Origin: Labedaea rhizosphaerae
Lineage (GTDB): Bacteria; Actinomycetota; Actinomycetes; Mycobacteriales; Pseudonocardiaceae
Direction of reading: 5' to 3'
Length of the DNA stretch: 64,000 nucleotides
Assembly (NCBI RefSeq): GCF_004362825.1
Contig: NZ_SNXZ01000002.1
Location: forward strand, 1,421,365 to 1,485,364
Below the pieces are notes generated by a model. That model searched no databases, was not told the DNA's origin, and saw only the letters and a program-made list of their open reading frames with translations. The first letter of the stretch is position 1; each line of letters begins with the position of its first letter. Shown here piece after piece: positions 1 to 64,000 of this stretch. Position numbers and translations under genes: made by a program.

Positions 1-406
1 GGATCGTCGTGAACTCGTAGTGCCCGTCCGCGTCGGTGAGGGCGCGCCCGACCCCCTCGAAGTTCGGGTCGAGCGGAGCGGCCCAGCGATCGGCCCGGTG
101 CTTGTAGCGGCCGGCCGCGTTCGCTTGCCAGATCTCGACGAGCGAGCCTCGCACCGGCCTGCCGTCGCCGTCGAGCAGCCGGCCGTGCACCACGATCCGC
201 TGGCCGATCGGCTCGCCGTCGTGCTGGACGGTCAAGTCGTTGTCGTGCTCGCCGAGCCGCCCCGGGCCGAGCAGCGGACCCGTCAGCTCGGTCAGCCGCT
301 GCGGCATGAGCACCAGCGGCTGCTTCGGGTGGCGCAGCGCCGTGGACCGGTAACCGGGGTGGTCCAGCGGTGGGTGCGTTCCGTCGGGATCGCGGCGGAA
401 GGTCAT
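1..406 (-). CDS. pcaH: Protocatechuate 3,4-dioxygenase beta subunit (partial, 3' end outside window)
   Basis: Beta subunit of the non-haem iron dioxygenase (with PcaG) that opens protocatechuate to 3-carboxy-cis,cis-muconate in the cytoplasm. Only the first 135 residues are in the window, so the iron ligands and the expected pcaG gene are not seen. Recognisable family stretches are HPPLDHPGYRST near the N terminus, GEPIGQRIVVHGRLLD, VEIWQANAAGRYKH and APLDPNFEG. The ATG at 406 has a GGGAGG ribosome site about ten bases upstream. The gene is divergent from the aromatic-acid transporter starting at 696 and feeds the pcaB/C/D products encoded 18 kb to the right. Confidence 0.93.
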   Translation of the reverse strand, partial: MTFRRDPDGTHPPLDHPGYRSTALRHPKQPLVLMPQRLTELTGPLLGPGRLGEHDNDLTVQHDGEPIGQRIVVHGRLLDGDGRPVRGSLVEIWQANAAGRYKHRADRWAAPLDPNFEGVGRALTDADGHYEFTTI

Positions 407-478
407 GGGCGGACCGCCTCCCCGCATTTCAATCCGCCGGTCACGTTGCGAGATGACGGCTCGGCTTGGTCCCGTGGT

Positions 479-524
479 CGTGGCTGGCTTGCGTCACGTT
501 CCCCTGAGGTGCGGCTGACAGCCC
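479..524 (+). repeat. 46-nt element, copy A, in the pcaH/transporter divergent region
   Basis: Matches 30083-30128 at 41 of 46 positions without gaps. Shared blocks are CGTGGCTG, TTGCGTC, CGTTCCCCT, AGGTGCGG and TGACAGCCC. The ends GGCTG and CAGCC are complementary in both copies. Here it lies between pcaH and the transporter gene at 696. The other copy precedes the transporter-pobA pair. A shared operator or leader, or a short mobile repeat, would each explain it. Confidence 0.75.
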
Positions 525-695
525 CGCGGCTTGATCTCGATCCAGCGGTCGGCGCACGAAGGGTCATGGGGTCAGCTTGATACGTGGCCGCCGGAATCGC
601 AGGTGGTCTTCCGCTGAGCGGAAACCCGGCTGGCTCACGGCGCCCGTTGTGTCCGATGTTCGGGGTCACGCCCGTTCTCCCCCATGGAGGTGGAC

Positions 696-1919
696 ATGAC
701 CCCGACCGACCGTCGCTGGGTGCTCCCGTTGTGCTGGTCGGCCGTGCTGCTGGACGGCTTCGACCTCGTGGTGCTCGGCACCGTGATCCCCGTGTTGCTG
801 ACCGGGAAGGTGTGGGGCCTGACCCCCACCGGCGCGTCGGCGGTGTCAACGATCGGGCTGGTCGGCATGACCATCGGTGCGCTCGCGGTCGGCACGGTGA
901 CCGACGTGATCGGCCGGCGGCGGGCGCTGATCCTCGCGGTCTCGGCGTTCTCGGTGTGCACGCTGCTCTGCGCGTTCGCCCCGAACGCGGTGGTGTTCGG
1001 GGCGTTGCGGTTCCTCGCCGGGCTCGGCCTCGGCGGCTGCCTGCCGACGGCGATCACGCTGGTCACCGAGTACGCGAAGGGCCGGCTGAACGGGCGGGTC
1101 ACCACCACGATCATGACCGGCTACCACGTCGGCGCCGTGCTCACCGCCTTGCTGGGGCTCGTCGTGATCTCCTCGCTCGGCTGGCGGTGGATGTTCGTGC
1201 TCGGCGCGCTGCCCGCCGTGGTGCTGGTGCCGTTGATGCTGCGCTTCCTGCCGGAGTCGCCGTCCTTCGGCCAGGAGGGCAAGGACTTGGGTGCGGCGCT
1301 GGAGGCCGTGCGGTCGCTCTTCCGGCCCGGGTACGTGCGCGCGACGCTCGCGTTCTGGGTGACCTCGTTCATGGGATTGTTGCTGGTGTACGGGCTGAAC
1401 ACGTGGCTGCCGCAGATCATGAAGGACGCGGGCTACCCGCTCGGCGCGGCGCTGGCCCTGTTGTTGACGTTGAACATCGGCGCGATCGCGGGGTTGCTCG
1501 CCGGTGGCCCGATCGCCGACCGGTGGTCGCTGCGGCCGGTGACCATAGCGTGGTTCGTCGGGGCCACGGCGTTCCTGGCCCTGCTGAGCGTCCGGTTGCC
1601 CGCCGTCCTGTTGTACCCGGTGGTGTTCCTCGCCGGCTGCTTCGTGTTCGCCTCGCAGGTGCTGGTGTACGCCTACGTCGGTCGCGTGTACCCGGCGGCG
1701 AACCGCGCGACCGGGCTCGGCTGGGCCGCGGGCGTCGGGCGGATCGGCGCGATCTGCGGGCCGCTGCTCGGCGGCGCGCTGGTCTCGGCCGGGATCGCTT
1801 TCCCTTGGGGCTTCTACGCTTTCGCCCTCGTCGGGGCGATCGGCGCGCTCGGCGTGGTGGCCGTCGGGTCCGCTAGTCGCCCTGCCACGACACCCGCCGC
1901 ACCGACCGCGGCAGCGTGA
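696..1919 (+). CDS. MFS transporter, aromatic acid:H+ symporter type
   Basis: Inner-membrane proton symporter of the major facilitator superfamily, 407 residues with about 12 membrane segments. The N terminus has LLDGFDLVVLGTVIPVLL, with the DGFD motif typical of the PcaK/BenK-like AAHS family, and the loop after TM2 carries the MFS signature as GTVTDVIGRRRAL. It probably imports protocatechuate, 4-hydroxybenzoate or a related acid, judged from its position divergent to pcaH. I start it at ATG 696, which has GGAGG five bases upstream; an in-frame ATG at 684 overlaps that ribosome site. Its end overlaps the convergent iclR gene by 47 bases. Confidence 0.9.
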   Translation: MTPTDRRWVLPLCWSAVLLDGFDLVVLGTVIPVLLTGKVWGLTPTGASAVSTIGLVGMTIGALAVGTVTDVIGRRRALILAVSAFSVCTLLCAFAPNAVVFGALRFLAGLGLGGCLPTAITLVTEYAKGRLNGRVTTTIMTGYHVGAVLTALLGLVVISSLGWRWMFVLGALPAVVLVPLMLRFLPESPSFGQEGKDLGAALEAVRSLFRPGYVRATLAFWVTSFMGLLLVYGLNTWLPQIMKDAGYPLGAALALLLTLNIGAIAGLLAGGPIADRWSLRPVTIAWFVGATAFLALLSVRLPAVLLYPVVFLAGCFVFASQVLVYAYVGRVYPAANRATGLGWAAGVGRIGAICGPLLGGALVSAGIAFPWGFYAFALVGAIGALGVVAVGSASRPATTPAAPTAAA

Positions 1920-2655
1920 CCGGCGCGCCGAGGGCACGCGACACCCCGCGCGCGGCCGCCCGGACGGTGGGCACCAATGCCATCGGGTCGTGCTCGCCGT
2001 GCGGCACCACGACGGACAACGCGGCGACCACCGCGTCGTCCGGCCCGAACACCGGCGCGGCGACCGACATGCTGATCAACTCGATCTGCCGGTCGCTGAT
2101 CGCGTGCCCGTCGCGCCGGACCGCGGCGAGCACGCGGCGCAGCACCGCGCCGTCGGTGATGGTGTGCTCGGTGAACCCCTTGAGCGGGCCCGCGATGACC
2201 TGCTCCTGCAGGTCCCGGTCGGCGTGGGCGAGCAGCACGAGCCCGACCCCGGTGGCGTGCGCGGGCAGTCGGCCGCCGACCCGGGTGAACACGTGCACGG
2301 CGTTGCGCCCGGAAATCCGTTCCAGGAACACGACTTCGGGCCCGTCGAGCACGGCGAGCTGCACGTGGTGGCGGGTCGCTTCGTAGAGGTCCTCGAGGAA
2401 CGGCAGGGCGCTCTCGCGCAGCCCGACGCTGCGCGGTGCCAGCGAGGCGACCTCCCAGAGCCAGAGGCCGATCCGGTACCGGCCGTCCACGCCGCGTTCG
2501 AGCGCCCCGGTCGCGGTCAGGTCGCCGACGATGCGGTGGGTGGTGGTGAGCGGGAGTTCGGTGCGCCTGCTGATCTCGGACAGGGTCAGCAGCGGTGTCT
2601 GCGCGCTGAACGCGCCGAGCACCGCGAACATCCGCGCAGCCACGCTGGTCCCCAC
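1873..2655 (-). CDS. IclR-family transcriptional regulator (aromatic catabolism, IclR-A)
   Basis: About 260 residues: an N-terminal winged HTH (LTLSEISRRTELPLTTTHR) and a C-terminal IclR effector domain (FTRVGGRLPAHATGVGLVLLA, here spanning about residues 120-250). IclR proteins of this type sense aromatic acids or pathway intermediates. It lies tail-to-tail with the aromatic-acid transporter and next to pcaH, so it is a candidate regulator of those genes, but two more IclR genes (17.4 and 29.2 kb) compete for that role. I prefer GTG at 2655, which directly precedes the conserved domain. An upstream ATG at 2742 would add a non-conserved Arg-rich tail and overlap the next gene's start. Confidence 0.87.
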   Translation of the reverse strand: MGTSVAARMFAVLGAFSAQTPLLTLSEISRRTELPLTTTHRIVGDLTATGALERGVDGRYRIGLWLWEVASLAPRSVGLRESALPFLEDLYEATRHHVQLAVLDGPEVVFLERISGRNAVHVFTRVGGRLPAHATGVGLVLLAHADRDLQEQVIAGPLKGFTEHTITDGAVLRRVLAAVRRDGHAISDRQIELISMSVAAPVFGPDDAVVAALSVVVPHGEHDPMALVPTVRAAARGVSRALGAPVTLPRSVRRVSWQGD

Positions 2656-2740
2656 CCGGCAAGTGTGGAACACCGGACGGCGGCTCGCCGTGTATCGCCG
2701 GCGGATCGGGGCTGGACCAGGCCACGACACGGTGGTGGGC

Positions 2741-3472
2741 ATGGACGCCGCGCAGCTGGTGCACAGCTATTCCGCCACCATCCAGAGGACGCACGACGAC
2801 TTGGTCGCCAAGGCGGGCGCGCCAGGTGACGACGCGCGACAACGCCAGAACGAGTTGCTGGCGAAGTACCAGGTCAGACCGGACGAGACCACGAAATGGC
2901 CCGGCTGGCCGCTGTCGATGGCGCAGACTCCGGTGGAGCTCACCAAAGCCGAGGCGGCCATGCTCGACAACCTGTTCGCCCGCCAAGGCGTGTCGGGCCT
3001 GCAACGGTTCAAGAGCATCAAGGAGGAGGCCGAGCGGGCGGCCAAGGGCGCTTTTGGCGGCCAAGGGCGGCTTGACGGGCACGCGGACTCGTTCCGGCAC
3101 GCCTACTGGAACGCCCTCATGACCCAGGAGTACGGCGAACCGTGGGCGAACCAGTTCGCCACCTCCCACGAGCGGTACCCGGACAACAACCCGATCCCGG
3201 TCGCGATGGACCTGCACAACAACGAGGTGGGCCGCCAGATCGCCCTCGCCCACCCGAACGCCACCACCGACGAGATGAAAGGGCTGATCGACCAGGCGGT
3301 CCGGGACGGCCGGATGCTGGTCATCGACAAGAACGACATGCTGGTGCCGTCCAACACCGTGGCGCCCGGCGACACCCGTGTCAGCGACGACGCCCACCCG
3401 TGGCCGACGGACAACCCGCAGCGCGGCGACGACACCGACCCGGGCGCGCCCAACGCGTCTCCTGGTTACTAG
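2741..3472 (+). CDS. DUF6973-like protein of unknown function
   Basis: 243 residues, no signal peptide or membrane segment. The N-terminal half is helical and charged. The C-terminal half has the block GHADSFRHAYWNALMTQEYG followed by ANQFATSHE, MDLHNNEVGRQIA and a hydrophilic Pro/Asp-rich tail. The His/Asp/Asn-rich block resembles DUF6973, which also occurs at the C termini of large actinobacterial secreted or toxin-like proteins; I recognise the family only by this block. No clear ribosome site precedes ATG 2741. It converges with the marR gene, separated by a hairpin containing both stop codons. No function is assigned. Confidence 0.7.
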   Translation: MDAAQLVHSYSATIQRTHDDLVAKAGAPGDDARQRQNELLAKYQVRPDETTKWPGWPLSMAQTPVELTKAEAAMLDNLFARQGVSGLQRFKSIKEEAERAAKGAFGGQGRLDGHADSFRHAYWNALMTQEYGEPWANQFATSHERYPDNNPIPVAMDLHNNEVGRQIALAHPNATTDEMKGLIDQAVRDGRMLVIDKNDMLVPSNTVAPGDTRVSDDAHPWPTDNPQRGDDTDPGAPNASPGY

Positions 3473-3528
3473 TGCCCCGCCGCAAAAGGTTCAGCGCGAT
3501 GCACCAACCTTCCGCAGCGAGGCACTAG
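3469..3528. terminator. Bidirectional hairpin between convergent genes
   Basis: CTAGTGCC (3469-3476) pairs with GGCACTAG (3521-3528), and inner AAGGTT (3486-3491) pairs with AACCTT (3506-3511). The TAG stop of the left gene and the CTA (stop) of the marR gene sit inside the outer stem, so the structure serves both converging transcripts. No U-tract is present. Confidence 0.65.
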
Positions 3529-4010
3529 CTCACCGACTGCAGCAGGACGCGCAGGATCCGGTCCAGTGCTGCCTTGTCCTTGGCCGACAACGCCGACAGC
3601 ATCCGGGCCTCGTTGGCGATGTGCTCGTCGACCGCCGCCTCGACCACCTGGACGCCGTGTTCGGTCAACGCCACCAGGAAGCTGCGCCGGTCGTCGGGGT
3701 CCAGCCGCCGCTCCACCAGGGCCGCCGACTCGAGCCGGTCCAGGCGGTTGGTCATCCCCGCCCGCGAGAGCATCAGCGTGGCCGACAGCACGGACGGCGT
3801 CAGCACGTAGGGCTTGCCGGAGCGCCGCAGCGCCGCCAGCACGTCGAACTCGCCGCTGCGCAGGCCGTGCTTGGCGAAGACCTCGTCCACCGCCTTGCCC
3901 GCCAGCAGGGCCACCCGGCCGAAGCGGCCGAAGATGCTCATCGCCGTCAGGTCGAGGCCGGGCCGTTCGCGGGCCCACTGGTCGCAGATCACGTCGATCT
4001 CGTCTGGCAT
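3525..4010 (-). CDS. MarR-family transcriptional regulator
   Basis: 161 residues with a single winged-helix domain: recognition region LTPSVLSATLMLSRAGMTNR, followed by the wing RLDPDDRRSFLVALTEHG. MarR dimers usually bind palindromes in their own divergent promoter and are released by small phenolic or lipophilic ligands. The divergent partner is the cupin gene 50 bases away. I place the start at ATG 4010 because a TAAGAT -10 box on the minus strand (4022-4017) leaves exactly six bases before it, implying a leaderless mRNA. GTG 4016 is an alternative start adding two residues. Confidence 0.88.
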   Translation of the reverse strand: MPDEIDVICDQWARERPGLDLTAMSIFGRFGRVALLAGKAVDEVFAKHGLRSGEFDVLAALRRSGKPYVLTPSVLSATLMLSRAGMTNRLDRLESAALVERRLDPDDRRSFLVALTEHGVQVVEAAVDEHIANEARMLSALSAKDKAALDRILRVLLQSVS

Positions 4011-4020
4011 GCGCACATCT

Positions 4021-4053
4021 TATTAGACATCTGATAGTTCGACGTCGTACTAT
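4021..4053. promoter_or_regulatory. MarR/cupin divergent promoters with two palindromes
   Basis: Two dyads fill the gap between the start codons: TATTAGA-CA-TCTGATA (4021-4036, one mismatch), overlapping the marR -10 box, and ATAGT-N-CGACGTCG-N-ACTAT (4034-4053), overlapping the cupin -10 box TACTAT (4048-4053). A MarR dimer bound at either site would block the adjacent promoter. That the dyads are operators is inferred from position and symmetry. Confidence 0.65.
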
Positions 4054-4060
4054 TCGATGC

Positions 4061-4561
4061 ATGACCTTCATCAAAGCGGACGACAAGGGTTCGATCATCG
4101 TCAAGGCCGGGGACCACGAGGTGCTCGGCGAAGGCGCGCCCACCACCGTGCGGTTGCTGGCCGACGCGAGCGCGACCGGCGGTGCGCTCAGCTGCCAGCG
4201 GGTCGTGCTCGGCGAGGGCGCGAACGGCGCCACACCACACCACCACGCCCACCGCAGCGAGTTCTTCTACGTGCTCGACGGCGCCCTGCAGGTGCTCACC
4301 GACGACAAGGTGCACGTCGCGCGCGAGGGCGACCTGCTCGTCGTCCCACCCGGCGCGACGCACGCGTTCGGCGCGGCTCAGGGCCAGCGGGCCGACGTGC
4401 TGATCGTGATCACGCCCGGCATCGAGCGGTTCGAGTACTTCCGGCTGCTCGCCCGCCTGCAGCAGGGCCACGCCACGATCCAGGACCTCCTGGACTCGCA
4501 AGAGTTGTACGACAACCACTTCAGCCAGAGCGAGGCGTGGGAGAAGGCGCGGGCGAACTAG
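4061..4561 (+). CDS. Cupin-domain protein
   Basis: 166 residues, one cupin_2 beta barrel (about residues 40-125). Metal-site motifs: PHHHAHRSEFFYVLDG (the HxH...E cluster) and the second-motif stretch PPGATHAF with its His. Such small cupins include dioxygenases, isomerases and ligand sensors; the substrate cannot be read from sequence. It is the only divergent partner of the marR gene, so it is probably the regulated function, for example conversion of a quinol or other small aromatic. It appears leaderless: TACTAT ends seven bases before ATG 4061 and there is no ribosome site. Its stop overlaps the stop of the next, convergent gene by 3-4 bases. Confidence 0.85.
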   Translation: MTFIKADDKGSIIVKAGDHEVLGEGAPTTVRLLADASATGGALSCQRVVLGEGANGATPHHHAHRSEFFYVLDGALQVLTDDKVHVAREGDLLVVPPGATHAFGAAQGQRADVLIVITPGIERFEYFRLLARLQQGHATIQDLLDSQELYDNHFSQSEAWEKARAN

Positions 4562-5400
4562 TCGACCACGGGCCTGCCCACGAACGCCGACGCGATCTTC
4601 TTGTCGGGATAACCGACGATCCCGGCGATCGCCACCACGGCCGTGCCCTCGATCGTCAGCCCGCCGGGGCCAGGAGTACCGGCCCGCCAGCTAGCGATGG
4701 CCTCGAGGACGAAGTTGCGCCCAGCCCGCGTGATGTAGTCACGCTTGCCGCGCCACGCGAGGTACGCCCAGCTCAGGACCAGCAGGCCACCGAGGAACAA
4801 CAGCGGGACCACCTGAGGAACCCCATGGATCGTCCCGGTCCTGGAGGCGCCGCCAGTCACCCATGTCACGCGGTGCACCTTGAGCTCAGCCGCCGCCCGC
4901 ACGAACCCAAACAGCCAGATGGCCATGTAAACGACGAGAATCGTGCTTCGGTACGCGACGACCGCGCGCTCCCGCAAGGCGAGGCCGCGCTCGGCGAGGT
5001 CGTCGGAGAGCTTGGCCAGGGCGGGCCGGACCTCGATCGGGAGCTCGGCGATCCGGATGCCACTGCGCACGCGCGCGAACACCGCCCGCTCGAACGGATC
5101 CGCGGGCTCGGCCTTGCCGATCCGGGACAACCTGGCCTCGGCATCGACCCGCAGCCGACCGGCGTGGAGCAGAGCCGCGACCGCCGACTCCACCGCCCGC
5201 ACCGCACCGCCGACGACCAGCGGGCTGGCCGACAGGTAGGCCAGGTGGTGCGCGGTGAGGCCAGATCGCACCGGCCCGTCCGGCTTCCTGCGATTCTGCA
5301 ACCACCCGCGCACGAGCGGGGCCGCGATCGCCGGCGCCACCAGCAGGCCGAGGTGGATCCAGAAGAACCGCGACTCCGAGATACCCCAAGCTTCGTTCAC
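4558..5400 (-). CDS. TIGR04222-family membrane protein
   Basis: 280 residues. A membrane segment near the N terminus (about 12-30) is followed by a cytosolic region with the family pattern (LTAHHLAYLSASPLVVGGA, then AVAALLHAGRLRVD), two close membrane segments (about 150-215), and a short tail. TIGR04222 proteins are actinobacterial, have no established function, and often end in a Gly/Cys-rich tail, which this one lacks. The gene is tail-to-tail with the cupin gene and has no obvious operon partner. The call is by overall pattern only. Confidence 0.75.
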   Translation of the reverse strand: MNEAWGISESRFFWIHLGLLVAPAIAAPLVRGWLQNRRKPDGPVRSGLTAHHLAYLSASPLVVGGAVRAVESAVAALLHAGRLRVDAEARLSRIGKAEPADPFERAVFARVRSGIRIAELPIEVRPALAKLSDDLAERGLALRERAVVAYRSTILVVYMAIWLFGFVRAAAELKVHRVTWVTGGASRTGTIHGVPQVVPLLFLGGLLVLSWAYLAWRGKRDYITRAGRNFVLEAIASWRAGTPGPGGLTIEGTAVVAIAGIVGYPDKKIASAFVGRPVVD

Positions 5401-5439
5401 CGGTCCCCCTCCGGAATTCCCGGGAGACTCTACGCGATG

Positions 5440-5470
5440 CGGCCCGGCGTCCGAAGTGGACGCCGGGCCG
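5440..5470 (-). terminator. Intrinsic terminator-like hairpin
   Basis: Perfect 13-bp stem: CGGCCCGGCGTCC (5440-5452) with its complement at 5458-5470, loop GAAGT. It lies 15 bases downstream of the stop of the anchored secreted protein on the minus strand. GC-rich with no strong U-tract, as usual in actinomycetes. Confidence 0.75.
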
Positions 5471-5484
5471 TCACGCGGTGGAAC

Positions 5485-6321
5485 TCAGGCGTGCCGCTTG
5501 CGTGCGTAGAACGCGGCACCACCGATGACACCGATCCCGGCCACCGTGCCCAGCACGACGATCAGCGTGGGATCCGAACCGGCGGGCTGCGCCGGGGCGG
5601 CGGCCGCGATCATGCGGGGCGTGCCCGCAACGCCGGGCTCGGTGTTGATGCCGCCGATCATGTGGTTCTTGCCGTACGGCGTGTTCGGCATCTTGTCGGC
5701 GTACCGCACGTTCACGATGTGCTGGTACTCGGCGACGGACACCGACTGGGCGCCGATGGCCTTGGTCGCGTCGCTGTTGAGCGCGACCACCTTGTCACCG
5801 GAGAGCGCATACCACGCGTGGATCTGCGGCTCGTAGAACGCCTTGCCCGACACCGCGTTCGCCTTGTCCGCGTACACGAACTCGGTGTCCCCGGACGCGA
5901 TGTTGACCTCGACCCAGGCGTTGCCCTGGCGAGCGGTCCACACCGACGCCTTCGTGCCGTCGGGCGCGGTCGCCTCGGTGGCCAGGAACGCTTGCGTGGC
6001 CACAGGAACCGAGGCCGACGTGGCGGTCACGAACGCCGGGTTCAGGTAGTACACCGCGACCGTGCGGCCCATCTTCGGGGTCACGGTGGCGTTCGGGGCG
6101 ATCCCGGCCTTGCCGGCCCCCGCCAGGAACCGCCCGGCGGTGGCCTGCACGGACGGTGTGGTGGCGGCGGCATGGGCGCCGTTCACGTCCGCTGTGGACG
6201 GTGCGGCCAGGCTGGGCACCGAAGCGGGTGCGGCGGTCGCGAGCCCGCTGCCCAGCAGCAACCCGGCGCCCGCGGCGAGCACGGCCCCCGCGAGCCGGAA
6301 CCGGTTGAGGGACTTGCTCAT
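5485..6321 (-). CDS. Secreted, C-terminally membrane-anchored protein of unknown function
   Basis: 278 residues. The N terminus is a Sec signal peptide (basic MSKSLNRFR, hydrophobic core, Ala-rich cleavage region near residue 31). The C terminus is one membrane segment followed by YARKRHA, so the central 200-residue domain is displayed outside the cell. I do not recognise the central domain, which contains AVYYLNPAFV and a Trp/Tyr-rich stretch. ATG 6321 has GGAG ten bases upstream. A GTG at 6330 overlaps the stop of the upstream peptidase gene (GTGA). The tight coupling suggests it is a partner, substrate, inhibitor or anchor for that peptidase. Confidence 0.8.
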   Translation of the reverse strand: MSKSLNRFRLAGAVLAAGAGLLLGSGLATAAPASVPSLAAPSTADVNGAHAAATTPSVQATAGRFLAGAGKAGIAPNATVTPKMGRTVAVYYLNPAFVTATSASVPVATQAFLATEATAPDGTKASVWTARQGNAWVEVNIASGDTEFVYADKANAVSGKAFYEPQIHAWYALSGDKVVALNSDATKAIGAQSVSVAEYQHIVNVRYADKMPNTPYGKNHMIGGINTEPGVAGTPRMIAAAAPAQPAGSDPTLIVVLGTVAGIGVIGGAAFYARKRHA

Positions 6322-6326
6322 GATCG

Positions 6327-6938
6327 TCACGCTCCGATGTTGTAGAGGGTGTCGTCCCAGTAGAACTGGCCGTTGCTGCGGTAGGCGTTGTAGGACATCA
6401 GGTTGTAGCGGTTGTCGCTCGGCCACGGGTCGCCGAAGTAGATCGACTGGCTGCCGGAGTCGTAGCCGTAGATGACCTCCGCGTGCCCACCGCCGGAGGT
6501 CCAGCTGATCCCGGTCTCCATCGGGTGGCCGGCGTCGATGTTGGACACGATCGTGCTCCACGACACCGCGCCGCTCTCGTACCCGGGCGACACACCGAGC
6601 GCCGAGAACGCCCGCTGGTCCCAGGACAGGTAGCCCGGCTGGTTGGGGCACTGGTAGCTGGTCGGGTAGCCGCGAGCCAGGTCGCAGAACGTGTTCTGGC
6701 TGGTTCCGTGGCCGAGGTAGGTGGCGATGGTGTTCCCCGACGCCACCCAGCACCACTGGTCGTACTGCTGGACCTGCATGCTGATACCGAGGTTGCGGGC
6801 CGCGAACGCGGGGCTCGCGGTTTGCGCTTCGGCGGGAGCGGCCGACGCTGGTGCGGCCGCGAACAAGGCGGCGCACGCGGCCGCGGCGAACCCGGCGGCC
6901 AGCCGGATCGACGCGGAAACCCGCTTGGGTTGGGTCAT
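6327..6938 (-). CDS. Secreted papain-like cysteine peptidase (C39_2/C70-like)
   Basis: 203 residues with a signal peptide (cleavage near ASAAPA, residues 31-36) and a compact papain-like domain. The QQYDQWCWVAS motif carries the predicted nucleophile Cys63. His152 (SGGGHAEVIYGY) and Asp170 (YFGDPWPS) complete a plausible triad. Two more cysteines (85, 97) could form a disulfide. The domain resembles the bacterial papain-like/AvrRpt2-type family. ATG 6938 has a good GAAGGAGC site; an upstream ATG at 6992 would only add a non-signal-like extension. It is the first gene of a two-gene unit with the anchored protein. Confidence 0.82.
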   Translation of the reverse strand: MTQPKRVSASIRLAAGFAAAACAALFAAAPASAAPAEAQTASPAFAARNLGISMQVQQYDQWCWVASGNTIATYLGHGTSQNTFCDLARGYPTSYQCPNQPGYLSWDQRAFSALGVSPGYESGAVSWSTIVSNIDAGHPMETGISWTSGGGHAEVIYGYDSGSQSIYFGDPWPSDNRYNLMSYNAYRSNGQFYWDDTLYNIGA

Positions 6939-7034
6939 TTCTGCTCCTTCACTGTGCCCCGATGACACCGGCGAGCCGAGAGTAAGGAACATTTACGAGG
7001 CCGTTGAGCGGTCACGATCACGGCCAGTAACTCT

Positions 7035-7059
7035 GTGAATACTTCACACCTGGTGTGAA
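7035..7059. promoter_or_regulatory. Overlapping palindromes upstream of peptidase and HTH genes
   Basis: TTCACACC-T-GGTGTGAA (7043-7059) is a perfect 17-bp dyad, and GTGAA-TAC-TTCAC (7035-7047) overlaps its left arm. They lie in the 251-bp divergent gap between the peptidase operon and the HTH gene at 7190. They look like a dimer-binding site; which regulator binds is unknown. Confidence 0.6.
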
Positions 7060-7189
7060 CGCACAGGTCAGAGGCTTGCTGCGGAAATCCGGCCTGTCGG
7101 TCGATCACACGCGGCCATAGCATGGATTTTCACATCACACGGAATTGCCGCGAACAGAGTCAGCCAAGTCACCTGTCGGGGAGTGACCC

Positions 7190-8134
7190 ATGACCATCGC
7201 ATCGATACCGTTGGCGCACGCCGACCCGGGATTGCTGGACCGGGCCCTGCGCCACGGTCCGTTCGATGCCGCGTTGCGTGCGGCCATCGTCGCGTCCGGG
7301 TTGTCGCTCGACCGCTTGCGCACCAAGCTCGCCGAGCGCGGGATGCCGGTCGGGATAACGACTTTGAGCTACTGGCAGCGTGGTTTACGCAGACCCGAAA
7401 GACCGGAGTCGTTGCGCGCCGTCGCCATGCTGGAGCAGATCCTGGGCCTGCCGGACCGGTCGTTGATCGTGCTGCTCGGGCCACCCCGGCCCCGCGGCGG
7501 ACCGAGCCGCGGCGTGCCCCGGTTCACCGAGCTGATCAAGGCGCCGGACGCGCTCGACGCGCTGCTCGCGGACCTGGACTCCCCCGCCGCGGGGCGGCTG
7601 CGCGTGGTGAGCCAGTACGACAAGGTGACGGTGAACGCCGCCGGCGCGATCGACCGCATCGACACGACGTCGGTGGTCAGCGCGCCGTCCGGGGACGTGG
7701 ACCGGGCGCTGGTGATCTACACCGTCGAGACCGGCGAGCGTGCGCAGGACGTGACGATCGTGCCCGGCGACAGCTGCCGGCTGGGCCGCACGGTGGCGTG
7801 CCCGATCGCGCGGGCGCGGGTCGCGGAGGTGCTGTTCGACCGCAGGCTCGGGGTCAACGACACGCACATGATGAGCTACCGGATCCAGGTCGGCGAGGAC
7901 ACCCGCGCCCACGAGCACGTCACCGGATTCCGGTTGCCCGCAGGGCATTACGTGCTGCGCGTGGCGTTCGACCCGCGCACGCTCCCGGTGCGGATGCGCC
8001 GGTTCACCGCCCGGGACTCGGGGTCGCCGGAGGAGGACATCGCGGAGCTGACCCTCGACAGCCACCACTCGGTGCACTTGGTGGCCGATGACGTCCGGCC
8101 GGGCGTGGTCGGCATCCGGTGGGACTGGAGCTGA
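7190..8134 (+). CDS. Helix-turn-helix protein with C-terminal sensory-like domain
   Basis: 314 residues. Residues about 20-90 form an XRE-like HTH with the actinomycete pattern LAERGMPVGITTLSYWQRG and ESLRAVAMLEQILGLP. The rest is a beta-rich domain (TVACPIARARVAEVLFDR, RIQVGEDTRAHEHVTGF) that I do not recognise. ATG 7190 follows a GGGGAG site. It stands alone, divergent from the peptidase pair, with a strong palindrome between them, so regulation of that pair or of itself is possible. It could also act as a non-DNA-binding scaffold, as some of these proteins lack clear targets. Confidence 0.72.
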   Translation: MTIASIPLAHADPGLLDRALRHGPFDAALRAAIVASGLSLDRLRTKLAERGMPVGITTLSYWQRGLRRPERPESLRAVAMLEQILGLPDRSLIVLLGPPRPRGGPSRGVPRFTELIKAPDALDALLADLDSPAAGRLRVVSQYDKVTVNAAGAIDRIDTTSVVSAPSGDVDRALVIYTVETGERAQDVTIVPGDSCRLGRTVACPIARARVAEVLFDRRLGVNDTHMMSYRIQVGEDTRAHEHVTGFRLPAGHYVLRVAFDPRTLPVRMRRFTARDSGSPEEDIAELTLDSHHSVHLVADDVRPGVVGIRWDWS

Positions 8135-8165
8135 CCACGCCCAGACCGGCATCGAGGTCAGGCGC

Positions 8166-8489
8166 TCAGCGCCAGCAGGTCAGGTTCATCGCGGGGACCC
8201 AGCCGTCGGTCCAGCCGCCGTTGGGGTGCCCGTACATCCAGACCAAACCGTCCGAGGTCAACGGGCCGCTGACGAGCCGGAAGCCCGACCCGGCGGCGAC
8301 GGTGTACATGACCTCGCTGTGGTCGAGCTTCGGGTCGACCCGGACCCAGGTGTTCTGGTTGGTCAGCGGCACCGAGCCGAGGGTGCAGTACTCGGCCCCG
8401 GCGAACGCGGACGGCGCCGCGATGACGGTGACGGCGGCAAGCGACGCGGTGGCAGCACCCACGGCGAGGGCGCGGCGCAATGCGGGCAT
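8166..8489 (-). CDS. Small secreted SH3-like protein (copy 1)
   Basis: 107 residues: signal peptide (1-30, ending PSAFAGA) and a 75-residue SH3-like beta domain with two cysteines, one after the cleavage site and one three residues from the end, which could pair outside the cell. Shared block with the neighbour: LGSVPLTNQNTWVR, and DGWVPAMNLTCW at the end. AGGAGG lies eight bases before ATG 8489. It is the second of two tandem paralogues that are clearly a local duplication. SH3-like secreted domains commonly bind peptidoglycan; no catalytic residues are seen. Confidence 0.8.
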   Translation of the reverse strand: MPALRRALAVGAATASLAAVTVIAAPSAFAGAEYCTLGSVPLTNQNTWVRVDPKLDHSEVMYTVAAGSGFRLVSGPLTSDGLVWMYGHPNGGWTDGWVPAMNLTCWR

Positions 8490-8533
8490 CAGTGGTTCCT
8501 CCTACAGGAATGGGGCGTGCGAAAGGGTTGCGG

Positions 8534-8866
8534 TCAGGAGTAGCAGGTCAGGTTCTGCGCCGGGACCCAGCCGTCGATCCAGCCGTTGCGGTGCCCGGCC
8601 ATCCAGACGACCCCGATCCCGTCGGTGACCGGACCGCCGACGATCCGGAAGCCGTACCCGGCGGGCGTGGTGTACATGACGCCACTGGTGGTCCAATTCG
8701 GCGCGTCGCGGACCCAGGTGTTCTGGTTGGTCAGCGGCACCGAGCCGATGGTGCAGGCTTCGGCACCGGCGAACGCGGCGGGAGCGGCGACGACGGTGAC
8801 AGCAGCCAGCGACGCGGTGGCGACGCCCACGGCAACGACCCGGCGCACGGCGGATAAAGCGGACAC
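8534..8866 (-). CDS. Small secreted SH3-like protein (copy 2)
   Basis: 110 residues, paralogue of the gene just downstream. It has the same signal-peptide core (ATASLAAVTVVAAP), the same IGSVPLTNQNTWVR block and the same end (DGWVPAQNLTCYS). It starts with GTG 8866 behind AGGAGG. The fourth codon is TTA (Leu), rare in GC-rich actinomycetes and read only by the bldA tRNA in Streptomyces, which could tie expression to development. The two genes are 44 bases apart and may be cotranscribed. Confidence 0.8.
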   Translation of the reverse strand: MSALSAVRRVVAVGVATASLAAVTVVAAPAAFAGAEACTIGSVPLTNQNTWVRDAPNWTTSGVMYTTPAGYGFRIVGGPVTDGIGVVWMAGHRNGWIDGWVPAQNLTCYS

Positions 8867-8970
8867 GTGTGGTTTCCCTCCTGGGAACGAAGGCGCGTGA
8901 AAGCCGCTTCCCAGAAGGGGTTCCGGCCGCCACGCGTGATCAACAGCGGCGGCACGCTACCACCTCGCGC

Positions 8971-10176
8971 TCAGCCTGAGTAGGGGCGTTCTCGCGCCAA
9001 TTCCTGCCTGGCCACCGTCCTGCGGTGCACGGCATCGGGCCCGTCCACGATCCGCAACACCCGCGCCCAGCTGGCGAAGTAGGCCAACGGGGTGTCATCC
9101 GAAACGCCGGCCGCGCCGAAGACCTCGATCGCCCGATCCACCACCGCGCAGGCCATCGCGGGGGCCGCGACCTTGATCGCCGCGATCTCCGTCGCGGCGC
9201 CCTTCGCACCGTGGTTGTCGATCAGCCACGCCGTCTTGAGCACCAGCAGGCGCGCCTGCTCGATCTCGATGCGCGACGTCGCGATCAGGTCGCGGACCAC
9301 GCCCTGATCGGCCAGCGCCTGGCCGAACGCCGTCCGTTCCTGAGCGCGACGAACCATCAGGGCGACCGCGCGCTCGGCCATCCCGATCGCACGCATGGCG
9401 TGGTGGATGCGGCCAGGACCCAGACGCGCCTGGGCGATCATGAAGCCGTCGCCTTCGCCGGCCAGCAGGTTCGCCGCGGGCACGCGCACGTCGTCGAACA
9501 CGATCTCCGAGTGGCCGTGCTGGTCCTGGTAGCCGAAGATCGGCAGGTGCCGCTCGATGGTCATGCCGGGCGTGCCCCGCGGCACCAGGATCATCGACTG
9601 CTGGCGGTGCGGCTCGGCGTCGGGATCGGTCTTGCCCATGACGATGAAGATCTTGCAGCGCTCGTCGGCACTGCCGCTGATCCACCACTTGCGGCCGTTG
9701 ATCACGTACTCGTCGCCGTCGCGGACGATCGAGGTGGCGATGTTGCGGGCGTCGGAGCTCGCCACAGCGGGCTCGGTCATCGCGAACGCGGAGCGGATCT
9801 TCCCGTCCAGCAACGGTTCCAGCCACCGCTCGCGTTGCTCGTCGGTGGCGAAGAGCTCCAAGGTCTCCATGTTGCCGGTGTCCGGCGCGGCGCAGTTGAC
9901 CGCCTCGGGCGCGATCGTCGGCGACCAGCCGGTGATCTCCGCGACCGCCGCGTAGTCCACATTGGACAGACCGGAGACCTTGGGCAGGAACAGGTTCCAC
10001 AGGCCACGCTTGCGGGCCTCGGCCTTCAGGTCCTCCAGCACCGGCGGGTGCGCGTGCGGGTCGTGCGTGGCACGCCACTGCCGGTAGACCGGTTCGGCCG
10101 GGAACACGTGCTCACGCATGAAGTCCCACATGCGGCCGCAGACCTCCTCGGCCTGGGCGCTCGGCGCGAAGTCCAT
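8971..10176 (-). CDS. Acyl-CoA dehydrogenase (ACAD10/11-like)
   Basis: 401 residues, full length for the family. Flavoenzyme that introduces the 2,3-double bond in an acyl-CoA. Signatures: FAMTEPAVASSDARNIAT, KWWISGSADERCKIFIVMG, and the C-terminal IEVFGAAGVSDDTPLAYFAS with the FAD/CoA contact region. The sequence type matches the dehydrogenase domain of ACAD10/11, which in animals is fused to an aminoglycoside-phosphotransferase-like kinase; here that kinase is the gene immediately upstream (3-base gap). ACAD11-type systems process 4-hydroxyacyl-CoAs through phosphorylation, so the pair may do the same. Last gene of a four-gene operon. Confidence 0.92.
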   Translation of the reverse strand: MDFAPSAQAEEVCGRMWDFMREHVFPAEPVYRQWRATHDPHAHPPVLEDLKAEARKRGLWNLFLPKVSGLSNVDYAAVAEITGWSPTIAPEAVNCAAPDTGNMETLELFATDEQRERWLEPLLDGKIRSAFAMTEPAVASSDARNIATSIVRDGDEYVINGRKWWISGSADERCKIFIVMGKTDPDAEPHRQQSMILVPRGTPGMTIERHLPIFGYQDQHGHSEIVFDDVRVPAANLLAGEGDGFMIAQARLGPGRIHHAMRAIGMAERAVALMVRRAQERTAFGQALADQGVVRDLIATSRIEIEQARLLVLKTAWLIDNHGAKGAATEIAAIKVAAPAMACAVVDRAIEVFGAAGVSDDTPLAYFASWARVLRIVDGPDAVHRRTVARQELARERPYSG

Positions 10177-10179
10177 GAC

Positions 10180-11187
10180 CTATCCCTTCCTCAGCAAGTC
10201 CAGTCCCGCCTCGGCAATGCGCACGGCCTCGCCGTCGAGCGCACCGAAGTCCTGTCCGGCCATCGCGCCCGACGCGACCCGCGCCGCGATGCCCTCCGCG
10301 ATCACCGCGAACTTCAGGTGCGCGAACGCCCGGTAGAACGCGATGTCACCGGGATCGCGCCCCGAGCGCGTGGCGTACCGCTCGACCAGGTGCTCGCGGC
10401 CCGGGAAACCCGGCAACGCCGTCACCGTCGGCACGAGGTCGCTCTGCGGTTCCCCCGGCTCGCGCCAGTAGAACAGCAGCAACCCGAGGTCGGTCAGCGG
10501 GTCGCCGACCGTGGCGAGCTCCCAGTCGAGCACGGCGGCGATGCGGCCCGGGTCGTCGGGGTCGGTGATGCAGTTGTCCAGCCGCAGGTCGCCGTGGATC
10601 ACCGACGGCGGCGGGCTTTGCGGTATGCGCTCGGCCAGCGCAGCTCCCAAGGCGGTGATCGAGGGCGCACGTCCGCGCTTGCCCCACCGGTCGACCTGGC
10701 GAGCCATGAACCCGGCGGGTCTGCCGAGGTCGCCGAGCCCGACGGCAACGGGGTCGAGCGCGTGCAGGCCGACCAGGACGTCGACCAGCGCGTCGGACAT
10801 GGCCACGCGCTGCGCCGGAGTGTCCGCATAGGACGGTGGCAGCTCGCCGCGGATGACGTGCCCGGCCACCTTTTCCATCACGTAGAACGGGACGCCGAGC
10901 GGCTCGGGTTCCGGGTGCCACAACACGATCCGCGCCACCGGCACGGCCGTCGGGGCGAGCGCGCGCTGGACGGCGACCTCGCGGCCCATGTCGTGCGCGC
11001 CGGACGGCAGGTCACCGGTCGGCGGCCGGCGCAGCACCAGCGCCCCCGCAGGACTGGTCAGCTCGAAGGTCAGGTTGGACTTGCCCCCGGAGATCAGCGA
11101 CGCCGACAGCTCACGCCACCGCGGCTCCCCGGTCGCGGCCGCGAGCAACCGGCCGAGTTCGGCCGGCCGGACCAGCTCACCGATCAC
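10180..11187 (-). CDS. Phosphotransferase-family protein (APH fold, ACAD10/11 kinase-like)
   Basis: 335 residues with an aminoglycoside-phosphotransferase kinase fold: SGGKSNLTFEL near the ATP site, catalytic loop VIHGDLRLDNCI and the Mg-binding VLDWELATVGDPL. In ACAD10/11 and bacterial relatives this module phosphorylates the 4-hydroxyl of acyl-CoAs ahead of the dehydrogenase. That dehydrogenase is encoded directly downstream. The GTG start at 11187 overlaps the SDR stop (GTGA), so translation is coupled. It is not expected to be a drug-resistance enzyme despite the fold. Confidence 0.88.
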   Translation of the reverse strand: MIGELVRPAELGRLLAAATGEPRWRELSASLISGGKSNLTFELTSPAGALVLRRPPTGDLPSGAHDMGREVAVQRALAPTAVPVARIVLWHPEPEPLGVPFYVMEKVAGHVIRGELPPSYADTPAQRVAMSDALVDVLVGLHALDPVAVGLGDLGRPAGFMARQVDRWGKRGRAPSITALGAALAERIPQSPPPSVIHGDLRLDNCITDPDDPGRIAAVLDWELATVGDPLTDLGLLLFYWREPGEPQSDLVPTVTALPGFPGREHLVERYATRSGRDPGDIAFYRAFAHLKFAVIAEGIAARVASGAMAGQDFGALDGEAVRIAEAGLDLLRKG

Positions 11188-11930
11188 GCGCCGTCCCAGA
11201 GGAAGCCGGCGACGCTGCCGTCCGGACGCCGCGCGCCGGGCACGCCGCGGAACTCGTACGGCGCGGGCTCGCGGCCGGGCTGCACCAGCCAGCACGCCCC
11301 GCTCTCGCCCTCGGCGGCCCGCAACACCACCGATGCCACCTCGTCGGCTTGCAGCAGCGGGAAGTCCTTGAAGATCTCCCGCCACGGGTCGATCAACGGC
11401 GTGTCCACGAAGCCCGGGCAGATGGCCGCGATCCGCACGCCGTCGGCGGCCAGCACCGGGCCGAGCGAACGCACGAGGCCGACGACCGCGAACTTGGTCA
11501 TCGAGTAGAACGGGTTGGTCGGCATCGGGGTGAGCCCGCCCAGCGACGCGAGCACCACGACCGAGCCGCCGGTCGCCTTCAGGTGGGGCAGCGCCACGGT
11601 GATCGAGCGGACGACGGCGGTGATGTTGATGTCCACGATCCGCTGGTAGCCGCTCGGGTCAACACTGTCCCAGGTCGTCGGCCCCGAGTCGCCGACCCCG
11701 GCGCAGACCACCGCGAGGTCCAGGCCGCCGAACGCCTCGGCCGCCCCGTCGCAGGAGGCTCGCAGCGCGGCGTCGTCGCGCACGTCGAGCATGTCCGAAC
11801 TGGTGGCGGGCACGCCCTCGGGCACCGGCAGGAGGTCCGCGACGTGCACCTGCCGGCCGCGTTCGGCGAGCTGACGCACGACGGCCGCGCCGATTCCCGA
11901 CGCGCCACCGGTGATCCATGCACCGCTCAT
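11184..11930 (-). CDS. Short-chain dehydrogenase/reductase
   Basis: 248 residues, classical SDR: cofactor motif TGGASGIG at residues about 7-14, DMLDVRD for adenine contact, and the catalytic Ser...YxxxK arrangement as SLGGLTPMPTNPFYSMTK. Likely oxidises or reduces a hydroxyacyl intermediate of the acyl-CoA pathway encoded by the operon. ATG 11930 has AGGAGG ten bases upstream and overlaps the stop of the preceding gene (ATGA). The substrate cannot be named. Confidence 0.9.
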   Translation of the reverse strand: MSGAWITGGASGIGAAVVRQLAERGRQVHVADLLPVPEGVPATSSDMLDVRDDAALRASCDGAAEAFGGLDLAVVCAGVGDSGPTTWDSVDPSGYQRIVDINITAVVRSITVALPHLKATGGSVVVLASLGGLTPMPTNPFYSMTKFAVVGLVRSLGPVLAADGVRIAAICPGFVDTPLIDPWREIFKDFPLLQADEVASVVLRAAEGESGACWLVQPGREPAPYEFRGVPGARRPDGSVAGFLWDGA

Positions 11931-12481
11931 CGTTGGTCCCCTCCTGGTGCGGTCATCGCGAACGCGAGCCGGCCGATCCGGTCCGCGCGGTTGGCTGTGG
12001 CAGCGGACGCCATGGCGCCCTGGGTCGTGGTGTCCACGGCGATCGCCTCGGCGTCGGGCGCGCTGGCCAGCGGCTGCTCCCCCGCGTGCAGGACGAGCAG
12101 GTCGCGGAGGTGGTCGGCACCGGCGATGACGGTGTGCACGTCGGTGTGGGCCACGACAGCGTCGTGGGCACCATCGTGCTCGCTGAAGAGCACCGTCGCG
12201 TGCGACTCGGTCAGCAGGCCGATCAGCTCGGCGGTGCTCGCGGCGGGATCGGCGAGCACGGCGGAGCCGCCCGCCTTCCACGCGCCGACGACCGCGATCA
12301 CGAGGTTCGGACCGTCGGGTGCGGCGATGGCCAGCCGGTCACCGAACAGGAACCCGCGGTCGAGCAAGGCGGCGGCGAACGCGTCGGACGCAGCGTCGAG
12401 CTCGGCCATGCTTGCCCCGAACACCTCGGTGCCCGGCGCCCGCGCGACCGCGTCGCGGAACACGTCCAGCATCGTGCGCAT
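11927..12481 (-). CDS. Truncated AMP-binding (acyl-CoA synthetase N-terminal) protein
   Basis: 184 residues that resemble only the N-terminal subdomain of an adenylate-forming acyl-CoA synthetase (LDVFRDAVARAPGTEVFGA, GDRLAIAAPDGPNLVIAVVG, AWKAGGSAVLADP). Full enzymes are 500 or more residues. The Ser/Thr/Gly-rich P-loop is missing or reduced to DTTTQGAMAS, and no C-terminal domain follows. It is not simple decay: it has a ribosome site (AGGGAG) before ATG 12481, intact spacing, and an ATGA overlap with the SDR gene. It may be a binding or regulatory protein, or a synthetase that lost its catalytic part in an otherwise intact operon. Confidence 0.75.
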   Translation of the reverse strand: MRTMLDVFRDAVARAPGTEVFGASMAELDAASDAFAAALLDRGFLFGDRLAIAAPDGPNLVIAVVGAWKAGGSAVLADPAASTAELIGLLTESHATVLFSEHDGAHDAVVAHTDVHTVIAGADHLRDLLVLHAGEQPLASAPDAEAIAVDTTTQGAMASAATANRADRIGRLAFAMTAPGGDQR

Positions 12482-12569
12482 GTTCTCCCTGCTGTTTCCC
12501 CCTGCGCCGACCAACCGCTCGGATTGTCGCCCCACCTTGGCAGAACAGGGCCGTACCGTCAATGTCAGC

Positions 12570-12586
12570 GTTCAGCTAGGCTGAAC
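12570..12586. promoter_or_regulatory. Operator-like palindrome before the XRE-TetR regulator
   Basis: GTTCAGC-TAG-GCTGAAC is a perfect 7-3-7 dyad three bases before ATG 12590. A -10-like TAGGCT (12577-12582) lies within it, leaving seven bases to the ATG, so the regulator mRNA is probably leaderless. Binding here would repress the regulator and perhaps the divergent acyl-CoA operon starting at 12481. Confidence 0.65.
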
Positions 12587-12589
12587 AGC

Positions 12590-13435
12590 ATGGGAGTCGA
12601 CGTCGGGGCGGCCATCCGCGCGGCCCGGGCCGCTCGCGGCCTCTCGGTGCGCGAGCTGGCGCGGCGCATCGACGTCAGCCCGGCGACCGTGAGCGCCATC
12701 GAGAACGGCCACACCGAGGTGACGGTCAGCAGGCTCCAGACGATCGCGGCGGCGCTGTCGGTGAGCGCGGGCGAACTGCTGGACGGCTTCGACCCGCCCT
12801 CGCCGGCCCAGCCCGCTCCGACCGACGCGGCCTGGCGCCGGTACGGCCCGCTCGACCTCGACCCGGTCCTGCGCGCGGCCGTCGACGAGTTCGTCGCCAC
12901 CGGCTACCACGGCGCGACGATGCGCTCGATCGCCGCGCGCGCCGGGATGAGCGTGCCCGGCCTGTACCACCACTACGCCCGCAAGCAGGACCTGCTGGTG
13001 CGCATGTTCGACCTGACCATGGCGGAGCTGCACTGGCGCGTGCGCGCGGCCCGCGACGAGGGGACGTCCAGCGCGCAGCGGGTTCAGCTGGTGGTGCAGA
13101 GCCTGGTGTTGTTCCACACCCACCGGCGGGAGCTGGCTTTCCTCGGCTCCAGTGAGATGCGTGGCCTCGAACCGGCCAACCGGCGCCGGATCGCGGGGCT
13201 GCGCACCGGTATCCAACGGTTGCTGGACGCCGAGATCGCGGCCGGGCTGGCCGACGGCACGTTCACCACCCCGCACGCCCAGGACGCCGGCCGCGCGATC
13301 GCAACCATGTGCACGTCACTCGCGCAGTGGTTCCACGCAGACGGTCCACGTAGCCCCGAACAGGTGGCCACTGAGTACGCACGTTTCGCACTGGCGATGC
13401 TGGGCTGTTCCGCCTCCCCGGAATCCGCGCGATGA
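12590..13435 (+). CDS. XRE-TetR fusion transcriptional regulator
   Basis: 281 residues with two DNA-binding modules: an XRE HTH (about 6-63, RELARRIDVSPATVSAIENG), then a TetR HTH (about 92-138, MRSIAARAGMSVPGLYHHYA) and a TetR ligand domain with a C-terminal helix block (SLAQWFHADGPRSPEQVATE). Such XRE-TetR chimeras occur in actinomycetes near fatty-acid or steroid genes. It is divergent from the acyl-CoA operon and is its likely repressor, with an acyl-CoA as the plausible ligand. Its 3' end (13250-13403) is repeated without a mismatch at 13726-13879. Confidence 0.87.
   Translation: MGVDVGAAIRAARAARGLSVRELARRIDVSPATVSAIENGHTEVTVSRLQTIAAALSVSAGELLDGFDPPSPAQPAPTDAAWRRYGPLDLDPVLRAAVDEFVATGYHGATMRSIAARAGMSVPGLYHHYARKQDLLVRMFDLTMAELHWRVRAARDEGTSSAQRVQLVVQSLVLFHTHRRELAFLGSSEMRGLEPANRRRIAGLRTGIQRLLDAEIAAGLADGTFTTPHAQDAGRAIATMCTSLAQWFHADGPRSPEQVATEYARFALAMLGCSASPESAR
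13250..13403. repeat. 154-bp perfect direct repeat, copy 1 (inside XRE-TetR gene)
   Basis: Identical base for base to 13726-13879 (offset 476). It encodes the last helices of the TetR ligand domain. The flanks differ in both copies immediately outside these limits, apart from weak upstream similarity. Confidence 0.95.
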
Positions 13436-13451
13436 GCCTTATCGTTGACAC

Positions 13452-13661
13452 ATGTCAACCAGTCGTGAGGTGCGCGTGCCCTACGTCCTCGAGCAGGACG
13501 ACGACGGTGTTTGGTGTGCGCACACGCAGCTGCAACCGCACGTCGGTGCGCACGGTGAGGGAGACACCCCCGAGGCTGCTGTGGAGGACCTGCGTGAGGC
13601 ACTGAGCGGGCTGGTGGCGGAGTTCGGTATCCCGCAAGAACTGACGACGACATCGGCCTGA
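13452..13661 (+). CDS. HicB-like small protein
   Basis: 69 residues with the HicB antitoxin fold pattern: a beta strand with partial aromatic/acidic start (VPYVLEQDDDGVWCAHTQL), then GDTPEAAVEDLREALSGLV. HicB proteins normally neutralise the RNase HicA, but no hicA-like gene (small dsRNA-binding ORF) is adjacent, so this is an orphan. It has no clear C-terminal DNA-binding domain. It appears leaderless: TATCGT (13440-13445) ends six bases before ATG 13452. The start codon lies inside the dyad GTTGACA-CA-TGTCAAC (13444-13459). The gene sits between the two copies of the 154-bp repeat, suggesting arrival by an insertion/duplication event. Confidence 0.75.
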   Translation: MSTSREVRVPYVLEQDDDGVWCAHTQLQPHVGAHGEGDTPEAAVEDLREALSGLVAEFGIPQELTTTSA

Positions 13662-13686
13662 GCGTGGACGACCTGCGCGAGCTCCT

Positions 13687-13893
13687 TTGAGCCGAACCAT
13701 TCAGCGCTTGATCGACGCCCAGGTTGCCGACGGCACGTTCACCACCCCGCACGCCCAGGACGCCGGCCGCGCGATCGCAACCATGTGCACGTCACTCGCG
13801 CAGTGGTTCCACGCAGACGGTCCACGTAGCCCCGAACAGGTGGCCACTGAGTACGCACGTTTCGCACTGGCGATGCTGGAACCGGGAAACTAA
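13687..13893 (+). pseudogene. Fragment of the XRE-TetR regulator (3' end only)
   Basis: Encodes only the last 60-odd residues of a TetR ligand domain: MSRTIQRLIDAQVADGTF, then a stretch identical to the upstream gene. It has no HTH, and its only start would be TTG 13687. The 15-20 bases before the perfect repeat are similar but diverged, so this may be the remnant of a second paralogue homogenised by gene conversion. Translation is unlikely to yield a working regulator. Confidence 0.8.
13726..13879. repeat. 154-bp perfect direct repeat, copy 2
   Basis: Identical to 13250-13403. Together with copy 1 it brackets the HicB-like gene. Recombination between the two would delete 476 bp, including hicB, and restore a single regulator 3' end. 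Confidence 0.95.
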
Positions 13894-14597
13894 GCCGCGT
13901 CGTGGAAGACCAAGCCAAGGGTGTGCCTCCTGCCGGAGCGGATGACCGAAACGCCGTGGCGCACCGGCGATTTCGACCAACCGCGGGCTGACTGGACCGG
14001 GCGGTCTCGGGTGGTGAACACCAGACCGTGTCCGAAGGGGATGGTGGTGGCCGTGGCGCGCGACTGCGCCCTGGGCCGTTGCTCGACGAGCAGGAACTCG
14101 CCGCCGGTGTGGTCGACTCCCGGCTCGTTGAGGTTGATCACCACTTGGAGCGGGAAGACCTTGTCCCCGTACAAATCCCGGTGCAGCGCATTCCAGTCGC
14201 CCTCCTCGTACCGCAGCAAGATCGGCGTCGGCCGAGTTTGTCCCGCGGCATGGCACTCGTCAAGCCATTTGTCCAGGCTGTCCGGCCACGTGTCGGTCCA
14301 GCCCAGCCGCTCGGCCCAACTGCGGGCGATGGGCAGCAACCGCGGGTACAGGGTTTCGCGCAACCCTTGCACCACTTCCGGGAACGGCGCCGCGAAGTAC
14401 CGGTACTCCCCCTTGCCGAACCGGTGGCGGGCCATGGTGATGGTGGCGCGGAAGCGTTCCGGCGAGTCGTAGAGCGCGGTCAACTCCTTGGCTTCGGTCG
14501 GGGTGACGAGCTGCGGCAGCAACGCGCAGCCGTACTCGTCGACTTCCTCGGTGACCGCGGCCCAGTCCGCCGCGGCCACCCGCTCCCGGTAGTTCAC
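13890..14597 (-). CDS. 2OG-Fe(II) oxygenase, Oxygenase-NA (PF09859) type
   Basis: 235 residues. The double-stranded beta-helix iron site is visible as H139-x-D141 (ALHRDLYGD) and distal His214 (PVRHGVSVIRSG), with basic residues at 220-224 for 2-oxoglutarate. The Pfam family PF09859 is described as catalysing oxidative demethylation of damaged nucleic acid. Its neighbours here are two alkyltransferases, which supports that role. The start GTG 14597 overlaps the stop of the upstream ogt gene (GTGA). Last gene of the repair cluster. Confidence 0.85.
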   Translation of the reverse strand: MNYRERVAAADWAAVTEEVDEYGCALLPQLVTPTEAKELTALYDSPERFRATITMARHRFGKGEYRYFAAPFPEVVQGLRETLYPRLLPIARSWAERLGWTDTWPDSLDKWLDECHAAGQTRPTPILLRYEEGDWNALHRDLYGDKVFPLQVVINLNEPGVDHTGGEFLLVEQRPRAQSRATATTIPFGHGLVFTTRDRPVQSARGWSKSPVRHGVSVIRSGRRHTLGLVFHDAA

Positions 14598-15187
14598 GCG
14601 GCCTCCAGGGTCAGCAGCGTGCGCTTGGCGTCCGGGCCGCCGGCGTAGCCGCCCATCGAGCCGTCCGAGCGGACGACGCGGTGGCACGGCACGACGACCG
14701 GCACGGGGTTGAGCGCGCACGCGGTACCCACGGCCCGCACCGCCTTGGGGCTGCCCGCGGCGGCGGCCACCTGGGCGTAGCTTTCCGTTCCGCCGTACCG
14801 GATGTGGGGCAGGTGCTCGACCACCGCACGGCGGAAACCGGTGGCCAGCCGCAGGTCCAGCGGCACGGTGAACCGGTCGCGCTTGCCGCCGAAGTACTCG
14901 TCGAGCTGGTGCGCGACCTGGTCGAGCCGGGCGGGGGCCTCGAGCACCCGCGGGCTCACCGCGGTCGCGAGCTTGACCAGCACGGCCTCGTGGTCCTGGA
15001 CCGAGAACGCCACGCGCACCAGACCCTGCTCGGTCGCGGCCAGCAACAGCGAGCCGACCGGGGTGTCGAGCGTGCGGTAGGCGACGTCCAGGACGCCTTC
15101 TCGTTCGGCGGTGGCGGCCAGCCGCGCGTGCAACCGCGCCAGCGTGCCGTCTTCTTCCGCCAAGGGGGCGAAGATGTTGTCAGACAT
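14594..15187 (-). CDS. ogt: Methylated-DNA--protein-cysteine methyltransferase (MGMT 1)
   Basis: 197 residues. Transfers alkyl groups from O6-alkylguanine to its own cysteine in a suicide reaction. Active site PVPVVVPCHRVV with Cys168. The HTH-like helix region SYAQVAAAAGSPKAVRAVG and the Asn hinge before the active site are typical. The N-terminal 40 residues (MSDNIFAPLAEEDG...) are an extension not seen in the shorter paralogue at 15663. Its start lies eight bases inside the 3' end of the ECF sigma gene, so the two are translationally coupled. Confidence 0.93.
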   Translation of the reverse strand: MSDNIFAPLAEEDGTLARLHARLAATAEREGVLDVAYRTLDTPVGSLLLAATEQGLVRVAFSVQDHEAVLVKLATAVSPRVLEAPARLDQVAHQLDEYFGGKRDRFTVPLDLRLATGFRRAVVEHLPHIRYGGTESYAQVAAAAGSPKAVRAVGTACALNPVPVVVPCHRVVRSDGSMGGYAGGPDAKRTLLTLEAA

Positions 15188-15662
15188 GGGATTTCCCTGC
15201 GGTGTCGTAGCGGGCGCGCAATGCCTTCATGCCGTCGGCGGCGGCACGGCGCGCGGCGTCGGTGCTGCCACCGGTGATCTCCGCGATCTCCTTGTACGGC
15301 AACCCGGCCAGGTAGTGGTAGGCGACGGCGGCACGCTGCTTGTCCGGGAGGGACTCCAGCGCGTGCCACAGGTCGGCGTCCCAGTCGTCGGGCCGCCCGG
15401 TGCGGCTGGGCCGCTCGGGCAGCTGCGCGGACGGCATCGGCGCGCGGGCGCGGGCCCGGGTCACGTCGATCGCCTTGCGGTGGGCGATGGTGACGAGCCA
15501 CGCTTCGACGTTCGCGGAGTCATCCAAGTCCGGGTACGCCCGCATGGCCGCGAGGAAGGTCTCCGACCACGCGTCCTCGGCGTCGACCGGGCCTAGCACG
15601 GCCCGCACCACGCGCAGGACCATCGCGCCGTGGCGCTCGACGACCCGCTCGAAGGGTTCCAC
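15180..15662 (-). CDS. ECF-type RNA polymerase sigma factor
   Basis: 160 residues with region 2 (VVERHGAMVLRVVRAVLG, then DAEDAWSETFLAAMRAYP) and region 4 (LESLPDKQRAAVAYHYLAG, LPYKEIAEITGGSTDAARR). No anti-sigma gene is adjacent. It lies between two alkyltransferase genes with no gap on one side (the MGMT 2 stop is immediately followed by its GTG) and an 8-base overlap on the other. A regulator embedded in the repair operon could couple alkylation damage to transcription, replacing the Ada logic used by enterics. Its target promoters are unknown. Confidence 0.9.
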   Translation of the reverse strand: MEPFERVVERHGAMVLRVVRAVLGPVDAEDAWSETFLAAMRAYPDLDDSANVEAWLVTIAHRKAIDVTRARARAPMPSAQLPERPSRTGRPDDWDADLWHALESLPDKQRAAVAYHYLAGLPYKEIAEITGGSTDAARRAAADGMKALRARYDTAGKSHV

Positions 15663-16160
15663 TCAGAACAGCCTGCCAGCCAGGGCCGGGCTCGGCTCCT
15701 CCAAGGCGAGCAACGCCCACTTGCGATCGAGCCCGCCGGCGTACCCGGTCAGCGACCCGTCGGCGCCGATGACCCGGTGGCACGGGATCACGATCATGAT
15801 CGGGTTGCGCGCGATGGCGCCGCCGACCTCCTGCGGGAGTGCGCCGAGTTCGCGGGCGAGTTCGCCGTAGGTACGGGTCCGGCCGTACGGGATGGCACGC
15901 AGCAGAGCCCAGACGCGGTGCTGGAAGTCGTCACCGCGCGGGGCCAGCGGCAGGTCGAACTCGGTGCGTGCGCCCGCGAAGTACTCGTCGAGCTGGGGCT
16001 TCACCTGGGCGAATGCCCTGTCGTCCCGGTCCCCCAGCGCGGCCGGTCCGCCCTTGTGCCCGGTGAAGTAGATGCCGCTCAGCGCGCCGTCGTGATTGTT
16101 CGCGGCAACGAGGGTGAGCACGCCGAGCGGCGAGTCCATCGTGGTGTGGTTGGTGCTCAT
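15663..16160 (-). CDS. Methylated-DNA--protein-cysteine methyltransferase (MGMT 2)
   Basis: 165 residues, canonical short MGMT. Active site MIVIPCHRVI with Cys127, preceded by the Asn of ARNPIM and by YGRTRTYGELARELGALPQE for DNA contact. It is the second alkyltransferase in the cluster and is not a recent duplicate of the first; identity is limited to motifs. A small hairpin (CTCACG at 16173-16178 with CGTGAG at 16189-16194) separates it from the VOC gene and could weaken read-through. The stop is followed at once by the sigma-factor start. Confidence 0.93.
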   Translation of the reverse strand: MSTNHTTMDSPLGVLTLVAANNHDGALSGIYFTGHKGGPAALGDRDDRAFAQVKPQLDEYFAGARTEFDLPLAPRGDDFQHRVWALLRAIPYGRTRTYGELARELGALPQEVGGAIARNPIMIVIPCHRVIGADGSLTGYAGGLDRKWALLALEEPSPALAGRLF

Positions 16161-16195
16161 GTCCGGTAGACGCTCACGCGCCCCGGAACGTGAGA

Positions 16196-16579
16196 TCAGG
16201 CGCCTTGATATGTCCCGAAGGTCCAGACGTTGCCTTCCGGGTCGGCGATGCCGACGTTGAGCGAGCCGTAGTCGGTCTTGCCGAGCTCGGCAACGACCTT
16301 GGCCCCCGCCGCGACCGCGCGGTCGTGCACGGCCTTCGGGTCCTCCGTGGACACGTACAGCCATTGGGTGCCGGGCTCCGGCTGCGGGTAGTCCGTGTGG
16401 TTGCCACCGGAGCCGTACATGACGCCGCCTCCTTCGGGCCAGGTCAGTTCGGCGTGCACGATGCGGTTCGGGTCCTCGTCGTCGCGCACGGTCAGGGCCT
16501 CGGCGAAGCCGAAGACCTCGGTCAGGAACACGCGCGCCGCCTCGGCGTCGCGATAGATCAATCCAGGCCAAACGCTCAT
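16196..16579 (-). CDS. VOC-family (glyoxalase/bleomycin-resistance fold) protein
   Basis: 127 residues, paired beta-alpha-beta-beta-beta modules of the vicinal oxygen chelate fold: LIYRDAEAARVFLTEVFGF at the start and NVGIADPEGNVWTFGTY at the end. It may bind a metal and a small molecule or act as a dioxygenase or isomerase; the substrate is unknown. The ATG at 16579 overlaps the AraC gene stop (ATGA), so the pair is coupled. Confidence 0.87.
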   Translation of the reverse strand: MSVWPGLIYRDAEAARVFLTEVFGFAEALTVRDDEDPNRIVHAELTWPEGGGVMYGSGGNHTDYPQPEPGTQWLYVSTEDPKAVHDRAVAAGAKVVAELGKTDYGSLNVGIADPEGNVWTFGTYQGA

Positions 16580-17406
16580 GGCCCCGAGTCTGCGTCCGGC
16601 CCCGTCGCGACGTCTTGGAGAAACGGGAGCTCCTCGCGGATCCACTCGCTGGGCGTGCACCCGGCCATGGCGCGCCATTCGTTGGTCAGGTGCGCCTGGT
16701 CGTAGTAGCCCGCATCGAGCGCCACCTCGGCGAGCGGACGCGGCCCGCGGCGCAGCAACGCACCCGCCCGCTCGAACCGCATGAGCCGGGCGACCTGCTT
16801 GGGCGCCAGCCCGACCTCGCGGCCGAACCGCGCGGTGAAGTGCCGCCTGCTCCAGCCGATCTCGTCCGCCAGCTCGGCGACCGGCGCGGTGCCGTGCCCC
16901 GCGGCCATCCGCCGCCACGCCCACTGCACCTCGGTCACCAATGTCACCGGTCGAAGCGTGCGCGCCAGCTCGGTGTCGAGCAGGGCGAACCGGCTCGGCC
17001 AGTCCGGCAAGCCGGCGAGCCGGTCGGGCAGCACCCGGGCCCACGAGGTCGGCAGGTCGGCCAGGTCGACGATGTCCGAGGTCAGCTCCGCCGCCGGCAC
17101 GCCGAGCAACGCACGCAGCCCGATCGGGTTGAGCTCGACGTGCAGGCCGTGCTGGAAGCTGTCCTGCGCGATCAGCACCGGGCCCAGGTGCAGCCCGCCG
17201 ACGGCCGCCTGCATGGTGGCCGGGCTGCCCGGCCCGTCGAGCATCCGCATCGGGCCGGCGAGGCTGATGACCAACGTGATGGTGCCCGAGGGCAGGCCAC
17301 GATGCACCGGCAACGTGACGTCGTGCTGCGTGTACCCGATGTAGCGGCGCACGAACGGGCGTAGCGCGGGATGCGGTTCCCGTGCCGCCCAGCTCGGTTG
17401 GCCCAT
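16576..17406 (-). CDS. AraC-family transcriptional regulator
   Basis: 276 residues: an N-terminal ligand-like domain (PFVRRYIGYTQHDVTLPVHR) and a C-terminal double HTH (ELADEIGWSRRHFTARFGRE; AEVALDAGYYDQAHLTNEWR). It is not Ada: no Cys-rich N-terminal domain is present. The start ATG 17406 has no ribosome site, but TACCCT on the minus strand ends six bases before it, implying a leaderless mRNA. As the first gene of the AraC-VOC-MGMT-sigma-MGMT-oxygenase series it may control the whole set. Confidence 0.88.
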   Translation of the reverse strand: MGQPSWAAREPHPALRPFVRRYIGYTQHDVTLPVHRGLPSGTITLVISLAGPMRMLDGPGSPATMQAAVGGLHLGPVLIAQDSFQHGLHVELNPIGLRALLGVPAAELTSDIVDLADLPTSWARVLPDRLAGLPDWPSRFALLDTELARTLRPVTLVTEVQWAWRRMAAGHGTAPVAELADEIGWSRRHFTARFGREVGLAPKQVARLMRFERAGALLRRGPRPLAEVALDAGYYDQAHLTNEWRAMAGCTPSEWIREELPFLQDVATGPDADSGP

Positions 17407-17440
17407 GTCGTCAGGGTAAGGCGAGACCAGCCGGTGCGCG

Positions 17441-18229
17441 CTAGCCGGAGCGGCGGGCCGGGTGGGCAACGGCGAGGTCGGCCTCGATGCGCGCCGCGGT
17501 GGCCTGGAGTTCGGGCAGCACGTCGCGGCGCACGGCCGCCGGGGTGCCGCGGCTTGCCTGGGTGGACACGTTCATCGCGGCCACCACCTGGCCGTCGCGG
17601 TCGTGCAGGGGCACGGCGATCGAGCGCAGCCCGGACTCCAGCTCCTGGTCGACCAACGCCCAGCCCTGCGCACGCACCCGCGCGAGCTCGGCGCGCAGTG
17701 CCTCCGGCGAGGTGATCGTGTGTTCGGTGAACGTGTCCAGTTCGGCCGCACTCAGGTACGCCTCCAAGTCCACATCGGACAGTCCGGCCAGCAGGACGTG
17801 GCCCATCGACGTGGCGTGCGCCGGGAACCGGGTGCCGACGTTGATCGCCACGGTCATGATCCGCGAGACCATCACGCGGGCGACGTAGACGATGTCGGTG
17901 CCGTCCAGGACGCTGACCGAACTGGACTCGCGCACCTGCGCGGAAAGCCGTTCCAGGTGGGGCTGCGCGACCTCCGGCAGCGAAACGCTGGAGAGGTAGG
18001 CGTAGCCGAGTTCGAGGACGCGGGGCGTCAGCGCGAACAGCTTGCCGTCGGTGCGCACGTAACCGAGATCGGTGAGGGTCAGCAGGAACCGCCGGGCCGC
18101 CGCCCTGGTCAGGCCGGTCGCCCGGGCCACGTCGGACAGGGTCAGCTCGGGGGTGTCCGGGCCGAACGCGCGGATCACGGCGAGCCCCCGGTCGAGGGAC
18201 TGCACGTGGTGCGGAGCCCGGTCAGTCAC
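17441..18229 (-). CDS. IclR-family regulator of the pca operon (PcaR/PcaU-like)
   Basis: 262 residues. Start MTDRAPHHVQSLDRGLAVIRAFG (GTG 18229), HTH LTLSDVARATGLTRAAARRF, and the effector domain MTVAINVGTRFPAHATSMGH, all close to the PcaR/PcaU/PobR branch of IclR, which responds to beta-ketoadipate, protocatechuate or 4-hydroxybenzoate. It is the last gene of pcaIJBDC, its start lying 8 bases inside pcaC. That supports control of this operon, probably through the 17-bp dyad at 22450-22466. The exact effector is inferred. Confidence 0.88.
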   Translation of the reverse strand: MTDRAPHHVQSLDRGLAVIRAFGPDTPELTLSDVARATGLTRAAARRFLLTLTDLGYVRTDGKLFALTPRVLELGYAYLSSVSLPEVAQPHLERLSAQVRESSSVSVLDGTDIVYVARVMVSRIMTVAINVGTRFPAHATSMGHVLLAGLSDVDLEAYLSAAELDTFTEHTITSPEALRAELARVRAQGWALVDQELESGLRSIAVPLHDRDGQVVAAMNVSTQASRGTPAAVRRDVLPELQATAARIEADLAVAHPARRSG

Positions 18230-18596
18230 CGGCCACCTCGTCGAGCACCCGCTTGGCCACGGCGAGGGCCGAGTTCGCCTGCGGCACCCCGGCATACGCG
18301 CCCGTGTGCAGGATGACCTCGACGATCTCGGCCTCGCTGAGCCCGTTGCGCAGCGCGCCACGCACGTGCAGCGCGAGTTCGTCGTGGGCGCGCAACGCGG
18401 TCAGCACGGCCAGGGTGACGCAGCTGCGGGTGCGCCGGTCGAGCCCCGGCCGGGTCCAGATGCCGCCCCACACCGCGCTGGTGATGTAGTCCTGGAACGG
18501 CTTGGTCAGCTCGGTCGTGCCCGCGATCGACCGGTCGACGTGCTCGTCGCCGAGCACGTCGCGGCGCACGGCCATCCCGTCGTCGTACTCGGTCAC
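18222..18596 (-). CDS. pcaC: 4-carboxymuconolactone decarboxylase
   Basis: 124 residues, AhpD-like helical fold. Converts 4-carboxymuconolactone to beta-ketoadipate enol-lactone. Signatures: GGIWTRPGLDRRTRSCVTLA and LRNGLSEAEIVEVILHTGAYAG. It is a separate gene here, whereas many actinomycetes fuse pcaD and pcaC into pcaL. The GTG start at 18596 overlaps the pcaD stop (GTGA). Confidence 0.94.
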   Translation of the reverse strand: MTEYDDGMAVRRDVLGDEHVDRSIAGTTELTKPFQDYITSAVWGGIWTRPGLDRRTRSCVTLAVLTALRAHDELALHVRGALRNGLSEAEIVEVILHTGAYAGVPQANSALAVAKRVLDEVAGD

Positions 18597-19366
18597 GTCA
18601 GGTCTCCCAGGTGGTCGATGATCAGCTCGGTCACCCGGTCCGCCCGCTCCACGGCGACCAGGTGGGCGCCCGGGTCGAGCACCTTGAGGCGTGCGCCGGG
18701 CACCGCGCTGGTGATCCGCTCGGCGTGGTCGGGCGGGGTCGACTTGTCCTGCGCGCCCGCGATGACGAGTGTCGGTGCGCCGATCGAGGGCAGACCCTGG
18801 GTGAGGTCCATGTCGCGGATGGCGGCGCAGCAGCCGAGGTAGCCCTCGTCCGGCGTGCCGGTGACCATGTCCTGCGCCAGCGCGACGACGTCGGGGTTCG
18901 CTGTGCGGAAATCCTTGGTGAACCACCGTTCCACAGCCGGTCCGGCTTGGCCGGCGGTGCCGCCGGCACGCACCGCCGCGATGCGGTCCTCCCACATCTC
19001 CCGCGGGCCGAACTTCGCCGAGGTGCAGCAGAGGACGAGCCGGGCGAGGCGTTCCGGCGCCTGTTCGGCCAGCCACATGCCGACCATGCCGCCGAGCGAG
19101 AGCCCGACCCAGTGCACGCGGGCGGCGCCTAGCCGGTCGAGCAGGGCGAGCGCGTCGGCCCCCAGTTCGTCCAAAGTGTACGGACCGGGTGGTACCGGCG
19201 AGCCGCCGTGGCCGCGGTGGTCGTAGCGGACAACCCGGTAGCCGACGTCGGCGAGCGCCGAGGCCTGGGCGCGCCACATGCGCAGATCGCTGCCCAGCGA
19301 CGCGGAGAGGACGACGAGCGGACCGTCGTCCGGCCCCTCGGCCACGTGGTGGACTTCGACCGTCAT
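18593..19366 (-). CDS. pcaD: 3-oxoadipate enol-lactonase
   Basis: 257 residues, alpha/beta hydrolase. Hydrolyses beta-ketoadipate enol-lactone to beta-ketoadipate. Nucleophile Ser90 in HWVGLSLGGMVG, oxyanion region near SASLGSDLRMW, and the catalytic His in DPGAHLVAVE near the C terminus. ATG 19366 has an AAGGGGAG site. A 211-base gap separates it from pcaB upstream, unusually long inside this operon, so pcaD-pcaC-iclR may have its own promoter. Confidence 0.94.
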   Translation of the reverse strand: MTVEVHHVAEGPDDGPLVVLSASLGSDLRMWRAQASALADVGYRVVRYDHRGHGGSPVPPGPYTLDELGADALALLDRLGAARVHWVGLSLGGMVGMWLAEQAPERLARLVLCCTSAKFGPREMWEDRIAAVRAGGTAGQAGPAVERWFTKDFRTANPDVVALAQDMVTGTPDEGYLGCCAAIRDMDLTQGLPSIGAPTLVIAGAQDKSTPPDHAERITSAVPGARLKVLDPGAHLVAVERADRVTELIIDHLGDLT

Positions 19367-19537
19367 CCCCGCTCCCCTTCCAACGCACGACGCGTACCCA
19401 GCGCGGAACTCACCCGGACACCAACGGATTCGCGTGCTTTCGTCGCGCCACGCGTAACGCAGCCCCCACCCGTCCCGGGGGCGCCCCGTGTCCCAGTCTA
19501 TCGGTTCGCAAGCCTCGAAACGGGGCCCGGCGGGATC

Positions 19538-19564
19538 TGTGGACAACCGGCGGCCTGTGGAAAA
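19538..19564. other. Two DnaA-box-like nonamers in the pcaB-pcaD gap
   Basis: TGTGGACAA (19538-19546) is the complement of the perfect box TTGTCCACA. TGTGGAAAA (19556-19564) is one or two bases off. Spacing 18 bp, same orientation. The rest of the 19367-19577 gap shows no gene and no strong terminator. Confidence 0.4.
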
Positions 19565-19577
19565 CTCCGGCGGCGGG

Positions 19578-20867
19578 TCAGGTGTCATTGCTCGTCCGTC
19601 CGCCGTGGGCGGCCAGGGCCCGGCGCACGAACTCCGGTGCGTTGCCAACGTATCCGGCCGGGTCCAACAGGTCGGCGATCGCCGCCTTGTCCAGGTGGGC
19701 GGTGAGGGCTTCGGTGAAGTCGTCGGCGGCCGCGCACTCGGTGACCGCGGCCCGCGCCGCCGTCATGCCGAGCTTGTCCGCCAGCGCCACCGTGACCCGT
19801 TCGGCGAACACCGTGCCGCCCGCGGCCGTCAGGTTCGCCCGCATCCGGTCCGCGTCCACGACGAGCCGGCTCAGGCTGGTCGAGAGCCAGTGCACGGCGG
19901 AACCCGTTGCCACCAGCAGGTCCTGCACGGCGGGCCACTCGGCGTGCCACGCACCAGCGGAGCGCTGATGTTCGTGCGCCATCGACGCGTACACGGTCGA
20001 CGCGAGGCCGGGCACCCGCCGCGCGCACGCCGACGCGCAGATTGCCGCCACCGGGTTGTGCTTGTGCGGCATGGCGGTCGAGCCACCCGATCCCGGTGGA
20101 CCATCCTCGCGCAGCTCCCCGATGTCGCTGCCACACAACCGGACGATCTCCTGGGCGACCGACCCCACGGCGCCGGCGGTCAGGGCGAGCGCTCCGGCCA
20201 GCTCGGCGACCCGCGTCCGCTCGGTGTGCCACGGGAGCACCGGTTCCGGGAGCCCGAGCCGCCGGGCCAGTGCCTCCCGAACCGCGAGCCCTTGTGTCCC
20301 AAGCGAAGACAACGTCCCGACCGCGCCGCCGAACTGGAGGGCCAGCCGGGAACGCGCCCCGGCCAGCCGGTCGGCCGCGGCGTCGAGGCCCGTGAGCCAG
20401 CCGGCGGCGACCAGCCCGAAGGTGACCGGCGGGGCGTACTGGGACAACGTCCGTCCTACTTGGACAGTCTCGGCGTGGGCCGAGGCCAGCTCCGCCACCC
20501 GATCGGCCGCCGCGGCCAACGAACCCAGCAGCGCGTCCAGTGATTGGGCCGCGACCAGCACCATCGCGGTGTCCAGCACGTCCTGGCTGGTCGCGCCGCG
20601 GTGCACGGCATCGCCCGCCTGCTCGGTCAGCGCCCGCACCAACGGCCCGGCCGGGTTGCCGATCGCCGCGGCCCGCTCCCCCACGTCGTCCACATCGGTC
20701 ACCGTGGCGGCCAGCACGGCGTCCGCCTCGGCCGCGGAGATCAGGCCGACGTCCGCGCACGCCAACGCCAGCGCGTGCTCGAAGTCCACCATGGCCCGCA
20801 GCCACGCGGCGTCGCCGGCGAGCGCGGCGACCGGTCCGGCCGCGTGCACGCCGTCGAACAACCCCAC
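19578..20867 (-). CDS. pcaB: 3-carboxy-cis,cis-muconate cycloisomerase
   Basis: 429 residues, fumarase/aspartase superfamily. Lactonises 3-carboxymuconate to 4-carboxymuconolactone. The superfamily signature is GSGGSTAMPHKHNPV, and the N-terminal region has VHRGATSQDVLDTAMVL with the catalytic His-containing motif. It starts at GTG 20867, one base after the pcaJ stop. The C-terminal region (about 350-429) is the usual adenylosuccinate-lyase-like tail. Confidence 0.95.
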   Translation of the reverse strand: MGLFDGVHAAGPVAALAGDAAWLRAMVDFEHALALACADVGLISAAEADAVLAATVTDVDDVGERAAAIGNPAGPLVRALTEQAGDAVHRGATSQDVLDTAMVLVAAQSLDALLGSLAAAADRVAELASAHAETVQVGRTLSQYAPPVTFGLVAAGWLTGLDAAADRLAGARSRLALQFGGAVGTLSSLGTQGLAVREALARRLGLPEPVLPWHTERTRVAELAGALALTAGAVGSVAQEIVRLCGSDIGELREDGPPGSGGSTAMPHKHNPVAAICASACARRVPGLASTVYASMAHEHQRSAGAWHAEWPAVQDLLVATGSAVHWLSTSLSRLVVDADRMRANLTAAGGTVFAERVTVALADKLGMTAARAAVTECAAADDFTEALTAHLDKAAIADLLDPAGYVGNAPEFVRRALAAHGGRTSNDT

Positions 20868-20868
20868 G

Positions 20869-21615
20869 TCAGGCCGCCTTCAACGCACGCAACGCGGCCA
20901 GCTCCGGCTCCGTCGGCGCGGCCGTATGCTCGAGCTCCGGCGCGACCTTCAGGTCCCAGCCGGTGGCCGCGCGCACTTGTTCCAGCGTCACGCCGGGGTG
21001 CACGGAGGTCAGGGTCAGCTCGAAGGTCTCCGGGTCCGGGCGCAGGATCCCGAGGTCGGTGATCACCAGCGTCGGCCCGGCACCCCGCAGGCCGAGCCGC
21101 GCCCGATCGCCCGGGCCGGACCCGTGCCCGACCGAGGTGACGAAGTCGACCTTCTCCACGAACGCCCGCGGGGTCTGCCGCACGATGATGAACACCTCCC
21201 GGCACGACGCCGCGATCTCCGGCGCGCCACCGGCACCGGGCAACCGCACCTTCGGGTCGGTGTAGTCGCCGATCACCGTCGTGTTGATGTTGCCGAACCG
21301 GTCGAGCTGGGCCGCGCTGAGGAACCCGACGTCGATCCGGCCGGGCTGCAGCCAGTAGTTGAACACCTCGGCCACGCCGATCACCGCATCCGCGGTCTCG
21401 GCCAGCACGCCGTCCCCAATGGACAGTGGCAGCCGGTCCGGTTTCGCGCCGAGACAACCGGATTCGTAGATCAGCACCAGGTCCGGCGCGTGGCCGCGGC
21501 GGGCGAGGTTGGCCGCGGTGGACGGCAACCCGATGCCCACGAAACAGGTCTGGCCATCGCGCAACGCCCGCGCGGCGGCGATCGACATCATCTCGTCGGG
21601 GGTGTGGTCGGTCAT
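20869..21615 (-). CDS. pcaJ: 3-oxoacid CoA-transferase subunit B
   Basis: 248 residues. With subunit A transfers CoA from succinyl-CoA to beta-ketoadipate. The catalytic glutamate is in LVLIYESGCLGAKP; GIGLPSTAANLARRGH forms the N-terminal glycine motif. The ATG overlaps the stop of subunit A by four bases, ensuring equal expression. Substrate assignment rests on the operon. Confidence 0.9.
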   Translation of the reverse strand: MTDHTPDEMMSIAAARALRDGQTCFVGIGLPSTAANLARRGHAPDLVLIYESGCLGAKPDRLPLSIGDGVLAETADAVIGVAEVFNYWLQPGRIDVGFLSAAQLDRFGNINTTVIGDYTDPKVRLPGAGGAPEIAASCREVFIIVRQTPRAFVEKVDFVTSVGHGSGPGDRARLGLRGAGPTLVITDLGILRPDPETFELTLTSVHPGVTLEQVRAATGWDLKVAPELEHTAAPTEPELAALRALKAA

Positions 21616-22421
21616 CGCGCGCTCCCCACCAGGTCGCCGAGCCAGCCGGTGAACGCGTCGCGGTCCTTGCTGATCGCGTCCCACTGCTTGTAGTAGTCGT
21701 TGTCGCGCTCGTAGAAACCGTGCGCGTACGAAGGATGCGCGCCGCGCGGCGCCGGCGCCACCGCCGTCACCGCCCAGCCGGGCAACACCACGCCGCCGGG
21801 CACCGGGGTCAGCTCGTCGACCACTTCCTCGACGGTGACGAGGCTGCGCTTCGCGGCCAGCACGGCTTCCTTCTGCATGCCGGTGATGCCCCAGAGCTGG
21901 ACGTTGCCGGCCCGGTCGGCGCGCTGGGCGTGGATGACCGTGACGTCCGGGTTGAGCGCGGGCACCGCGGCCAGCCGCTCGCCGGTGAACGGGCACGTGA
22001 CGAACTTGATCGTCTCGGTGACCGTCGGCAGGTCCGTGCCCGCGTAGCCGCGCAGGATGGCGAACGGCAGCCCGGAAGCCCCGGCCACGTAACGGTTCGC
22101 CATCCCCGCGTGGCTGTGCTCGACCAGTTCCAGCGGCACCGGCCAGGCGTGCGTGACCGCGTCCCGGAACCGGTGCAGCGAACCGACGCCGGGGTTGCCG
22201 CCCCACGAGAACACCAGCTTGCGCGCGCACCCCGCACCGATCAGCTGGTCGTAGACGATGTCGGGCGTCATGCGGACCAGCGTGAGGTCCCGGCGGCCCT
22301 GGCGGATGATCTCCTGCCCGGCGGCGACGGGGATGAGGTGGGTGAAGCCCTCGAGCGCCACCTCGTCCCCGTCGTGCACCAGCTCCGCGATCCCGTCGGC
22401 CAGTGAGACGATCCGCGCCAC
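21612..22421 (-). CDS. pcaI: 3-oxoacid CoA-transferase subunit A
   Basis: 269 residues, CoA-transferase family I alpha subunit. Motifs: GDEVALEGFTHLIPVAAGQE and LVFSWGGNPGVGSLHRF; C-terminal HPSYAHGFYERDNDYYKQW is typical of the glutaconate/beta-ketoadipate branch. It starts at GTG 22421 behind GAGGTGAGAA and is the first gene of pcaIJBDC-iclR. A 17-bp dyad lies 29 bases upstream. Confidence 0.9.
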   Translation of the reverse strand: MARIVSLADGIAELVHDGDEVALEGFTHLIPVAAGQEIIRQGRRDLTLVRMTPDIVYDQLIGAGCARKLVFSWGGNPGVGSLHRFRDAVTHAWPVPLELVEHSHAGMANRYVAGASGLPFAILRGYAGTDLPTVTETIKFVTCPFTGERLAAVPALNPDVTVIHAQRADRAGNVQLWGITGMQKEAVLAAKRSLVTVEEVVDELTPVPGGVVLPGWAVTAVAPAPRGAHPSYAHGFYERDNDYYKQWDAISKDRDAFTGWLGDLVGSAR

Positions 22422-22449
22422 TTCTCACCTCGTTCGCATCGCGCACACT

Positions 22450-22466
22450 TGTTCTACTAGAGAACA
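22450..22466. promoter_or_regulatory. Candidate IclR operator upstream of pcaI
   Basis: TGTTCT-ACTAG-AGAACA, a perfect 6-5-6 dyad between the MFS stop codon and the pcaI start. The TGTTC/GAACA half-sites resemble those reported for PcaU-type IclR proteins. No copy was found by eye in the pcaH or pobA regions. Confidence 0.6.
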
Positions 22467-22468
22467 GA

Positions 22469-23905
22469 TTACGAGGCGAACTGACCCTCGGCAACCGGCT
22501 CCCGCGACTCGGCTACCCGCCGGCGCGGCAACAACACGCACGCGGCCAACGCCAGCGCGAACAGCCCGAGCCCCAGGTAGAGGCTGTTCCTGGTCGCCTC
22601 GACGATGTCCCCACCACCAGTGAGCGTGCCGAAGAACACGGTCCCGATCGTCGCCGGACCGGCCGCCATCCCGAGCTGGATCACCGTGTTCACCACGCCG
22701 GAGGCCGCACCGGCATCGGCCGCGCCCGCCCCGCTCAACGTCATCAGCATCAGCGACGACGACCCCATGCCGAGCCCGGCGCCGTAGAGGATCACCGGAA
22801 CCACCAGCTGCCACGGCGTCAGCCCGGCGCCCGCGCCCGTGACCACCCAGATCATCGCCGCGCTCCCGGCGAGCAGGATCGCGAGCCCGATCATGGTCGC
22901 CACGCGGCCGAGCTTGGGGCCCATCGACATGCCCGCGCCGTTGCCCACGACGATGCCGACGGTCGCGGGCAGCATGGCCAGCGCGGTCTTCAGCGGCGAG
23001 TAGTGCAGGCCGTCCTGCAGGTGCAGGGTCAGCACGAAGAACGCGCCCATGCCGCAGTAGAAGATCAGCATCACCAGCAGCCCGACCGCCATCGCGCGGT
23101 GGCGCACCATGCCGACACGCACCAGCGGCTCCCGGCCCCGGCGTTCCCGGTTGCGTTGCAGCACAACGAAAAGCACGGCCAGCGGAAGCGCGGCCACCAA
23201 CAGCACGAACGACCACACCGGCCAACCGAGCTCACGCCCCTGCACCAACGGGACCAACGCGGCAAGCAGCGCGGCGAGCAGGACGACCAGCCCGATCGGG
23301 TCGATACCGGCCTTGACCCGGCGCCGCGGGGCGGGCATCACCAGGGCGGCGCCGACGGCCGCGACCAGCGCGATCGGCACGTTGACGAAGAAGATCGTCC
23401 GCCACTGCCAGCCGAACAGGTCGGCCTGGGTGAGCACCCCACCGAGCAACGGCCCGGCGAGCCCGCCGAGCGGGAACGTCATGCCGTAGAAGCCCATGGC
23501 CTTGCCCTGCTCGGACCGCGGGAACTCCGCGTGCAGGAACGCCAGCACCTGCGGCACCATCAACCCGGCGAAGATCCCTTGGGCGGCGCGCGCGGCCAGC
23601 AGCGTGTCGACGTTCTGCGCGAGGCCCGCCCCCAGCGACGCCACCCCGAACCCGGCCGTCCCCGCGACGAACAACGCGCGGTGCCCGAACCGGTCCCCCA
23701 GCCGCCCGCCGACGATCAGCGTGACCGCGAACGCCAGCGTGTAGGCGGTCGCCGTCCACTGCAGTGCCGCCGGCGTCGCGCCCAGGTCGTGCTGGATGGT
23801 CGGCAGCGCGATCGTCACGATCTGGTTGTCGACCATGTCCATGAAGATCGCGGTCAGCAGCAGGGCCAGCGCCGCCCACCGCCTGCGATAGGGCTCGTCC
23901 GTCAT
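22469..23905 (-). CDS. MFS drug exporter, DHA2 (EmrB/QacA) family
   Basis: 478 residues, about 14 membrane segments. Motif A appears as GGRLGDRFGHRALFVAG, motif C region as GMTFPLGGLAGPLLGGV. Exports lipophilic drugs or metabolites against protons. SD GGAAGGAG precedes ATG 23905. The gene is divergent from a TetR regulator 91 bp away, the standard arrangement for a ligand-induced exporter. It lies just upstream of, and on the same strand as, pcaI, but the operator and the SD at pcaI argue for separate control. Confidence 0.92.
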   Translation of the reverse strand: MTDEPYRRRWAALALLLTAIFMDMVDNQIVTIALPTIQHDLGATPAALQWTATAYTLAFAVTLIVGGRLGDRFGHRALFVAGTAGFGVASLGAGLAQNVDTLLAARAAQGIFAGLMVPQVLAFLHAEFPRSEQGKAMGFYGMTFPLGGLAGPLLGGVLTQADLFGWQWRTIFFVNVPIALVAAVGAALVMPAPRRRVKAGIDPIGLVVLLAALLAALVPLVQGRELGWPVWSFVLLVAALPLAVLFVVLQRNRERRGREPLVRVGMVRHRAMAVGLLVMLIFYCGMGAFFVLTLHLQDGLHYSPLKTALAMLPATVGIVVGNGAGMSMGPKLGRVATMIGLAILLAGSAAMIWVVTGAGAGLTPWQLVVPVILYGAGLGMGSSSLMLMTLSGAGAADAGAASGVVNTVIQLGMAAGPATIGTVFFGTLTGGGDIVEATRNSLYLGLGLFALALAACVLLPRRRVAESREPVAEGQFAS

Positions 23906-23965
23906 CTCTGAAACTCCTTCCCCTCATCCGTTCCGGAAGGATGTTCAACCATCGATATGTCTTTG

Positions 23966-23981
23966 TCAATAAGATGATTGA
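23966..23981. promoter_or_regulatory. Candidate TetR operator in MFS/TetR gap
   Basis: TCAAT-AAGATG-ATTGA (5-6-5 dyad) in an AT-rich island between the divergent genes. TTGTCA on its left edge could be a -35 hexamer. The operator role is inferred from position. Confidence 0.5.
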
Positions 23982-23996
23982 TTAGCTCATGGCAGG

Positions 23997-24641
23997 ATGA
24001 AGGACATGACGACCCAACGCCGCTCCCGCCGCTCCCCCGCTCCGGGCGAGCGGCAGCGCGATCCCGAGCGCACGAAGGCGCGGATCATCGAGGCGGCCAT
24101 CGAGGAGTTCTCGGCGAAGGGCTTCGCGGGCGCGCGCGTGTCGGAGATAGCGGCGAAGGCCGGCGTCAACCAGCAACTGATCGCCTACTACTTCGACGGC
24201 AAGGAAGGCCTGTACCTGGAGATCGGCCGGCGCTGGCGTGCATACGAAGCCGAAATGCTGCCCGACGACCTGGGCTTCCCGGAGATGATCAAACGCTACG
24301 TCCGCGCCAGCGTCGACAAGCGCATGGGCGGCAAGATGCTCGCCTGGGCCGGCCTGGCCGACACCGGCGAAGACCCCGACGACGCCGAAGCGAAGGAAAG
24401 CAGCGCCCGCCTCCGCCACGAAGTCGAGGCCATGCGCGAACGCCAGAAGACCGGCGACCTGGACCCCGACGTCGACCCAGCGGCGATGATGCTCATCGCC
24501 ATGAGCGCGGGCAACGCGCTCGCGGTGTACCCGCAGATCGCCCGAGCACTGTTCGGCAAGGACGGAAGCTCACCGGAACTGGTGGAGCACTACGCGAACG
24601 AACTGGCCAAGATCCTGACCGCCCTTACCCGCAAGCCCTGA
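23997..24641 (+). CDS. TetR-family transcriptional regulator
   Basis: 214 residues. HTH around 24-70 (AIEEFSAKGFAGARVSEIAAKAG, with the usual IAYYFDGKEGLY after it); the C-terminal part is a helical ligand domain. Probable repressor of the divergent exporter. Starts at 23997 or 24006 (both ATG, in frame) are possible: neither has a well-spaced ribosome site. The stop codon lies inside the stem of the downstream hairpin. Confidence 0.88.
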   Translation: MKDMTTQRRSRRSPAPGERQRDPERTKARIIEAAIEEFSAKGFAGARVSEIAAKAGVNQQLIAYYFDGKEGLYLEIGRRWRAYEAEMLPDDLGFPEMIKRYVRASVDKRMGGKMLAWAGLADTGEDPDDAEAKESSARLRHEVEAMRERQKTGDLDPDVDPAAMMLIAMSAGNALAVYPQIARALFGKDGSSPELVEHYANELAKILTALTRKP

Positions 24642-24689
24642 ATGGCCCATTCGAGACACCCAACGCCCCGAATGGGCCATTCAGGGCTT
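24633..24689 (+). terminator. Long perfect hairpin after the TetR gene
   Basis: 21-bp perfect stem: 24633-24653 with 24669-24689, loop of 15 bases, ending in CTTT. The left arm contains the tetR stop codon. The next gene ends convergently at 24751, so it can serve both directions. Confidence 0.85.
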
Positions 24690-24750
24690 TGAACCAGCCA
24701 GAGAAGCTCGGAACTCGGCAGACCAACCCAACCCACGCCGCACAGTCCGC

Positions 24751-25362
24751 TCAACGACGCCCGTCATACCCGCGGGGATCCTGCCGAGGTTGCGGCCGCG
24801 GCCGAGCCCCCGGCTGCCGAGCGGGCTGCGGCTGCCGACCAGGCTGTCGCGCTGCACCCTGCCCCTGCCGAGCCGCAGGAGGCTGCTGCCGCCCGTTGGC
24901 CGGCGGCTGCTGGCGCCCGTTCGGCGGCAACGGCTGCCGGTCTCCCGGCTGCGGCCGCATCCCGGGCTGCTGACGCGGCGCACCCGGTTGCTGACGCGGC
25001 TGACGCGCCCCCGCCGGGCGAGGCCGGCCACCGGGATCACGCGGGCCGGCCGCCGGCTGCCGGCCGGTTCCGCCGCGCGGGCGGTTGGCCGGTGGCGGCG
25101 TCTGCTGACGATCGCGGCCGGGCCGCTGCGCCCGTGCCGGGCGACCGGGCTTGCGCGGGTCCTCCCCCGGCATCGGCCGGTTGGACCACATGTCGAACAG
25201 CACCAGCATCCCGGCGATGACCAGCAGGGCGACCGCGATGATGACCAGTCCGCCGAAGATCGACATCACGGCGATACCGACCAGCGGCACGAGCGCGACC
25301 CACGACATGGGGTCGAGTCGCCCGAGCTTCTTGCGGCCGGGTCCAGCGGTGTCGCGGGGCAT
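24751..25362 (-). CDS. Two-segment membrane protein with Pro/Arg/Gln-rich tail
   Basis: 203 residues. Short cytosolic start (MPRDTAGPGRKKLGRL), two adjacent membrane segments (about 20-55), then a 145-residue low-complexity cytosolic tail made of Pro, Arg, Gln and Gly (repeats of NGRQQPP and ARQPG type). Similar proteins are common hypothetical membrane proteins in actinomycetes. The tail is probably disordered; no function is assigned. A start further upstream is possible, but ATG 25362 gives the best topology. Confidence 0.65.
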   Translation of the reverse strand: MPRDTAGPGRKKLGRLDPMSWVALVPLVGIAVMSIFGGLVIIAVALLVIAGMLVLFDMWSNRPMPGEDPRKPGRPARAQRPGRDRQQTPPPANRPRGGTGRQPAAGPRDPGGRPRPAGARQPRQQPGAPRQQPGMRPQPGDRQPLPPNGRQQPPANGRQQPPAARQGQGAARQPGRQPQPARQPGARPRPQPRQDPRGYDGRR

Positions 25363-25570
25363 GGTGTGCGCGGGGGTCCTTCCTCGGATGAGCGGGCTGC
25401 TCGAGCCATCATCCCATCGCCGGGCTCGCCGTGGGTCAGGAGCCCGGTATCCGACCGCGACACGAGTCACACCCGAGCGGTGGTGCAGTACAAAGAGGGC
25501 ATCACTGAACGTGACACACGCCGACGGTGACGCGTGGCCGACGACGTGCGACCGACCTGGGCAAACCCCA

Positions 25571-25603
25571 GCGCCGCGGGTGAATCTCGGCCACCCGCGG
25601 CGC
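25571..25603. terminator. Hairpin in the gap before the reductase gene
   Basis: GCGCCGCGGGTG (25571-25582) pairs perfectly with CACCCGCGGCGC (25592-25603), loop nine bases. The 284-base gap (25363-25646) holds no gene. The hairpin may end stray transcription or fold in the reductase leader. Confidence 0.55.
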
Positions 25604-25646
25604 CTGGCTCACGGTCCGATCCGCCCCACCGAAACGGAGAATGCCG

Positions 25647-26237
25647 ATGGCGTCCGTGATCGCGAACATGTCGATGTCCCTCGACGGCTTCGTCGCCGAC
25701 CCGTCGGACAGCGTCGACCTGCTCTTCGGCTGGTACTTCACCGGCTCGGTGCCGGTGCCGACGGCCGACGAGCGGCTGACGTTCCAGCTCTCCGACGCGA
25801 GCGCCAAGCACATGCGCAAGGTGCAGGAGTCCGTCGGGGCCGTGATCTGCGGCCGGCGCCTGTTCGACGTGGCCGGTGGCTGGGGCGGGCGGCATCCCAT
25901 GGGCGTGCCCGCGTTCGTGGTGACGCACGAGGCGCCGCGCGACTGGAACCGCCCGGACGCACCGATCACGTTCGTGACCGACGGCGTGGCGAGCGCCGTG
26001 GCGAAGGCCAAGGCGACCGCGGGCGACAAGACCGTGGCGATCGCCAGCGCCGACATCACCCGGCAGTGCCTGGACGAGGGCCTCGTCGACGCGATCCAGG
26101 TCGACCTCGTGCCGGTGCTGATGGGCGAGGGCATCCGGTTCTTCGACAAGCTCTCGAAGATGCCGGTGACCCTCGACGACCCGGACGTGGTCGCGGGCAC
26201 GGGCGTGCTGCACCTCTACTACCCGGTGCTCAAGTAG
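25647..26237 (+). CDS. Dihydrofolate reductase-family protein (RibD C-terminal type)
   Basis: 196 residues, RibD-C/DHFR-like NADPH fold: start SVIANMSMSLDGFVADP, the AVICGRRLFDVAGGW motif, and end LVPVLMGEGIRFFDKL. Such stand-alone proteins reduce pteridine- or flavin-like compounds, but the substrate is not known. ATG 25647 is seven bases after GGAG; an in-frame ATG at 25641 is less well placed. Confidence 0.88.
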   Translation: MASVIANMSMSLDGFVADPSDSVDLLFGWYFTGSVPVPTADERLTFQLSDASAKHMRKVQESVGAVICGRRLFDVAGGWGGRHPMGVPAFVVTHEAPRDWNRPDAPITFVTDGVASAVAKAKATAGDKTVAIASADITRQCLDEGLVDAIQVDLVPVLMGEGIRFFDKLSKMPVTLDDPDVVAGTGVLHLYYPVLK

Positions 26238-26267
26238 ACCGCGAGCGTTCGCCGGTACGTTGCGACG

Positions 26268-27005
26268 ATGCGCGAGCTTCCACTGGCGTTTGTGCAGGCC
26301 AGGGTCCGGTGGCTGGAGTTCCCCGGCGACGGCCGGCCGACGCTGTTCCTGCACGGGCTCGGCTGCACCGGCGCCTCGGATTTCGCGCACGTCGCGGCGC
26401 GCCTGCCCGGCCGGCGGTCGGTCCTGCTCGACCACCTCGGCTTCGGCCTTTCCGACCGGCCTGCCGATTTCGACTACCGGATCGAGTCGCACGCCCGCGT
26501 CGCGGCCGCGGTGCTCGACCACCTCGAACTGTCCGATGTGGACGTCGTGGCCCACTCGATGGGCGGCGCCATCGCCATCCTGCTCGCCGCACACCGCCCG
26601 GAACTCGTGCGCCGGCTCGTGTTGTCCGAGCCCAACCTCGACGTGGGCGGGGGCCAGTTCAGCACGCTGCTCGCCGGCCGCGACCCGGCGGGCATCGACC
26701 GGATCGTCAAGCTGACCAGCACGCCGGCGTTCGCGGCCCGGGCTCGGCTGGCCGACCCGGTGGCGCTGGTCCGCAGCGCCGAGGGCCTCGTCGCCTCGAC
26801 CGACCCGACCCCGTTCGAGCTGCTGGCCAAGCTGGTGTGCCCGGTCCGTTTCCTGGTCGGCGAGCGCAGCCTGCCCGACGCCGACGCCGAACGGGTGGCC
26901 GCGCTGGGCATCCCGGTGTCGATCGTCCCGCGAGCCGGGCACGACATGAGCATCGACAACCCGGACGACTTCACCGCCGCCGTCGCCGCCGCTTTGGTGA
27001 GTTAG
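26268..27005 (+). CDS. Alpha/beta hydrolase
   Basis: 245 residues. Oxyanion motif LFLHGLG, nucleophile Ser97 in AHSMGG, acid in the LVGERSLPDADA region and catalytic His in RAGHDMSIDN. A serine hydrolase of unknown substrate. Leaderless promoter: TACGTT (26256-26261) ends six bases before ATG 26268 and there is no ribosome site, so it is transcribed independently of the upstream reductase, which ends 30 bases earlier. Confidence 0.88.
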   Translation: MRELPLAFVQARVRWLEFPGDGRPTLFLHGLGCTGASDFAHVAARLPGRRSVLLDHLGFGLSDRPADFDYRIESHARVAAAVLDHLELSDVDVVAHSMGGAIAILLAAHRPELVRRLVLSEPNLDVGGGQFSTLLAGRDPAGIDRIVKLTSTPAFAARARLADPVALVRSAEGLVASTDPTPFELLAKLVCPVRFLVGERSLPDADAERVAALGIPVSIVPRAGHDMSIDNPDDFTAAVAAALVS

Positions 27006-27018
27006 GACCGCTCCCGGG

Positions 27019-27915
27019 TCAGGCGAGCGCGGCCGGGACCGCCGGCACCGCGGCCAGCGCCGACCCCAGCCGGTGCCCCACGGCGATCGCCACCTCGTCG
27101 CGCAAGGCGGCCAGCTTCGCCACGTCGATCCCCGTCGCGATGCCCTCGCGGTGCAACAGGTGGACCAAGTCGTCGGTGGCGATGTTGCCCGAGGCACCCG
27201 GCGCGAACGGACACCCACCGATGCCGCCCAGGGCCGCGTCAAAGCGGCGGATGCCCAACCCCAGCGCCTCCCACACGTTCGCGGCCGCCGCGCCGTAGGT
27301 GTTGTGCAGGTGCAGCCCGAGCTCCACACCGCACGCCGACCGCACCGCGGAAACGGTGCGGCGCAACCGCCCGGGGGTCGCCGCGCCGATCGTGTCGGCC
27401 AGGTGCACCAGGCCGATGCCCATCGACTGCAACCGCCGCACCACCGACACCACCCGCGAGACCGGGGTGTCGCCGTCGAACGGGCACACGAACGCCGTCG
27501 CCACCGACGCCTCCACCGCCACCCCGGCCGCCGACAACACCAACACGCAGGAAGCCAAGCGCGCCAACGCTTCCTCGGTCGGCACGCCCGCGTTCGCCGT
27601 GCTGTGCCCGTCCGAGGCCGACACGACCAACCGCACCGAGCGCGCACCGGCGGCCACCGCCAGCTCCGCCCCGCGTTCGGTGAACACCAGCGCGTGGATC
27701 GTCGCGGGCGTGCCCGCCAGCGCGGCCACGACCTCGTCCGTGTCGGCCATCCGCGGCACCCGCCGCTTCGAGACGAACGAGCCGACCTCGAGCGAGCGGA
27801 CGCCCGCGTCGACCAGGCCCCGCGCCAGCCGCAGCTTCTCGTGCGTCGGCACGGTCAACTGCTCGTCCTGCAGCCCGTCGCGCAGCACGACCTCCGTGAT
27901 GTGCACCTGGTCCAT
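27019..27915 (-). CDS. Hydroxymethylglutaryl-CoA lyase-family protein
   Basis: 298 residues, DRE-TIM metallolyase: VVLRDGLQDEQ at the N terminus (active-site DxxQ), HLHNTYGAA for the metal histidines and GGIGGCPFAPGASGNIATDD, with the Cys of the lyase signature. Cleaves HMG-CoA to acetoacetate and acetyl-CoA, or a homologue. It is the second gene of a pair with a CoA-transferase; the CoA-transferase stop is immediately followed by its ATG. Confidence 0.92.
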   Translation of the reverse strand: MDQVHITEVVLRDGLQDEQLTVPTHEKLRLARGLVDAGVRSLEVGSFVSKRRVPRMADTDEVVAALAGTPATIHALVFTERGAELAVAAGARSVRLVVSASDGHSTANAGVPTEEALARLASCVLVLSAAGVAVEASVATAFVCPFDGDTPVSRVVSVVRRLQSMGIGLVHLADTIGAATPGRLRRTVSAVRSACGVELGLHLHNTYGAAAANVWEALGLGIRRFDAALGGIGGCPFAPGASGNIATDDLVHLLHREGIATGIDVAKLAALRDEVAIAVGHRLGSALAAVPAVPAALA

Positions 27916-29145
27916 TCAGATCACGCCCTTCGTGCGCAGCTCGGCGATCGCCGGCGCGCCGTAGCCCAGCTCCGCCAGCACTTCCGCCGTGTGTTCGCCG
28001 AGGTCGGGCCCCAGCGCACGCGTCCGGCCGGGTCGGTGCGCGAGCTTCGGCACGATGCCCGGGAACGCCACCTCGCGGTGGTCCCCCGGCCCGATCCGCA
28101 CGGCGTGGCGCTCGTGCATGCCGCGCGCCGCGAAGTGCGGGTCCTTCGCGATCTCCTCGGCGGTCAGGATCGGCCCGCACGGCACGCCCGCGGCGACCAG
28201 AGCCGCCTCGGCCTCCTCCTGCGTGCGCTCGGCCGCCCACGCCGCGATCGCCGCGTCCAGCCGGGCCACGTGCCGGACCCGGCCCGCGTTGTCGGCCAGC
28301 GACGGGTCCGCGGCCAGGTCACCGCGCTCGATCACGGCCATCAACCGCCGGAAGATCGCGTCGCCGTTGCCGCTGATCACCACGTACTTGCCGTCCAGGC
28401 ACCGGTAGGTGTTGGACGGCGCGACCCCCGGCAACGACGCCCCGGACGGCGCGCGCACCACGTCGAACGCCTCGTAGTCCGGCACCAGCGACTCCATCAG
28501 CGAGTACACGGCCTCGTAGAGCGCGACATCGACATCCTCGCCGTTCTCGCCGTTCTCGCCGTTCTTGCCGTCCTTGCCGTCCTCGCACGCCCGGCTCAGC
28601 AGGCCGAGCAACGCACCGATCACCGCGTAGAGCCCGGCAACGGAGTCGGCCAGGCTGATCCCCACCCGGGTCGGCGCGCGGCCGGGCTCCCCGGTCAACG
28701 CCCGCAACCCGCCGACCGCCTCGGCCACGCCGCCAAACCCCGGCCGGTCGCGGTAGGGGCCGGTCTGGCCGTATCCCGAGATCCGGACCACGACCAGGCG
28801 CGGGTTCGCCGCACGCAGGACGTCCGGGCCGATGCCCCACTTCTCCAGCGTGCCGGGCCGGAAGTTCTCCAGCAGCACGTCCGAACGGGCGGCGAGCTTG
28901 CGCACGATGTCCTGGCCCTCGGGGGTGCGCAGGTCCGCGGTCACCGAGCGCTTGTTGCGCCCCAGCGTGCGGAAGAGCAGCGAGGTGTCCCCCGCGTGCA
29001 GCCGCCACCGGCGCAGCTCGTCGCCGCTGCCGGGCCGCTCGACCTTCACCACGTCGGCACCGAAGTCGCCGAGCAGCCTGCCCGCGGTGGGCGCCGCGAT
29101 GAAGTTGCCGAGCTCGAGCACGCGCACTCCGTCCAAAGGCCCCAT
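27916..29145 (-). CDS. CaiB/BaiF-type CoA-transferase
   Basis: 409 residues, family III CoA-transferase. N-terminal LDGVRVLELGNFIAAP, the ENFRPGTLEKWG motif, and ISGYGQTGPYRDRPGFG, which contains the catalytic Asp region. It probably activates a hydroxy-methylglutarate-like acid for the lyase encoded next. Residues about 195-212 are a (Asn/Asp)-Gly-(Glu/Lys) repeat (EDGKDGKNGENGENGED) encoded by five 9-bp tandem repeats, an unusual insertion in the middle of the fold. ATG 29145 has GGAG upstream; ATG 29178 is an alternative. Divergent iclR gene 93 bases away. Confidence 0.9.
   Translation of the reverse strand: MGPLDGVRVLELGNFIAAPTAGRLLGDFGADVVKVERPGSGDELRRWRLHAGDTSLLFRTLGRNKRSVTADLRTPEGQDIVRKLAARSDVLLENFRPGTLEKWGIGPDVLRAANPRLVVVRISGYGQTGPYRDRPGFGGVAEAVGGLRALTGEPGRAPTRVGISLADSVAGLYAVIGALLGLLSRACEDGKDGKNGENGENGEDVDVALYEAVYSLMESLVPDYEAFDVVRAPSGASLPGVAPSNTYRCLDGKYVVISGNGDAIFRRLMAVIERGDLAADPSLADNAGRVRHVARLDAAIAAWAAERTQEEAEAALVAAGVPCGPILTAEEIAKDPHFAARGMHERHAVRIGPGDHREVAFPGIVPKLAHRPGRTRALGPDLGEHTAEVLAELGYGAPAIAELRTKGVI
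28536..28580. repeat. Five 9-bp tandem repeats inside the CoA-transferase gene
   Basis: Units CCTCGCCGT, TCTCGCCGT (twice), TCTTGCCGT and CCTTGCCGT, in frame, encoding Gly-Glu/Lys-Asn/Asp triplets. The copy number could vary between strains by slippage without breaking the frame. Confidence 0.9.
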
Positions 29146-29238
29146 GACCACGCTCCAAACCACATAGTGAGTTCGCAACCCAGAATACGGGCGAGCGGGT
29201 CACGGTCAAGGTCCGAGTGGCTGACTACACTCCGGCAC

Positions 29239-30081
29239 ATGACCGAGGATCGCGGCGGCACGGCGCCGGTGCTGGTGCTGCGCAAGTTCAAGCAGATCCT
29301 CGAGTCCTTCACCATCGAGCAGCCCGAACTGACCCTGCAGCAGATCACCCGCAGCACCGGCCTGCCGGCCAGCACGTGCCAGCGGCTGGTCCACAACCTG
29401 GTGCGCGAGGGTTTCCTCGACCGGTACGACGACGTCTACCGGGTCGGGCTCGGGCTCGTGCGCTGGGCCGCCCCCGGCACGTTCGGCCTAGACCTGGTCC
29501 GGCTCACCCGCCCGGTGCTGCAGCAACTGCGCGACGACACCGGTGAGACGGCCTGCCTCTACGTGCGCGACGGCGCGTTCCGCACCGTCGTCTCGCTGGC
29601 CGAATCGCGCCACCCCGTCATCCGGCTGTTCGTGGTCGGCATGGTCATGCCCCTGCACGCGGGCTCGGCGGGCAAGGTGTTCCTCGCCTGGGACCGGCTG
29701 GCGTTGAAGGACGCGATCGGCCACGGCCTCGGCCGGTTCACCCCGCGCACGGTCACCGACATCGACCTGCTCAACGAGCAGCTCGCCCGGATCCGCGAGG
29801 ACGGCTACGCCAGCACGTTCGAGGAACGCGACCTCGGCGCCGCCTCCTTGAGCGCCCCGGTGTTCGACCGCAACGGCGACCTCGCCGCGGCCGTCGGCAT
29901 CGGCGCGCCGACCCAGCGGATGTCGCCGGCCGACGTGCCCGCGCTCGCGCCGGTCGTCATCGCCGCCGCCGAACGCGCGTCAGAACGCCTCGGTTACCGC
30001 CCCGGTACTCGCAGCAGTTCCGCCTCCCCGGATTTCCCGAATATGGTTGCTGCGCGTCGTCGGCCTGCGGATGGGCTGTGA
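29239..30081 (+). CDS. IclR-family transcriptional regulator (IclR-C)
   Basis: 280 residues: HTH LTLQQITRSTGLPASTCQRL, and the IclR domain IRLFVVGMVMPLHAGSAGKV and YASTFEERDLGAASLSAPVF. It may regulate the divergent CoA-transferase/lyase pair or the transporter-pobA genes 226 bases downstream. The C-terminal 30 residues are Ser/Arg-rich and not conserved. Leaderless promoter: TACACT (29226-29231) ends seven bases before ATG 29239. Confidence 0.88.
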   Translation: MTEDRGGTAPVLVLRKFKQILESFTIEQPELTLQQITRSTGLPASTCQRLVHNLVREGFLDRYDDVYRVGLGLVRWAAPGTFGLDLVRLTRPVLQQLRDDTGETACLYVRDGAFRTVVSLAESRHPVIRLFVVGMVMPLHAGSAGKVFLAWDRLALKDAIGHGLGRFTPRTVTDIDLLNEQLARIREDGYASTFEERDLGAASLSAPVFDRNGDLAAAVGIGAPTQRMSPADVPALAPVVIAAAERASERLGYRPGTRSSSASPDFPNMVAARRRPADGL

Positions 30082-30082
30082 C

Positions 30083-30128
30083 CGTGGCTGAGTTGCGTCC
30101 CGTTCCCCTTAGGTGCGGTTGACAGCCC
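30083..30128 (+). repeat. 46-nt element, copy B, upstream of transporter-pobA
   Basis: Second copy of the element at 479-524 (41 of 46 identical). It starts two bases after the iclR stop codon region and ends about 180 bases before the transporter ATG. A TTGACA hexamer (30119-30124) falls inside it. Confidence 0.75.
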
Positions 30129-30166
30129 ACGACGAATCGATCCTGACCCCAATCCTCCTTGTTCCC

Positions 30167-30258
30167 GCCGTAAATCACGGCAAACTGCCGCAAATCGGCC
30201 ACGGGGTTCCCGCATGCCTGGACACCCCTTGACGGCGCAACAATCACCGTCACATGAT
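30167..30258 (+). promoter_or_regulatory. Two dyads and promoter of transporter-pobA
   Basis: GCCGT-AAATC-ACGGC (30167-30181) and GCCG-CAAAT-CGGC (30187-30199) are tandem related dyads, centres about 19 bases apart. Downstream, TTGACG (30229-30234) and CATGAT (30253-30258) with 18-base spacing make the best promoter. Regulator binding at the dyads would act from just upstream of it. Confidence 0.5.
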
Positions 30259-30307
30259 GAGTCTTCGACTTACATCGTGGTGAGCTGATGTCGAGGGAGA
30301 CGAGCCG

Positions 30308-31693
30308 ATGACGAAACCCACGAGCACCGTGACGGGGTCCGCGAGCGGACCCGCGGGTGACTCGATCACGGCCCGGCTGGACCGGTTACCGATCACCCGC
30401 ACGCACCGCAGGGCGACCGTGGCCGTGGGGCTCGGCCTGTTCTTCGAGTTCTACGAGGTGTTCCTGGCCGGCGTGCTGAGTTCGGTGCTGGTCAGCGAGT
30501 TCTCGCTGAGCAAGGGGCAACTGCCGCCGCTGCTGGCGTCCTCGTTCGTGGGCATGTTCCTGGGCGCGCTGCTGCTCGGCCGGTTCGCCGACCGGTTCGG
30601 CCGGCGCGGCGCGTTCCTGCTGAACCTCGGCACCTACTCGGTGTTCTCGTTCCTGGGCGCGTTCAGCCCGAACGCGGTGATGCTGCTGGTGACCCGCTTC
30701 TTCGCCGGCATCGGTCTGGGCGCCGAGCCGCCGCTCGCGGACACCTACCTGACCGACCTGCTGCCGGCCCGCAAGCGCGGCAAGGTCATCGCCGCGGCCT
30801 ACACGCTGGCGTTCTGCGGTGTGCCGGTCGTGGGCTTCCTGGCCAAGGGCTTGACCGAGCACGAGATCGCGGGCATCCCCGGCTGGCGCTGGCTCTTCGT
30901 GTTCGGCGCGCTGGGCGCGGTCGTCGTGTTCTTCCTGCGCCGCAGCCTGCCCGAGTCGCCGCGCTGGCTGCAGTCGGTCGGGCGCACGGAGGAGGCCGAG
31001 CAGGTCGTGGCGGCGTTCGAGGCCGAAGCCGGCAGCGACCGGGTGGCGGTGCCCGCGACCACCGAGCAGCGCGAGCCGACGTCGGCCGCGCCGGTGCGTG
31101 AGCTCTTCGGGCCCAAGCACGGCAAGCGCACCGTGATGATGGTGATCTTCCACCTGCTGCAGACGTTCGGCTACTACGGCTTCGGCACGATGGTGCCGCT
31201 GGTCCTGCTCGCGAAGGGTCACGACGTCAAGGAGTCGCTGCTCTACACGGCGCTGACCTACATCGGCTACCCGGTCGGCTCGGCGCTGTCGATGCCGCTG
31301 GTGGAGCGGTTCGAGCGCAAGTTCCTGGTGATCGGGTCGCTGCTGACGATGGGCGTGTTCGGCCTGGCGTTCGGCTACTCGGACTCGATGGTGCTCATCG
31401 TGGTCTTCGGCTTCGGCTACACCGCGGTCAGCAACCTGTTCTCCAACGCCTACCACATCTACCAGGCGGAGATCTTCCCGACGGCGTTGCGTTCGACGGC
31501 GGCGAGCGGCACGTATTCGTTGTCCCGGCTGACCACCGCGGCCATGCCGTTCGTGCTGGTGCCGCTGCTCGACCACACCAACCCGACCACGCTGTTCCTG
31601 GTGGTCGCCGGGGCCATGGCCCTGGTCGCCATCGACGTCGCCCTGCTCGGGCCGCGCACCACGGGCCGGACGGTGGAGAGCCTGTCGCAGTGA
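30308..31693 (+). CDS. MFS transporter (aromatic-acid or sugar-porter type)
   Basis: 461 residues, about 12 membrane segments; LLLGRFADRFGRRGAFLLN is the loop 2-3 signature and ESPRWLQSVGRTEEA the loop 6-7 signature. The ADRFGRR and PESPRWL motifs fit both the sugar-porter and aromatic-acid groups. Its position 24 bases before pobA makes 4-hydroxybenzoate import likely. Ribosome site GAGGGAG before ATG 30308. Confidence 0.88.
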   Translation: MTKPTSTVTGSASGPAGDSITARLDRLPITRTHRRATVAVGLGLFFEFYEVFLAGVLSSVLVSEFSLSKGQLPPLLASSFVGMFLGALLLGRFADRFGRRGAFLLNLGTYSVFSFLGAFSPNAVMLLVTRFFAGIGLGAEPPLADTYLTDLLPARKRGKVIAAAYTLAFCGVPVVGFLAKGLTEHEIAGIPGWRWLFVFGALGAVVVFFLRRSLPESPRWLQSVGRTEEAEQVVAAFEAEAGSDRVAVPATTEQREPTSAAPVRELFGPKHGKRTVMMVIFHLLQTFGYYGFGTMVPLVLLAKGHDVKESLLYTALTYIGYPVGSALSMPLVERFERKFLVIGSLLTMGVFGLAFGYSDSMVLIVVFGFGYTAVSNLFSNAYHIYQAEIFPTALRSTAASGTYSLSRLTTAAMPFVLVPLLDHTNPTTLFLVVAGAMALVAIDVALLGPRTTGRTVESLSQ

Positions 31694-31717
31694 CGAGGTT
31701 GGGAGCAGACTGGCCGG

Positions 31718-32893
31718 GTGCGTACGCGGGTTGCGATCATCGGCGCGGGTCCGGCCGGTCTGCTCCTGTCCCACCTGCTGGGGCTCGCGGGCGTCGACTC
31801 GGTGCTCGTCGAACGGCAGAGCGCCGAGCACGTCCGCTCGCGCATCCGCGCGGGCATCCTCGAGTCGTCCACTGTGGAGCTGCTGACCGAAGTCGGACTC
31901 GGTGACCGGCTCGCCCGCGAATCCCTTGCGCACCAAGGGATCTACCTGCAGTGGCCGGGCCACCGGCACCACCTGGACTTCCACGACCTCGTCGGCCGCT
32001 CGGTGTGCGTGTACGGCCAGACCGAGGTCACCCTCGACCTGATGCGGGCGCTCGCGGCCGCCGGGCGGACGGCGTTCTACGAAGCGAGCGACGTCCAGCC
32101 GCACGACGTCGAGTCCGATCGGCCGTTCGTCACGTTCACCGACGCCGACGGCACGCCGCAACGCCTGGACGCCGAGGTGATCGCCGGCTGCGACGGCTTC
32201 CACGGCCCGAGCCGCACGGCGATTCCCGACTCCGTGCGCCAGACGTGGGAACGCACCTATCCCTTCGCGTGGCTCGGTGTGCTGGCCGACGTGGCACCGT
32301 CCACCGATGACCTGATCTACGCGTGGCACCCCGACGGCTTCGCGTTGCACAGCATGCGCTCGCACCACGTCAGCCGCCTCTACCTGCAGGTGCGCCCGGA
32401 CGAGGACCTCAGTGAGTGGAGCGACGACCGGATCTGGACGGCGCTGGCCACCCGGTTCGGCGCGGGGATCGACGGCTGGGAGCTCAAGACCGGCCCGATC
32501 ACCGAGAAGAGCGTGCTGCCGATGCGCAGCTTCGTCGCCACGCCCATGCGCCACGGCAACCTGTTCCTGGCCGGCGACGCGGCGCACATCGTGCCGCCGA
32601 CCGGCGCGAAAGGGCTGAACCTGGCGGTCGCCGACGTGGCGCTGCTGGCCCGCGCGCTCACCGCCTTGCTCACCGAAGGCCGCACCGAACTGGCCGACGC
32701 CTATTCGGACACCGCCCTGCGCCGGGTCTGGCGCTGCACGCACTTCTCGTGGTGGATGACCATGATGTTGCACCGCCACGGCGACGACTTCGACGCGCGG
32801 TTGCAACTGTCCCAACTCGAACGGGTGATCAACTCCCGGGCCGCTGCCCGCGAGCTGGCCGAGAACTACGCTGGGCTTGCCATCGGGTATTGA
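31718..32893 (+). CDS. pobA: 4-hydroxybenzoate 3-monooxygenase
   Basis: 391 residues, flavoprotein hydroxylase making protocatechuate from 4-hydroxybenzoate with NAD(P)H and O2. Features: FAD motif IIGAGPAGLLLSHLLG, substrate region ERQSAEHVRSRIRAGILE (PHBH signature), CDGFHGPSRTAIP (DG motif) and LAGDAAHIVPPTGAKGLNLA (GD motif). It starts at GTG 31718 and the length matches the family. It links the transporter to the pca pathway elsewhere in the window. Confidence 0.95.
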   Translation: MRTRVAIIGAGPAGLLLSHLLGLAGVDSVLVERQSAEHVRSRIRAGILESSTVELLTEVGLGDRLARESLAHQGIYLQWPGHRHHLDFHDLVGRSVCVYGQTEVTLDLMRALAAAGRTAFYEASDVQPHDVESDRPFVTFTDADGTPQRLDAEVIAGCDGFHGPSRTAIPDSVRQTWERTYPFAWLGVLADVAPSTDDLIYAWHPDGFALHSMRSHHVSRLYLQVRPDEDLSEWSDDRIWTALATRFGAGIDGWELKTGPITEKSVLPMRSFVATPMRHGNLFLAGDAAHIVPPTGAKGLNLAVADVALLARALTALLTEGRTELADAYSDTALRRVWRCTHFSWWMTMMLHRHGDDFDARLQLSQLERVINSRAAARELAENYAGLAIGY

Positions 32894-32956
32894 CCAGCGG
32901 TTTCCGCCTCACCGGCATCGGGTAGACCACATCGAGATTCCGACGGAAGGGTGGGT

Positions 32957-34261
32957 ATGGCGCAACGACCGGAACGAATCGTCATCGTGGGCGGCGGGTT
33001 CGCGGGGTACGAGACCGCGCGTGGCCTCATCCACGACGAGCGCGACATCGAGGTCGTGCTGATCAACGCCACCGACTACTTCCTCTACCTGCCGCTGCTG
33101 CCCGAGGTCGCGGCCGGCATCCTCGACCCGCAGCGGATCGCGATCTCGCTCGCCGTGGTGCTGCCCGGGGTCCGGCTCGTGCGGGGCGAGGTCACCGGCG
33201 TCGACCTGGACGCGAAGACCGTCAGCTACCTCAACCCCGAGGACACCGAGGCGTCGCTGAGCTACGACAAGCTCGTGCTCGCGGCCGGCAGCGTGAACAA
33301 GCTGCTCCCGGTGCCCGGGGTGGCCGACTACGCGCACGGGTTCCGCGGCATCCCCGAGGCCTTGTACCTGCGCGACCACATCATCCGGCAGATCGAACTC
33401 GCCGCGTCCACCGACGACCCGGCCGAACGCGACGCGCGCTGCACGTTCGTGGTGGTCGGCGCCGGTTACACCGGGACGGAGGTCGCGGCCCAGGGCCCCG
33501 GGTTCACCAAGCGCCTGGCCGCGCGGCACCCCGAGCTGCGTGACCAGCCGATCCGCTGGATGCTGCTCGACGTCGCCCCACACGTGCTGCCTGAGCTGGA
33601 CAAACGCCTGGCGGCCACGTCCGATCGCGTGCTGCGCGAACGCGGTGTCGACGTGCGGATGAAGACGTCGATCGACGAGGCCATGGCCGACGGGGTGAAG
33701 CTGACCACCGGTGAACGGGTGCCGACCCGCACGCTGGTGTGGTGCGTCGGCGTGCGGCCGGACCCGTTGATCGAGTCGATCGGGTTGCCCACCGAGAAGG
33801 GTCGGCTCTGCGTCGACACCACCTTGCAGGTGCTCGACCACCCGGAGGTGTTCGCCTGTGGTGACGTGGCCGCGGTACCGGACCTGACCCGGCCGGGCCA
33901 GGTGTGCGGGATGACCGCGCAACACGCTGTGCGCCAAGGGAAACTGGCCGGGCGCAACGTGCTCGCCGCGCTGGACGGCAAGCCGCTGCGCCGCTACAAG
34001 CACCACGACCTCGGCTTCGTCGTCGACCTCGGCGGCAAGCAGGCGGCGGCCAACCCGCTGCACGTGCCGTTGTCGGGGTTGGCGGCCAAGGCCGTCACCC
34101 GCGGCTACCACCTGATGTCCATGCCGGGCAACCGCCTGCGCACGGCGATCGACTGGGCCGTGGATGCCGTGTCGCCGCGGCAGAGCGTCGAGTTCGGCCT
34201 GGTCCGCGGGGCGTCGGTGCCGCTGGACACGGCCTCGCCGGAACTCGCTCGACGCCGTTAG
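32957..34261 (+). CDS. ndh: Type II NADH dehydrogenase (NDH-2)
   Basis: 434 residues, peripheral membrane flavoprotein that passes electrons from NADH to quinone without pumping protons. FAD-binding IVIVGGGFAGYETARGL at the N terminus, NAD motif FVVVGAGYTGTEVAA around residue 167, and the C-terminal FACGDVAAVPDLTRPGQ. The C-terminal 60 residues carry the amphipathic membrane-binding region. ATG 32957 is six bases after GGAAGG; 63 bases separate it from pobA, so it may be in the same transcript, supplying redox balance. Confidence 0.9.
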   Translation: MAQRPERIVIVGGGFAGYETARGLIHDERDIEVVLINATDYFLYLPLLPEVAAGILDPQRIAISLAVVLPGVRLVRGEVTGVDLDAKTVSYLNPEDTEASLSYDKLVLAAGSVNKLLPVPGVADYAHGFRGIPEALYLRDHIIRQIELAASTDDPAERDARCTFVVVGAGYTGTEVAAQGPGFTKRLAARHPELRDQPIRWMLLDVAPHVLPELDKRLAATSDRVLRERGVDVRMKTSIDEAMADGVKLTTGERVPTRTLVWCVGVRPDPLIESIGLPTEKGRLCVDTTLQVLDHPEVFACGDVAAVPDLTRPGQVCGMTAQHAVRQGKLAGRNVLAALDGKPLRRYKHHDLGFVVDLGGKQAAANPLHVPLSGLAAKAVTRGYHLMSMPGNRLRTAIDWAVDAVSPRQSVEFGLVRGASVPLDTASPELARRR

Positions 34262-34315
34262 CCACCGTCGGCTAGCCTCTGCCTCGCCGTGATCCGACCC
34301 GAGGGGGTGAGACCC

Positions 34316-34378
34316 GTGAACGTTGTCCAGACGTGGGTGCTCACCCTGTTCGTCGCGGCGGGGCGGGAGACGACATAG
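34316..34378 (+). CDS. Putative 20-residue leader peptide
   Basis: GTG 34316 to TAG 34376-34378 encodes MNVVQTWVLTLFVAAGRETT, preceded by GAGGGGGTGAG, a strong ribosome site. It ends 41 bases before the GTG of the next gene. The 3' end overlaps the first arm of a hairpin series, so translation could control folding. Its small size leaves doubt. Confidence 0.5.
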   Translation: MNVVQTWVLTLFVAAGRETT

Positions 34379-34406
34379 GTCTCCTCGGGAGCGCCTGACC
34401 TCCCGA
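34365..34406 (+). promoter_or_regulatory. Possible attenuator: alternative hairpins before the hydrolase
   Basis: GGAGAC (34366-34371) pairs with GTCTCC (34379-34384), and TCGGGAG (34385-34391) with CTCCCGA (34400-34406). CGGGAG at 34364-34369 can instead pair with CTCCCG at 34400-34405. The last arm is followed directly by AAAGG, the hydrolase ribosome site. Ribosome position on the leader peptide would decide which pair forms. Inference from sequence only. Confidence 0.5.
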
Positions 34407-34418
34407 AAGGCATGACCT

Positions 34419-35159
34419 GTGCACTTCACAGCCCAATCCACGACCGACGGCATCGTCGAGCGCGACTTCACCCTCGGTGACATCACCGGCGTCCTCTGGT
34501 CGCCCGAAGGCGGCAGCGGCCGCGCTCCCCTGGTCCTGCTGGGCCACGGCGGCGGCAACCACAAGAAGCACCCGGCCATGGCCGGCCGGGCCCGGCTCCT
34601 GGTGTTGGGCGGCGGTTTCCACGTCGCCTGCATCGACGCACCCGGGCACGGCGACCGGCCGCCGTTCACCAAGGCCGACGAGCGGGAGATCGCCGAGATG
34701 CTGGCGGCCCGGGAAGCGGGCCGACCGGAAGGTCCGATCGTGGAGCGGTTCAACGGTCACCTCGCCGAGCGGGCTGTGCCCGAGTGGCAGGCGACCCTGG
34801 ACGCCTTGCAGGAACTACCCGAGATCGGTCCGGACGGGCCGGTCGGCTACTTCGGGCTGAACATGGGCACCGCCTTCGGCGTCCGGCTGGCGGCGATCGA
34901 CCGGCGGATCACGGCGGCGGTCTTCGGCCTGTTCTGGCACGGCTCGCTCGAGGAGGCGGCCCGGCGGATCACCATCCCGGTCGAGTTCGCGATGCAGTGG
35001 GACGACGAGCACATCCCGCGTGAGTCCGGCCTGGCGCTGTTCGACGCGTTCGCCTCGGCGGACAAGTCGTTGCACGTCAACTCGGGCAAGCACAAGGAAC
35101 TGCCCCGGTTCGAGTCCGACAGCGCGGTCCGGTTCTTCGTCCGGCACCTGACGGTCTGA
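34419..35159 (+). CDS. Alpha/beta hydrolase-like protein lacking the nucleophile serine
   Basis: 246 residues, dienelactone-hydrolase-like fold: LGHGGGNHKKHP near the oxyanion site, elbow GYFGLNMGTAFG, acid in MQWDDEHIP, and His in NSGKHKELPRFE. At the nucleophile elbow the usual Gly-x-Ser-x-Gly reads G-L-Asn148-M-G (codon AAC 34860-34862), one base from AGC. Either this is a non-hydrolytic member or the site was lost recently. The start is GTG 34419 after AAAGG. It is preceded by a leader peptide and ended by a hairpin terminator, so it forms a unit of its own. Confidence 0.82.
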   Translation: MHFTAQSTTDGIVERDFTLGDITGVLWSPEGGSGRAPLVLLGHGGGNHKKHPAMAGRARLLVLGGGFHVACIDAPGHGDRPPFTKADEREIAEMLAAREAGRPEGPIVERFNGHLAERAVPEWQATLDALQELPEIGPDGPVGYFGLNMGTAFGVRLAAIDRRITAAVFGLFWHGSLEEAARRITIPVEFAMQWDDEHIPRESGLALFDAFASADKSLHVNSGKHKELPRFESDSAVRFFVRHLTV

Positions 35160-35168
35160 CCGACCCGG

Positions 35169-35203
35169 ACATCGGCGCCCGGCTGCGAGTCGGGCGCCGA
35201 TGT
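35169..35203 (+). terminator. Terminator after the hydrolase gene
   Basis: ACATCGGCGCCCG (35169-35181) pairs perfectly with CGGGCGCCGATGT (35191-35203), loop nine bases, followed by GTTCG. It begins nine bases after the stop codon. Confidence 0.82.
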
Positions 35204-35259
35204 GTTCGCAAGCGGCGCCGTGGGTATCCCCGGCCACACGAACCGGGAGGAGCGAAGAC

Positions 35260-35448
35260 GTGACCGCACCCCACGACATCGAGTTCGACCAGGTCGCACC
35301 GCCCGAGCAGCGACGCAAGGCAGCGCGGGCGGTCGCCACGCTCGCGACCGACGCCGAGGACTGCGCGCAACTGCTGGCCATGCTGGGCCTGACCGCCGCC
35401 GACGGACTCTCGAAGGGCCGGCCGGCACGCAAGCGCAGGGCGGCCTGA
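35260..35448 (+). CDS. Small conserved-looking protein, unknown
   Basis: 62 residues: MTAPHDIEFDQVAPPEQRRK, then a helical segment AARAVATLATDAEDCAQLLA and a basic end GRPARKRRAA. It resembles short actinobacterial helical proteins of unknown role. GTG 35260 is preceded by GGGAGGAG. Its stop overlaps the next gene's ATG by one base (TGATG). Confidence 0.65.
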   Translation: MTAPHDIEFDQVAPPEQRRKAARAVATLATDAEDCAQLLAMLGLTAADGLSKGRPARKRRAA

Positions 35449-35615
35449 TGCATCCGGACGGGCCCAGCGAACACGCCGAGTACACCGAGACCTCCGACCA
35501 GGTCGTGCGTGACGAGGAAACGGAGGCGATCCCACCGGCCGCCGCCGCGCGGGCCGCGGCGGCCGAAGAGGTGGGTGGCGACGTGGACGACGAGATCCGC
35601 GTGCCGCCCGAGTGA
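35448..35615 (+). CDS. Small acidic protein, unknown
   Basis: 55 residues, very acidic (Glu/Asp about a quarter of residues) with an Ala-rich middle, no membrane segment. Coupled to the preceding small gene by TGATG. It is followed by the convergent hairpin shared with bglC. Coding is supported by the coupling and by good third-position GC; function is unknown. Confidence 0.55.
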   Translation: MHPDGPSEHAEYTETSDQVVRDEETEAIPPAAAARAAAAEEVGGDVDDEIRVPPE

Positions 35616-35623
35616 GCCCCAGG

Positions 35624-35674
35624 CGCTGTCCTGCAAATCCGTGGTCGTAGTCGACCGAGATTCACAGGACAGCG
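35624..35674. terminator. Hairpin repeat between convergent genes (copy 1)
   Basis: CGCTGTCCTG (35624-35633) pairs with CAGGACAGCG (35665-35674); inner AATC/GATT and GGTCG/CGACC also pair. It lies between the small acidic gene and the bglC stop. A related hairpin lies at 47118-47180, between another convergent pair. Confidence 0.75.
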
Positions 35675-35675
35675 A

Positions 35676-37022
35676 CTAGAACCCGTTCTCGCGGATCACG
35701 TCGGCGTACCAGCGCGCGCTCTGTTTCAACGTGCGCTCCTGCGTCGCGAAGTCCACGTGCACCAGGCCGAACCGCTTCGCATAGCCCTCGGCCCACTCGA
35801 AGTTGTCCAGCAACGACCAGTAGAAGTAGCCCCGCAGGTCGACGCCCTGGTCGATCGCCGCGTGCGCGGCCCGCAGGTGCGCCTCGACGAACGCCACCCG
35901 GTCCTCGTCGGCCACACCAGGGTAGGCCGCCCCGTTCTCGGTGATCACCAGCGGCACCTCCGGGTAGTCGCGTTGCACCTGTACCAGCAAATCGGTCAGC
36001 TCGTCGGGCTGCACGTCCCAGCCCGAGTCCGTGACCGGCGCGCCGGTGGGGTGGAAACCCACGTGTTCCGAGCCGACCCACGTCAGGTCCGGCGTCTCGC
36101 CGCGGTCGCTGACCTGGTAGCCGCGGTAGTAGTTGATGCCCAGCACGTCGATGGGAGCGGCGATCGTGTCGAGGTCGCCGTCGCGGACCAGGTCGTCCGG
36201 CCACCACCGCCGGACGTCGGCGAGCACGTCGTTGGGGTAGCCGCGGCCGAAGACCGGGTCCATGAAGATCCGGTTCTGCAGGCCGTCGACGCGTCGCACG
36301 GCGTCCGCGTCGCCCGCCACCGGGTAGAGGTTCAGGGCCAGCCCCGCGACAGCGGCGGGCACCCGCTCGCGGATCGCGCGCATCCCCAGTCCGTGCGCGA
36401 GCAGCAAGTGGTGCACCGCCGCCAGCGCGGCCGTCCGGTCCTGCCTGCCCGGTGCGTGCCTTCCCGAGGCGTAGCCGAGGAACGCCGAGCACCACGGCTC
36501 GTTGATGGTGTGCCACTGGACCACGCGGTCGCCGAGCCGGTCGAGCACGGCCAGGGCGTAGTCGGCGAACCGGAAGGCGGTGTCCCGGTTGGCCCAGCCG
36601 CCCTGGTCCTCCAGCGCCTGGGGCAGGTCCCAGTGGTAGAGGGTCAGGCACGGCGTGATCCCGTTGTCCAGCAGGCGGTCCACGAGCCGGTCGTAGAACC
36701 CGAGCCCCTTCGAGTTGACCGTGCCGTCGGCGTGCAGCACCCGTGGCCACGCCACCGAGAACCGGTATGCGTCGAGGCCCAGCTCGGTCATCAAGGCGAC
36801 GTCACGGTCCATCAGCCGGTAGTGGTCGGCCCCCGGGTCGCCGGTGTCGCCGTTCACGACGGCACCGGGCGTCGCGCAGAACCGGTCCCAGATGGACTCG
36901 ACGCGACCGTCCACAGTGGTCGAACCCTCGATCTGGAAGGCCGAGGTGGCCGAACCCCAGGTGAATCCGGCCGGAAAGCGGAGCCGGGCCCTGGTTGCCT
37001 GGGTTTCAGTGGACACGATCAT
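35676..37022 (-). CDS. bglC: Beta-glucosidase, glycoside hydrolase family 1
   Basis: 448 residues, retaining GH1 TIM barrel with acid/base Glu175 (HTINEPWCS) and nucleophile Glu362 (VITENGAAY). N-terminal FPAGFTWGSATSAFQIEG is the family signature. Cytosolic (no signal peptide), as expected for hydrolysis of imported cellobiose. ATG 37022 overlaps the permease stop by four bases (ATGA); GTG 37016, better spaced from AAAGG, is an alternative. Last gene of the CebR-controlled operon; its order matches Streptomyces cebEFG-bglC. Confidence 0.94.
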   Translation of the reverse strand: MIVSTETQATRARLRFPAGFTWGSATSAFQIEGSTTVDGRVESIWDRFCATPGAVVNGDTGDPGADHYRLMDRDVALMTELGLDAYRFSVAWPRVLHADGTVNSKGLGFYDRLVDRLLDNGITPCLTLYHWDLPQALEDQGGWANRDTAFRFADYALAVLDRLGDRVVQWHTINEPWCSAFLGYASGRHAPGRQDRTAALAAVHHLLLAHGLGMRAIRERVPAAVAGLALNLYPVAGDADAVRRVDGLQNRIFMDPVFGRGYPNDVLADVRRWWPDDLVRDGDLDTIAAPIDVLGINYYRGYQVSDRGETPDLTWVGSEHVGFHPTGAPVTDSGWDVQPDELTDLLVQVQRDYPEVPLVITENGAAYPGVADEDRVAFVEAHLRAAHAAIDQGVDLRGYFYWSLLDNFEWAEGYAKRFGLVHVDFATQERTLKQSARWYADVIRENGF

Positions 37023-37843
37023 CCTTTCACCGCGCCCGCCATGATGCCGGCCACGATCTGGCGGCCGAGCAGCACGAAGACGACGAGAATCGGGATGGTG
37101 GCCAGGGTGGTACCGGCCAACACCAGGGAGTAGTCGACGTAGTAACCGCTTTGCAGGCGTTCCAGCGCCAGCTGCACGGTGGGGTTCTCGGGGTCGAGCA
37201 CGACCAGCGGCCACAGGAAGTCGTTCCACGACATCATGAACGTGAACATGCCGAGGAACGCCGCGGCCGGGCGGGACGCGGGCAGGGCGACGTGCCAGAA
37301 GACGCGCAGCATCGAGCAGCCGTCCATCCGGGCCGCCTCGATCAGCTCGTCGGGCAGCGCCGACACCAGGTACTGGCGCATCCAGAACACGCCGATCGCG
37401 CTGACCAGGTTCGGGATGATCACCGCGGGCAGGTGCCCGGCCCAGCCGAAGTCCGCCATCGCGATGTAGAGCGGGATGATGCCGAGTTGCGTCGGCACCG
37501 CGAGCGTCGCGATGACGAACAGGAAGAGCCCGTTGCGACCGCGGAAGCGCAGCTTGGCGAAGGCGAACCCGGCCAGCGTGCACAGCAGGACGGTCGAGAT
37601 GGTCACCGTGCCGGACACGATCACGCTGTTGCCCAGCGCCCGCCAGAACGGCACGGTGTCGAACACCCGCGCCGCGTTGGCGAAGAAGTTCCCGCCGGGC
37701 AACAACGGCGGCACCTTCTGGGTCATCATCCCGCTGTCCCGGCTGGCCACCAGGAACGACCAGTAGAACGGGAAGACCGAGCCGATGATGAACGCGGCCA
37801 GCAGCCCGTAGACCCAGAAGCGCGCGCGTCGCAGTCCTGTCAC
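37019..37843 (-). CDS. cebG: Cellobiose/cello-oligosaccharide ABC permease 2
   Basis: 274 residues, six membrane segments; EAA loop region ELIEAARMDGCSMLRVFWHV, the ATPase contact, and FMMSWNDFLWPLVVL near the end. Carbohydrate uptake transporter 1 family. The GTG start overlaps the upstream permease stop (GTGA). No ATPase is encoded in the locus; a shared MsiK-like ATPase elsewhere is expected, as in Streptomyces. Confidence 0.93.
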   Translation of the reverse strand: MTGLRRARFWVYGLLAAFIIGSVFPFYWSFLVASRDSGMMTQKVPPLLPGGNFFANAARVFDTVPFWRALGNSVIVSGTVTISTVLLCTLAGFAFAKLRFRGRNGLFLFVIATLAVPTQLGIIPLYIAMADFGWAGHLPAVIIPNLVSAIGVFWMRQYLVSALPDELIEAARMDGCSMLRVFWHVALPASRPAAAFLGMFTFMMSWNDFLWPLVVLDPENPTVQLALERLQSGYYVDYSLVLAGTTLATIPILVVFVLLGRQIVAGIMAGAVKG

Positions 37844-38850
37844 TTCTTCTCCCCCGTCCCGGCCAGCCTGCGGGTGAGCAGGAAGTTGATCACCGCGATC
37901 ACGATGATCACCAGGAACAGCACCCACGCGATGGCCGACGCGTAGCCGAGGTGCTGCGACTCGAAACCGGTCTGGTACAGGTAGAGCGTCACCGTCTGGA
38001 ACTGGTTGGACGAGCCGCCGTTGTTCGACCCGGGCATCGAGTCGAAGAGCTTCGGCTCGGTGAACACCTGCAGACCACCGATCGTCGAGGTCATCACCAC
38101 GAAGATCAGCGTGGGCCGCAGCAACGGAAGCGTGATGCTGACCAGCCGGCGGAACGCGCTCGCTCCGTCGATCAGCGCGGCCTCGTAGACGTCCTTGGGG
38201 ATGGCCTGCATGGCGGCCAGCACGATCAGGGCGTTGTAGCCGGTCCACCGCCAGTTGATCATCACGGCGATGGCGATGTGGCTGGCGAACCGGCTGGCCT
38301 GCCAGTCGATCCGGTCGAGGCCCACGAGTTCCAGGAACCCGTTGACCAGTCCGTAGTTGGGGCCGAACAGGTTGGCGAAGATGATGCCGAGCGCGACGAG
38401 GCTCGCCACGTACGGCAGCAGCACGCCGATCCGCCAGCCGGTCGGGGCCCGCAGGTTAGTGTTGAGCAGCGCGGCGAGCAGCACCGCGATGATGATCTGC
38501 GGGACGCTGGAGAGCAGGAAGATGCTGAGCGTGTTGACCAGCGTCGTGTAGAACTGGTCGTCCTGGAACAGGTCGATGTAGTTGTTGAAGCCGATGAACT
38601 TGTGCGTCTCGTCGAGCAGGTCCCAATCGAACAGTGAGACGTATCCCGTGTACAGCAACGGGAACAGGCCCACCAGTCCGAAGAGGATGAAGAACGGTGC
38701 GATGTAGACGTACGGCGAGAACTTGACGTCCCAGCCGCTGATCCGGTCTCGCAGCGTCAGCTTCGGCGTCTGCGGCACCGGGCCCGGCACCTCTGGGTAC
38801 CGGCCGGTCGGCCCGCGCTCGGCCAGTCGGGCCGACCGGCCGGAGCTCAT
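37840..38850 (-). CDS. cebF: Cellobiose/cello-oligosaccharide ABC permease 1
   Basis: 336 residues with a 45-residue cytosolic N-terminal extension and six membrane segments; EAA loop DVYEAALIDGASAFRRLVSI. Pairs with CebG. The ATG overlaps the binding-protein stop by four bases. Family assignment is secure; the sugar is inferred from the CebR boxes and bglC. Confidence 0.93.
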   Translation of the reverse strand: MSSGRSARLAERGPTGRYPEVPGPVPQTPKLTLRDRISGWDVKFSPYVYIAPFFILFGLVGLFPLLYTGYVSLFDWDLLDETHKFIGFNNYIDLFQDDQFYTTLVNTLSIFLLSSVPQIIIAVLLAALLNTNLRAPTGWRIGVLLPYVASLVALGIIFANLFGPNYGLVNGFLELVGLDRIDWQASRFASHIAIAVMINWRWTGYNALIVLAAMQAIPKDVYEAALIDGASAFRRLVSITLPLLRPTLIFVVMTSTIGGLQVFTEPKLFDSMPGSNNGGSSNQFQTVTLYLYQTGFESQHLGYASAIAWVLFLVIIVIAVINFLLTRRLAGTGEKK

Positions 38851-40151
38851 TTGATGATCTTCTTCGCCGCGTCGACCGCCTGCTGCCAGCCGTCCTGCGG
38901 TGACTTGCCCTGTTCCACCGCCTGCAGCGCCGGGCTGACCGCGTTCTCCTTGATCTTGCCGTCACCGGGGCCCTTGTACTGGGCCCGCTCGACCTTCTTG
39001 GCCTGCTCGGAGAAGATCTCGCCGGTCTTGGCGTTGCCGAAGTACGGGTCGGTGGTGCTCAGCAGGGCCGGATCGGTGAGCGCCTTGACCTGGCTCGGGA
39101 AGTTGCCGGTCTTCTGGAACGCCTTGATCTGCTGCTCCGGCGCCGTCAGCCAGGCGGCGAGCGCCGCGGCCTCGGTGGGGTGCTGGCTCTGCTTGGGCAC
39201 TGCGAGGTACGAGCCACCCCAGTTGCCGCCGCCACCCGGGAACGCCGCGGTGACCGCCCACTTGCCGGAGTTCTTCGGACCGGCCTGCTCCTTGACCACA
39301 CCGAGCATCCACGACGGACAGACGGTGGTGGCGAACGCGCCGGTCTTGAAGCCGTTGTTCCACTCCGGGCTGAACGCGGTCAGCTTGGCCGACTGGCCCC
39401 GCTCACCGGCCGCGGTGACGGTGTCCCAGTTGGCCCGGATCTGCGGGTTGGTCTCCATGGCCAGCGAGTCGTCGGTGTTGAGGAACCCGATCGGCAGCTG
39501 GTTGTGCATGGCGTTGAAGGTCTGGGAGTCCGAGTCGAACCACGCCTTGTGCGTGTGCGCGACGTACTGGTCGCCCGCGGCGAAGTACGACTGCCAGGTC
39601 GCGAAGAGCGGGGCCACCTTCTCCGGGTCGGTGGGCAGCCCGGCCGCCTTGAACAGGTCCGAGCGGTAGCACATGGCCTCGGGGCCGATGTCCGTGCCGT
39701 ACCCGATCAGCGCGCCGTTCTTGGCCTTGCCACCCTCGTACTTCCAGGGCAGCCAGCGGTCCGGGGTGACGTCCTTCGGGCCGATCTTGGTCAGGTCGTT
39801 GAAGAGGTTGGGCCGGGCGAGCACGTCGGAGATGTAGCCCTCCTCGACGGCGACCACGTCCTCGAGCCCGTGACCGGCGGCGAGCTTGGTGAACAGGTTC
39901 TGGTGGTACGGGCCGCCCTCGCCGGTCTTGTGCTGGGTGATCTTGATGTTGGGGTGCAGCCGCATGTACTCCGTCAGCAGGTCCTCGTAGCCGAACTCGG
40001 TGAAGGTGCCGATCGTCAGCTCGACCTTGCCGCCGGACGTGCCGGTGCTGCCACCGGAGGCGCCGTCGGAACTGCCGCACGCGGTGACGGCTACCGAAGC
40101 CGCCAGCACGGCGATCGCGAGGGTGCCGACCCTCGATAACTGGTGTCGCAC
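38847..40151 (-). CDS. cebE: Cellobiose/cello-oligosaccharide binding lipoprotein
   Basis: 434 residues, extracellular solute-binding protein family 1. The signal peptide ends in a lipobox (AVTACGSSDG), so the protein is anchored by its N-terminal Cys. Following Ser/Gly linker, then the sugar-binding lobes (TIGTFTEFGYEDLLTEYM). It starts with GTG 40151 behind AAGGGG; promoter and CebR box lie just upstream. First gene of the operon. Confidence 0.92.
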   Translation of the reverse strand: MRHQLSRVGTLAIAVLAASVAVTACGSSDGASGGSTGTSGGKVELTIGTFTEFGYEDLLTEYMRLHPNIKITQHKTGEGGPYHQNLFTKLAAGHGLEDVVAVEEGYISDVLARPNLFNDLTKIGPKDVTPDRWLPWKYEGGKAKNGALIGYGTDIGPEAMCYRSDLFKAAGLPTDPEKVAPLFATWQSYFAAGDQYVAHTHKAWFDSDSQTFNAMHNQLPIGFLNTDDSLAMETNPQIRANWDTVTAAGERGQSAKLTAFSPEWNNGFKTGAFATTVCPSWMLGVVKEQAGPKNSGKWAVTAAFPGGGGNWGGSYLAVPKQSQHPTEAAALAAWLTAPEQQIKAFQKTGNFPSQVKALTDPALLSTTDPYFGNAKTGEIFSEQAKKVERAQYKGPGDGKIKENAVSPALQAVEQGKSPQDGWQQAVDAAKKIIK

Positions 40152-40174
40152 GTCAAACCCCTTGCCGCTGGGTT

Positions 40175-40194
40175 TTCTGGGAGCGCTCCCAGAA
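40175..40194. promoter_or_regulatory. CebR box 1 (cebE side)
   Basis: Perfect 20-bp palindrome TTCTGGGAGCGCTCCCAGAA containing the full CebR consensus TGGGAGCGCTCCCA known from Streptomyces. Located 24 bases before the cebE start codon. Confidence 0.93.
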
Positions 40195-40256
40195 CGAATG
40201 TCGAGAGTGTGGCGGGTTCGCTGTTGTTACGTCAAGATGTCTACGGTACTTCTTCC

Positions 40257-40268
40257 GGGAGCGCTCCC
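40257..40268. promoter_or_regulatory. CebR box 2 (cebR side)
   Basis: GGGAGCGCTCCC, 13 of 14 positions of the CebR consensus with its flanks (CGGGAGCGCTCCCA). 78 bases centre to centre from box 1, 31 bases before the cebR start. Both promoters can thus be repressed together. Confidence 0.88.
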
Positions 40269-40299
40269 AATCCGGTTCCGGCATGAGAGGCTGTGCCCC

Positions 40300-41340
40300 G
40301 TGGACGATCAGACGGTGGACCTCCAGGACGGCGCACGTCCGACGCTCGAGGACGTCGCCGCGCACGCCGGCGTCTCCCGCTCGACCGCGTCGCGGGCGCT
40401 CAACGGAGACACCTACGTCAGCGCGCGCGCCCGGGAGAAGGTCCTCGCCTCGGCCGCGGCGCTGGGCTACTCCCCCAACCAAGCGGCGCGCTCGCTGGTC
40501 ACCCGGCGCACCGGCGCGGTGGCCGTCGTGCTCTCCGAGGCGGAGGCCACCGTCCTCGACGACCCGTACTTCGCGATAGTGGTGCGCGCGGCGTTTCGGG
40601 CCCTGGCCGACGCGGGCAGCCAGATGCTGTTGATGTTCGTCGACAGCGCCGACGACGTCCCGCGCACCGTGCGCTTCCTGGACGGCGGCCACGTCGACGG
40701 CGCCCTGGTCTTCGCCTCCCACCAGAAGGACCCGTTACCCGCGGCCGTGCAGCAACTGCGGTTGCCGGTGGTGTTCGGCGGGCCCGCCGGGAACCTGACC
40801 AGCGGCGTGCACGCGGTCGACTTCGACAACCGGGCCGGCGCGGCCGCGGCGGTCGAGCACCTGATCGCGTCCGGCCGCAAGCAGATCGCGATGGTCTCCG
40901 GGCCGCCCGATCACCGGGCCGCCGCCGACCGCCTGACCGGCTGGCGGTCGGCGTTGACGGCCCACAAGATCCGCGGCACCCGCCTGTTCGAGCAGGGCGA
41001 CTTCACCATCGAGGGCGGCCGCTCGGCGATGGCGAAGTTGCTGGCGCGCAAACCCGATCTGGACGCGGTGTTCGCGGCCAGCGACCTGATGGCGGCGGGG
41101 GCGATCCGCGAACTGGAAGCGGCCGGGCGCCGCATCCCCGATGACGTCGCCGTGATCGGCTTCGACGACAACCCGGTGCTCGCGCCCGTGATGAAACCGC
41201 CGCTGTCGTCGGTCCACCAGGACCCGCGGCTGCAGGTGCGCCGGATGGTGGAGACGTTGACCGCGTTGCTGGCCGGCGAGGAGGTGACCCCGGCACGGCA
41301 CATGCTGGGCGTGTCGCTGACCCTGCGCGAGTCCGGCTGA
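40300..41340 (+). CDS. cebR: LacI-family repressor of cellobiose genes
   Basis: 346 residues: N-terminal LacI HTH (PTLEDVAAHAGVSRSTASRA, then LGYSPNQAARSLVTRRTGAV hinge) and a periplasmic-binding-like effector domain (DLMAAGAIRELEAAGRRIPD, DVAVIGFDDNPVLAP). Cellobiose is the expected inducer. GTG 40300 is chosen because it precedes the conserved HTH; no upstream in-frame start is better. Divergent from cebEFG-bglC with one CebR box near each start. Confidence 0.93.
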   Translation: MDDQTVDLQDGARPTLEDVAAHAGVSRSTASRALNGDTYVSARAREKVLASAAALGYSPNQAARSLVTRRTGAVAVVLSEAEATVLDDPYFAIVVRAAFRALADAGSQMLLMFVDSADDVPRTVRFLDGGHVDGALVFASHQKDPLPAAVQQLRLPVVFGGPAGNLTSGVHAVDFDNRAGAAAAVEHLIASGRKQIAMVSGPPDHRAAADRLTGWRSALTAHKIRGTRLFEQGDFTIEGGRSAMAKLLARKPDLDAVFAASDLMAAGAIRELEAAGRRIPDDVAVIGFDDNPVLAPVMKPPLSSVHQDPRLQVRRMVETLTALLAGEEVTPARHMLGVSLTLRESG

Positions 41341-41387
41341 CCCCGAAGCTGAACCCCGCGCGCGGGCAACGTGACCTGCTAATGTCG

Positions 41388-41530
41388 GCTTGCAGTGTCT
41401 AGGGTTCCGCCGTTCCACCCTCTCCGTTCTTCGAGCGGAGGACAGGGAAAGCGGGTCTGGTCCGAGCGACACCACCGGGTGCCACCGGACGGCAGTCGGT
41501 CATCTCAAGGGACAAAAGCCTGGAGGACCC
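41388..41530 (+). ncRNA. Guanidine-I (ykkC-class) riboswitch aptamer
   Basis: The gap between cebR and the TSUP gene holds the ykkC core in order: TCTAGGGTTCCG (41398-41409), GGTCTGGTCCGAG (41454-41466), a short hairpin with ACACC/GGTGCC, then GACGGCAG and, after a variable segment, GGGACAAAAGCCTGGAGGA (41509-41527). The ACGGC...GGGACAAAAGCC part distinguishes guanidine-I from the ppGpp and PRPP subclasses that share the first blocks. Downstream, AGGACC (41524-41529) can pair with GGTCCT (41559-41564), hiding part of the GAGAGG ribosome site (41555-41560), a plausible translational switch. Called from motifs by eye. Confidence 0.8.
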
Positions 41531-41568
41531 CGGTTTCCGCGTGCGCGGGAGCCCGAGAGGTCCTGCTG

Positions 41569-42300
41569 ATGTCGCCCGAATTGCTCGTGACCCTGCTGCT
41601 TGCCTCGATCCTCGCCTTCGGCCTCGCGTGGCTGTCGTCGGTGGGCGGCATGGGCGGCACCGTGGTGATGATGGTCGTGTTCACCGCGTTGTTCGGCCTC
41701 CAGGTGGCGGTGCCCCTGCTGACCCTGACCCAACTCGCGAGCAACGGTGGCCGGGCGTGGTTCAACCGCGCCGAGGTCCAGTGGCGGATCATCCGGTGGC
41801 ACGCCCTCGGCGCGATCCCCTTCGCCCTCGGCGGCGGGTTGCTGTTCGCCTACGCCCCCGTGGAGCTGCTCAAGCGCTTGCTCGGCGCCTCGCTGATGGC
41901 CACGGTCGTCTGGCGGCGGCTGCGCCCATCCGTCGCCAAGCCCGGCGAGAGGACGTTCATCGCCATCGGCGGTGCGGCCGGGCTCAGCTCGTCGCTCCTC
42001 GGCGCGGCCGGTCCCCTGACCGCCCCGTTCTTCCTCGCCTACAGCCTGAGCGGTGGCGCGTACGTGGGGACCGAGGCCGCGGCGTCGCTCGTCATCCACC
42101 TCACCAAGATCACGGCCTACGCCACCGGAAGCCTGGTCTCGCCGCAGGTCCTCCTGCTGGGTGCGGCCCTCGCCCCAGCGGTCACCGCGGGCACCTGGGC
42201 CGGCAAGAAGACGCTGCAGCACATGAGCAAACGCCTCTTCGTGGCGGTGACCGAGGTCGGAATCCTCATCGCCGGAGTCCTGCTCGTCGTCGGCATCTGA
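41569..42300 (+). CDS. TSUP (TauE/SafE-like) membrane transporter
   Basis: 243 residues, about eight membrane segments, two homologous halves; GMGGTVVMMVVFTALFGLQ and AAGLSSSLLGAAGPLTAPFF are the paired glycine-rich family motifs. TSUP members move sulfite, sulfonates or organic anions. Start ATG 41569, eight bases after GAGAGG, directly behind the guanidine-I riboswitch, so its expression should rise with guanidine. An efflux or uptake role linked to guanidine is therefore inferred, although the family is not one I know to carry it. Confidence 0.88.
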   Translation: MSPELLVTLLLASILAFGLAWLSSVGGMGGTVVMMVVFTALFGLQVAVPLLTLTQLASNGGRAWFNRAEVQWRIIRWHALGAIPFALGGGLLFAYAPVELLKRLLGASLMATVVWRRLRPSVAKPGERTFIAIGGAAGLSSSLLGAAGPLTAPFFLAYSLSGGAYVGTEAAASLVIHLTKITAYATGSLVSPQVLLLGAALAPAVTAGTWAGKKTLQHMSKRLFVAVTEVGILIAGVLLVVGI

Positions 42301-42342
42301 ACACCCTTGCCGAAGCTGTGAATCAGTGCTTCACTTCTTCAC

Positions 42343-42948
42343 GTGCCCTACCGCCGGACGCCAGCCGTGCAAGCGCGGCTCGATGCCCAGCGCAAGACGG
42401 TGCTGGACGCGGCCATCGCGCTGCTGAGCGAGCAGGGTTACGCGGGGTGCTCCATGGCCGCCGTCGCCGCCCGGGCCGGGGTCGCCACGGGCACCGTCTA
42501 CAAGCACTTCACCAGCAAGTCCGAGCTCTCCGTCGAGCTCTTCCGCACCGTCGTCACGCGGGAAGTCGCCGCCGTCGAGGCGGCGGCCCACGGGCCGGGC
42601 GACCTCATCGAGCGGATCGTCGCGGTGATCGAGACGTTCGCGGGCCGCGCGCTCAAGGCGCCGCGGCTGGCCTACGCCCTGCTGGTCGAACCGGTCGAAC
42701 CGGCCATCGACCAGGAACGGCTGGTGTTCCGGCGGGCCTTCCGGGACATCTTCGCCGAACGCATCGCCGAGGGCGTCGCGACCGGCGTCCTGCCTCCGCA
42801 AGACCCACAGCTGACCGCCGCCGCCCTGGTCGGCGCCGGGGCGGAAGCCCTGGTCGGACCGCTGACCGACGGCTCCACCGACGTCCTGCCGGGCCTGGCC
42901 CGGTTCACCCTGCGCGCCCTGGGAGGAACGCATGCCGAGCACCCATGA
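42343..42948 (+). CDS. TetR-family transcriptional regulator
   Basis: 201 residues. HTH at about 14-60 (AAIALLSEQGYAGCSMAAVA and VATGTVYKHFTSKSEL); helical ligand domain follows. Starts with GTG 42343. Short dyads GAAGC...GCTTC (42312-42332) and GTGAA...TTCAC (42318-42334) just upstream may be its operator. The downstream AidB-like gene begins 17 bases inside its 3' end, so it is the first gene of a four-gene acyl-CoA operon and probably autoregulates it. Confidence 0.9.
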   Translation: MPYRRTPAVQARLDAQRKTVLDAAIALLSEQGYAGCSMAAVAARAGVATGTVYKHFTSKSELSVELFRTVVTREVAAVEAAAHGPGDLIERIVAVIETFAGRALKAPRLAYALLVEPVEPAIDQERLVFRRAFRDIFAERIAEGVATGVLPPQDPQLTAAALVGAGAEALVGPLTDGSTDVLPGLARFTLRALGGTHAEHP

Positions 42949-44566
42949 GGTCACCAACCAGGTCCCGCCGCTGGCCGGGCACGACATCGCGGGTTACCCC
43001 GCCTTGCTCGAAGGGTTGCACCGCGAAGGCGCGGGCGCAGCCGAGCCGGAGTTGCGGGAGCTGGGCACCCGCGCGGGCAGCGCGGAGGTCCAGGACTGGG
43101 CTCGCCTCGTCGAGGCCTACCCGCCGAAGCTGCGCACCCACGACCGCTACGGCCACCGCATCGACGAGGTCGAGTTCCACCCGCACTGGCACGACCTCAT
43201 GACCGTCGCGGTCGAGCACGGCATCCACGCCGCGCCGTGGCGCAGCGCGGAACCCGGCGCCCACGTCGCCCGCGCCGCCAAGATGTTCGTGTGGGGGCAG
43301 ACCGATCCCGGACACCTCTGCCCCATCTCCATGACCTACGCCGCCGTGCCCGCGCTGCGCACCTCACCGGAGCTGGCGAGCAAGTTCGAGGCGCTGCTGA
43401 GCTCGCCCGTCTACGACTTCGGGCTGCGGGAGCCGAGCACCAAGCGCGGCCTCATCGCCGGCATGTCGATGACCGAGAAGCAGGGCGGCTCCGACGTCCG
43501 CGCGAACACGACCAGGGCCACGCCCAACGCCGACGGCACCTACACCATCGTCGGGCACAAGTGGTTCACCTCGGCGCCGATGTCCGACGTGTTCCTGACC
43601 CTCGCGCAGGCGCCGAACGGGCTCTCCTGCTTCCTGCTCCCCCGCGTCCTGCCCGACGGCAGCCGCAACGCACTGCGGTTGCAGCGCCTCAAGGACAAGC
43701 TGGGCAACCGGTCGAACGCGTCCTCGGAGATCGAGTACGACGACGCGATCGGCTGGCTGGTCGGCGAGGAAGGCCGCGGCGTCCAGACGATCATCCAGAT
43801 GGTCAACCTGACCCGGCTGGACTGCACGATCGCGTCGTCCGCGGGCATGCACCTCGGTGTCACGCAGGCGTTGCACCACGCGATGCACCGCAAGACCTTC
43901 GGCACCACGCTGATCGACCAGCCGTTGATGCGCAACGTCCTCGCCGACCTGGCCATCGAGGCGGAGGCCGCGACGCTGACCAGCATGCGCCTCGCCGGTG
44001 CGGTCGACCGCGCCCTCGGCGGGGACGAGCAGGAGGCGGCGTTCCGCCGGATCGGGATCGCCGTCAGCAAGTACTGGATCTGCAAGCGCGCGCCCATGCA
44101 CGCCGGCGAGGCCCTGGAATGCCTGGGCGGCAACGGGTACGTCGAGGAGTCGGGCATGCCACGGCTCTACCGCGAGGCGCCGCTGCCGTCCATTTGGGAG
44201 GGTTCGGGCAACGTCGCCGCGCTGGACGCGTTGCGGGCCATGGCCAAGCAGCCCGACACCGTGCAGGCGTACTTCCGAGAGGTCGAGCTGGCCGCTGGCG
44301 CCGACGCGCGGCTGGACACCGCCGTCGCGCAGGTGCGCAAGGAACTGTCCGATCTGGACGACATCCAGTACCGGGCCCGGCGCGTCGTCGAGCTGATGGC
44401 GTTGGTGCTGCAGGCCTCCCTGCTGCACCGGCATGGCAACGCGGCCGTCGCCGACGCGTTCACGGCGTCCCGGTTGGACGGCGACAGCGGGCACGCGTTC
44501 GGCACGCTGCCCGCCGGGGTGGACACCGAGGCCATCCTCGAGCGCGCCCGGCCGGTGTTCTCGTGA
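42932..44566 (+). CDS. AidB-like acyl-CoA dehydrogenase family protein
   Basis: 544 residues, long four-domain ACAD of the AidB type: start PPLAGHDIAGYPALLEGLHR, MSMTEKQGGSDVRANTT (FAD region), SAPMSDVFLTLAQAP, and RAPMHAGEALECLGGNGYVE then WEGSGNVAALDALRA, which is the AidB C-terminal arrangement. In E. coli AidB binds DNA and is induced by alkylation; here the coupled neighbours are two crotonase-family genes, which points to CoA-thioester metabolism instead. ATG 42932 has GGGAGGA upstream, inside tetR. Confidence 0.88.
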   Translation: MPSTHEVTNQVPPLAGHDIAGYPALLEGLHREGAGAAEPELRELGTRAGSAEVQDWARLVEAYPPKLRTHDRYGHRIDEVEFHPHWHDLMTVAVEHGIHAAPWRSAEPGAHVARAAKMFVWGQTDPGHLCPISMTYAAVPALRTSPELASKFEALLSSPVYDFGLREPSTKRGLIAGMSMTEKQGGSDVRANTTRATPNADGTYTIVGHKWFTSAPMSDVFLTLAQAPNGLSCFLLPRVLPDGSRNALRLQRLKDKLGNRSNASSEIEYDDAIGWLVGEEGRGVQTIIQMVNLTRLDCTIASSAGMHLGVTQALHHAMHRKTFGTTLIDQPLMRNVLADLAIEAEAATLTSMRLAGAVDRALGGDEQEAAFRRIGIAVSKYWICKRAPMHAGEALECLGGNGYVEESGMPRLYREAPLPSIWEGSGNVAALDALRAMAKQPDTVQAYFREVELAAGADARLDTAVAQVRKELSDLDDIQYRARRVVELMALVLQASLLHRHGNAAVADAFTASRLDGDSGHAFGTLPAGVDTEAILERARPVFS

Positions 44567-45405
44567 CGGCGGTCCGCACCGAGACCGCGGCCGGCGTGCG
44601 GTCGATCATCCTGTGCCGGGCCGACGAGTACAACACGATCACGCCCGAACTACGGGACGAGCTCGCGGCCGCGATCGACGAGGCCGACAACGACCCGGAC
44701 GTGCACGTGATGCTCCTGCGCGCCGACGGTCCGGCGTTCTGCGCCGGCTACGGCCTCGACTGGTCGACGCAGATGCAGGCCGCCGAGTCCGAATCGGACC
44801 GGGTGTGGGACTCCGTCGCCGACATGCGGGTGTTGTCCACGTTCATCGACGTGTACATGAAGCTCTGGTACGCGAGCAAACCCACCATCGCGGCGGTGAA
44901 CGGCTGGTGCATCGCGGGCGGCACGGACATGGTGCTGTGCGCCGACATCGTGGTCGCGGGCGAGGGCGCCTCGTTCGGCTACCCGCCCGCCCGGGTGTGG
45001 GGCACGCCGACGACCGCGATGTGGGTGTACCGCCTGGGTTTCGAGAAGGCCAAGCGCTACCTGCTCACCGGCGACGAGATCCCCGCGCCCAAGGCGGCCG
45101 AGATAGGGCTGATCCTGGAGTGCGTGCCGGACGACCAACTGGCCGACCACGCGATGGCGCTGGCCAAGCGGATGGCACAGGTGCCGGTGAACCAGCTGCG
45201 CATGCTCAAGCTGTTGTGCAACCAGACCGCGGAGAACATGGGGCTGTCGTCCAGCCGCACGCTGGGCACGCTGCTCGACGGCGTCGCCCGGCACACCCAG
45301 GAAGGGCGCGACTTCGTGGCCCGATCCGCACAGGCGGGCATCCGCCAGGCGGTCCGCGAGCGTGACGACCCGTTCGGCGACTACGGATCACGGGGCCGCT
45401 CATGA
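44563..45405 (+). CDS. Enoyl-CoA hydratase/isomerase family protein 1
   Basis: 280 residues, crotonase fold. Oxyanion motifs: FCAGYGLDWSTQM for the first and NGWCIAGGTDMVLCAD for the second. The usual catalytic Glu after GGG is changed (GGTDM), so hydration cannot be assumed; such members may isomerise or hydrolyse. GTG 44563 overlaps the AidB-like stop (GTGA) and its stop overlaps the next start (ATGA). Confidence 0.9.
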   Translation: MTAVRTETAAGVRSIILCRADEYNTITPELRDELAAAIDEADNDPDVHVMLLRADGPAFCAGYGLDWSTQMQAAESESDRVWDSVADMRVLSTFIDVYMKLWYASKPTIAAVNGWCIAGGTDMVLCADIVVAGEGASFGYPPARVWGTPTTAMWVYRLGFEKAKRYLLTGDEIPAPKAAEIGLILECVPDDQLADHAMALAKRMAQVPVNQLRMLKLLCNQTAENMGLSSSRTLGTLLDGVARHTQEGRDFVARSAQAGIRQAVRERDDPFGDYGSRGRS

Positions 45406-46154
45406 CCGTGCGGATCGACCACGACGGCCCGGTCACGATCATCACCATCGACCGGCCGGACCGGCGCAACGCCGTCGACCGCCGCACGGCCGAAGAACTC
45501 GCCAAGGCGTTCCGGGACTTCGAGGCCTCCGATGCGTCGGTCGCCGTGCTGACCGGCGCGAACGGCACGTTCTGCGCGGGCGCCGACCTCAAGGCGATCA
45601 GCACCGGCGACGGCAACCGGGTCGCGCCGGACGGCGACGGTCCGATGGGGATCTCGCGGCTGCGCCTGACCAAGCCGGTCATCGCGGCGGTCAGCGGGCA
45701 CGCCGTGGCCGGCGGGCTCGAACTGGCGTTGTGGGCCGACCTGCGGGTGGCCGACGAAACGGCGGTGTTCGGGGTGTTCTGCCGCCGGTGGGGCGTGCCG
45801 CTGATCGACGGCGGCACGGTGCGGCTGCCCCGGCTGATCGGCACGAGCGTGGCCATGGACCTGATCCTGACCGGCCGCGCCGTCGAGGCCGAGGAGGCGC
45901 TGCGGATCGGCCTGGCCAACCGGCTCGTGCCCGCGGGCCAGGCCCGGGCCGCCGCTGTCGAACTGGGCAAGCAGCTGGCCGCGCTCCCCCAGACCTGCCT
46001 GCGCCACGACCGGTTGTCCGTCCTGGAGCAGGACGGCCTCGACGAGGAAGCGGCCGTGGCGAACGAGTTCCGGCACGGCATGATCTCGCTGGCCGACGGC
46101 GCGGTCGCCGGGGCCACGCGGTTCGCCGAGGGGGCCGGGCGCCACGGCGCTTGA
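45402..46154 (+). CDS. Enoyl-CoA hydratase/isomerase family protein 2
   Basis: 250 residues, crotonase fold: ITIDRPDRRNAVDRR at the N terminus, FCAGADLKAI and SGHAVAGGLELALWADL for the oxyanion hole, with the conserved Glu of the GGLELAL motif present, unlike its neighbour. Probably the true hydratase of the pair. Last gene of the TetR operon; 60 bases before the next, separately promoted gene. Confidence 0.92.
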   Translation: MTVRIDHDGPVTIITIDRPDRRNAVDRRTAEELAKAFRDFEASDASVAVLTGANGTFCAGADLKAISTGDGNRVAPDGDGPMGISRLRLTKPVIAAVSGHAVAGGLELALWADLRVADETAVFGVFCRRWGVPLIDGGTVRLPRLIGTSVAMDLILTGRAVEAEEALRIGLANRLVPAGQARAAAVELGKQLAALPQTCLRHDRLSVLEQDGLDEEAAVANEFRHGMISLADGAVAGATRFAEGAGRHGA

Positions 46155-46214
46155 CGCCTCATACCGTGGTCGCGTCCTACCCCGTGCGACCGGCCCGCGG
46201 GTAGGGTCGGGCGC

Positions 46215-47120
46215 ATGCGGACACTGCGCACGCCGGACGACCGGTTCGCCGCCCTGCCTGGTTTCGACCTCGAACCGCACTACGCCGAAGTGTCCGATCA
46301 GGACGGTGGCACGCTGCGGATGGCCTACGTCGAAGCCGGTCCCGCCGACGGTCCGGTGGCGGTGCTGCTGCACGGCGAGCCGAGCTGGTCGTTCCTGTAC
46401 CGCACGGTGATCCCGGTGCTGACCGACGCCGGGATCCGGTCGGTGGTACCGGATCTAGTCGGGTTCGGCCGCTCCGACAAGCCGGCCGAGCCAGGCGACC
46501 ACAGCTACGCACGCCACGTCGAATGGGTGCGTGCCTTGCTCTTCGACGCCCTCGACCTGCGGGGCGTGACCGTCGTCGGCCAGGACTGGGGTGGGCTGAT
46601 CGGGCTGCGCCTGGTCGGCGAGCACCCGGACCGGTTCGCCCGCGTGGTCGCGGCCAACACCGGCCTGCCCACCGGCGACACCGACATGCCCGAGGTGTGG
46701 TGGCAGTTCCGCACCGCCGTGGAGAAGGCGCCCACGCTGGACATCGGCCGCTTCGTGCAGGCGGGCTGCCGCAAACCGATGCCCGACGACGTGCGTGCCG
46801 CCTACGACGCGCCGTTCCCGGACGAGTCCTACAAGGCCGGCCCGAAGGCCATGCCCGGCCTCGTGCCGACCCGGCCCGACGACCCGGCGAGCGCGGCGAA
46901 CCGGGCCGCGTGGCAGCGGCTGACCGAGCTGGACCTGCCGTTCCTGGTCGCGTTCAGCGACGGCGACCCGATCACCGGTGGCATGGCGCCGATCCTGGGC
47001 CGGGCGATGCCGGGGGCCGCCGGGCGCGAGCATCCGACGATCGCGGGCGCCGGTCACTTCCTGCAGGAGGACGCCGGGCCCGAGCTCGGCGCGGCGATCG
47101 CGGCGTTCGTCCGCGGCTAG
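46215..47120 (+). CDS. Haloalkane dehalogenase-like alpha/beta hydrolase
   Basis: 301 residues, haloalkane dehalogenase subfamily I pattern: oxyanion HGEPSWSFLYR, nucleophile Asp124 with halide-binding Trp125 in VVGQDWGGLIG, acid in FSDGDPITGG and base His281 (GAGHFLQEDAG). The Asp nucleophile favours C-halogen hydrolysis, though epoxide hydrolase-like use is possible. Leaderless: TAGGGT (46202-46207) ends seven bases before ATG 46215. The stop lies in the hairpin shared with the convergent phosphotransferase gene. Confidence 0.87.
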   Translation: MRTLRTPDDRFAALPGFDLEPHYAEVSDQDGGTLRMAYVEAGPADGPVAVLLHGEPSWSFLYRTVIPVLTDAGIRSVVPDLVGFGRSDKPAEPGDHSYARHVEWVRALLFDALDLRGVTVVGQDWGGLIGLRLVGEHPDRFARVVAANTGLPTGDTDMPEVWWQFRTAVEKAPTLDIGRFVQAGCRKPMPDDVRAAYDAPFPDESYKAGPKAMPGLVPTRPDDPASAANRAAWQRLTELDLPFLVAFSDGDPITGGMAPILGRAMPGAAGREHPTIAGAGHFLQEDAGPELGAAIAAFVRG

Positions 47121-47180
47121 GCACCGTCCTGCGGATCCGTGGTCGCGGTCTTCGCGCCGAGATCCACAGGACAGCGCCTA
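47118..47180. terminator. Hairpin repeat between convergent genes (copy 2)
   Basis: Outer arms TAGGC (47118-47122) and GCCTA (47176-47180) contain both stop codons. GTCCTG (47126-47131) pairs with CAGGAC (47167-47172) and GGATC (47133-47137) with GATCC (47161-47165). About two thirds of positions match the hairpin at 35624-35674, including ATCCGTGGTCG and CACAGGACAGCG. Confidence 0.75.
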
Positions 47181-47987
47181 AAACAGCCAGGTCAACGCGC
47201 GCAGGGCCTTCTCGTGGTACTTCGGCTGGCCTTCGCGCAGCGCGAAAGCCATGTCCTCCAAGGCATAGCAGCGCGCGTAGAACACGGCCCGCGCCCGGAC
47301 GTCGGCCGCTTGCTTGCCCAGCAGACGGTCCACGACAGGCCCGCCGAGGTCGCGGTAGAGCGCGGCGAAGTCGTGCGCCGGATCGGTCAGCTCCGCGTCC
47401 GACCAGTCGATGATCCCGGTGATCTTGGTGCCGTCGACCAGGATGTGCTCGATCCCGAGGTCGTTGTGCGCGAACACCCGTTCCGGGCTCGGCTGGGGCG
47501 GTGAGTCGGCCAGGAACGCCTCCACCATGGGCTTGTGCAGCACCGGCACGTGGTCGCGGATCTCGCGGTAGGTCTCGACGGACTCGTCACGCCACTGCGC
47601 GGGTGAGTAGTTGTCGACCGTCGCGAGCCCGGCCATCTCCGCGGTGTGGGTGCACTCGATGAACTCCGCGAGCTGGTCGAGCACGAAGGGCCCGACGGCC
47701 GGGACGTCGATCAACGGCGTGCCGGGCAGCTTCCGGTAGGCCAGACAGCCGTGCTCGTGGTCGACGAACACCACTTCGGGCACCGGCACCGGCGAGATGG
47801 CGGCGACCGCGGTCAGCAACCGCGCCTCGTGCCCGAGCTTCTCCCGGTCCGGCACCTTGGCCACCCGCACCACCAGGTCGCCGACCAGGAAGGCGTCGTT
47901 GTCGTACCCGGATCCCAGCACCCGCGCCTCACCGCGGTGACCGGACAGGTGCCGGCGCACAAGATCACGAACCTCGCGAAGCTCCAC
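47178..47987 (-). CDS. Phosphotransferase-family protein (APH fold)
   Basis: 269 residues. Kinase motifs: GSGYDNDAFLVGDLVVRVAK for the ATP loop, FAHNDLGIEHILVDG for the catalytic loop (Asp in place of the usual His-Gly-Asp context: HND) and IIDWSDAELTDPAHDFA for Mg. Such proteins include antibiotic and small-metabolite kinases; the substrate is unknown. GTG 47987 may be leaderless (TACCTT five bases before on the minus strand). No operon partner. Confidence 0.85.
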   Translation of the reverse strand: MELREVRDLVRRHLSGHRGEARVLGSGYDNDAFLVGDLVVRVAKVPDREKLGHEARLLTAVAAISPVPVPEVVFVDHEHGCLAYRKLPGTPLIDVPAVGPFVLDQLAEFIECTHTAEMAGLATVDNYSPAQWRDESVETYREIRDHVPVLHKPMVEAFLADSPPQPSPERVFAHNDLGIEHILVDGTKITGIIDWSDAELTDPAHDFAALYRDLGGPVVDRLLGKQAADVRARAVFYARCYALEDMAFALREGQPKYHEKALRALTWLF

Positions 47988-48044
47988 CCGGCAAGGTAAC
48001 CACGACGGCCGTGCTCGGCAGTTCGATTTGCCGGTTCCCATAAA

Positions 48045-48076
48045 TTGCGGTGTCCGCAAAGTTGCGGGACACGCAA
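48045..48076. promoter_or_regulatory. Two tandem TetR-type operators
   Basis: TTGCGG-TGT-CCGCAA (48045-48059) and TTGCG-GGACA-CGCAA (48062-48076), both 15 bp, centres 17 bases apart. A -10 box TACGGT (48084-48089) follows. The arrangement fits two TetR dimers repressing the gene at 48096. Confidence 0.75.
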
Positions 48077-48095
48077 GTTCGTGTACGGTGGAGCC

Positions 48096-48701
48096 ATGGG
48101 GACCGAAGGCCTGCGTGAGCGGAAGAAGGAGCAGACCAGGGCGGCGCTCAGCTGGGCCGCCCTGCGCCTGTCGGTCGAACGCGGTTACCGCAACGTCCTC
48201 GTCGAGGACATCGCCGCCGACGCGGGCGTGTCGCCCCGCACGTTCAACAACTACTTCGCGAGCAAAGCCGAAGCCATCGTCTGGCGGCACATCAACCGGG
48301 CCAAGGCCATGTCCGGCCTGCTGCGGGACCGGCCCCGCGACGAGCCACTGTGGACGGCTCTGGCCGAGGCTTCAGCCAGCCTGGTCGACGACGGCGGCGT
48401 CCCGCCCGACCCGGACTGGGTGGCGGGCGTCCGGCTGATGCTCACCGAACCCGAGGTGCTCGGCGAGGTGTTGCGCCGCACCGTCGAAGCCGAACGCACG
48501 CTCGCGGAAGCCATCGCCGAGCGCACCGGCATGGACGCCGGCAAGGACCTCTACCCGCGCCTCGTCGCCGCCGCCCTGAGCGCGGCCCAGCGAGTCGCGT
48601 CCGAGCAGTGGATGCAGGAGGGCAACGACTTGTCGATGGCCGCCTGCCTGCGCGAGGCCATCGGCCAGCTCGCCGCGGGCCTGCCCGAACCACCGCACTA
48701 A
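48096..48701 (+). CDS. TetR-family transcriptional regulator
   Basis: 201 residues: HTH AADAGVSPRTFNNYFASKAE following ALRLSVERGYRNVLVEDIA; helical ligand domain. ATG 48096 is six bases after TACGGT, so the mRNA may be leaderless, although GGAG also lies in the gap. It precedes a FAD monooxygenase on the same strand (59-base gap). In such pairs the substrate of the monooxygenase often relieves TetR repression. Confidence 0.9.
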   Translation: MGTEGLRERKKEQTRAALSWAALRLSVERGYRNVLVEDIAADAGVSPRTFNNYFASKAEAIVWRHINRAKAMSGLLRDRPRDEPLWTALAEASASLVDDGGVPPDPDWVAGVRLMLTEPEVLGEVLRRTVEAERTLAEAIAERTGMDAGKDLYPRLVAAALSAAQRVASEQWMQEGNDLSMAACLREAIGQLAAGLPEPPH

Positions 48702-48760
48702 CCCCGAAACACCACCAAGCCTGGACGGCCCGCGTGCCGCCCGGGGGAAGAAGGCTTGCC

Positions 48761-50296
48761 ATGAACGCGGATGTGATCATCACCGGCGCGGGACCCAACG
48801 GGCTTTTGCTGGCCGGCGAACTGGCGCAGGCGGGCCTGCGACCGGTCCTGCTCGAAGCGTTGCCCGAACGCCCGGCCGAACCGAAGGCCAACGGCCTGGT
48901 CGGCCGGGTCGTGCAGGCCATGGACTACCGCGGCCTGCACGAGCGGCTCGCCGGCACGGCGCGGCTGACCAGGATGGACGGCTTCCAGTTCGGCGCGCTT
49001 CCCCTTGACCTGCAACGCCTTGCGGAACACTCGATGTTCGCCCTGCCGATCCAGCAGCGCCTCCTGGAGGCCCGCCTCGAAGAATGGGCGCGGGAACTCG
49101 GCGTCACCGTCCGGCATGGACACGAAGTCGTCGACGTGCGCCCGGACGCCGACCAGGTCACGGTCGACGTCGCCGGGCCGGCGGGCACCTACTCGATGAG
49201 CGCGCGCTACCTCGTCGGCGCCGACGGCGCGCACAGCGTGGTGCGCAAGCGATCCGGCATCGGCTTCCCCGGCTTCACCGACACGGGCTTCGTCGGGCGG
49301 ATGGGGCAGGTCGGCATCGACGCGTCGGTCGCCGACCACAAGACCGGCGTGCTGACCGTGCCCGGCGCCGGCACGTTCCGCCCGGCCACGTTCACCCGCA
49401 CCGAGCACGGTTTGTTCGCGTACGGCATGTTCGTCCCCGGCGTCTTCCGGGTCGCGGTCCACGAGTGGGACCAGACGGTGGACGAGTCGGCTCCGATGAC
49501 GCTCGCCGAACTGCAGGAGTCGCTGGAACGGGTGCTCGGCGGTCCGGTCCCGCTCACCGCGCCGCCGAACGGGGCGGAGCTCGGGTTGCGCCGCAGCACC
49601 GACGCGAACTCCCGGCTGGCCGACAAGTACCGCGCCGGACGGGTTTTCCTGGTCGGCGACGCCGCCCACGTCCAATCGGGATTCGGCGGTCCGGGGCTCA
49701 ACCTCGGCATGCAGGACGTGCTGAACCTGGGCTGGAAGCTCGCCGGTGTGCTGAATGGCTGGGCGGACGAGTCCCTTTTGGACACCTACGAGGCCGAGCG
49801 CCGGCCGGTGGCCGCCCGCGTCCAGGCCCAGACCAGGGCGCAGACCGCCTTGGTCGGCGCCGGCCCGAACATCACCGGCCTGCGCGACGTCATGACCGAG
49901 CTGCTGCAGGACGAACCCGCCATCCAGCGGATCGCCGACCTGATGGCGGGCGCGGACATCCGTTATCCCGCACCAGGTTGCGATCACCCACTGGCCGGGC
50001 GGTGGATGCCGGACCTGCCGCTGCGCGAGCACGGCCGGGTGGCCGAACTGATGCGATCCGGCCGGCCGGTGCTGCTCGACTTCACTGGCACGCTTGCGGA
50101 AACCGCGCAGCCGTGGCGTGATCGCGTGGACGTCTACACAGACCACACCGACACCGCGCCGGCCGACGCGGTGCTGATCCGTCCGGACGGTTACGTCGCC
50201 TGGGCGGGCTCCGACGGGCTCGTCGAGGCGCTGACCACCTGGTTCGGCGACGCGCTCATGCCAGCCGGTACGCCCGGTGGGCATTTGCTGAGCTGA
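48761..50296 (+). CDS. FAD-dependent aromatic monooxygenase (RdmE/PgaE-like)
   Basis: 511 residues, class A flavoprotein monooxygenase: IITGAGPNGLLLAGELAQAG, the DG motif YLVGADGAHSVVRKRSG and the GD motif VFLVGDAAHVQSGFGG, followed by a C-terminal thioredoxin-like domain typical of polyketide and antibiotic hydroxylases. It may detoxify or tailor an aromatic compound such as rifamycin or tetracycline types; the substrate is unknown. ATG 48761 after GGGGGAAGAAGG. Its last 41 bases overlap the convergent amidohydrolase gene. Confidence 0.88.
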   Translation: MNADVIITGAGPNGLLLAGELAQAGLRPVLLEALPERPAEPKANGLVGRVVQAMDYRGLHERLAGTARLTRMDGFQFGALPLDLQRLAEHSMFALPIQQRLLEARLEEWARELGVTVRHGHEVVDVRPDADQVTVDVAGPAGTYSMSARYLVGADGAHSVVRKRSGIGFPGFTDTGFVGRMGQVGIDASVADHKTGVLTVPGAGTFRPATFTRTEHGLFAYGMFVPGVFRVAVHEWDQTVDESAPMTLAELQESLERVLGGPVPLTAPPNGAELGLRRSTDANSRLADKYRAGRVFLVGDAAHVQSGFGGPGLNLGMQDVLNLGWKLAGVLNGWADESLLDTYEAERRPVAARVQAQTRAQTALVGAGPNITGLRDVMTELLQDEPAIQRIADLMAGADIRYPAPGCDHPLAGRWMPDLPLREHGRVAELMRSGRPVLLDFTGTLAETAQPWRDRVDVYTDHTDTAPADAVLIRPDGYVAWAGSDGLVEALTTWFGDALMPAGTPGGHLLS

Positions 50297-51371
50297 TCAT
50301 CGTCACGATCCGCTCGGCGTCGGCGGTGTCCCGCAGGAACTCCGCGAGCCCGAGGCGGAACAACACGGCGCCGAGCAAGTAGAACTCGGCCAGCCCGAAC
50401 GCGTCGCTGGAGTAGAGCACCCGCCCGAACGGCGCCAGCTCCAGCAATTCGGCGAGCACCGCCGGCGCCCGGGAGCCGACCGCGTGCGTTGCCAGGCCGA
50501 CGTCGACGTACACGTGCGGGAAGACCTGCGCCAGGTAACCGGCGTTGCGGTGGAACGGGTAGTTGTGCAGCAGCATCACCGGCACCCCGCTCGATGCCGT
50601 GGCACGCAACAGGTTCGTGAGCAGCAGCGGGTCGGCGCGGTGCAGGTCGAGGTCCGGGTCACCGTAGCCGCAGTGCAACTGGACCGGCAGCCCGCGGTCG
50701 ATGCCGCACCAGATCAGGAACCGGTGCAGCACCGGATCGGCGAGCCGCCTTGGTCCAGCCCGACCTGGTTCAGCCCGCCCTGGTCCAGTACTGCGCAGCC
50801 AGCGGTCGGCGGCGGCTCGCACCTCGGCGTCGGTCGGCCGCTCCCCGGCCAGGTCGAGCCCGACCCGGTACGCGGCGATCGACTTCACCGCGACCGCGTC
50901 CCGCTCGGCCAGCGCGGACCGGAAGTCGTCGGCGAAGCCCGCGGCAGTGGTGGTGAGCTGCTCGGCGAGGTGCTCCAAGCGGACGACCGTGCCGACCTCG
51001 GCACCGGACAACGCGGCGAGCTCGGCTTCCGTGGTCAGCTCGTCCGGGCGGAACCCGCCGTCCACCAACAGCCGCGACACGCCCGCGGCGCGCAGCATCC
51101 GCCGGTTGACCTCGTCGGCGCCCAGCTCGCGGCGGCGCTCGAGGTAGTCGGCGGCGGGTGCGTCGGCCGGCAGGTCGAGCACCGGTGCGCACCAACGGCG
51201 AACGGCCAGCCCGACCTGGGAATCGAAGCGCGACTCGCCCGGGCCGGGTGGCGTTCCGGCCTCGGTCAGCAACGCCTCGAACGCGTCCCGGTCCAGGTCG
51301 GCGCGCACCACGCCGTGGCAGTGGTGGTCCACAAGGGGGACAGCATCGGCAAACTCAAGCGGCTCTCGCAT
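50256..51371 (-). CDS. Amidohydrolase-family protein (FluG N-terminal-like)
   Basis: 371 residues, TIM-barrel metal hydrolase: LVDHHCHGV gives the HxH motif and HNYPFHRNAGYLAQ, plus LYSSDAFGLAEF, give further metal ligands. The type corresponds to the N-terminal amidohydrolase half of fungal FluG, whose other half is a glutamine-synthetase-like domain; the divergent neighbour here is exactly that half. A 15-bp tandem repeat (50751-50795) encodes a GPGRAEPGRAG-like loop in the middle. It may hydrolyse a gamma-glutamyl amide made by the partner. Confidence 0.83.
   Translation of the reverse strand: MREPLEFADAVPLVDHHCHGVVRADLDRDAFEALLTEAGTPPGPGESRFDSQVGLAVRRWCAPVLDLPADAPAADYLERRRELGADEVNRRMLRAAGVSRLLVDGGFRPDELTTEAELAALSGAEVGTVVRLEHLAEQLTTTAAGFADDFRSALAERDAVAVKSIAAYRVGLDLAGERPTDAEVRAAADRWLRSTGPGRAEPGRAGPRRLADPVLHRFLIWCGIDRGLPVQLHCGYGDPDLDLHRADPLLLTNLLRATASSGVPVMLLHNYPFHRNAGYLAQVFPHVYVDVGLATHAVGSRAPAVLAELLELAPFGRVLYSSDAFGLAEFYLLGAVLFRLGLAEFLRDTADAERIVTMISSANAHRAYRLA
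50751..50795. repeat. Three 15-bp tandem repeats in the amidohydrolase gene
   Basis: TGGTCCAGCCCGACC, TGGTTCAGCCCGCCC and a decayed third unit. In frame, encoding a Pro/Gly/Arg-rich loop. Slippage there would keep the frame. Confidence 0.75.
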
Positions 51372-51427
51372 CTCCCTCGGTAGCCTCGCAGGCCTGCAAG
51401 CGGTGGGGCAAGCAGGCAGGAGGACCG

Positions 51428-52813
51428 GTGGACGAGCACGATCGCCAGGCGCGGGGCGCCGCGGCGCGGGACAAGCTGCCCGAGCTCGCCGCGCGGGGGG
51501 TCGAGCTGGTCGCGGTGACCTTCGTCGACAACAGCGGCGTGACCAGGGTCAAGGCCGTTCCGCTGGCCCGGCTCGAGTCGGCGGCGGCCTGGGGCATCGG
51601 CGCGGCGCCGTGCTTCGACGGGTTCACCTTCCACGACCTGCCCGGCAACGTGCCCGGCCCGGACGCCCCCGGCGCGGTCGGCGACCTGCGCCTGCACCCG
51701 GACCTCGCCCGCGTCGTCCCGCTCGCCGCGCGGCCCGGCTGGGCGTGGGCACCCGGCGACCGCTACGGCCAGGACGGCACACCGCACCCGATCGACGCGC
51801 GGATCATGGCCGGCGCCGCCGTGACCGCGCTGGCCGACGCCGGGTACACGGCGAAGGCGGCGTTCGAGGTCGAGTGGATGGTCGGCAAGGACACCGAAGA
51901 CGGTTCGTGGGTGCCCGCCGTGCGTGGCTCGGCCTACGGGATGGGGCGGGTGGTCGAGCTGGCGGACTACCTGCGTGCGGTGGTCGCGGCGCTGATCGAG
52001 CAGGGCGTGGCCGTGCAGCAGATCCACCCGGAGTACGCCCGCGGCCAGTTCGAGCTGTCGGTCGGGCACGAGGACCCGGTCGGTGCCGCGGACACGCTGG
52101 TGCTGGTGCGCGAGACGATCCGCGCGGTCACGCTCACGCACGGGCTGCGCGCGTCGTTCGCGCCGAAGGTCCAGCCCGACGGCCTCGGCACGGGCGGGCA
52201 CGTGCACCTGAGCGTGTGGGACGGTGAGCAGAACATCTTCGCGGGCGGCGACCAGGCGTTCGGCCTGACCACGACGGCGACCCGGTTCACCGCGGGAATC
52301 CTGCACCGGCTGCCGGCGCTGGCCGCGATCGGCGCGCCGTCGGTGGCGAGCTACCTGCGCCTCGTGCCGAAGTACTGGGCGGGCGCGTTCGTCGGCTGGG
52401 GCCTGGAGAACCGCGAGACCGCGATCCGCGTGATCGCCGGCCCGGCGGGCAGCCGCGCGTGGGCGGCGAACATCGAGGTCAAGTGCTTCGACCAGTCGGC
52501 CAACCCGTACCTGGTGGTGGCGGCGCTGCTGCGTGCCGGCCTGGCCGGCCTGGCGGAGGCGGCCGAACTGCCTGACCCGGTCGACGTCGACCCCATGACC
52601 CTGGACGAGCCCGAACGCGCGGCCCGCGGCATCACCCAGCTGCCCACGACCCTCGCCGACGCCATCGACGAACTCGAAGCCGACGAAGCCCTCGAAGAGG
52701 CGCTCGGCGAACGGTTCCTGCGCACGTTCATCGGCGTGCGGCGCACGGAGATGTTCTCGCTGACCGGCCTGACCCCGGAGCAGGTCGTCGACGCTTACCG
52801 CTGGGTCTACTGA
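51428..52813 (+). CDS. Glutamine synthetase-family gamma-glutamyl ligase (FluG C-terminal-like)
   Basis: 461 residues. ATP-grasping GS barrel motifs: GTGGHVHLSVWDG (ATP/metal), PEYARGQFELS (metal Glu), GWGLENRETAIRVI and FDQSANPYLV (substrate). It differs from the assimilatory GlnA type and resembles the polyamine/monoamine glutamylating branch or FluG. GTG 51428 with AGGAGG. The 56-base divergent gap to the amidohydrolase contains GCAGGCCTGC (51388-51397), a dyad; the two genes probably work together on one amide metabolite. Confidence 0.88.
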   Translation: MDEHDRQARGAAARDKLPELAARGVELVAVTFVDNSGVTRVKAVPLARLESAAAWGIGAAPCFDGFTFHDLPGNVPGPDAPGAVGDLRLHPDLARVVPLAARPGWAWAPGDRYGQDGTPHPIDARIMAGAAVTALADAGYTAKAAFEVEWMVGKDTEDGSWVPAVRGSAYGMGRVVELADYLRAVVAALIEQGVAVQQIHPEYARGQFELSVGHEDPVGAADTLVLVRETIRAVTLTHGLRASFAPKVQPDGLGTGGHVHLSVWDGEQNIFAGGDQAFGLTTTATRFTAGILHRLPALAAIGAPSVASYLRLVPKYWAGAFVGWGLENRETAIRVIAGPAGSRAWAANIEVKCFDQSANPYLVVAALLRAGLAGLAEAAELPDPVDVDPMTLDEPERAARGITQLPTTLADAIDELEADEALEEALGERFLRTFIGVRRTEMFSLTGLTPEQVVDAYRWVY

Positions 52814-53319
52814 CCGGCCACGCGGGCCACCGCGGGCGACAGGATCGGTTGCCACCGCACGAAAAGCGCGCGCAACGCGGCACCGTGCTCGCGTTCGATC
52901 TCGGCGGAGTGGGCGAGCACGTCCAGCTCGTTGATCGCGGTCAGGTCGGCGAACTCGGTCAGCTCGGCGCCGGCCAGCCGCTCGCTCGTCCCGGTGAACC
53001 GGTCCCAGACGACGCCGGTCGAGGCCAGGTCCCGCCACGTCCGCGACCGGTCGCACGCGCCGTAGCGGTAGACCAGCTTCTCCGCGTCCGCGCCGATCAT
53101 GCCGGCCAGCACCGAACGCTCCCCCAGCTCGAGCAGCGTCACGTCGAAGCCGTCGGTGCCGTACACGGCGTGGGTCAGCCCGGCCTGGCACACGTGCTCC
53201 GGCTCGCCGAGCTCCTCGAGCCAGTCGTGCACCCGCACCAGGTGGGCGAGCAGCGTGCCACCGGGGTGGGGCAGCTCCGGCGCGACCGTGCCGCGCAGGA
53301 ATTCCAGCGCGGTACTCAC
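52807..53319 (-). CDS. DUF6817-like protein
   Basis: 170 residues. The block LPHPGGTLLAHLVRVHDWLE, then HVCQAGLTHAVYGTDGF and KLVYRYGACDRS, resembles DUF6817, an HD-like helical family with conserved His and Asp residues but no known function. GTG 53319 overlaps the DNA-ligase stop (GTGA), so the two are cotranscribed. Its last few codons overlap the end of the glutamine-synthetase-like gene. Confidence 0.72.
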   Translation of the reverse strand: MSTALEFLRGTVAPELPHPGGTLLAHLVRVHDWLEELGEPEHVCQAGLTHAVYGTDGFDVTLLELGERSVLAGMIGADAEKLVYRYGACDRSRTWRDLASTGVVWDRFTGTSERLAGAELTEFADLTAINELDVLAHSAEIEREHGAALRALFVRWQPILSPAVARVAGQ

Positions 53320-54383
53320 TCGGTGCCCAGCACGTCGGCGATGTGGAAGCTCACCGGGCGTTCGAGCTGCTCGTAGGTGCAGCTCTCCGGGGTGCGGTCG
53401 TCGCGCCAGCGCACGAACTGCGCGGTGTGCCGGAACCGCACGCCTTCCATGTAGTCGTACCGGACCTCGACCACGCGCTCGGGCCGCAGCGGCACGAACG
53501 ACAGGTCCTTGCCCGCGTTCCACCGGCTGCCCTCGCCCTTGCGCGGCGTGCGTTCGCCCTCCTCCTGCTTCGCCCACGCCCACGGGTGGTCGTCGAACGA
53601 GGTGACCAGGGGCTGCATCTCCTGGAACAGCTCCTTGCGCCGCTCCATCGGGAACGCGCCGATCACCCCGACCGACGCCAGCTTGCCGCGGTCGTCGTAG
53701 AGGCCGAGCAGCAGCGAGCCGATCCGGTCCTCGCCCGACTTGTGCACGCGGTAACCCGCGACCACGCAGTCCGCGGTCCGCTCGTGCTTGATCTTGGTCA
53801 TCACGCGCTTGTCCGGCTGGTACACCAGGTCCGGCTTCTTGGCGATCAGCCCGTCCAGGCCCGCGCCCTCGAACTGCTCGAACCACTGCCGGGCCACGTC
53901 GAGGTCCTGCGTGAGCGGCGTGATGTGGATGGGCGGCTTCGCGTCGGCGAGCACCTTCTCCAGCATGCCACGCCGCTCGGCCATGGGACGCTCGGTGAGG
54001 TCCTCGTCGCCGAGGGCGAGCAGGTCGAAGGCGACGAAGCTGGCCGGAGTCTCCACGCTGAGCAGGTTCACCCGGCTCGCCGCGGGGTGGATGCGCTGGG
54101 CGAGCGCCTCGAAGTCGAGGGTGTTGCGCTCGGTGTTGGCCACCACGACCTCGCCGTCGATGACCGCGCGCGACGGGAAGTTCGCCTTCACCGCCTCGAC
54201 CACCTCGGGGAAGTACCGCGTCATCGGCTTCTCGTTGCGGCTGCCGATCTCCACCTCGTCGCCGTCGCGGAAGATGATGCTGCGGAAGCCGTCCCACTTG
54301 GGCTCGTACAGCTGACCGGCGGGGATCTCCGGCGCCGGCTTGGCGAGCATCGGCTTGACTGGGGGCATCAGGGGCAGGTCCAC
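53316..54383 (-). CDS. ATP-dependent DNA ligase
   Basis: 355 residues, LigC-type. The nucleotidyl lysine is Lys29 in YEPKWDGFRSI, followed by GEVVVAN (motif III-like), the FDLLALG stretch, GLIAKKPD (motif IV) and KIKHERTADCVVAG (motif V). The C-terminal OB fold is short, as in LigC, and no LigD polymerase or nuclease domains are attached. Such ligases act in repair or non-homologous end joining; a Ku gene is not in the window. GTG start at 54383. Confidence 0.92.
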   Translation of the reverse strand: MDLPLMPPVKPMLAKPAPEIPAGQLYEPKWDGFRSIIFRDGDEVEIGSRNEKPMTRYFPEVVEAVKANFPSRAVIDGEVVVANTERNTLDFEALAQRIHPAASRVNLLSVETPASFVAFDLLALGDEDLTERPMAERRGMLEKVLADAKPPIHITPLTQDLDVARQWFEQFEGAGLDGLIAKKPDLVYQPDKRVMTKIKHERTADCVVAGYRVHKSGEDRIGSLLLGLYDDRGKLASVGVIGAFPMERRKELFQEMQPLVTSFDDHPWAWAKQEEGERTPRKGEGSRWNAGKDLSFVPLRPERVVEVRYDYMEGVRFRHTAQFVRWRDDRTPESCTYEQLERPVSFHIADVLGTE

Positions 54384-54410
54384 ACCGCCAGTCTGGCAGG
54401 TTTGGCCCGG

Positions 54411-54818
54411 TCAGCGGGGCACCGACGCCAGATCGTCGCGTCCGAGCAGCCTGGCCGCGACGAGCAGCGCTACCGCGAACACCGCGGGCCCGACGACCTG
54501 CGGGGCGTGCAGGAAGACCAGCCCGGGGACTGTGTCCAGCAGTTGGACCACGCCGTTGAGCAGCAGCATCAACCGCAGCGCCGCCCAGCGCCGGAGCACC
54601 AGGAACCACACCAGCGGCGCGAGCAGCACGACGGCCCGCACCGTCGTGTAGGCGCCGAACACGCGCGCGGACGCCGAAGTCCCCGGAACCAGGGACGCCG
54701 GGTCGGCGACCTCGGCCACGGCGAAGTAGACCCCGGCAAGCACCGTCGCCGCGACGACGACAACCACGTACCAGCGCACGCTCAATAAGGGTGCCTTATC
54801 GTTCGGTATCCGAATCAT
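54411..54818 (-). CDS. Small four-segment membrane protein
   Basis: 135 residues, about four hydrophobic segments (VVVVVAATVLAGVYFAVAEV; AVVLLAPLVWFLVLR; a third; VGPAVFAVALLVAARLL). I do not recognise the family beyond a DoxX/DUF4267-like look. Leaderless: on the minus strand TAGCGT (54830-54825) ends six bases before ATG 54818. It is divergent from the marR gene with only 22 bases between start codons, so it is almost certainly MarR-regulated. Confidence 0.75.
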   Translation of the reverse strand: MIRIPNDKAPLLSVRWYVVVVVAATVLAGVYFAVAEVADPASLVPGTSASARVFGAYTTVRAVVLLAPLVWFLVLRRWAALRLMLLLNGVVQLLDTVPGLVFLHAPQVVGPAVFAVALLVAARLLGRDDLASVPR

Positions 54819-54834
54819 AAGGCCACGCTAGCAT
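54793..54834. promoter_or_regulatory. Overlapping divergent promoters and nested dyad (membrane protein/MarR)
   Basis: GCCTTAT (54793-54799)...ATAAGGC (54817-54823) encloses TTCGG-TAT-CCGAA (54802-54814), a 31-bp nested dyad over the membrane-protein start. The two -10 boxes, TAGCAT (54829-54834, plus strand) and TAGCGT (minus strand), share GCTAGC, so only one polymerase can occupy the site. A MarR dimer on the dyad would block the leftward gene. Confidence 0.68.
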
Positions 54835-54840
54835 GTGGTC

Positions 54841-55254
54841 ATGGCGCAGACGACGAATGTGGCGCACTTGCTCAAGAGGCTCGGTGATCACGCCCATCGC
54901 CGGCTCGCAGTGTTGCTGGAGCCATTGGGTTTGCGCCCGCGCCACCTCGGCCTGCTGGCCTTGGTCGAAGAGGCGCCGATGGCCCAGCTCGACCTGGCCC
55001 GGGCCGTCGGCGTGGCGCCGAGCGTGGTGGTCGACATGCTCGACGAACTGGACGCGCTCGGCGCGGTCCGGCGCGTGCGCGACCGCGCGGACCGGCGCCG
55101 TCAACTGGTCGAGCTGACCGACGCGGGCCGGGCGCTGCACCGCAAGGCCAACGCCCGGCTCGCCGACGTGGAGACCGAGATGATCGCGCCGCTCTCGCCG
55201 AGCGCCGCGAACGCGCTGCGCAAGGCGCTCACGACGCTCGCCGCACAGCTCTGA
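54841..55254 (+). CDS. MarR-family transcriptional regulator
   Basis: 137 residues, winged helix with recognition region MAQLDLARAVGVAPSVVVDM and wing RVRDRADRRRQLVELTDAG. The start is ATG 54841 with a -10 box six bases before it (GTG 54835 would add two residues). Divergent partner is the small membrane protein. Ligands of such regulators are usually small aromatics or oxidants. Confidence 0.88.
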   Translation: MAQTTNVAHLLKRLGDHAHRRLAVLLEPLGLRPRHLGLLALVEEAPMAQLDLARAVGVAPSVVVDMLDELDALGAVRRVRDRADRRRQLVELTDAGRALHRKANARLADVETEMIAPLSPSAANALRKALTTLAAQL

Positions 55255-55257
55255 GCG

Positions 55258-55560
55258 TCAGCTCGACGCGACCAGGGCGAAACGCAGGTCGCCCTCGACC
55301 GTGTCCTCGACGTCGAGGGTCCGCTCGTCGACGAACTCCGCGCTCAGCGGGTCCATGAACACGTGTGCACCGCTGTTCTCCTCGGTGGCGGTCACGTCGG
55401 TGTCCTCGGCGAGCGCCGCGACGGTCAGCATGACCTGGCCCGTGCCGTCGCCCTCCGTGGTGGCCACCCGCTCCAGGCGGATGCCGCCACCATCGGACAC
55501 GCCTTCCGATTCGGTCAGCTCGGCAATGGCCACGCCAGCTTCCGGCGTGATGTGCAACAT
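55258..55560 (-). CDS. HesB/IscA-fold protein without cysteines
   Basis: 100 residues, IscA/HesB beta fold pattern (ITPEAGVAIAELTESEGV; AGAHVFMDPLSAEFVD-like end), but the three Cys that bind Fe-S clusters in IscA are all absent; the protein has no Cys at all. It cannot bind a cluster by the usual residues. Cys-less relatives occur in actinobacteria under various names. ATG 55560 with GAGAGGAG upstream. Its function is unknown. Confidence 0.8.
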   Translation of the reverse strand: MLHITPEAGVAIAELTESEGVSDGGGIRLERVATTEGDGTGQVMLTVAALAEDTDVTATEENSGAHVFMDPLSAEFVDERTLDVEDTVEGDLRFALVASS

Positions 55561-55618
55561 GAGGTCACTCCTCTCGCGTGAACGGGTCGGCTACCCACCG
55601 GCTCCGCGGGCTGAAACG

Positions 55619-56779
55619 TCACCCGCCGACACCGGCCGCGAGCCGGTCGAGGTGCTCGGCGATCCAGGGCAGCGCGAGCGGGTCCTCGGCCGCGAGGGCC
55701 TGCTCACGCTGGGCATCGGTCTCGCCGTACAGCAGGCTCGTCGCGACCCGCAGGCGCAGGGCGGCCGGGTCGTCGCCGAACGCGGAACCCGGCAAGGTGG
55801 CGATCCCGTGGTCGTCGAGCAGGGTCCGGGCGAGGTCCACATCGGAGTCCGCACGACCGGGCAGGGCCGGGTAGAGGTAGAACGCGGCCTGCGGGCGTGG
55901 CGTGGCGAAGATGTCCGCCACCGCGGCGGCAACGCGGGCGTGCAGGCGACGGCTGGCCGCGATCCGCTCGACCAGCGGCGCGGGCTCGTCGAACGCGAAC
56001 GCCGCCGCGTGCTGCACCGGCTGGGCAGGCGCCGACCACACCTCGCTCGCCGCGTGCAGCACCTTGTCGCGCAGGCCGGCCGAGGGGAACCGGGCGACGC
56101 CGAGGCGCCAGCCGCCGACGGCGAGGTTCTTGCTCAGCCCGGTCGTGACGACCGTGCGGTGCGGCACCAGGTCGGCCGGGCTGAGGAAGGGCGTGGCCGG
56201 GTCGTGCACGAGGTCGCGGTAGATCTCGTCGGAGACCACCAGCAGGTCGTGCCGCTCGGCGACCTCGCACAGCGCGGTGATCACGGCTGGATCAGCGAGC
56301 GTGCCGGTCGGGTTGTCCGGCAGCGTGACGACCACTGTGGACAGTCTGGTGCGCCGGGCGAGGGCGTCGAGCCGGTCCGGGTCGGGCACGCCGTAACCGG
56401 GTACCCGGTGCACCGCCAACCCGTGCAACGCGGCCTGCGCCGCGTAGCTGACCCAGCTCGGCTTGGCCAGCGCCACCGCTCCCCCGCGAGCGCCGAGCAC
56501 CGCCCACAGCAAAGGTTTGCTCCCCGGCCCGGCCACCACGAGCTCGGGATCGGTGGGCAGCCCGCGTCGTGCCCAGTAGCCGGCGGCGGCCGCTCGCAGC
56601 GACGGAATCCCCGCCACCGGACCGTAACCGGCTTTCCCGGCGGCTTCGGCCAGCTTCTCGACCAGCAGCGGGTGCACCGGCACACCCGCCTCACCGAAGC
56701 CGAGTGGGACGGTGGGCAGGCCCGCGGCCTGCCTGCGACGAACTTCCTCGTTGATGGCCAGCGTGGCGGAAACGGTCAT
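55619..56779 (-). CDS. PLP-dependent class I/II aminotransferase
   Basis: 386 residues, fold type I. The PLP lysine lies in TTGLSKNLAVGGWRLG; NPTGTL and VSDEIYRD are the other cofactor-contact motifs. AspC/AlaT-like, substrate amino acid not determinable. ATG 56779 with GGTGG upstream. Divergent LysR gene 70 bases away, the usual arrangement for a LysR-controlled enzyme. Confidence 0.9.
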   Translation of the reverse strand: MTVSATLAINEEVRRRQAAGLPTVPLGFGEAGVPVHPLLVEKLAEAAGKAGYGPVAGIPSLRAAAAGYWARRGLPTDPELVVAGPGSKPLLWAVLGARGGAVALAKPSWVSYAAQAALHGLAVHRVPGYGVPDPDRLDALARRTRLSTVVVTLPDNPTGTLADPAVITALCEVAERHDLLVVSDEIYRDLVHDPATPFLSPADLVPHRTVVTTGLSKNLAVGGWRLGVARFPSAGLRDKVLHAASEVWSAPAQPVQHAAAFAFDEPAPLVERIAASRRLHARVAAAVADIFATPRPQAAFYLYPALPGRADSDVDLARTLLDDHGIATLPGSAFGDDPAALRLRVATSLLYGETDAQREQALAAEDPLALPWIAEHLDRLAAGVGG

Positions 56780-56849
56780 GCGTCCACCGTCGCGTCGACC
56801 CAGCATCAAGTAAAGTGCGAGATCACGTTGCTGAACGCAAGGAAAGCCG

Positions 56850-57716
56850 ATGCTCGACCTGCACCGCCTGGCCCTCCTGCGCGAGTTCGCCGAGCGGGGC
56901 AGCATCGCCGCCACGGCCGTCGCGACGGGCTACTCCGCGTCCGCGGTGTCGCAGCACTTGTCGGCCCTGGAACGCGAAGCGGGCACGACCTTGCTCGACC
57001 GCACGGCCCGCAGCGCCACCCTCACCGAGGCCGGCGTTCTGCTCGCCGAGCACGCGGTGACGGTGCTGGCCGCGGTCGAAGCGGCGGAGTCGGACGTCGC
57101 GGCCCTGACCGGCGAGGTCACCGGGCGCGTGGTCGTGAGCGTCTTCCCCACCGCCGCGACCGCCTTCGCACCCGTGCTGGCGGGACTGCGCACCACCTAC
57201 CCGCGCCTGGAGATCGCCCTGCGCCAGCACGGCCCGCGCGAGGCGCTGCCCCGGCTGCGCAACCGCGAGGCCGACCTCGCCGTCGTCGACGACTGGGGTA
57301 CGCGCAAACCGCCACTCGACCCCGACTTGCACCGTGTTCCGCTCCTGCGTGACCCCCTCTACCTGGCCGGCGACCGGGCCAGCCACACGTGGTTGTGCGC
57401 GCCGCCGGACCAGCCGTCGCGGGTGGCGACCGACCGGGTGCTGGCCCGCGAGGGCATCGAGCCGGTGCTGCGCTGGGAATTCGAGGGCCTGGCGACGATC
57501 GCCGAGCTGGTGGCGAACGGCACCGGCGCGGCCGTGCTGCCCGGCCTGGCCCTGCTCACCGCGGACCCGCCGAGGATCCGCGTGCGCGGCGCTCGCCGGA
57601 TCGACGCCCTGGTCCGCACCGCAAGCCGCACCCGTCCCGCGGTCGCGGTCACGCTGGAAGCCTTGCGCCACCGAGCCAAGGAGCTTTCCACCCCCGGCAA
57701 GACGCCGACCCCGTAA
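56850..57716 (+). CDS. LysR-family transcriptional regulator
   Basis: 288 residues: N-terminal winged HTH (GSIAATAVATGYSASAVSQHLSAL, about 17-40) and a C-terminal substrate-binding domain (VVVSVFPTAATAFAPVLAGL). Typical partner of the divergent aminotransferase. The start is ATG 56850 with AAGGAAAG. A 22-bp tandem repeat begins 28 bases after its stop. Confidence 0.9.
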   Translation: MLDLHRLALLREFAERGSIAATAVATGYSASAVSQHLSALEREAGTTLLDRTARSATLTEAGVLLAEHAVTVLAAVEAAESDVAALTGEVTGRVVVSVFPTAATAFAPVLAGLRTTYPRLEIALRQHGPREALPRLRNREADLAVVDDWGTRKPPLDPDLHRVPLLRDPLYLAGDRASHTWLCAPPDQPSRVATDRVLAREGIEPVLRWEFEGLATIAELVANGTGAAVLPGLALLTADPPRIRVRGARRIDALVRTASRTRPAVAVTLEALRHRAKELSTPGKTPTP

Positions 57717-57743
57717 CTCCACGCGCGGGCCCGGAGCGTGGAA

Positions 57744-57935
57744 CACACCCGGCCGGAACAAGGGACACACCCGGTCGGAACGAGGGACACGCCCAGCCGG
57801 AACGAGCGACACGCCCAGCCGGAACGAGGGACACACCCAGCGGGAACGGGGGACACACCCGGCTGGACGAGGGGACACACCGGGTCGGAAGAGGGGACAC
57901 ACCCGGTCGGAGCGGGGGGACACGCCGGGAGGGCG
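57744..57935. repeat. 22-bp tandem repeat, eight and a half copies
   Basis: Unit of the form CACACCCGGNCGGAACGAGGGA. Copies begin at 57744, 57766, 57788, 57810, 57832, 57854, 57876, 57898 (23 bp) and 57921 (partial). Units differ at one to five positions. It lies in the intergenic space between lysR and the terminator of the second beta-glucosidase. No spacers as in CRISPR; copies abut. Confidence 0.95.
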
Positions 57936-57972
57936 GCTCGGCTGGGGTGGAGGAGGGCCACCCCAGCCGAGC
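57936..57972 (-). terminator. Terminator after the second beta-glucosidase
   Basis: GCTCGGCTGGGGTGG (57936-57950) pairs perfectly with its complement at 57958-57972, loop seven bases. It ends nine bases from the beta-glucosidase stop codon and closes the Opp-type operon on the minus strand. Confidence 0.85.
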
Positions 57973-57980
57973 GCCGGGTC

Positions 57981-59393
57981 CTACTCGTGCGCCGCCCGTG
58001 CGCGCCGGATGGTGTCCCGGTACCAGTAGGCGCTGGCCTTGGGCGTGCGGACCTGCGTCTCGAAGTCCACGTGCACGAGGCCGAACCGCTTGGCGTAGCC
58101 GTAGGACCATTCCAAGTTGTCCATCAGCGACCACGCGAAGTACCCGCGCACATCGGCGCCCGCCCGCACCGCGGCCGACACGGCGGCGATGTGGTCGGCG
58201 AAGTACTCCGTGCGGTCGTTGTCCTTGACGAAGCCTTGCTCGTCGGGTTCGTCGGCCCAGGCCGAGCCGTTCTCGGTGATCACCATCGGCAAACCCGGGT
58301 AGTCGCGGGCCAGGCGGGTAAGCAACGCCGTGAAGCCCTCCGGCACGATCTCCCAGTCCATTTCGGTCACCCGGCGGCCCAGGCGCACCTCGCGGCTCAC
58401 CGGGTTGCCGTCGGAGTCCACAGTGGAACCGTCCTCGGCCACACCGGAGGTGAGGCTGGTGAAGTAGTAGTTGACGCCGAGGGTGTCGATGGGCGTCGAA
58501 ATGATCTCCAGGTCGCCGTCCTGCACGGGCAGCACGACGTTGCGGGCGGCCAGGTCCTCGACGACGTCCGCGGGGTACCGGCCGTGCACCAACGGGTCCA
58601 GGTAGATCCGCACGGCCAGGCCGTCCTCGCGGCGCGCGGCCTCCCGGTCCGCGAGGCTGTCGGTGGCCGGCTCGTGCTGGCTCATGTTCAGCGTGATGCA
58701 GAAGTCCGCGTCGGGGTCGGCCGCACGCATCCGTTGCGTGGCAAGGCCGTGACCGAGCAGCAGGTGGTGCACGGCGTGCATCGCGGCGCCGAAGTCCTGC
58801 CGACCCGGCGCCTGGCGACCCTGGTGGTAGCCGAGCATGGCCGAGCACCACGGCTCGTTGAGCGTCGTCCAGTGCCGCACGCGGTCGTGCAGGGCGTCGA
58901 AGACCAGCATCGCGTAGTCGGCGAAGCGGTACGCGGTGTCGCGGGCCGGCCAGCCGCCCGCGTCCTCCAGCTCCTGCGGCAGGTCCCAGTGGTAGAGGGT
59001 GAGCCACGGGTCGATGCCGCCCGCCAGCAGCTCGTCCACGAGCCGGTCGTAGAACCCGATGCCCTTGGGGTTCACCGGTCCACCGCCGTGCGGCTGGATC
59101 CGTGGCCACGCCACCGAGAACCGGTATGTGTCCACCTCGAGGGACTTGATCAACTGCACGTCCTCGGGCATCCGGTGGTAGTGGTCGCAGGCCACGTCAC
59201 CGTTGTCGCCGTTGTGCACCATGCCCGGAACGCGGCAGTAGGTGTCCCAAATGGACGGTGTGCGGCCGTCCTCGGTCGCGGCGCCCTCGATCTGGTACGA
59301 CGACGTGGCCACGCCCCAGCGGAACCCCGCGGGCAGCCCGGCGAGCAGCTCCGGTCCGGCCCCGATTTCGGGCAGGGTGTTCCCCAGTGTCAC
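57981..59393 (-). CDS. Beta-glucosidase, glycoside hydrolase family 1 (second copy)
   Basis: 470 residues, GH1 barrel: FRWGVATSSYQIEG, acid/base Glu180 (TTLNEPWCS) and nucleophile Glu374 (VITENGSAW). No signal peptide. It differs from bglC in sequence and is coupled to an Opp-type, not a Ceb-type, transporter, so it probably acts on another imported beta-glycoside. The start ATG 59393 is 22 bases from the ATPase stop. Last gene of the operon. Confidence 0.93.
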   Translation of the reverse strand: MTLGNTLPEIGAGPELLAGLPAGFRWGVATSSYQIEGAATEDGRTPSIWDTYCRVPGMVHNGDNGDVACDHYHRMPEDVQLIKSLEVDTYRFSVAWPRIQPHGGGPVNPKGIGFYDRLVDELLAGGIDPWLTLYHWDLPQELEDAGGWPARDTAYRFADYAMLVFDALHDRVRHWTTLNEPWCSAMLGYHQGRQAPGRQDFGAAMHAVHHLLLGHGLATQRMRAADPDADFCITLNMSQHEPATDSLADREAARREDGLAVRIYLDPLVHGRYPADVVEDLAARNVVLPVQDGDLEIISTPIDTLGVNYYFTSLTSGVAEDGSTVDSDGNPVSREVRLGRRVTEMDWEIVPEGFTALLTRLARDYPGLPMVITENGSAWADEPDEQGFVKDNDRTEYFADHIAAVSAAVRAGADVRGYFAWSLMDNLEWSYGYAKRFGLVHVDFETQVRTPKASAYWYRDTIRRARAAHE

Positions 59394-59414
59394 GATCCCC
59401 TCCAGGGTGTCGGG

Positions 59415-60445
<1,031 letters not shown>

Positions 60446-60449
<4 letters not shown>

Positions 60450-61390
60450 CGGTCGCCTCCCCGCACCACCGGGGTGAAGCCGGCGCGCATCCTTCCCCCG
60501 GTCCGCAGACGGGGGTTGACGAACTCGTCGATGCCGAAGTTCACCAACGACAACGACGTGCCGAGGATCGCGATCGCGAGCCCGGCCGGCACGAACCACC
60601 ACCAAGCGCCCTGGTCGAGCGCCTGCTGGCTCTGGGCCCAGAACAGGATCGTGCCCCAGTTCCACTCGGCCCCACCGGAGACGCCGATGAACGCCAGCGT
60701 GATCTCGGACAGCACGGCGAAGATCACCGTGCCCACGAAGCTGGACGCGATCACGGCGGTCAGGTTCGGCAGGATCTCCACGCCGATGATCCGCCACGTG
60801 GACTCGCCGGTCGCCCGTGCCGCCTCGACGTAGTCCCTGCGCCGCAACGACAACGTTTGCGCACGCAGCACCCGCGCACCCCACGCCCACGACGTGCAGC
60901 CGATGATCAGCGCGATGCCCAGGGTGGACACCTCGGGCACGATCGAGGCGATGATCACGATCAGCGGCAGCGCCGGGATCACCAGGAACACGTTGGACAC
61001 CGCGGACAGGCCCTCGCCGCCGAGTCCGCTGAGGTAACCGGAGGTGACGCCGATGACCACCGCGAGGATGGTCGCCACCAGCCCGGAAACCAGGCCCACC
61101 ACCATCACGCTGCGGGTGCCGACCAGCAACTGGCTCAGGATGTCCTGACCGAGGTGGGTGGTGCCGAGCCAGTGCCTGCCCGACGGTCCTTCCAGCAGGT
61201 CGCTGCTGCGCGCCGACGGGTCGTACGGCGCGATCCACTCGCCGATCACGGAGAGCACCACGAGCACGCCGATGATCACCAGGCCGGTGATCGCCTTGCC
61301 CGTGGCGAGGAAGCGGAACGCCTGCCTGCGCTTGCCGGCCGGTTCCTCGACCGGGACGGCGGCGGCGACGTCTGCCGCGGGTACGGCCAT
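60446..61390 (-). CDS. Opp-type ABC permease (OppC-like)
   Basis: 314 residues, N-terminal cytosolic segment then six membrane segments. EAA-type motif YVEAARATGESTWRIIGVEI. Pairs with the OppB-like permease upstream, three bases away. Family is clear; the transported glycoside or peptide is not. Confidence 0.92.
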
Positions 61391-61393
61391 CGC

Positions 61394-62370
<977 letters not shown>

Positions 62371-62374
<4 letters not shown>

Positions 62375-63441
62375 GAGGCCGCCTCCACCGAAGGCGTGTC
62401 GAACAGCCAGCACGCCGCCCAGTGACCGGGCTGGTCGCCGACCTCCAGACGCGGCGGGGATGCCACCGAGCAACGGTCCATCGCGAACGGGCAGCGCGGG
62501 TGGAACCGGCAGCCCGACGGCGGCGAGATCAGGCTCGGCGGCTCGCCCTGGGCGCTGTCCTCGGGGGCATCGGTGCGCCCGGTGAGCCGGTCCGGGTCGG
62601 GCGCGGACTCGACCAGCAGCCGGGTGTACGGGTGGGCGGGTGACTGCGTGACCGTCTCGCTGTCCCCGCCCTCGACCACCTGACCCGCGTACATCACCTG
62701 GATGTCGTCGGCGAAGTAGCGGGCCGAGGCGATGTCGTGGGTGATGTAGAGGATCGCCAGGCGCAATCGGTCCTTCAGGTCCCGCAACAGGTTCAGCACG
62801 CCGAGCCGGATCGAGACGTCCAACATGGACACCGGCTCGTCGGCCAGCAGCACCTCCGGGTCGGCGGCCAGCGCCCGGGCGATCGCCACGCGCTGGCGCT
62901 GCCCGCCGGAGAGCTCGTGCGGGAACTTGTCCAGGTAGTTGCGCGCCGGCGTCAGCTGCACGCTGGCCAGCAGGTCCTCCAGCGCGGCCTCGCGTTCGGC
63001 CCGGGTGCGCCCGGCGTTGCCGTGGATGCGCAACGCGCGCGTGAGGTGGTAGCGCACGGTGTGGATCGGGTTGAGCGAGGCGAACGGGTCCTGGAAGACC
63101 ATCTGGACCGCGCGGCAGTACGCCCGGAACCGCCGCCCGCCGCGGACGTCCACCGGCTCGCCGTGCAGCCGGATCGTGCCCGCCGTCTGCCGGTGCAGCT
63201 GGGCCATCACCCGGGCCACGGTGGACTTGCCGGAACCGGATTCGCCGACCATCGCGGTCACGTGCCCACGCCGCAGCGCGAAGCTCACGTCGTCGACCGC
63301 GTGCACGTGGTGGGTGGTGCGCTTGACCACGTCCCGGCCGGTGCGCCGGACCGGGAAGTGCTTGGACACGCCCTCCGCCTCGAGCACCACGTCGCTGTCG
63401 TCCGTGGTGCCCGAGGCGGGGGCGTCGAGCTCTGCCGTCAT
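62371..63441 (-). CDS. ABC transporter ATP-binding protein (OppF-like)
   Basis: 356 residues: Walker [11 protein letters not shown], signature [13 protein letters not shown], Walker [14 protein letters not shown], switch ITHDIAS and Cys-rich tail [15 protein letters not shown]. The Walker B Ser in place of Thr (EPVSMLD) is common in OppF. It starts one base before the binding-protein stop. Confidence 0.93.
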
Positions 63442-63442
63442 G

Positions 63443-64000
63443 TCACGCGGCCGGCTGCAGGTGCAGCAGGATGTCCAGCGCGTTGATCAGCGTCGGCTGG
63501 GCGGGGGCGTACGGGTTCTGCTCGTCCGGCCAGCCGACCCAGTGCCGGGTGGAGTACTCGCCACCGGCGTTCGCGGCCATCAGCGGGATCACCGGCATCT
63601 GGTCGACCATGATCTGCTGGACCTGGTCGAGGGCGGCCTTGCGGCCCGCGTCGTCGGTCGCGTCGGCGTACCTGGCGATGGCGTCGGTGGCCTGCTGGTT
63701 CTTGAAGCGGCCGTAGTTGCCGCTCACGCCACCGGTGCCGACCGGCTTGTACAGCGTGCCGTCCATCATGTTCTGGTACATGTCGTACGGCGTGTAGCCG
63801 TTGTTCGTCCAGTGCAGCACGCCCTGGAAGTTGCCGGTCTCCACGTTGGTGGTCCAGGCGTCCTCGTTGGCCTTGTCCACCTTGGCTTCGATGCCGATCT
63901 GGGACAGGTTGTCCTTGATGATCTCGAGGTCGGTCTGGTAGTCCGACCAGCCGGCCGGGTCCGACAGCGTGATGGTGACGGGCTTGCCGGACGGGTCGAC
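63443..64000 (-). CDS. Extracellular solute-binding protein, family 5 (partial, 5' end outside window)
   Basis: C-terminal 185 residues of an Opp/Dpp-type binding protein (SBP_bac_5): [38 protein letters not shown], and an end rich in aromatic residues. The signal peptide, lipobox and start are beyond the right edge. First gene of the five-protein transport operon ending in beta-glucosidase. The ligand is probably a beta-glycoside because of that gene, although most members bind peptides. Confidence 0.9.

Follow-up and report, generated by a model that had tools for sequence, protein, structure and literature searches.

The gap between a cebR-like gene and a gene for a TSUP-family transporter in Labedaea rhizosphaerae holds a ykkC-like leader RNA, and the locus raises the question of which branch of the ykkC riboswitches this RNA belongs to and what it may sense. 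The window analyzed here is the whole stretch of 64,000 nucleotides (contig NZ_SNXZ01000002.1, positions 1,421,365 to 1,485,364 of the forward strand), and coordinates refer to it unless a locus is named. The initial annotation read the RNA as a guanidine-I riboswitch driving the transporter gene. We conclude that the gap very probably carries a candidate riboswitch of ykkC subtype 2d that controls translation of the TSUP-family transporter. The features of the locus are as follows:

3′ end at 41340: cebR-like LacI gene, the upstream flank of the RNA-bearing gap
41380 to 41385, + strand: -10-like hexamer TAATGT, tentative, found by eye directly 5′ of the aptamer
41392 to 41529, + strand: putative ykkC subtype 2d aptamer (held-out covariance model R1, 93.0 bits, E 3e-18; RF00442, 42.6 bits)
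41395 to 41399, + strand: P1 5′ strand GUGUC, pairing with GACAC at 41468 to 41472 (consensus helix 1; co-varies, 98.8% of cells paired)
41399 to 41409, + strand: CTAGGGTTCCG / CUAGGGUUCCG block, conserved family-wide (read in the sequence and alignment)
ending at 41466, + strand: GGTCTGGTCCGAG block (read in the sequence)
41467, + strand: discriminator nucleotide C, an A in guanidine-I RNAs (discriminator A46/C49, PMC6031431)
41474 to 41500, + strand: P2 hairpin, the variable, co-varying helix 4, with ACGGC at 41489 to 41493
41501 to 41527, + strand: P3 ligand-pocket hairpin CAUCU...GGACAAAAGCC...GGAGGA (pair U41503-A41527; covariation of alignment columns 129 and 153)
41509 to 41520, + strand: GGGACAAAAGCC block (read in the sequence)
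41524 to 41529, + strand: switching strand AGGACC, in P3 or paired with 41559 to 41564 (triple covariation, permutation)
41559 to 41564, + strand: partner strand GGUCCU, overlapping the ribosome-binding site GAGAGG at 41555 to 41560 (permutation, triplets, folding)
41569 to 42300, + strand: TSUP-family (TauE/SafE) membrane transporter of 243 aa (PF01925, 89.8 bits, E 2.8e-25)

The TSUP identity of the client gene was confirmed, with the Pfam profile PF01925 spanning residues 14-238 of the protein well above its cut-off of 32.6 bits; solved structures resembling the protein in sequence were not found. TAATGT can be taken only tentatively as a -10 element because no -35/-10 pair passed a consensus scan. 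Genes for a TetR regulator, an AidB-like acyl-CoA dehydrogenase, an enoyl-CoA hydratase and an alpha/beta hydrolase lie 3′ of the transporter gene (42343-47120), with no evident functional link to it. Synteny within the host family was uninformative, since the search for TSUP orthologues there returned a single distant, partial relative in another genome (L007). TSUP genes lacking the RNA had been named in the initial annotation as evidence that would count against it; distant L007 is such a gene, while the TSUP genes of loci L016 and L119 do have the RNA.

The Rfam guanidine-I model RF00442 (ykkC subtype 1) aligned end to end with 41388-41527(+) at E = 1.3e-6 (291 bases searched). Its score of 42.6 bits lies under the gathering cut-off of 63, which is why a whole-window Rfam scan at gathering thresholds came back empty, and no other Rfam family gave a credible match to the gap RNA. 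Three of the ykkC blocks reported in the initial annotation (CTAGGGTTCCG, GGTCTGGTCCGAG and GGGACAAAAGCC) are present; the fourth, ACGGC, falls in the variable P2, and the conserved ACGG of guanidine-I is CAUCU here. With its CUAGGGUUCCG, CUGGUCCGAG and GGAYAAAAGCC blocks and its P1-P2-P3 fold, the RNA has the ykkC scaffold, as judged by RF00442, R1 and covariation. In the consensus fold, 92.6% of cells are paired and double-change cells number 153 against 54 in shuffles; covariation reaches 0.466 versus 0.153 when shuffled (0/500), and slid controls do not exceed about 0.13. P2 of the window RNA is weak, with some non-standard pairs.

Two properties separate this RNA from guanidine-I, with which it shares the P1/P1a/P1b/P2/P3 scaffold and the conserved blocks. 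A46 in guanidine-I aptamers, as opposed to a pyrimidine in PRPP and ppGpp aptamers, distinguishes guanidine from non-guanidine ykkC RNAs in PMC6031431, and the window RNA has C41467 at this position. The P3 S-turn pocket differs as well, with CAUCU for ACGG in the 5′ strand and GGAGG for GGGAG in the 3′ strand. A class-wide survey with RF00442 divided the matches along the same line: A-type RNAs lie 5′ of agmatinase/guanidinase-like genes, symporters and APC permeases, and nearly all RNAs preceding guanidine-type genes have A at the discriminator, whereas C-type RNAs lie 5′ of EamA or TSUP transporters with one exception, a guaA leader in the host genome.

Relatives of the window RNA were sought in GTDB genomes with a DNA pattern built from the C-type P3 strand, which gave at least 119 matching stretches. 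The other ykkC blocks are present in the matches listed, save for one coincidence within a coding sequence (L138), and all 125 readable RNAs among them have C at the discriminator. The next gene, called heuristically in the fetched loci, encodes an EamA protein in 114 of the 132 matches listed and a TSUP protein in nine; the remaining nine comprise five cut at the locus edge, L115 (TSUP), L071 (MFS), L144 (start of an EamA gene) and the L138 coincidence. Sampling is mostly from Microbacteriaceae, and common ancestry inflates these counts. A covariance model, R1, was built from 33 other C-type RNAs, leaving out the window RNA and its nearest relative, L016; it scored these two at 93.0 and 100.9 bits, respectively, and A-type (guanidine-I) RNAs at about 32-56. 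In a phylum-wide R1 search, readable C-type matches lay 5′ of EamA genes and A-type matches 5′ of guanidinase-like and other guanidine-I-type genes. No guanidine gene was found 3′ of a C-type RNA among the matches listed or in the RF00442 and R1 surveys.

Wherever the downstream gene is visible in the more than 100 relatives listed, it encodes a transporter. EamA proteins of two lineages occur, one phn_DUF6-like (TIGR03340, 80-136 bits; cut-off 288) and one YedA/2A78-like. TSUP proteins fall into three: those of the window, L016 and L119 (55-60% identical), those of L018, L038, L070, L091 and L128 (62-81%), and that of L115 (PF01925, 95 bits), unrelated to the others at that level. The single MFS permease (L071, PF07690, 74 bits) follows a 2d RNA at 7654-7759(-) of that locus, from a Geodermatophilaceae MAG, and this client type goes unmentioned for 2d in the accessible text of the literature. 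An RNA that stays constant while its transporters change is consistent with transporters that remove the ligand or a closely related compound.

These features agree with subtype 2d of the ykkC family. This orphan class, described by Nelson 2017 and Sherlock 2018 and 2019 and reviewed in PMC7266159, lies 5′ of EamA and TauE transporters and had no assigned ligand as of 2020, according to the accessible portions of PMC7266159 and PMC5912903. As the class is defined there, the window RNA has the ykkC scaffold, the non-A discriminator and the TauE client, the EamA (phn_DUF6) clients recur in its relatives, and nothing contradictory was found. The assignment is based on the discriminator, the client genes and our own held-out model, the fit being judged without the published 2d alignment. 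On these grounds, we regard the RNA as a well-supported new member of subtype 2d and not of guanidine-I. Some 2d RNAs, of Pseudonocardia, Amycolatopsis, Nonomuraea, Saccharopolyspora and others, have a conserved ACAAYCAGGG insert in P1b (columns 49-70 of alignment A2; for example L002, L028, L031, L044 and L141) that is absent from the window RNA. The host genome bears a second, intact 2d RNA 5′ of an EamA gene.

The guanidine-I reading, in which the TSUP protein would transport guanidine or a derivative, draws on the full-length RF00442 match and on the 2d consensus resembling guanidine-I more than any other class (PMC5912903, accessible text). We nevertheless consider it highly improbable and reject it, given the score under the cut-off, the C at the discriminator, the altered P3 strands and the lack of guanidine genes downstream of the C-type RNAs surveyed. 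Further departures from guanidine-I are the transporter-only clients of the 2d RNAs listed and, at the window RNA, the occluded ribosome site and the absence of a terminator-like site. The initial annotation had also supposed that TSUP proteins were not established clients; TauE genes are already listed as 2d clients in the available text of PMC7266159, and inferring a guanidine role for TSUP proteins therefore has no basis. The ppGpp, PRPP and NDP riboswitches (2a, 2b and 2c) share the scaffold, with a pyrimidine discriminator stated for 2a and 2b. Their clients, genes of amino-acid or purine synthesis (branched-chain amino acids, glutamate or purines for 2a and 2b) and NUDIX/HAD hydrolases, are absent at the window RNA, which precedes a TSUP gene, and at its relatives, which precede EamA, TSUP and MFS genes. 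A resemblance that is accidental or degenerate and serves no regulatory purpose might be read from the ordinary single-sequence folding energy of the aptamer (z about -0.1). This reading is refuted by strong covariation across many genera, and the E value of 3e-18 with an independent model and the second intact copy in the host genome also argue against it, making it barely conceivable.

A third ykkC-like RNA of the host genome lies 5′ of guaA (GMP synthase) at G000:C1:1861258-1861468 (L003; L004 3012-3190; L150). It is C-type, yet has a different P3 (CAUCU..CGGGAGAGAAACCCAGGGAGGGACC). It was found in 9 of 151 host-family genomes, from five genera, with guaA as the next gene in all nine read; among 247 genomes of the class, its own model found it in the host genome only, at least some of the other matches being 2d RNAs. 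guaA is not among the clients of 2a-2d listed in the accessible text of PMC7266159 and PMC5912903.

How the ykkC 2d RNA could control the transporter gene is suggested by its 3′ end, where two mutually exclusive pairings co-vary. The P3 closing pair joins the third base of CAnCU to the base after GGAGG and is U-A in 15, C-G in 14, G-C in two and A-U in one of the 33 RNAs. That base, together with the preceding GG and the following bases, can also base-pair with a segment that overlaps the ribosome-binding site. Pairing of the 3′ arm with its own leader exceeded every permutation (0/10000; 36 dereplicated leaders), a test that does not fully remove the relatedness of the leaders. The P3 base, the base after GGAGG and its partner on the Shine-Dalgarno (SD) side co-vary as U-A-U in 15 cases, C-G-C in 14 and G-C-G in two; the SD-side partner was picked as the best helix, so that this pairing is partly built in and the permutation serves as the independent test. 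An anti-SD helix is not clear in a minority of 2d members, such as L028, L036 and L041. The window RNA can form either U41503-A41527 with C41504-G41526 in P3 or AGGACC (41524-41529) with GGUCCU (41559-41564). The stem that the initial annotation expected to be able to hide the ribosome site thus holds up: the anti-SD hairpin 41521-41575 has a predicted energy of -27.7 kcal/mol (z = -2.6), and its pairing co-varies in relatives. Transcription termination was rejected as a mode of control, as no terminator-like site was found at the window RNA.

The triple covariation supports a predicted translational ON switch. Without ligand, AGGACC would pair with GGUCCU and hide the ribosome-binding site. 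A captured ligand would stabilize P3, holding GG and the next base against CAUCU (41501-41505), and the ribosome site would be released for the transporter to be made. Ligand binding and the ON direction are proposed by analogy with the ON behavior of the guanidine-I, PRPP and ppGpp switches (PMC6031431). The TSUP protein would then most likely export the ligand or its relative. The mutually exclusive P3/anti-SD pairing was not found in the accessible text of the 2d literature, nor was the counted phosphonate-cluster linkage that bears on the ligand.

A gene for a phosphate/phosphite/phosphonate (PhnD-type) binding protein lies near the 2d-EamA gene in 27 of the 118 eight-kilobase loci listed, usually within the next 1-4 kb and in 25 of the 27 in the same orientation. 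Nine genera are represented: Microbacterium, Frigoribacterium, Leucobacter, Curtobacterium, Pseudoclavibacter, Agromyces, Leifsonia, Aeromicrobium and Phytoactinopolyspora. With five TIGR01098 matches above cut-off in 60 genomes of the class, about 0.02-0.04 cases would be expected by chance in 0.92 Mb. Three further loci (L032, L093 and L149) have HpnW only, and at L100 genes for HpnW, a PhnX-like protein, HpnZ and PhnC, all above NCBIfam cut-offs, flank the 2d-EamA gene. In Phytoactinopolyspora, the EamA gene is of the other, divergent lineage, the PhnD is about 27% identical and the orientation is divergent, so the association there is apparently independent. Some neighbors were set aside: that of L097 has methylisocitrate lyase as its closest family, at a score below cut-off, and DNA_pol3_delta_C and one glyoxalase reflect a conserved chromosomal position in Amycolatopsis/Saccharopolyspora. 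The main text of two open-access papers on HpnW-type enzymes does not mention EamA. The host genome has two TIGR01098-type binding-protein genes (one above cut-off) at G000:C2:213756-216665, far from its 2d RNAs; sulfide-quinone-reductase-like and DsrE-like genes were recognized by eye around them (L178), and no 2d RNA was found in that region (G000:C2:206500-226000).

Two kinds of ligand have to be weighed. We tentatively favor a metabolite of phosphonate catabolism or a related small oxyanion, with exporters expelling the ligand or a by-product; candidates within this same reading are 2-aminoethylphosphonate, its 1-hydroxy or N-methyl form, phosphonoacetaldehyde, phosphite, and taurine, sulfonate or sulfite counterparts. 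The linkage of PhnD-type genes, the L100 cluster and the Phytoactinopolyspora case point this way, as does the PRPP aptamer, where the C at the discriminator position is a ligand of a metal that is bound to phosphate (PMC6031431). Against it, about two thirds of the loci that extend far enough downstream lack phosphonate genes, which adjoin the other third, no phosphonate-type neighbor was recognized at the window locus, the Microbacteriaceae cases may descend from one ancestral linkage, and neighborhood is not ligand identity. A sulfonate link at the TSUP loci is weak at most: sulfur-related neighbors occur at just two of them, L091 (SsuA, above cut-off) and L018 (rhodanese-type), which is too few to claim an association. 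The substrates known for the TSUP family are mainly anions, among them sulfite and sulfonates. The name phn_DUF6 was known to the earlier 2d authors and hinted at phosphonates; in the accessible text of PMC5912903, they proposed a guanidine-like toxic compound instead. A toxic small cation resembling guanidinium gains from the placement of EamA in the same drug/metabolite superfamily as the guanidine exporters (PMC5912903, accessible text), but the client swap to TSUP and the repeated phosphonate-gene linkage weigh against it, and we consider it rather unlikely. A phosphonate-related compound or oxyanion thus appears somewhat more likely than such a cation, though it is unproven and well short of an even chance. 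It is possible, if still somewhat doubtful, that a phosphonate-type (C-P) metabolite, or a small oxyanion isosteric with one, is what 2d RNAs detect, and that the EamA, TSUP and MFS exporters can stand in for one another as its outlets.

In the latest paper found to discuss it (2020), and in its accessible text, 2d is the last ykkC branch without an assigned ligand. More than 100 examples, a predicted ON-switch architecture and phosphonate uptake genes at one third of the loci that extend far enough downstream narrow the candidate compounds to a short list. Standard tools label 2d-type RNAs as guanidine-I, which would wrongly give TSUP proteins a role in guanidine transport. If the phosphonate/oxyanion reading is true, 2d would bind an anion like its sisters 2a-2c, and not a cation like guanidine-I, and the TSUP protein of this window would be an exporter of the phosphonate or sulfonate type.
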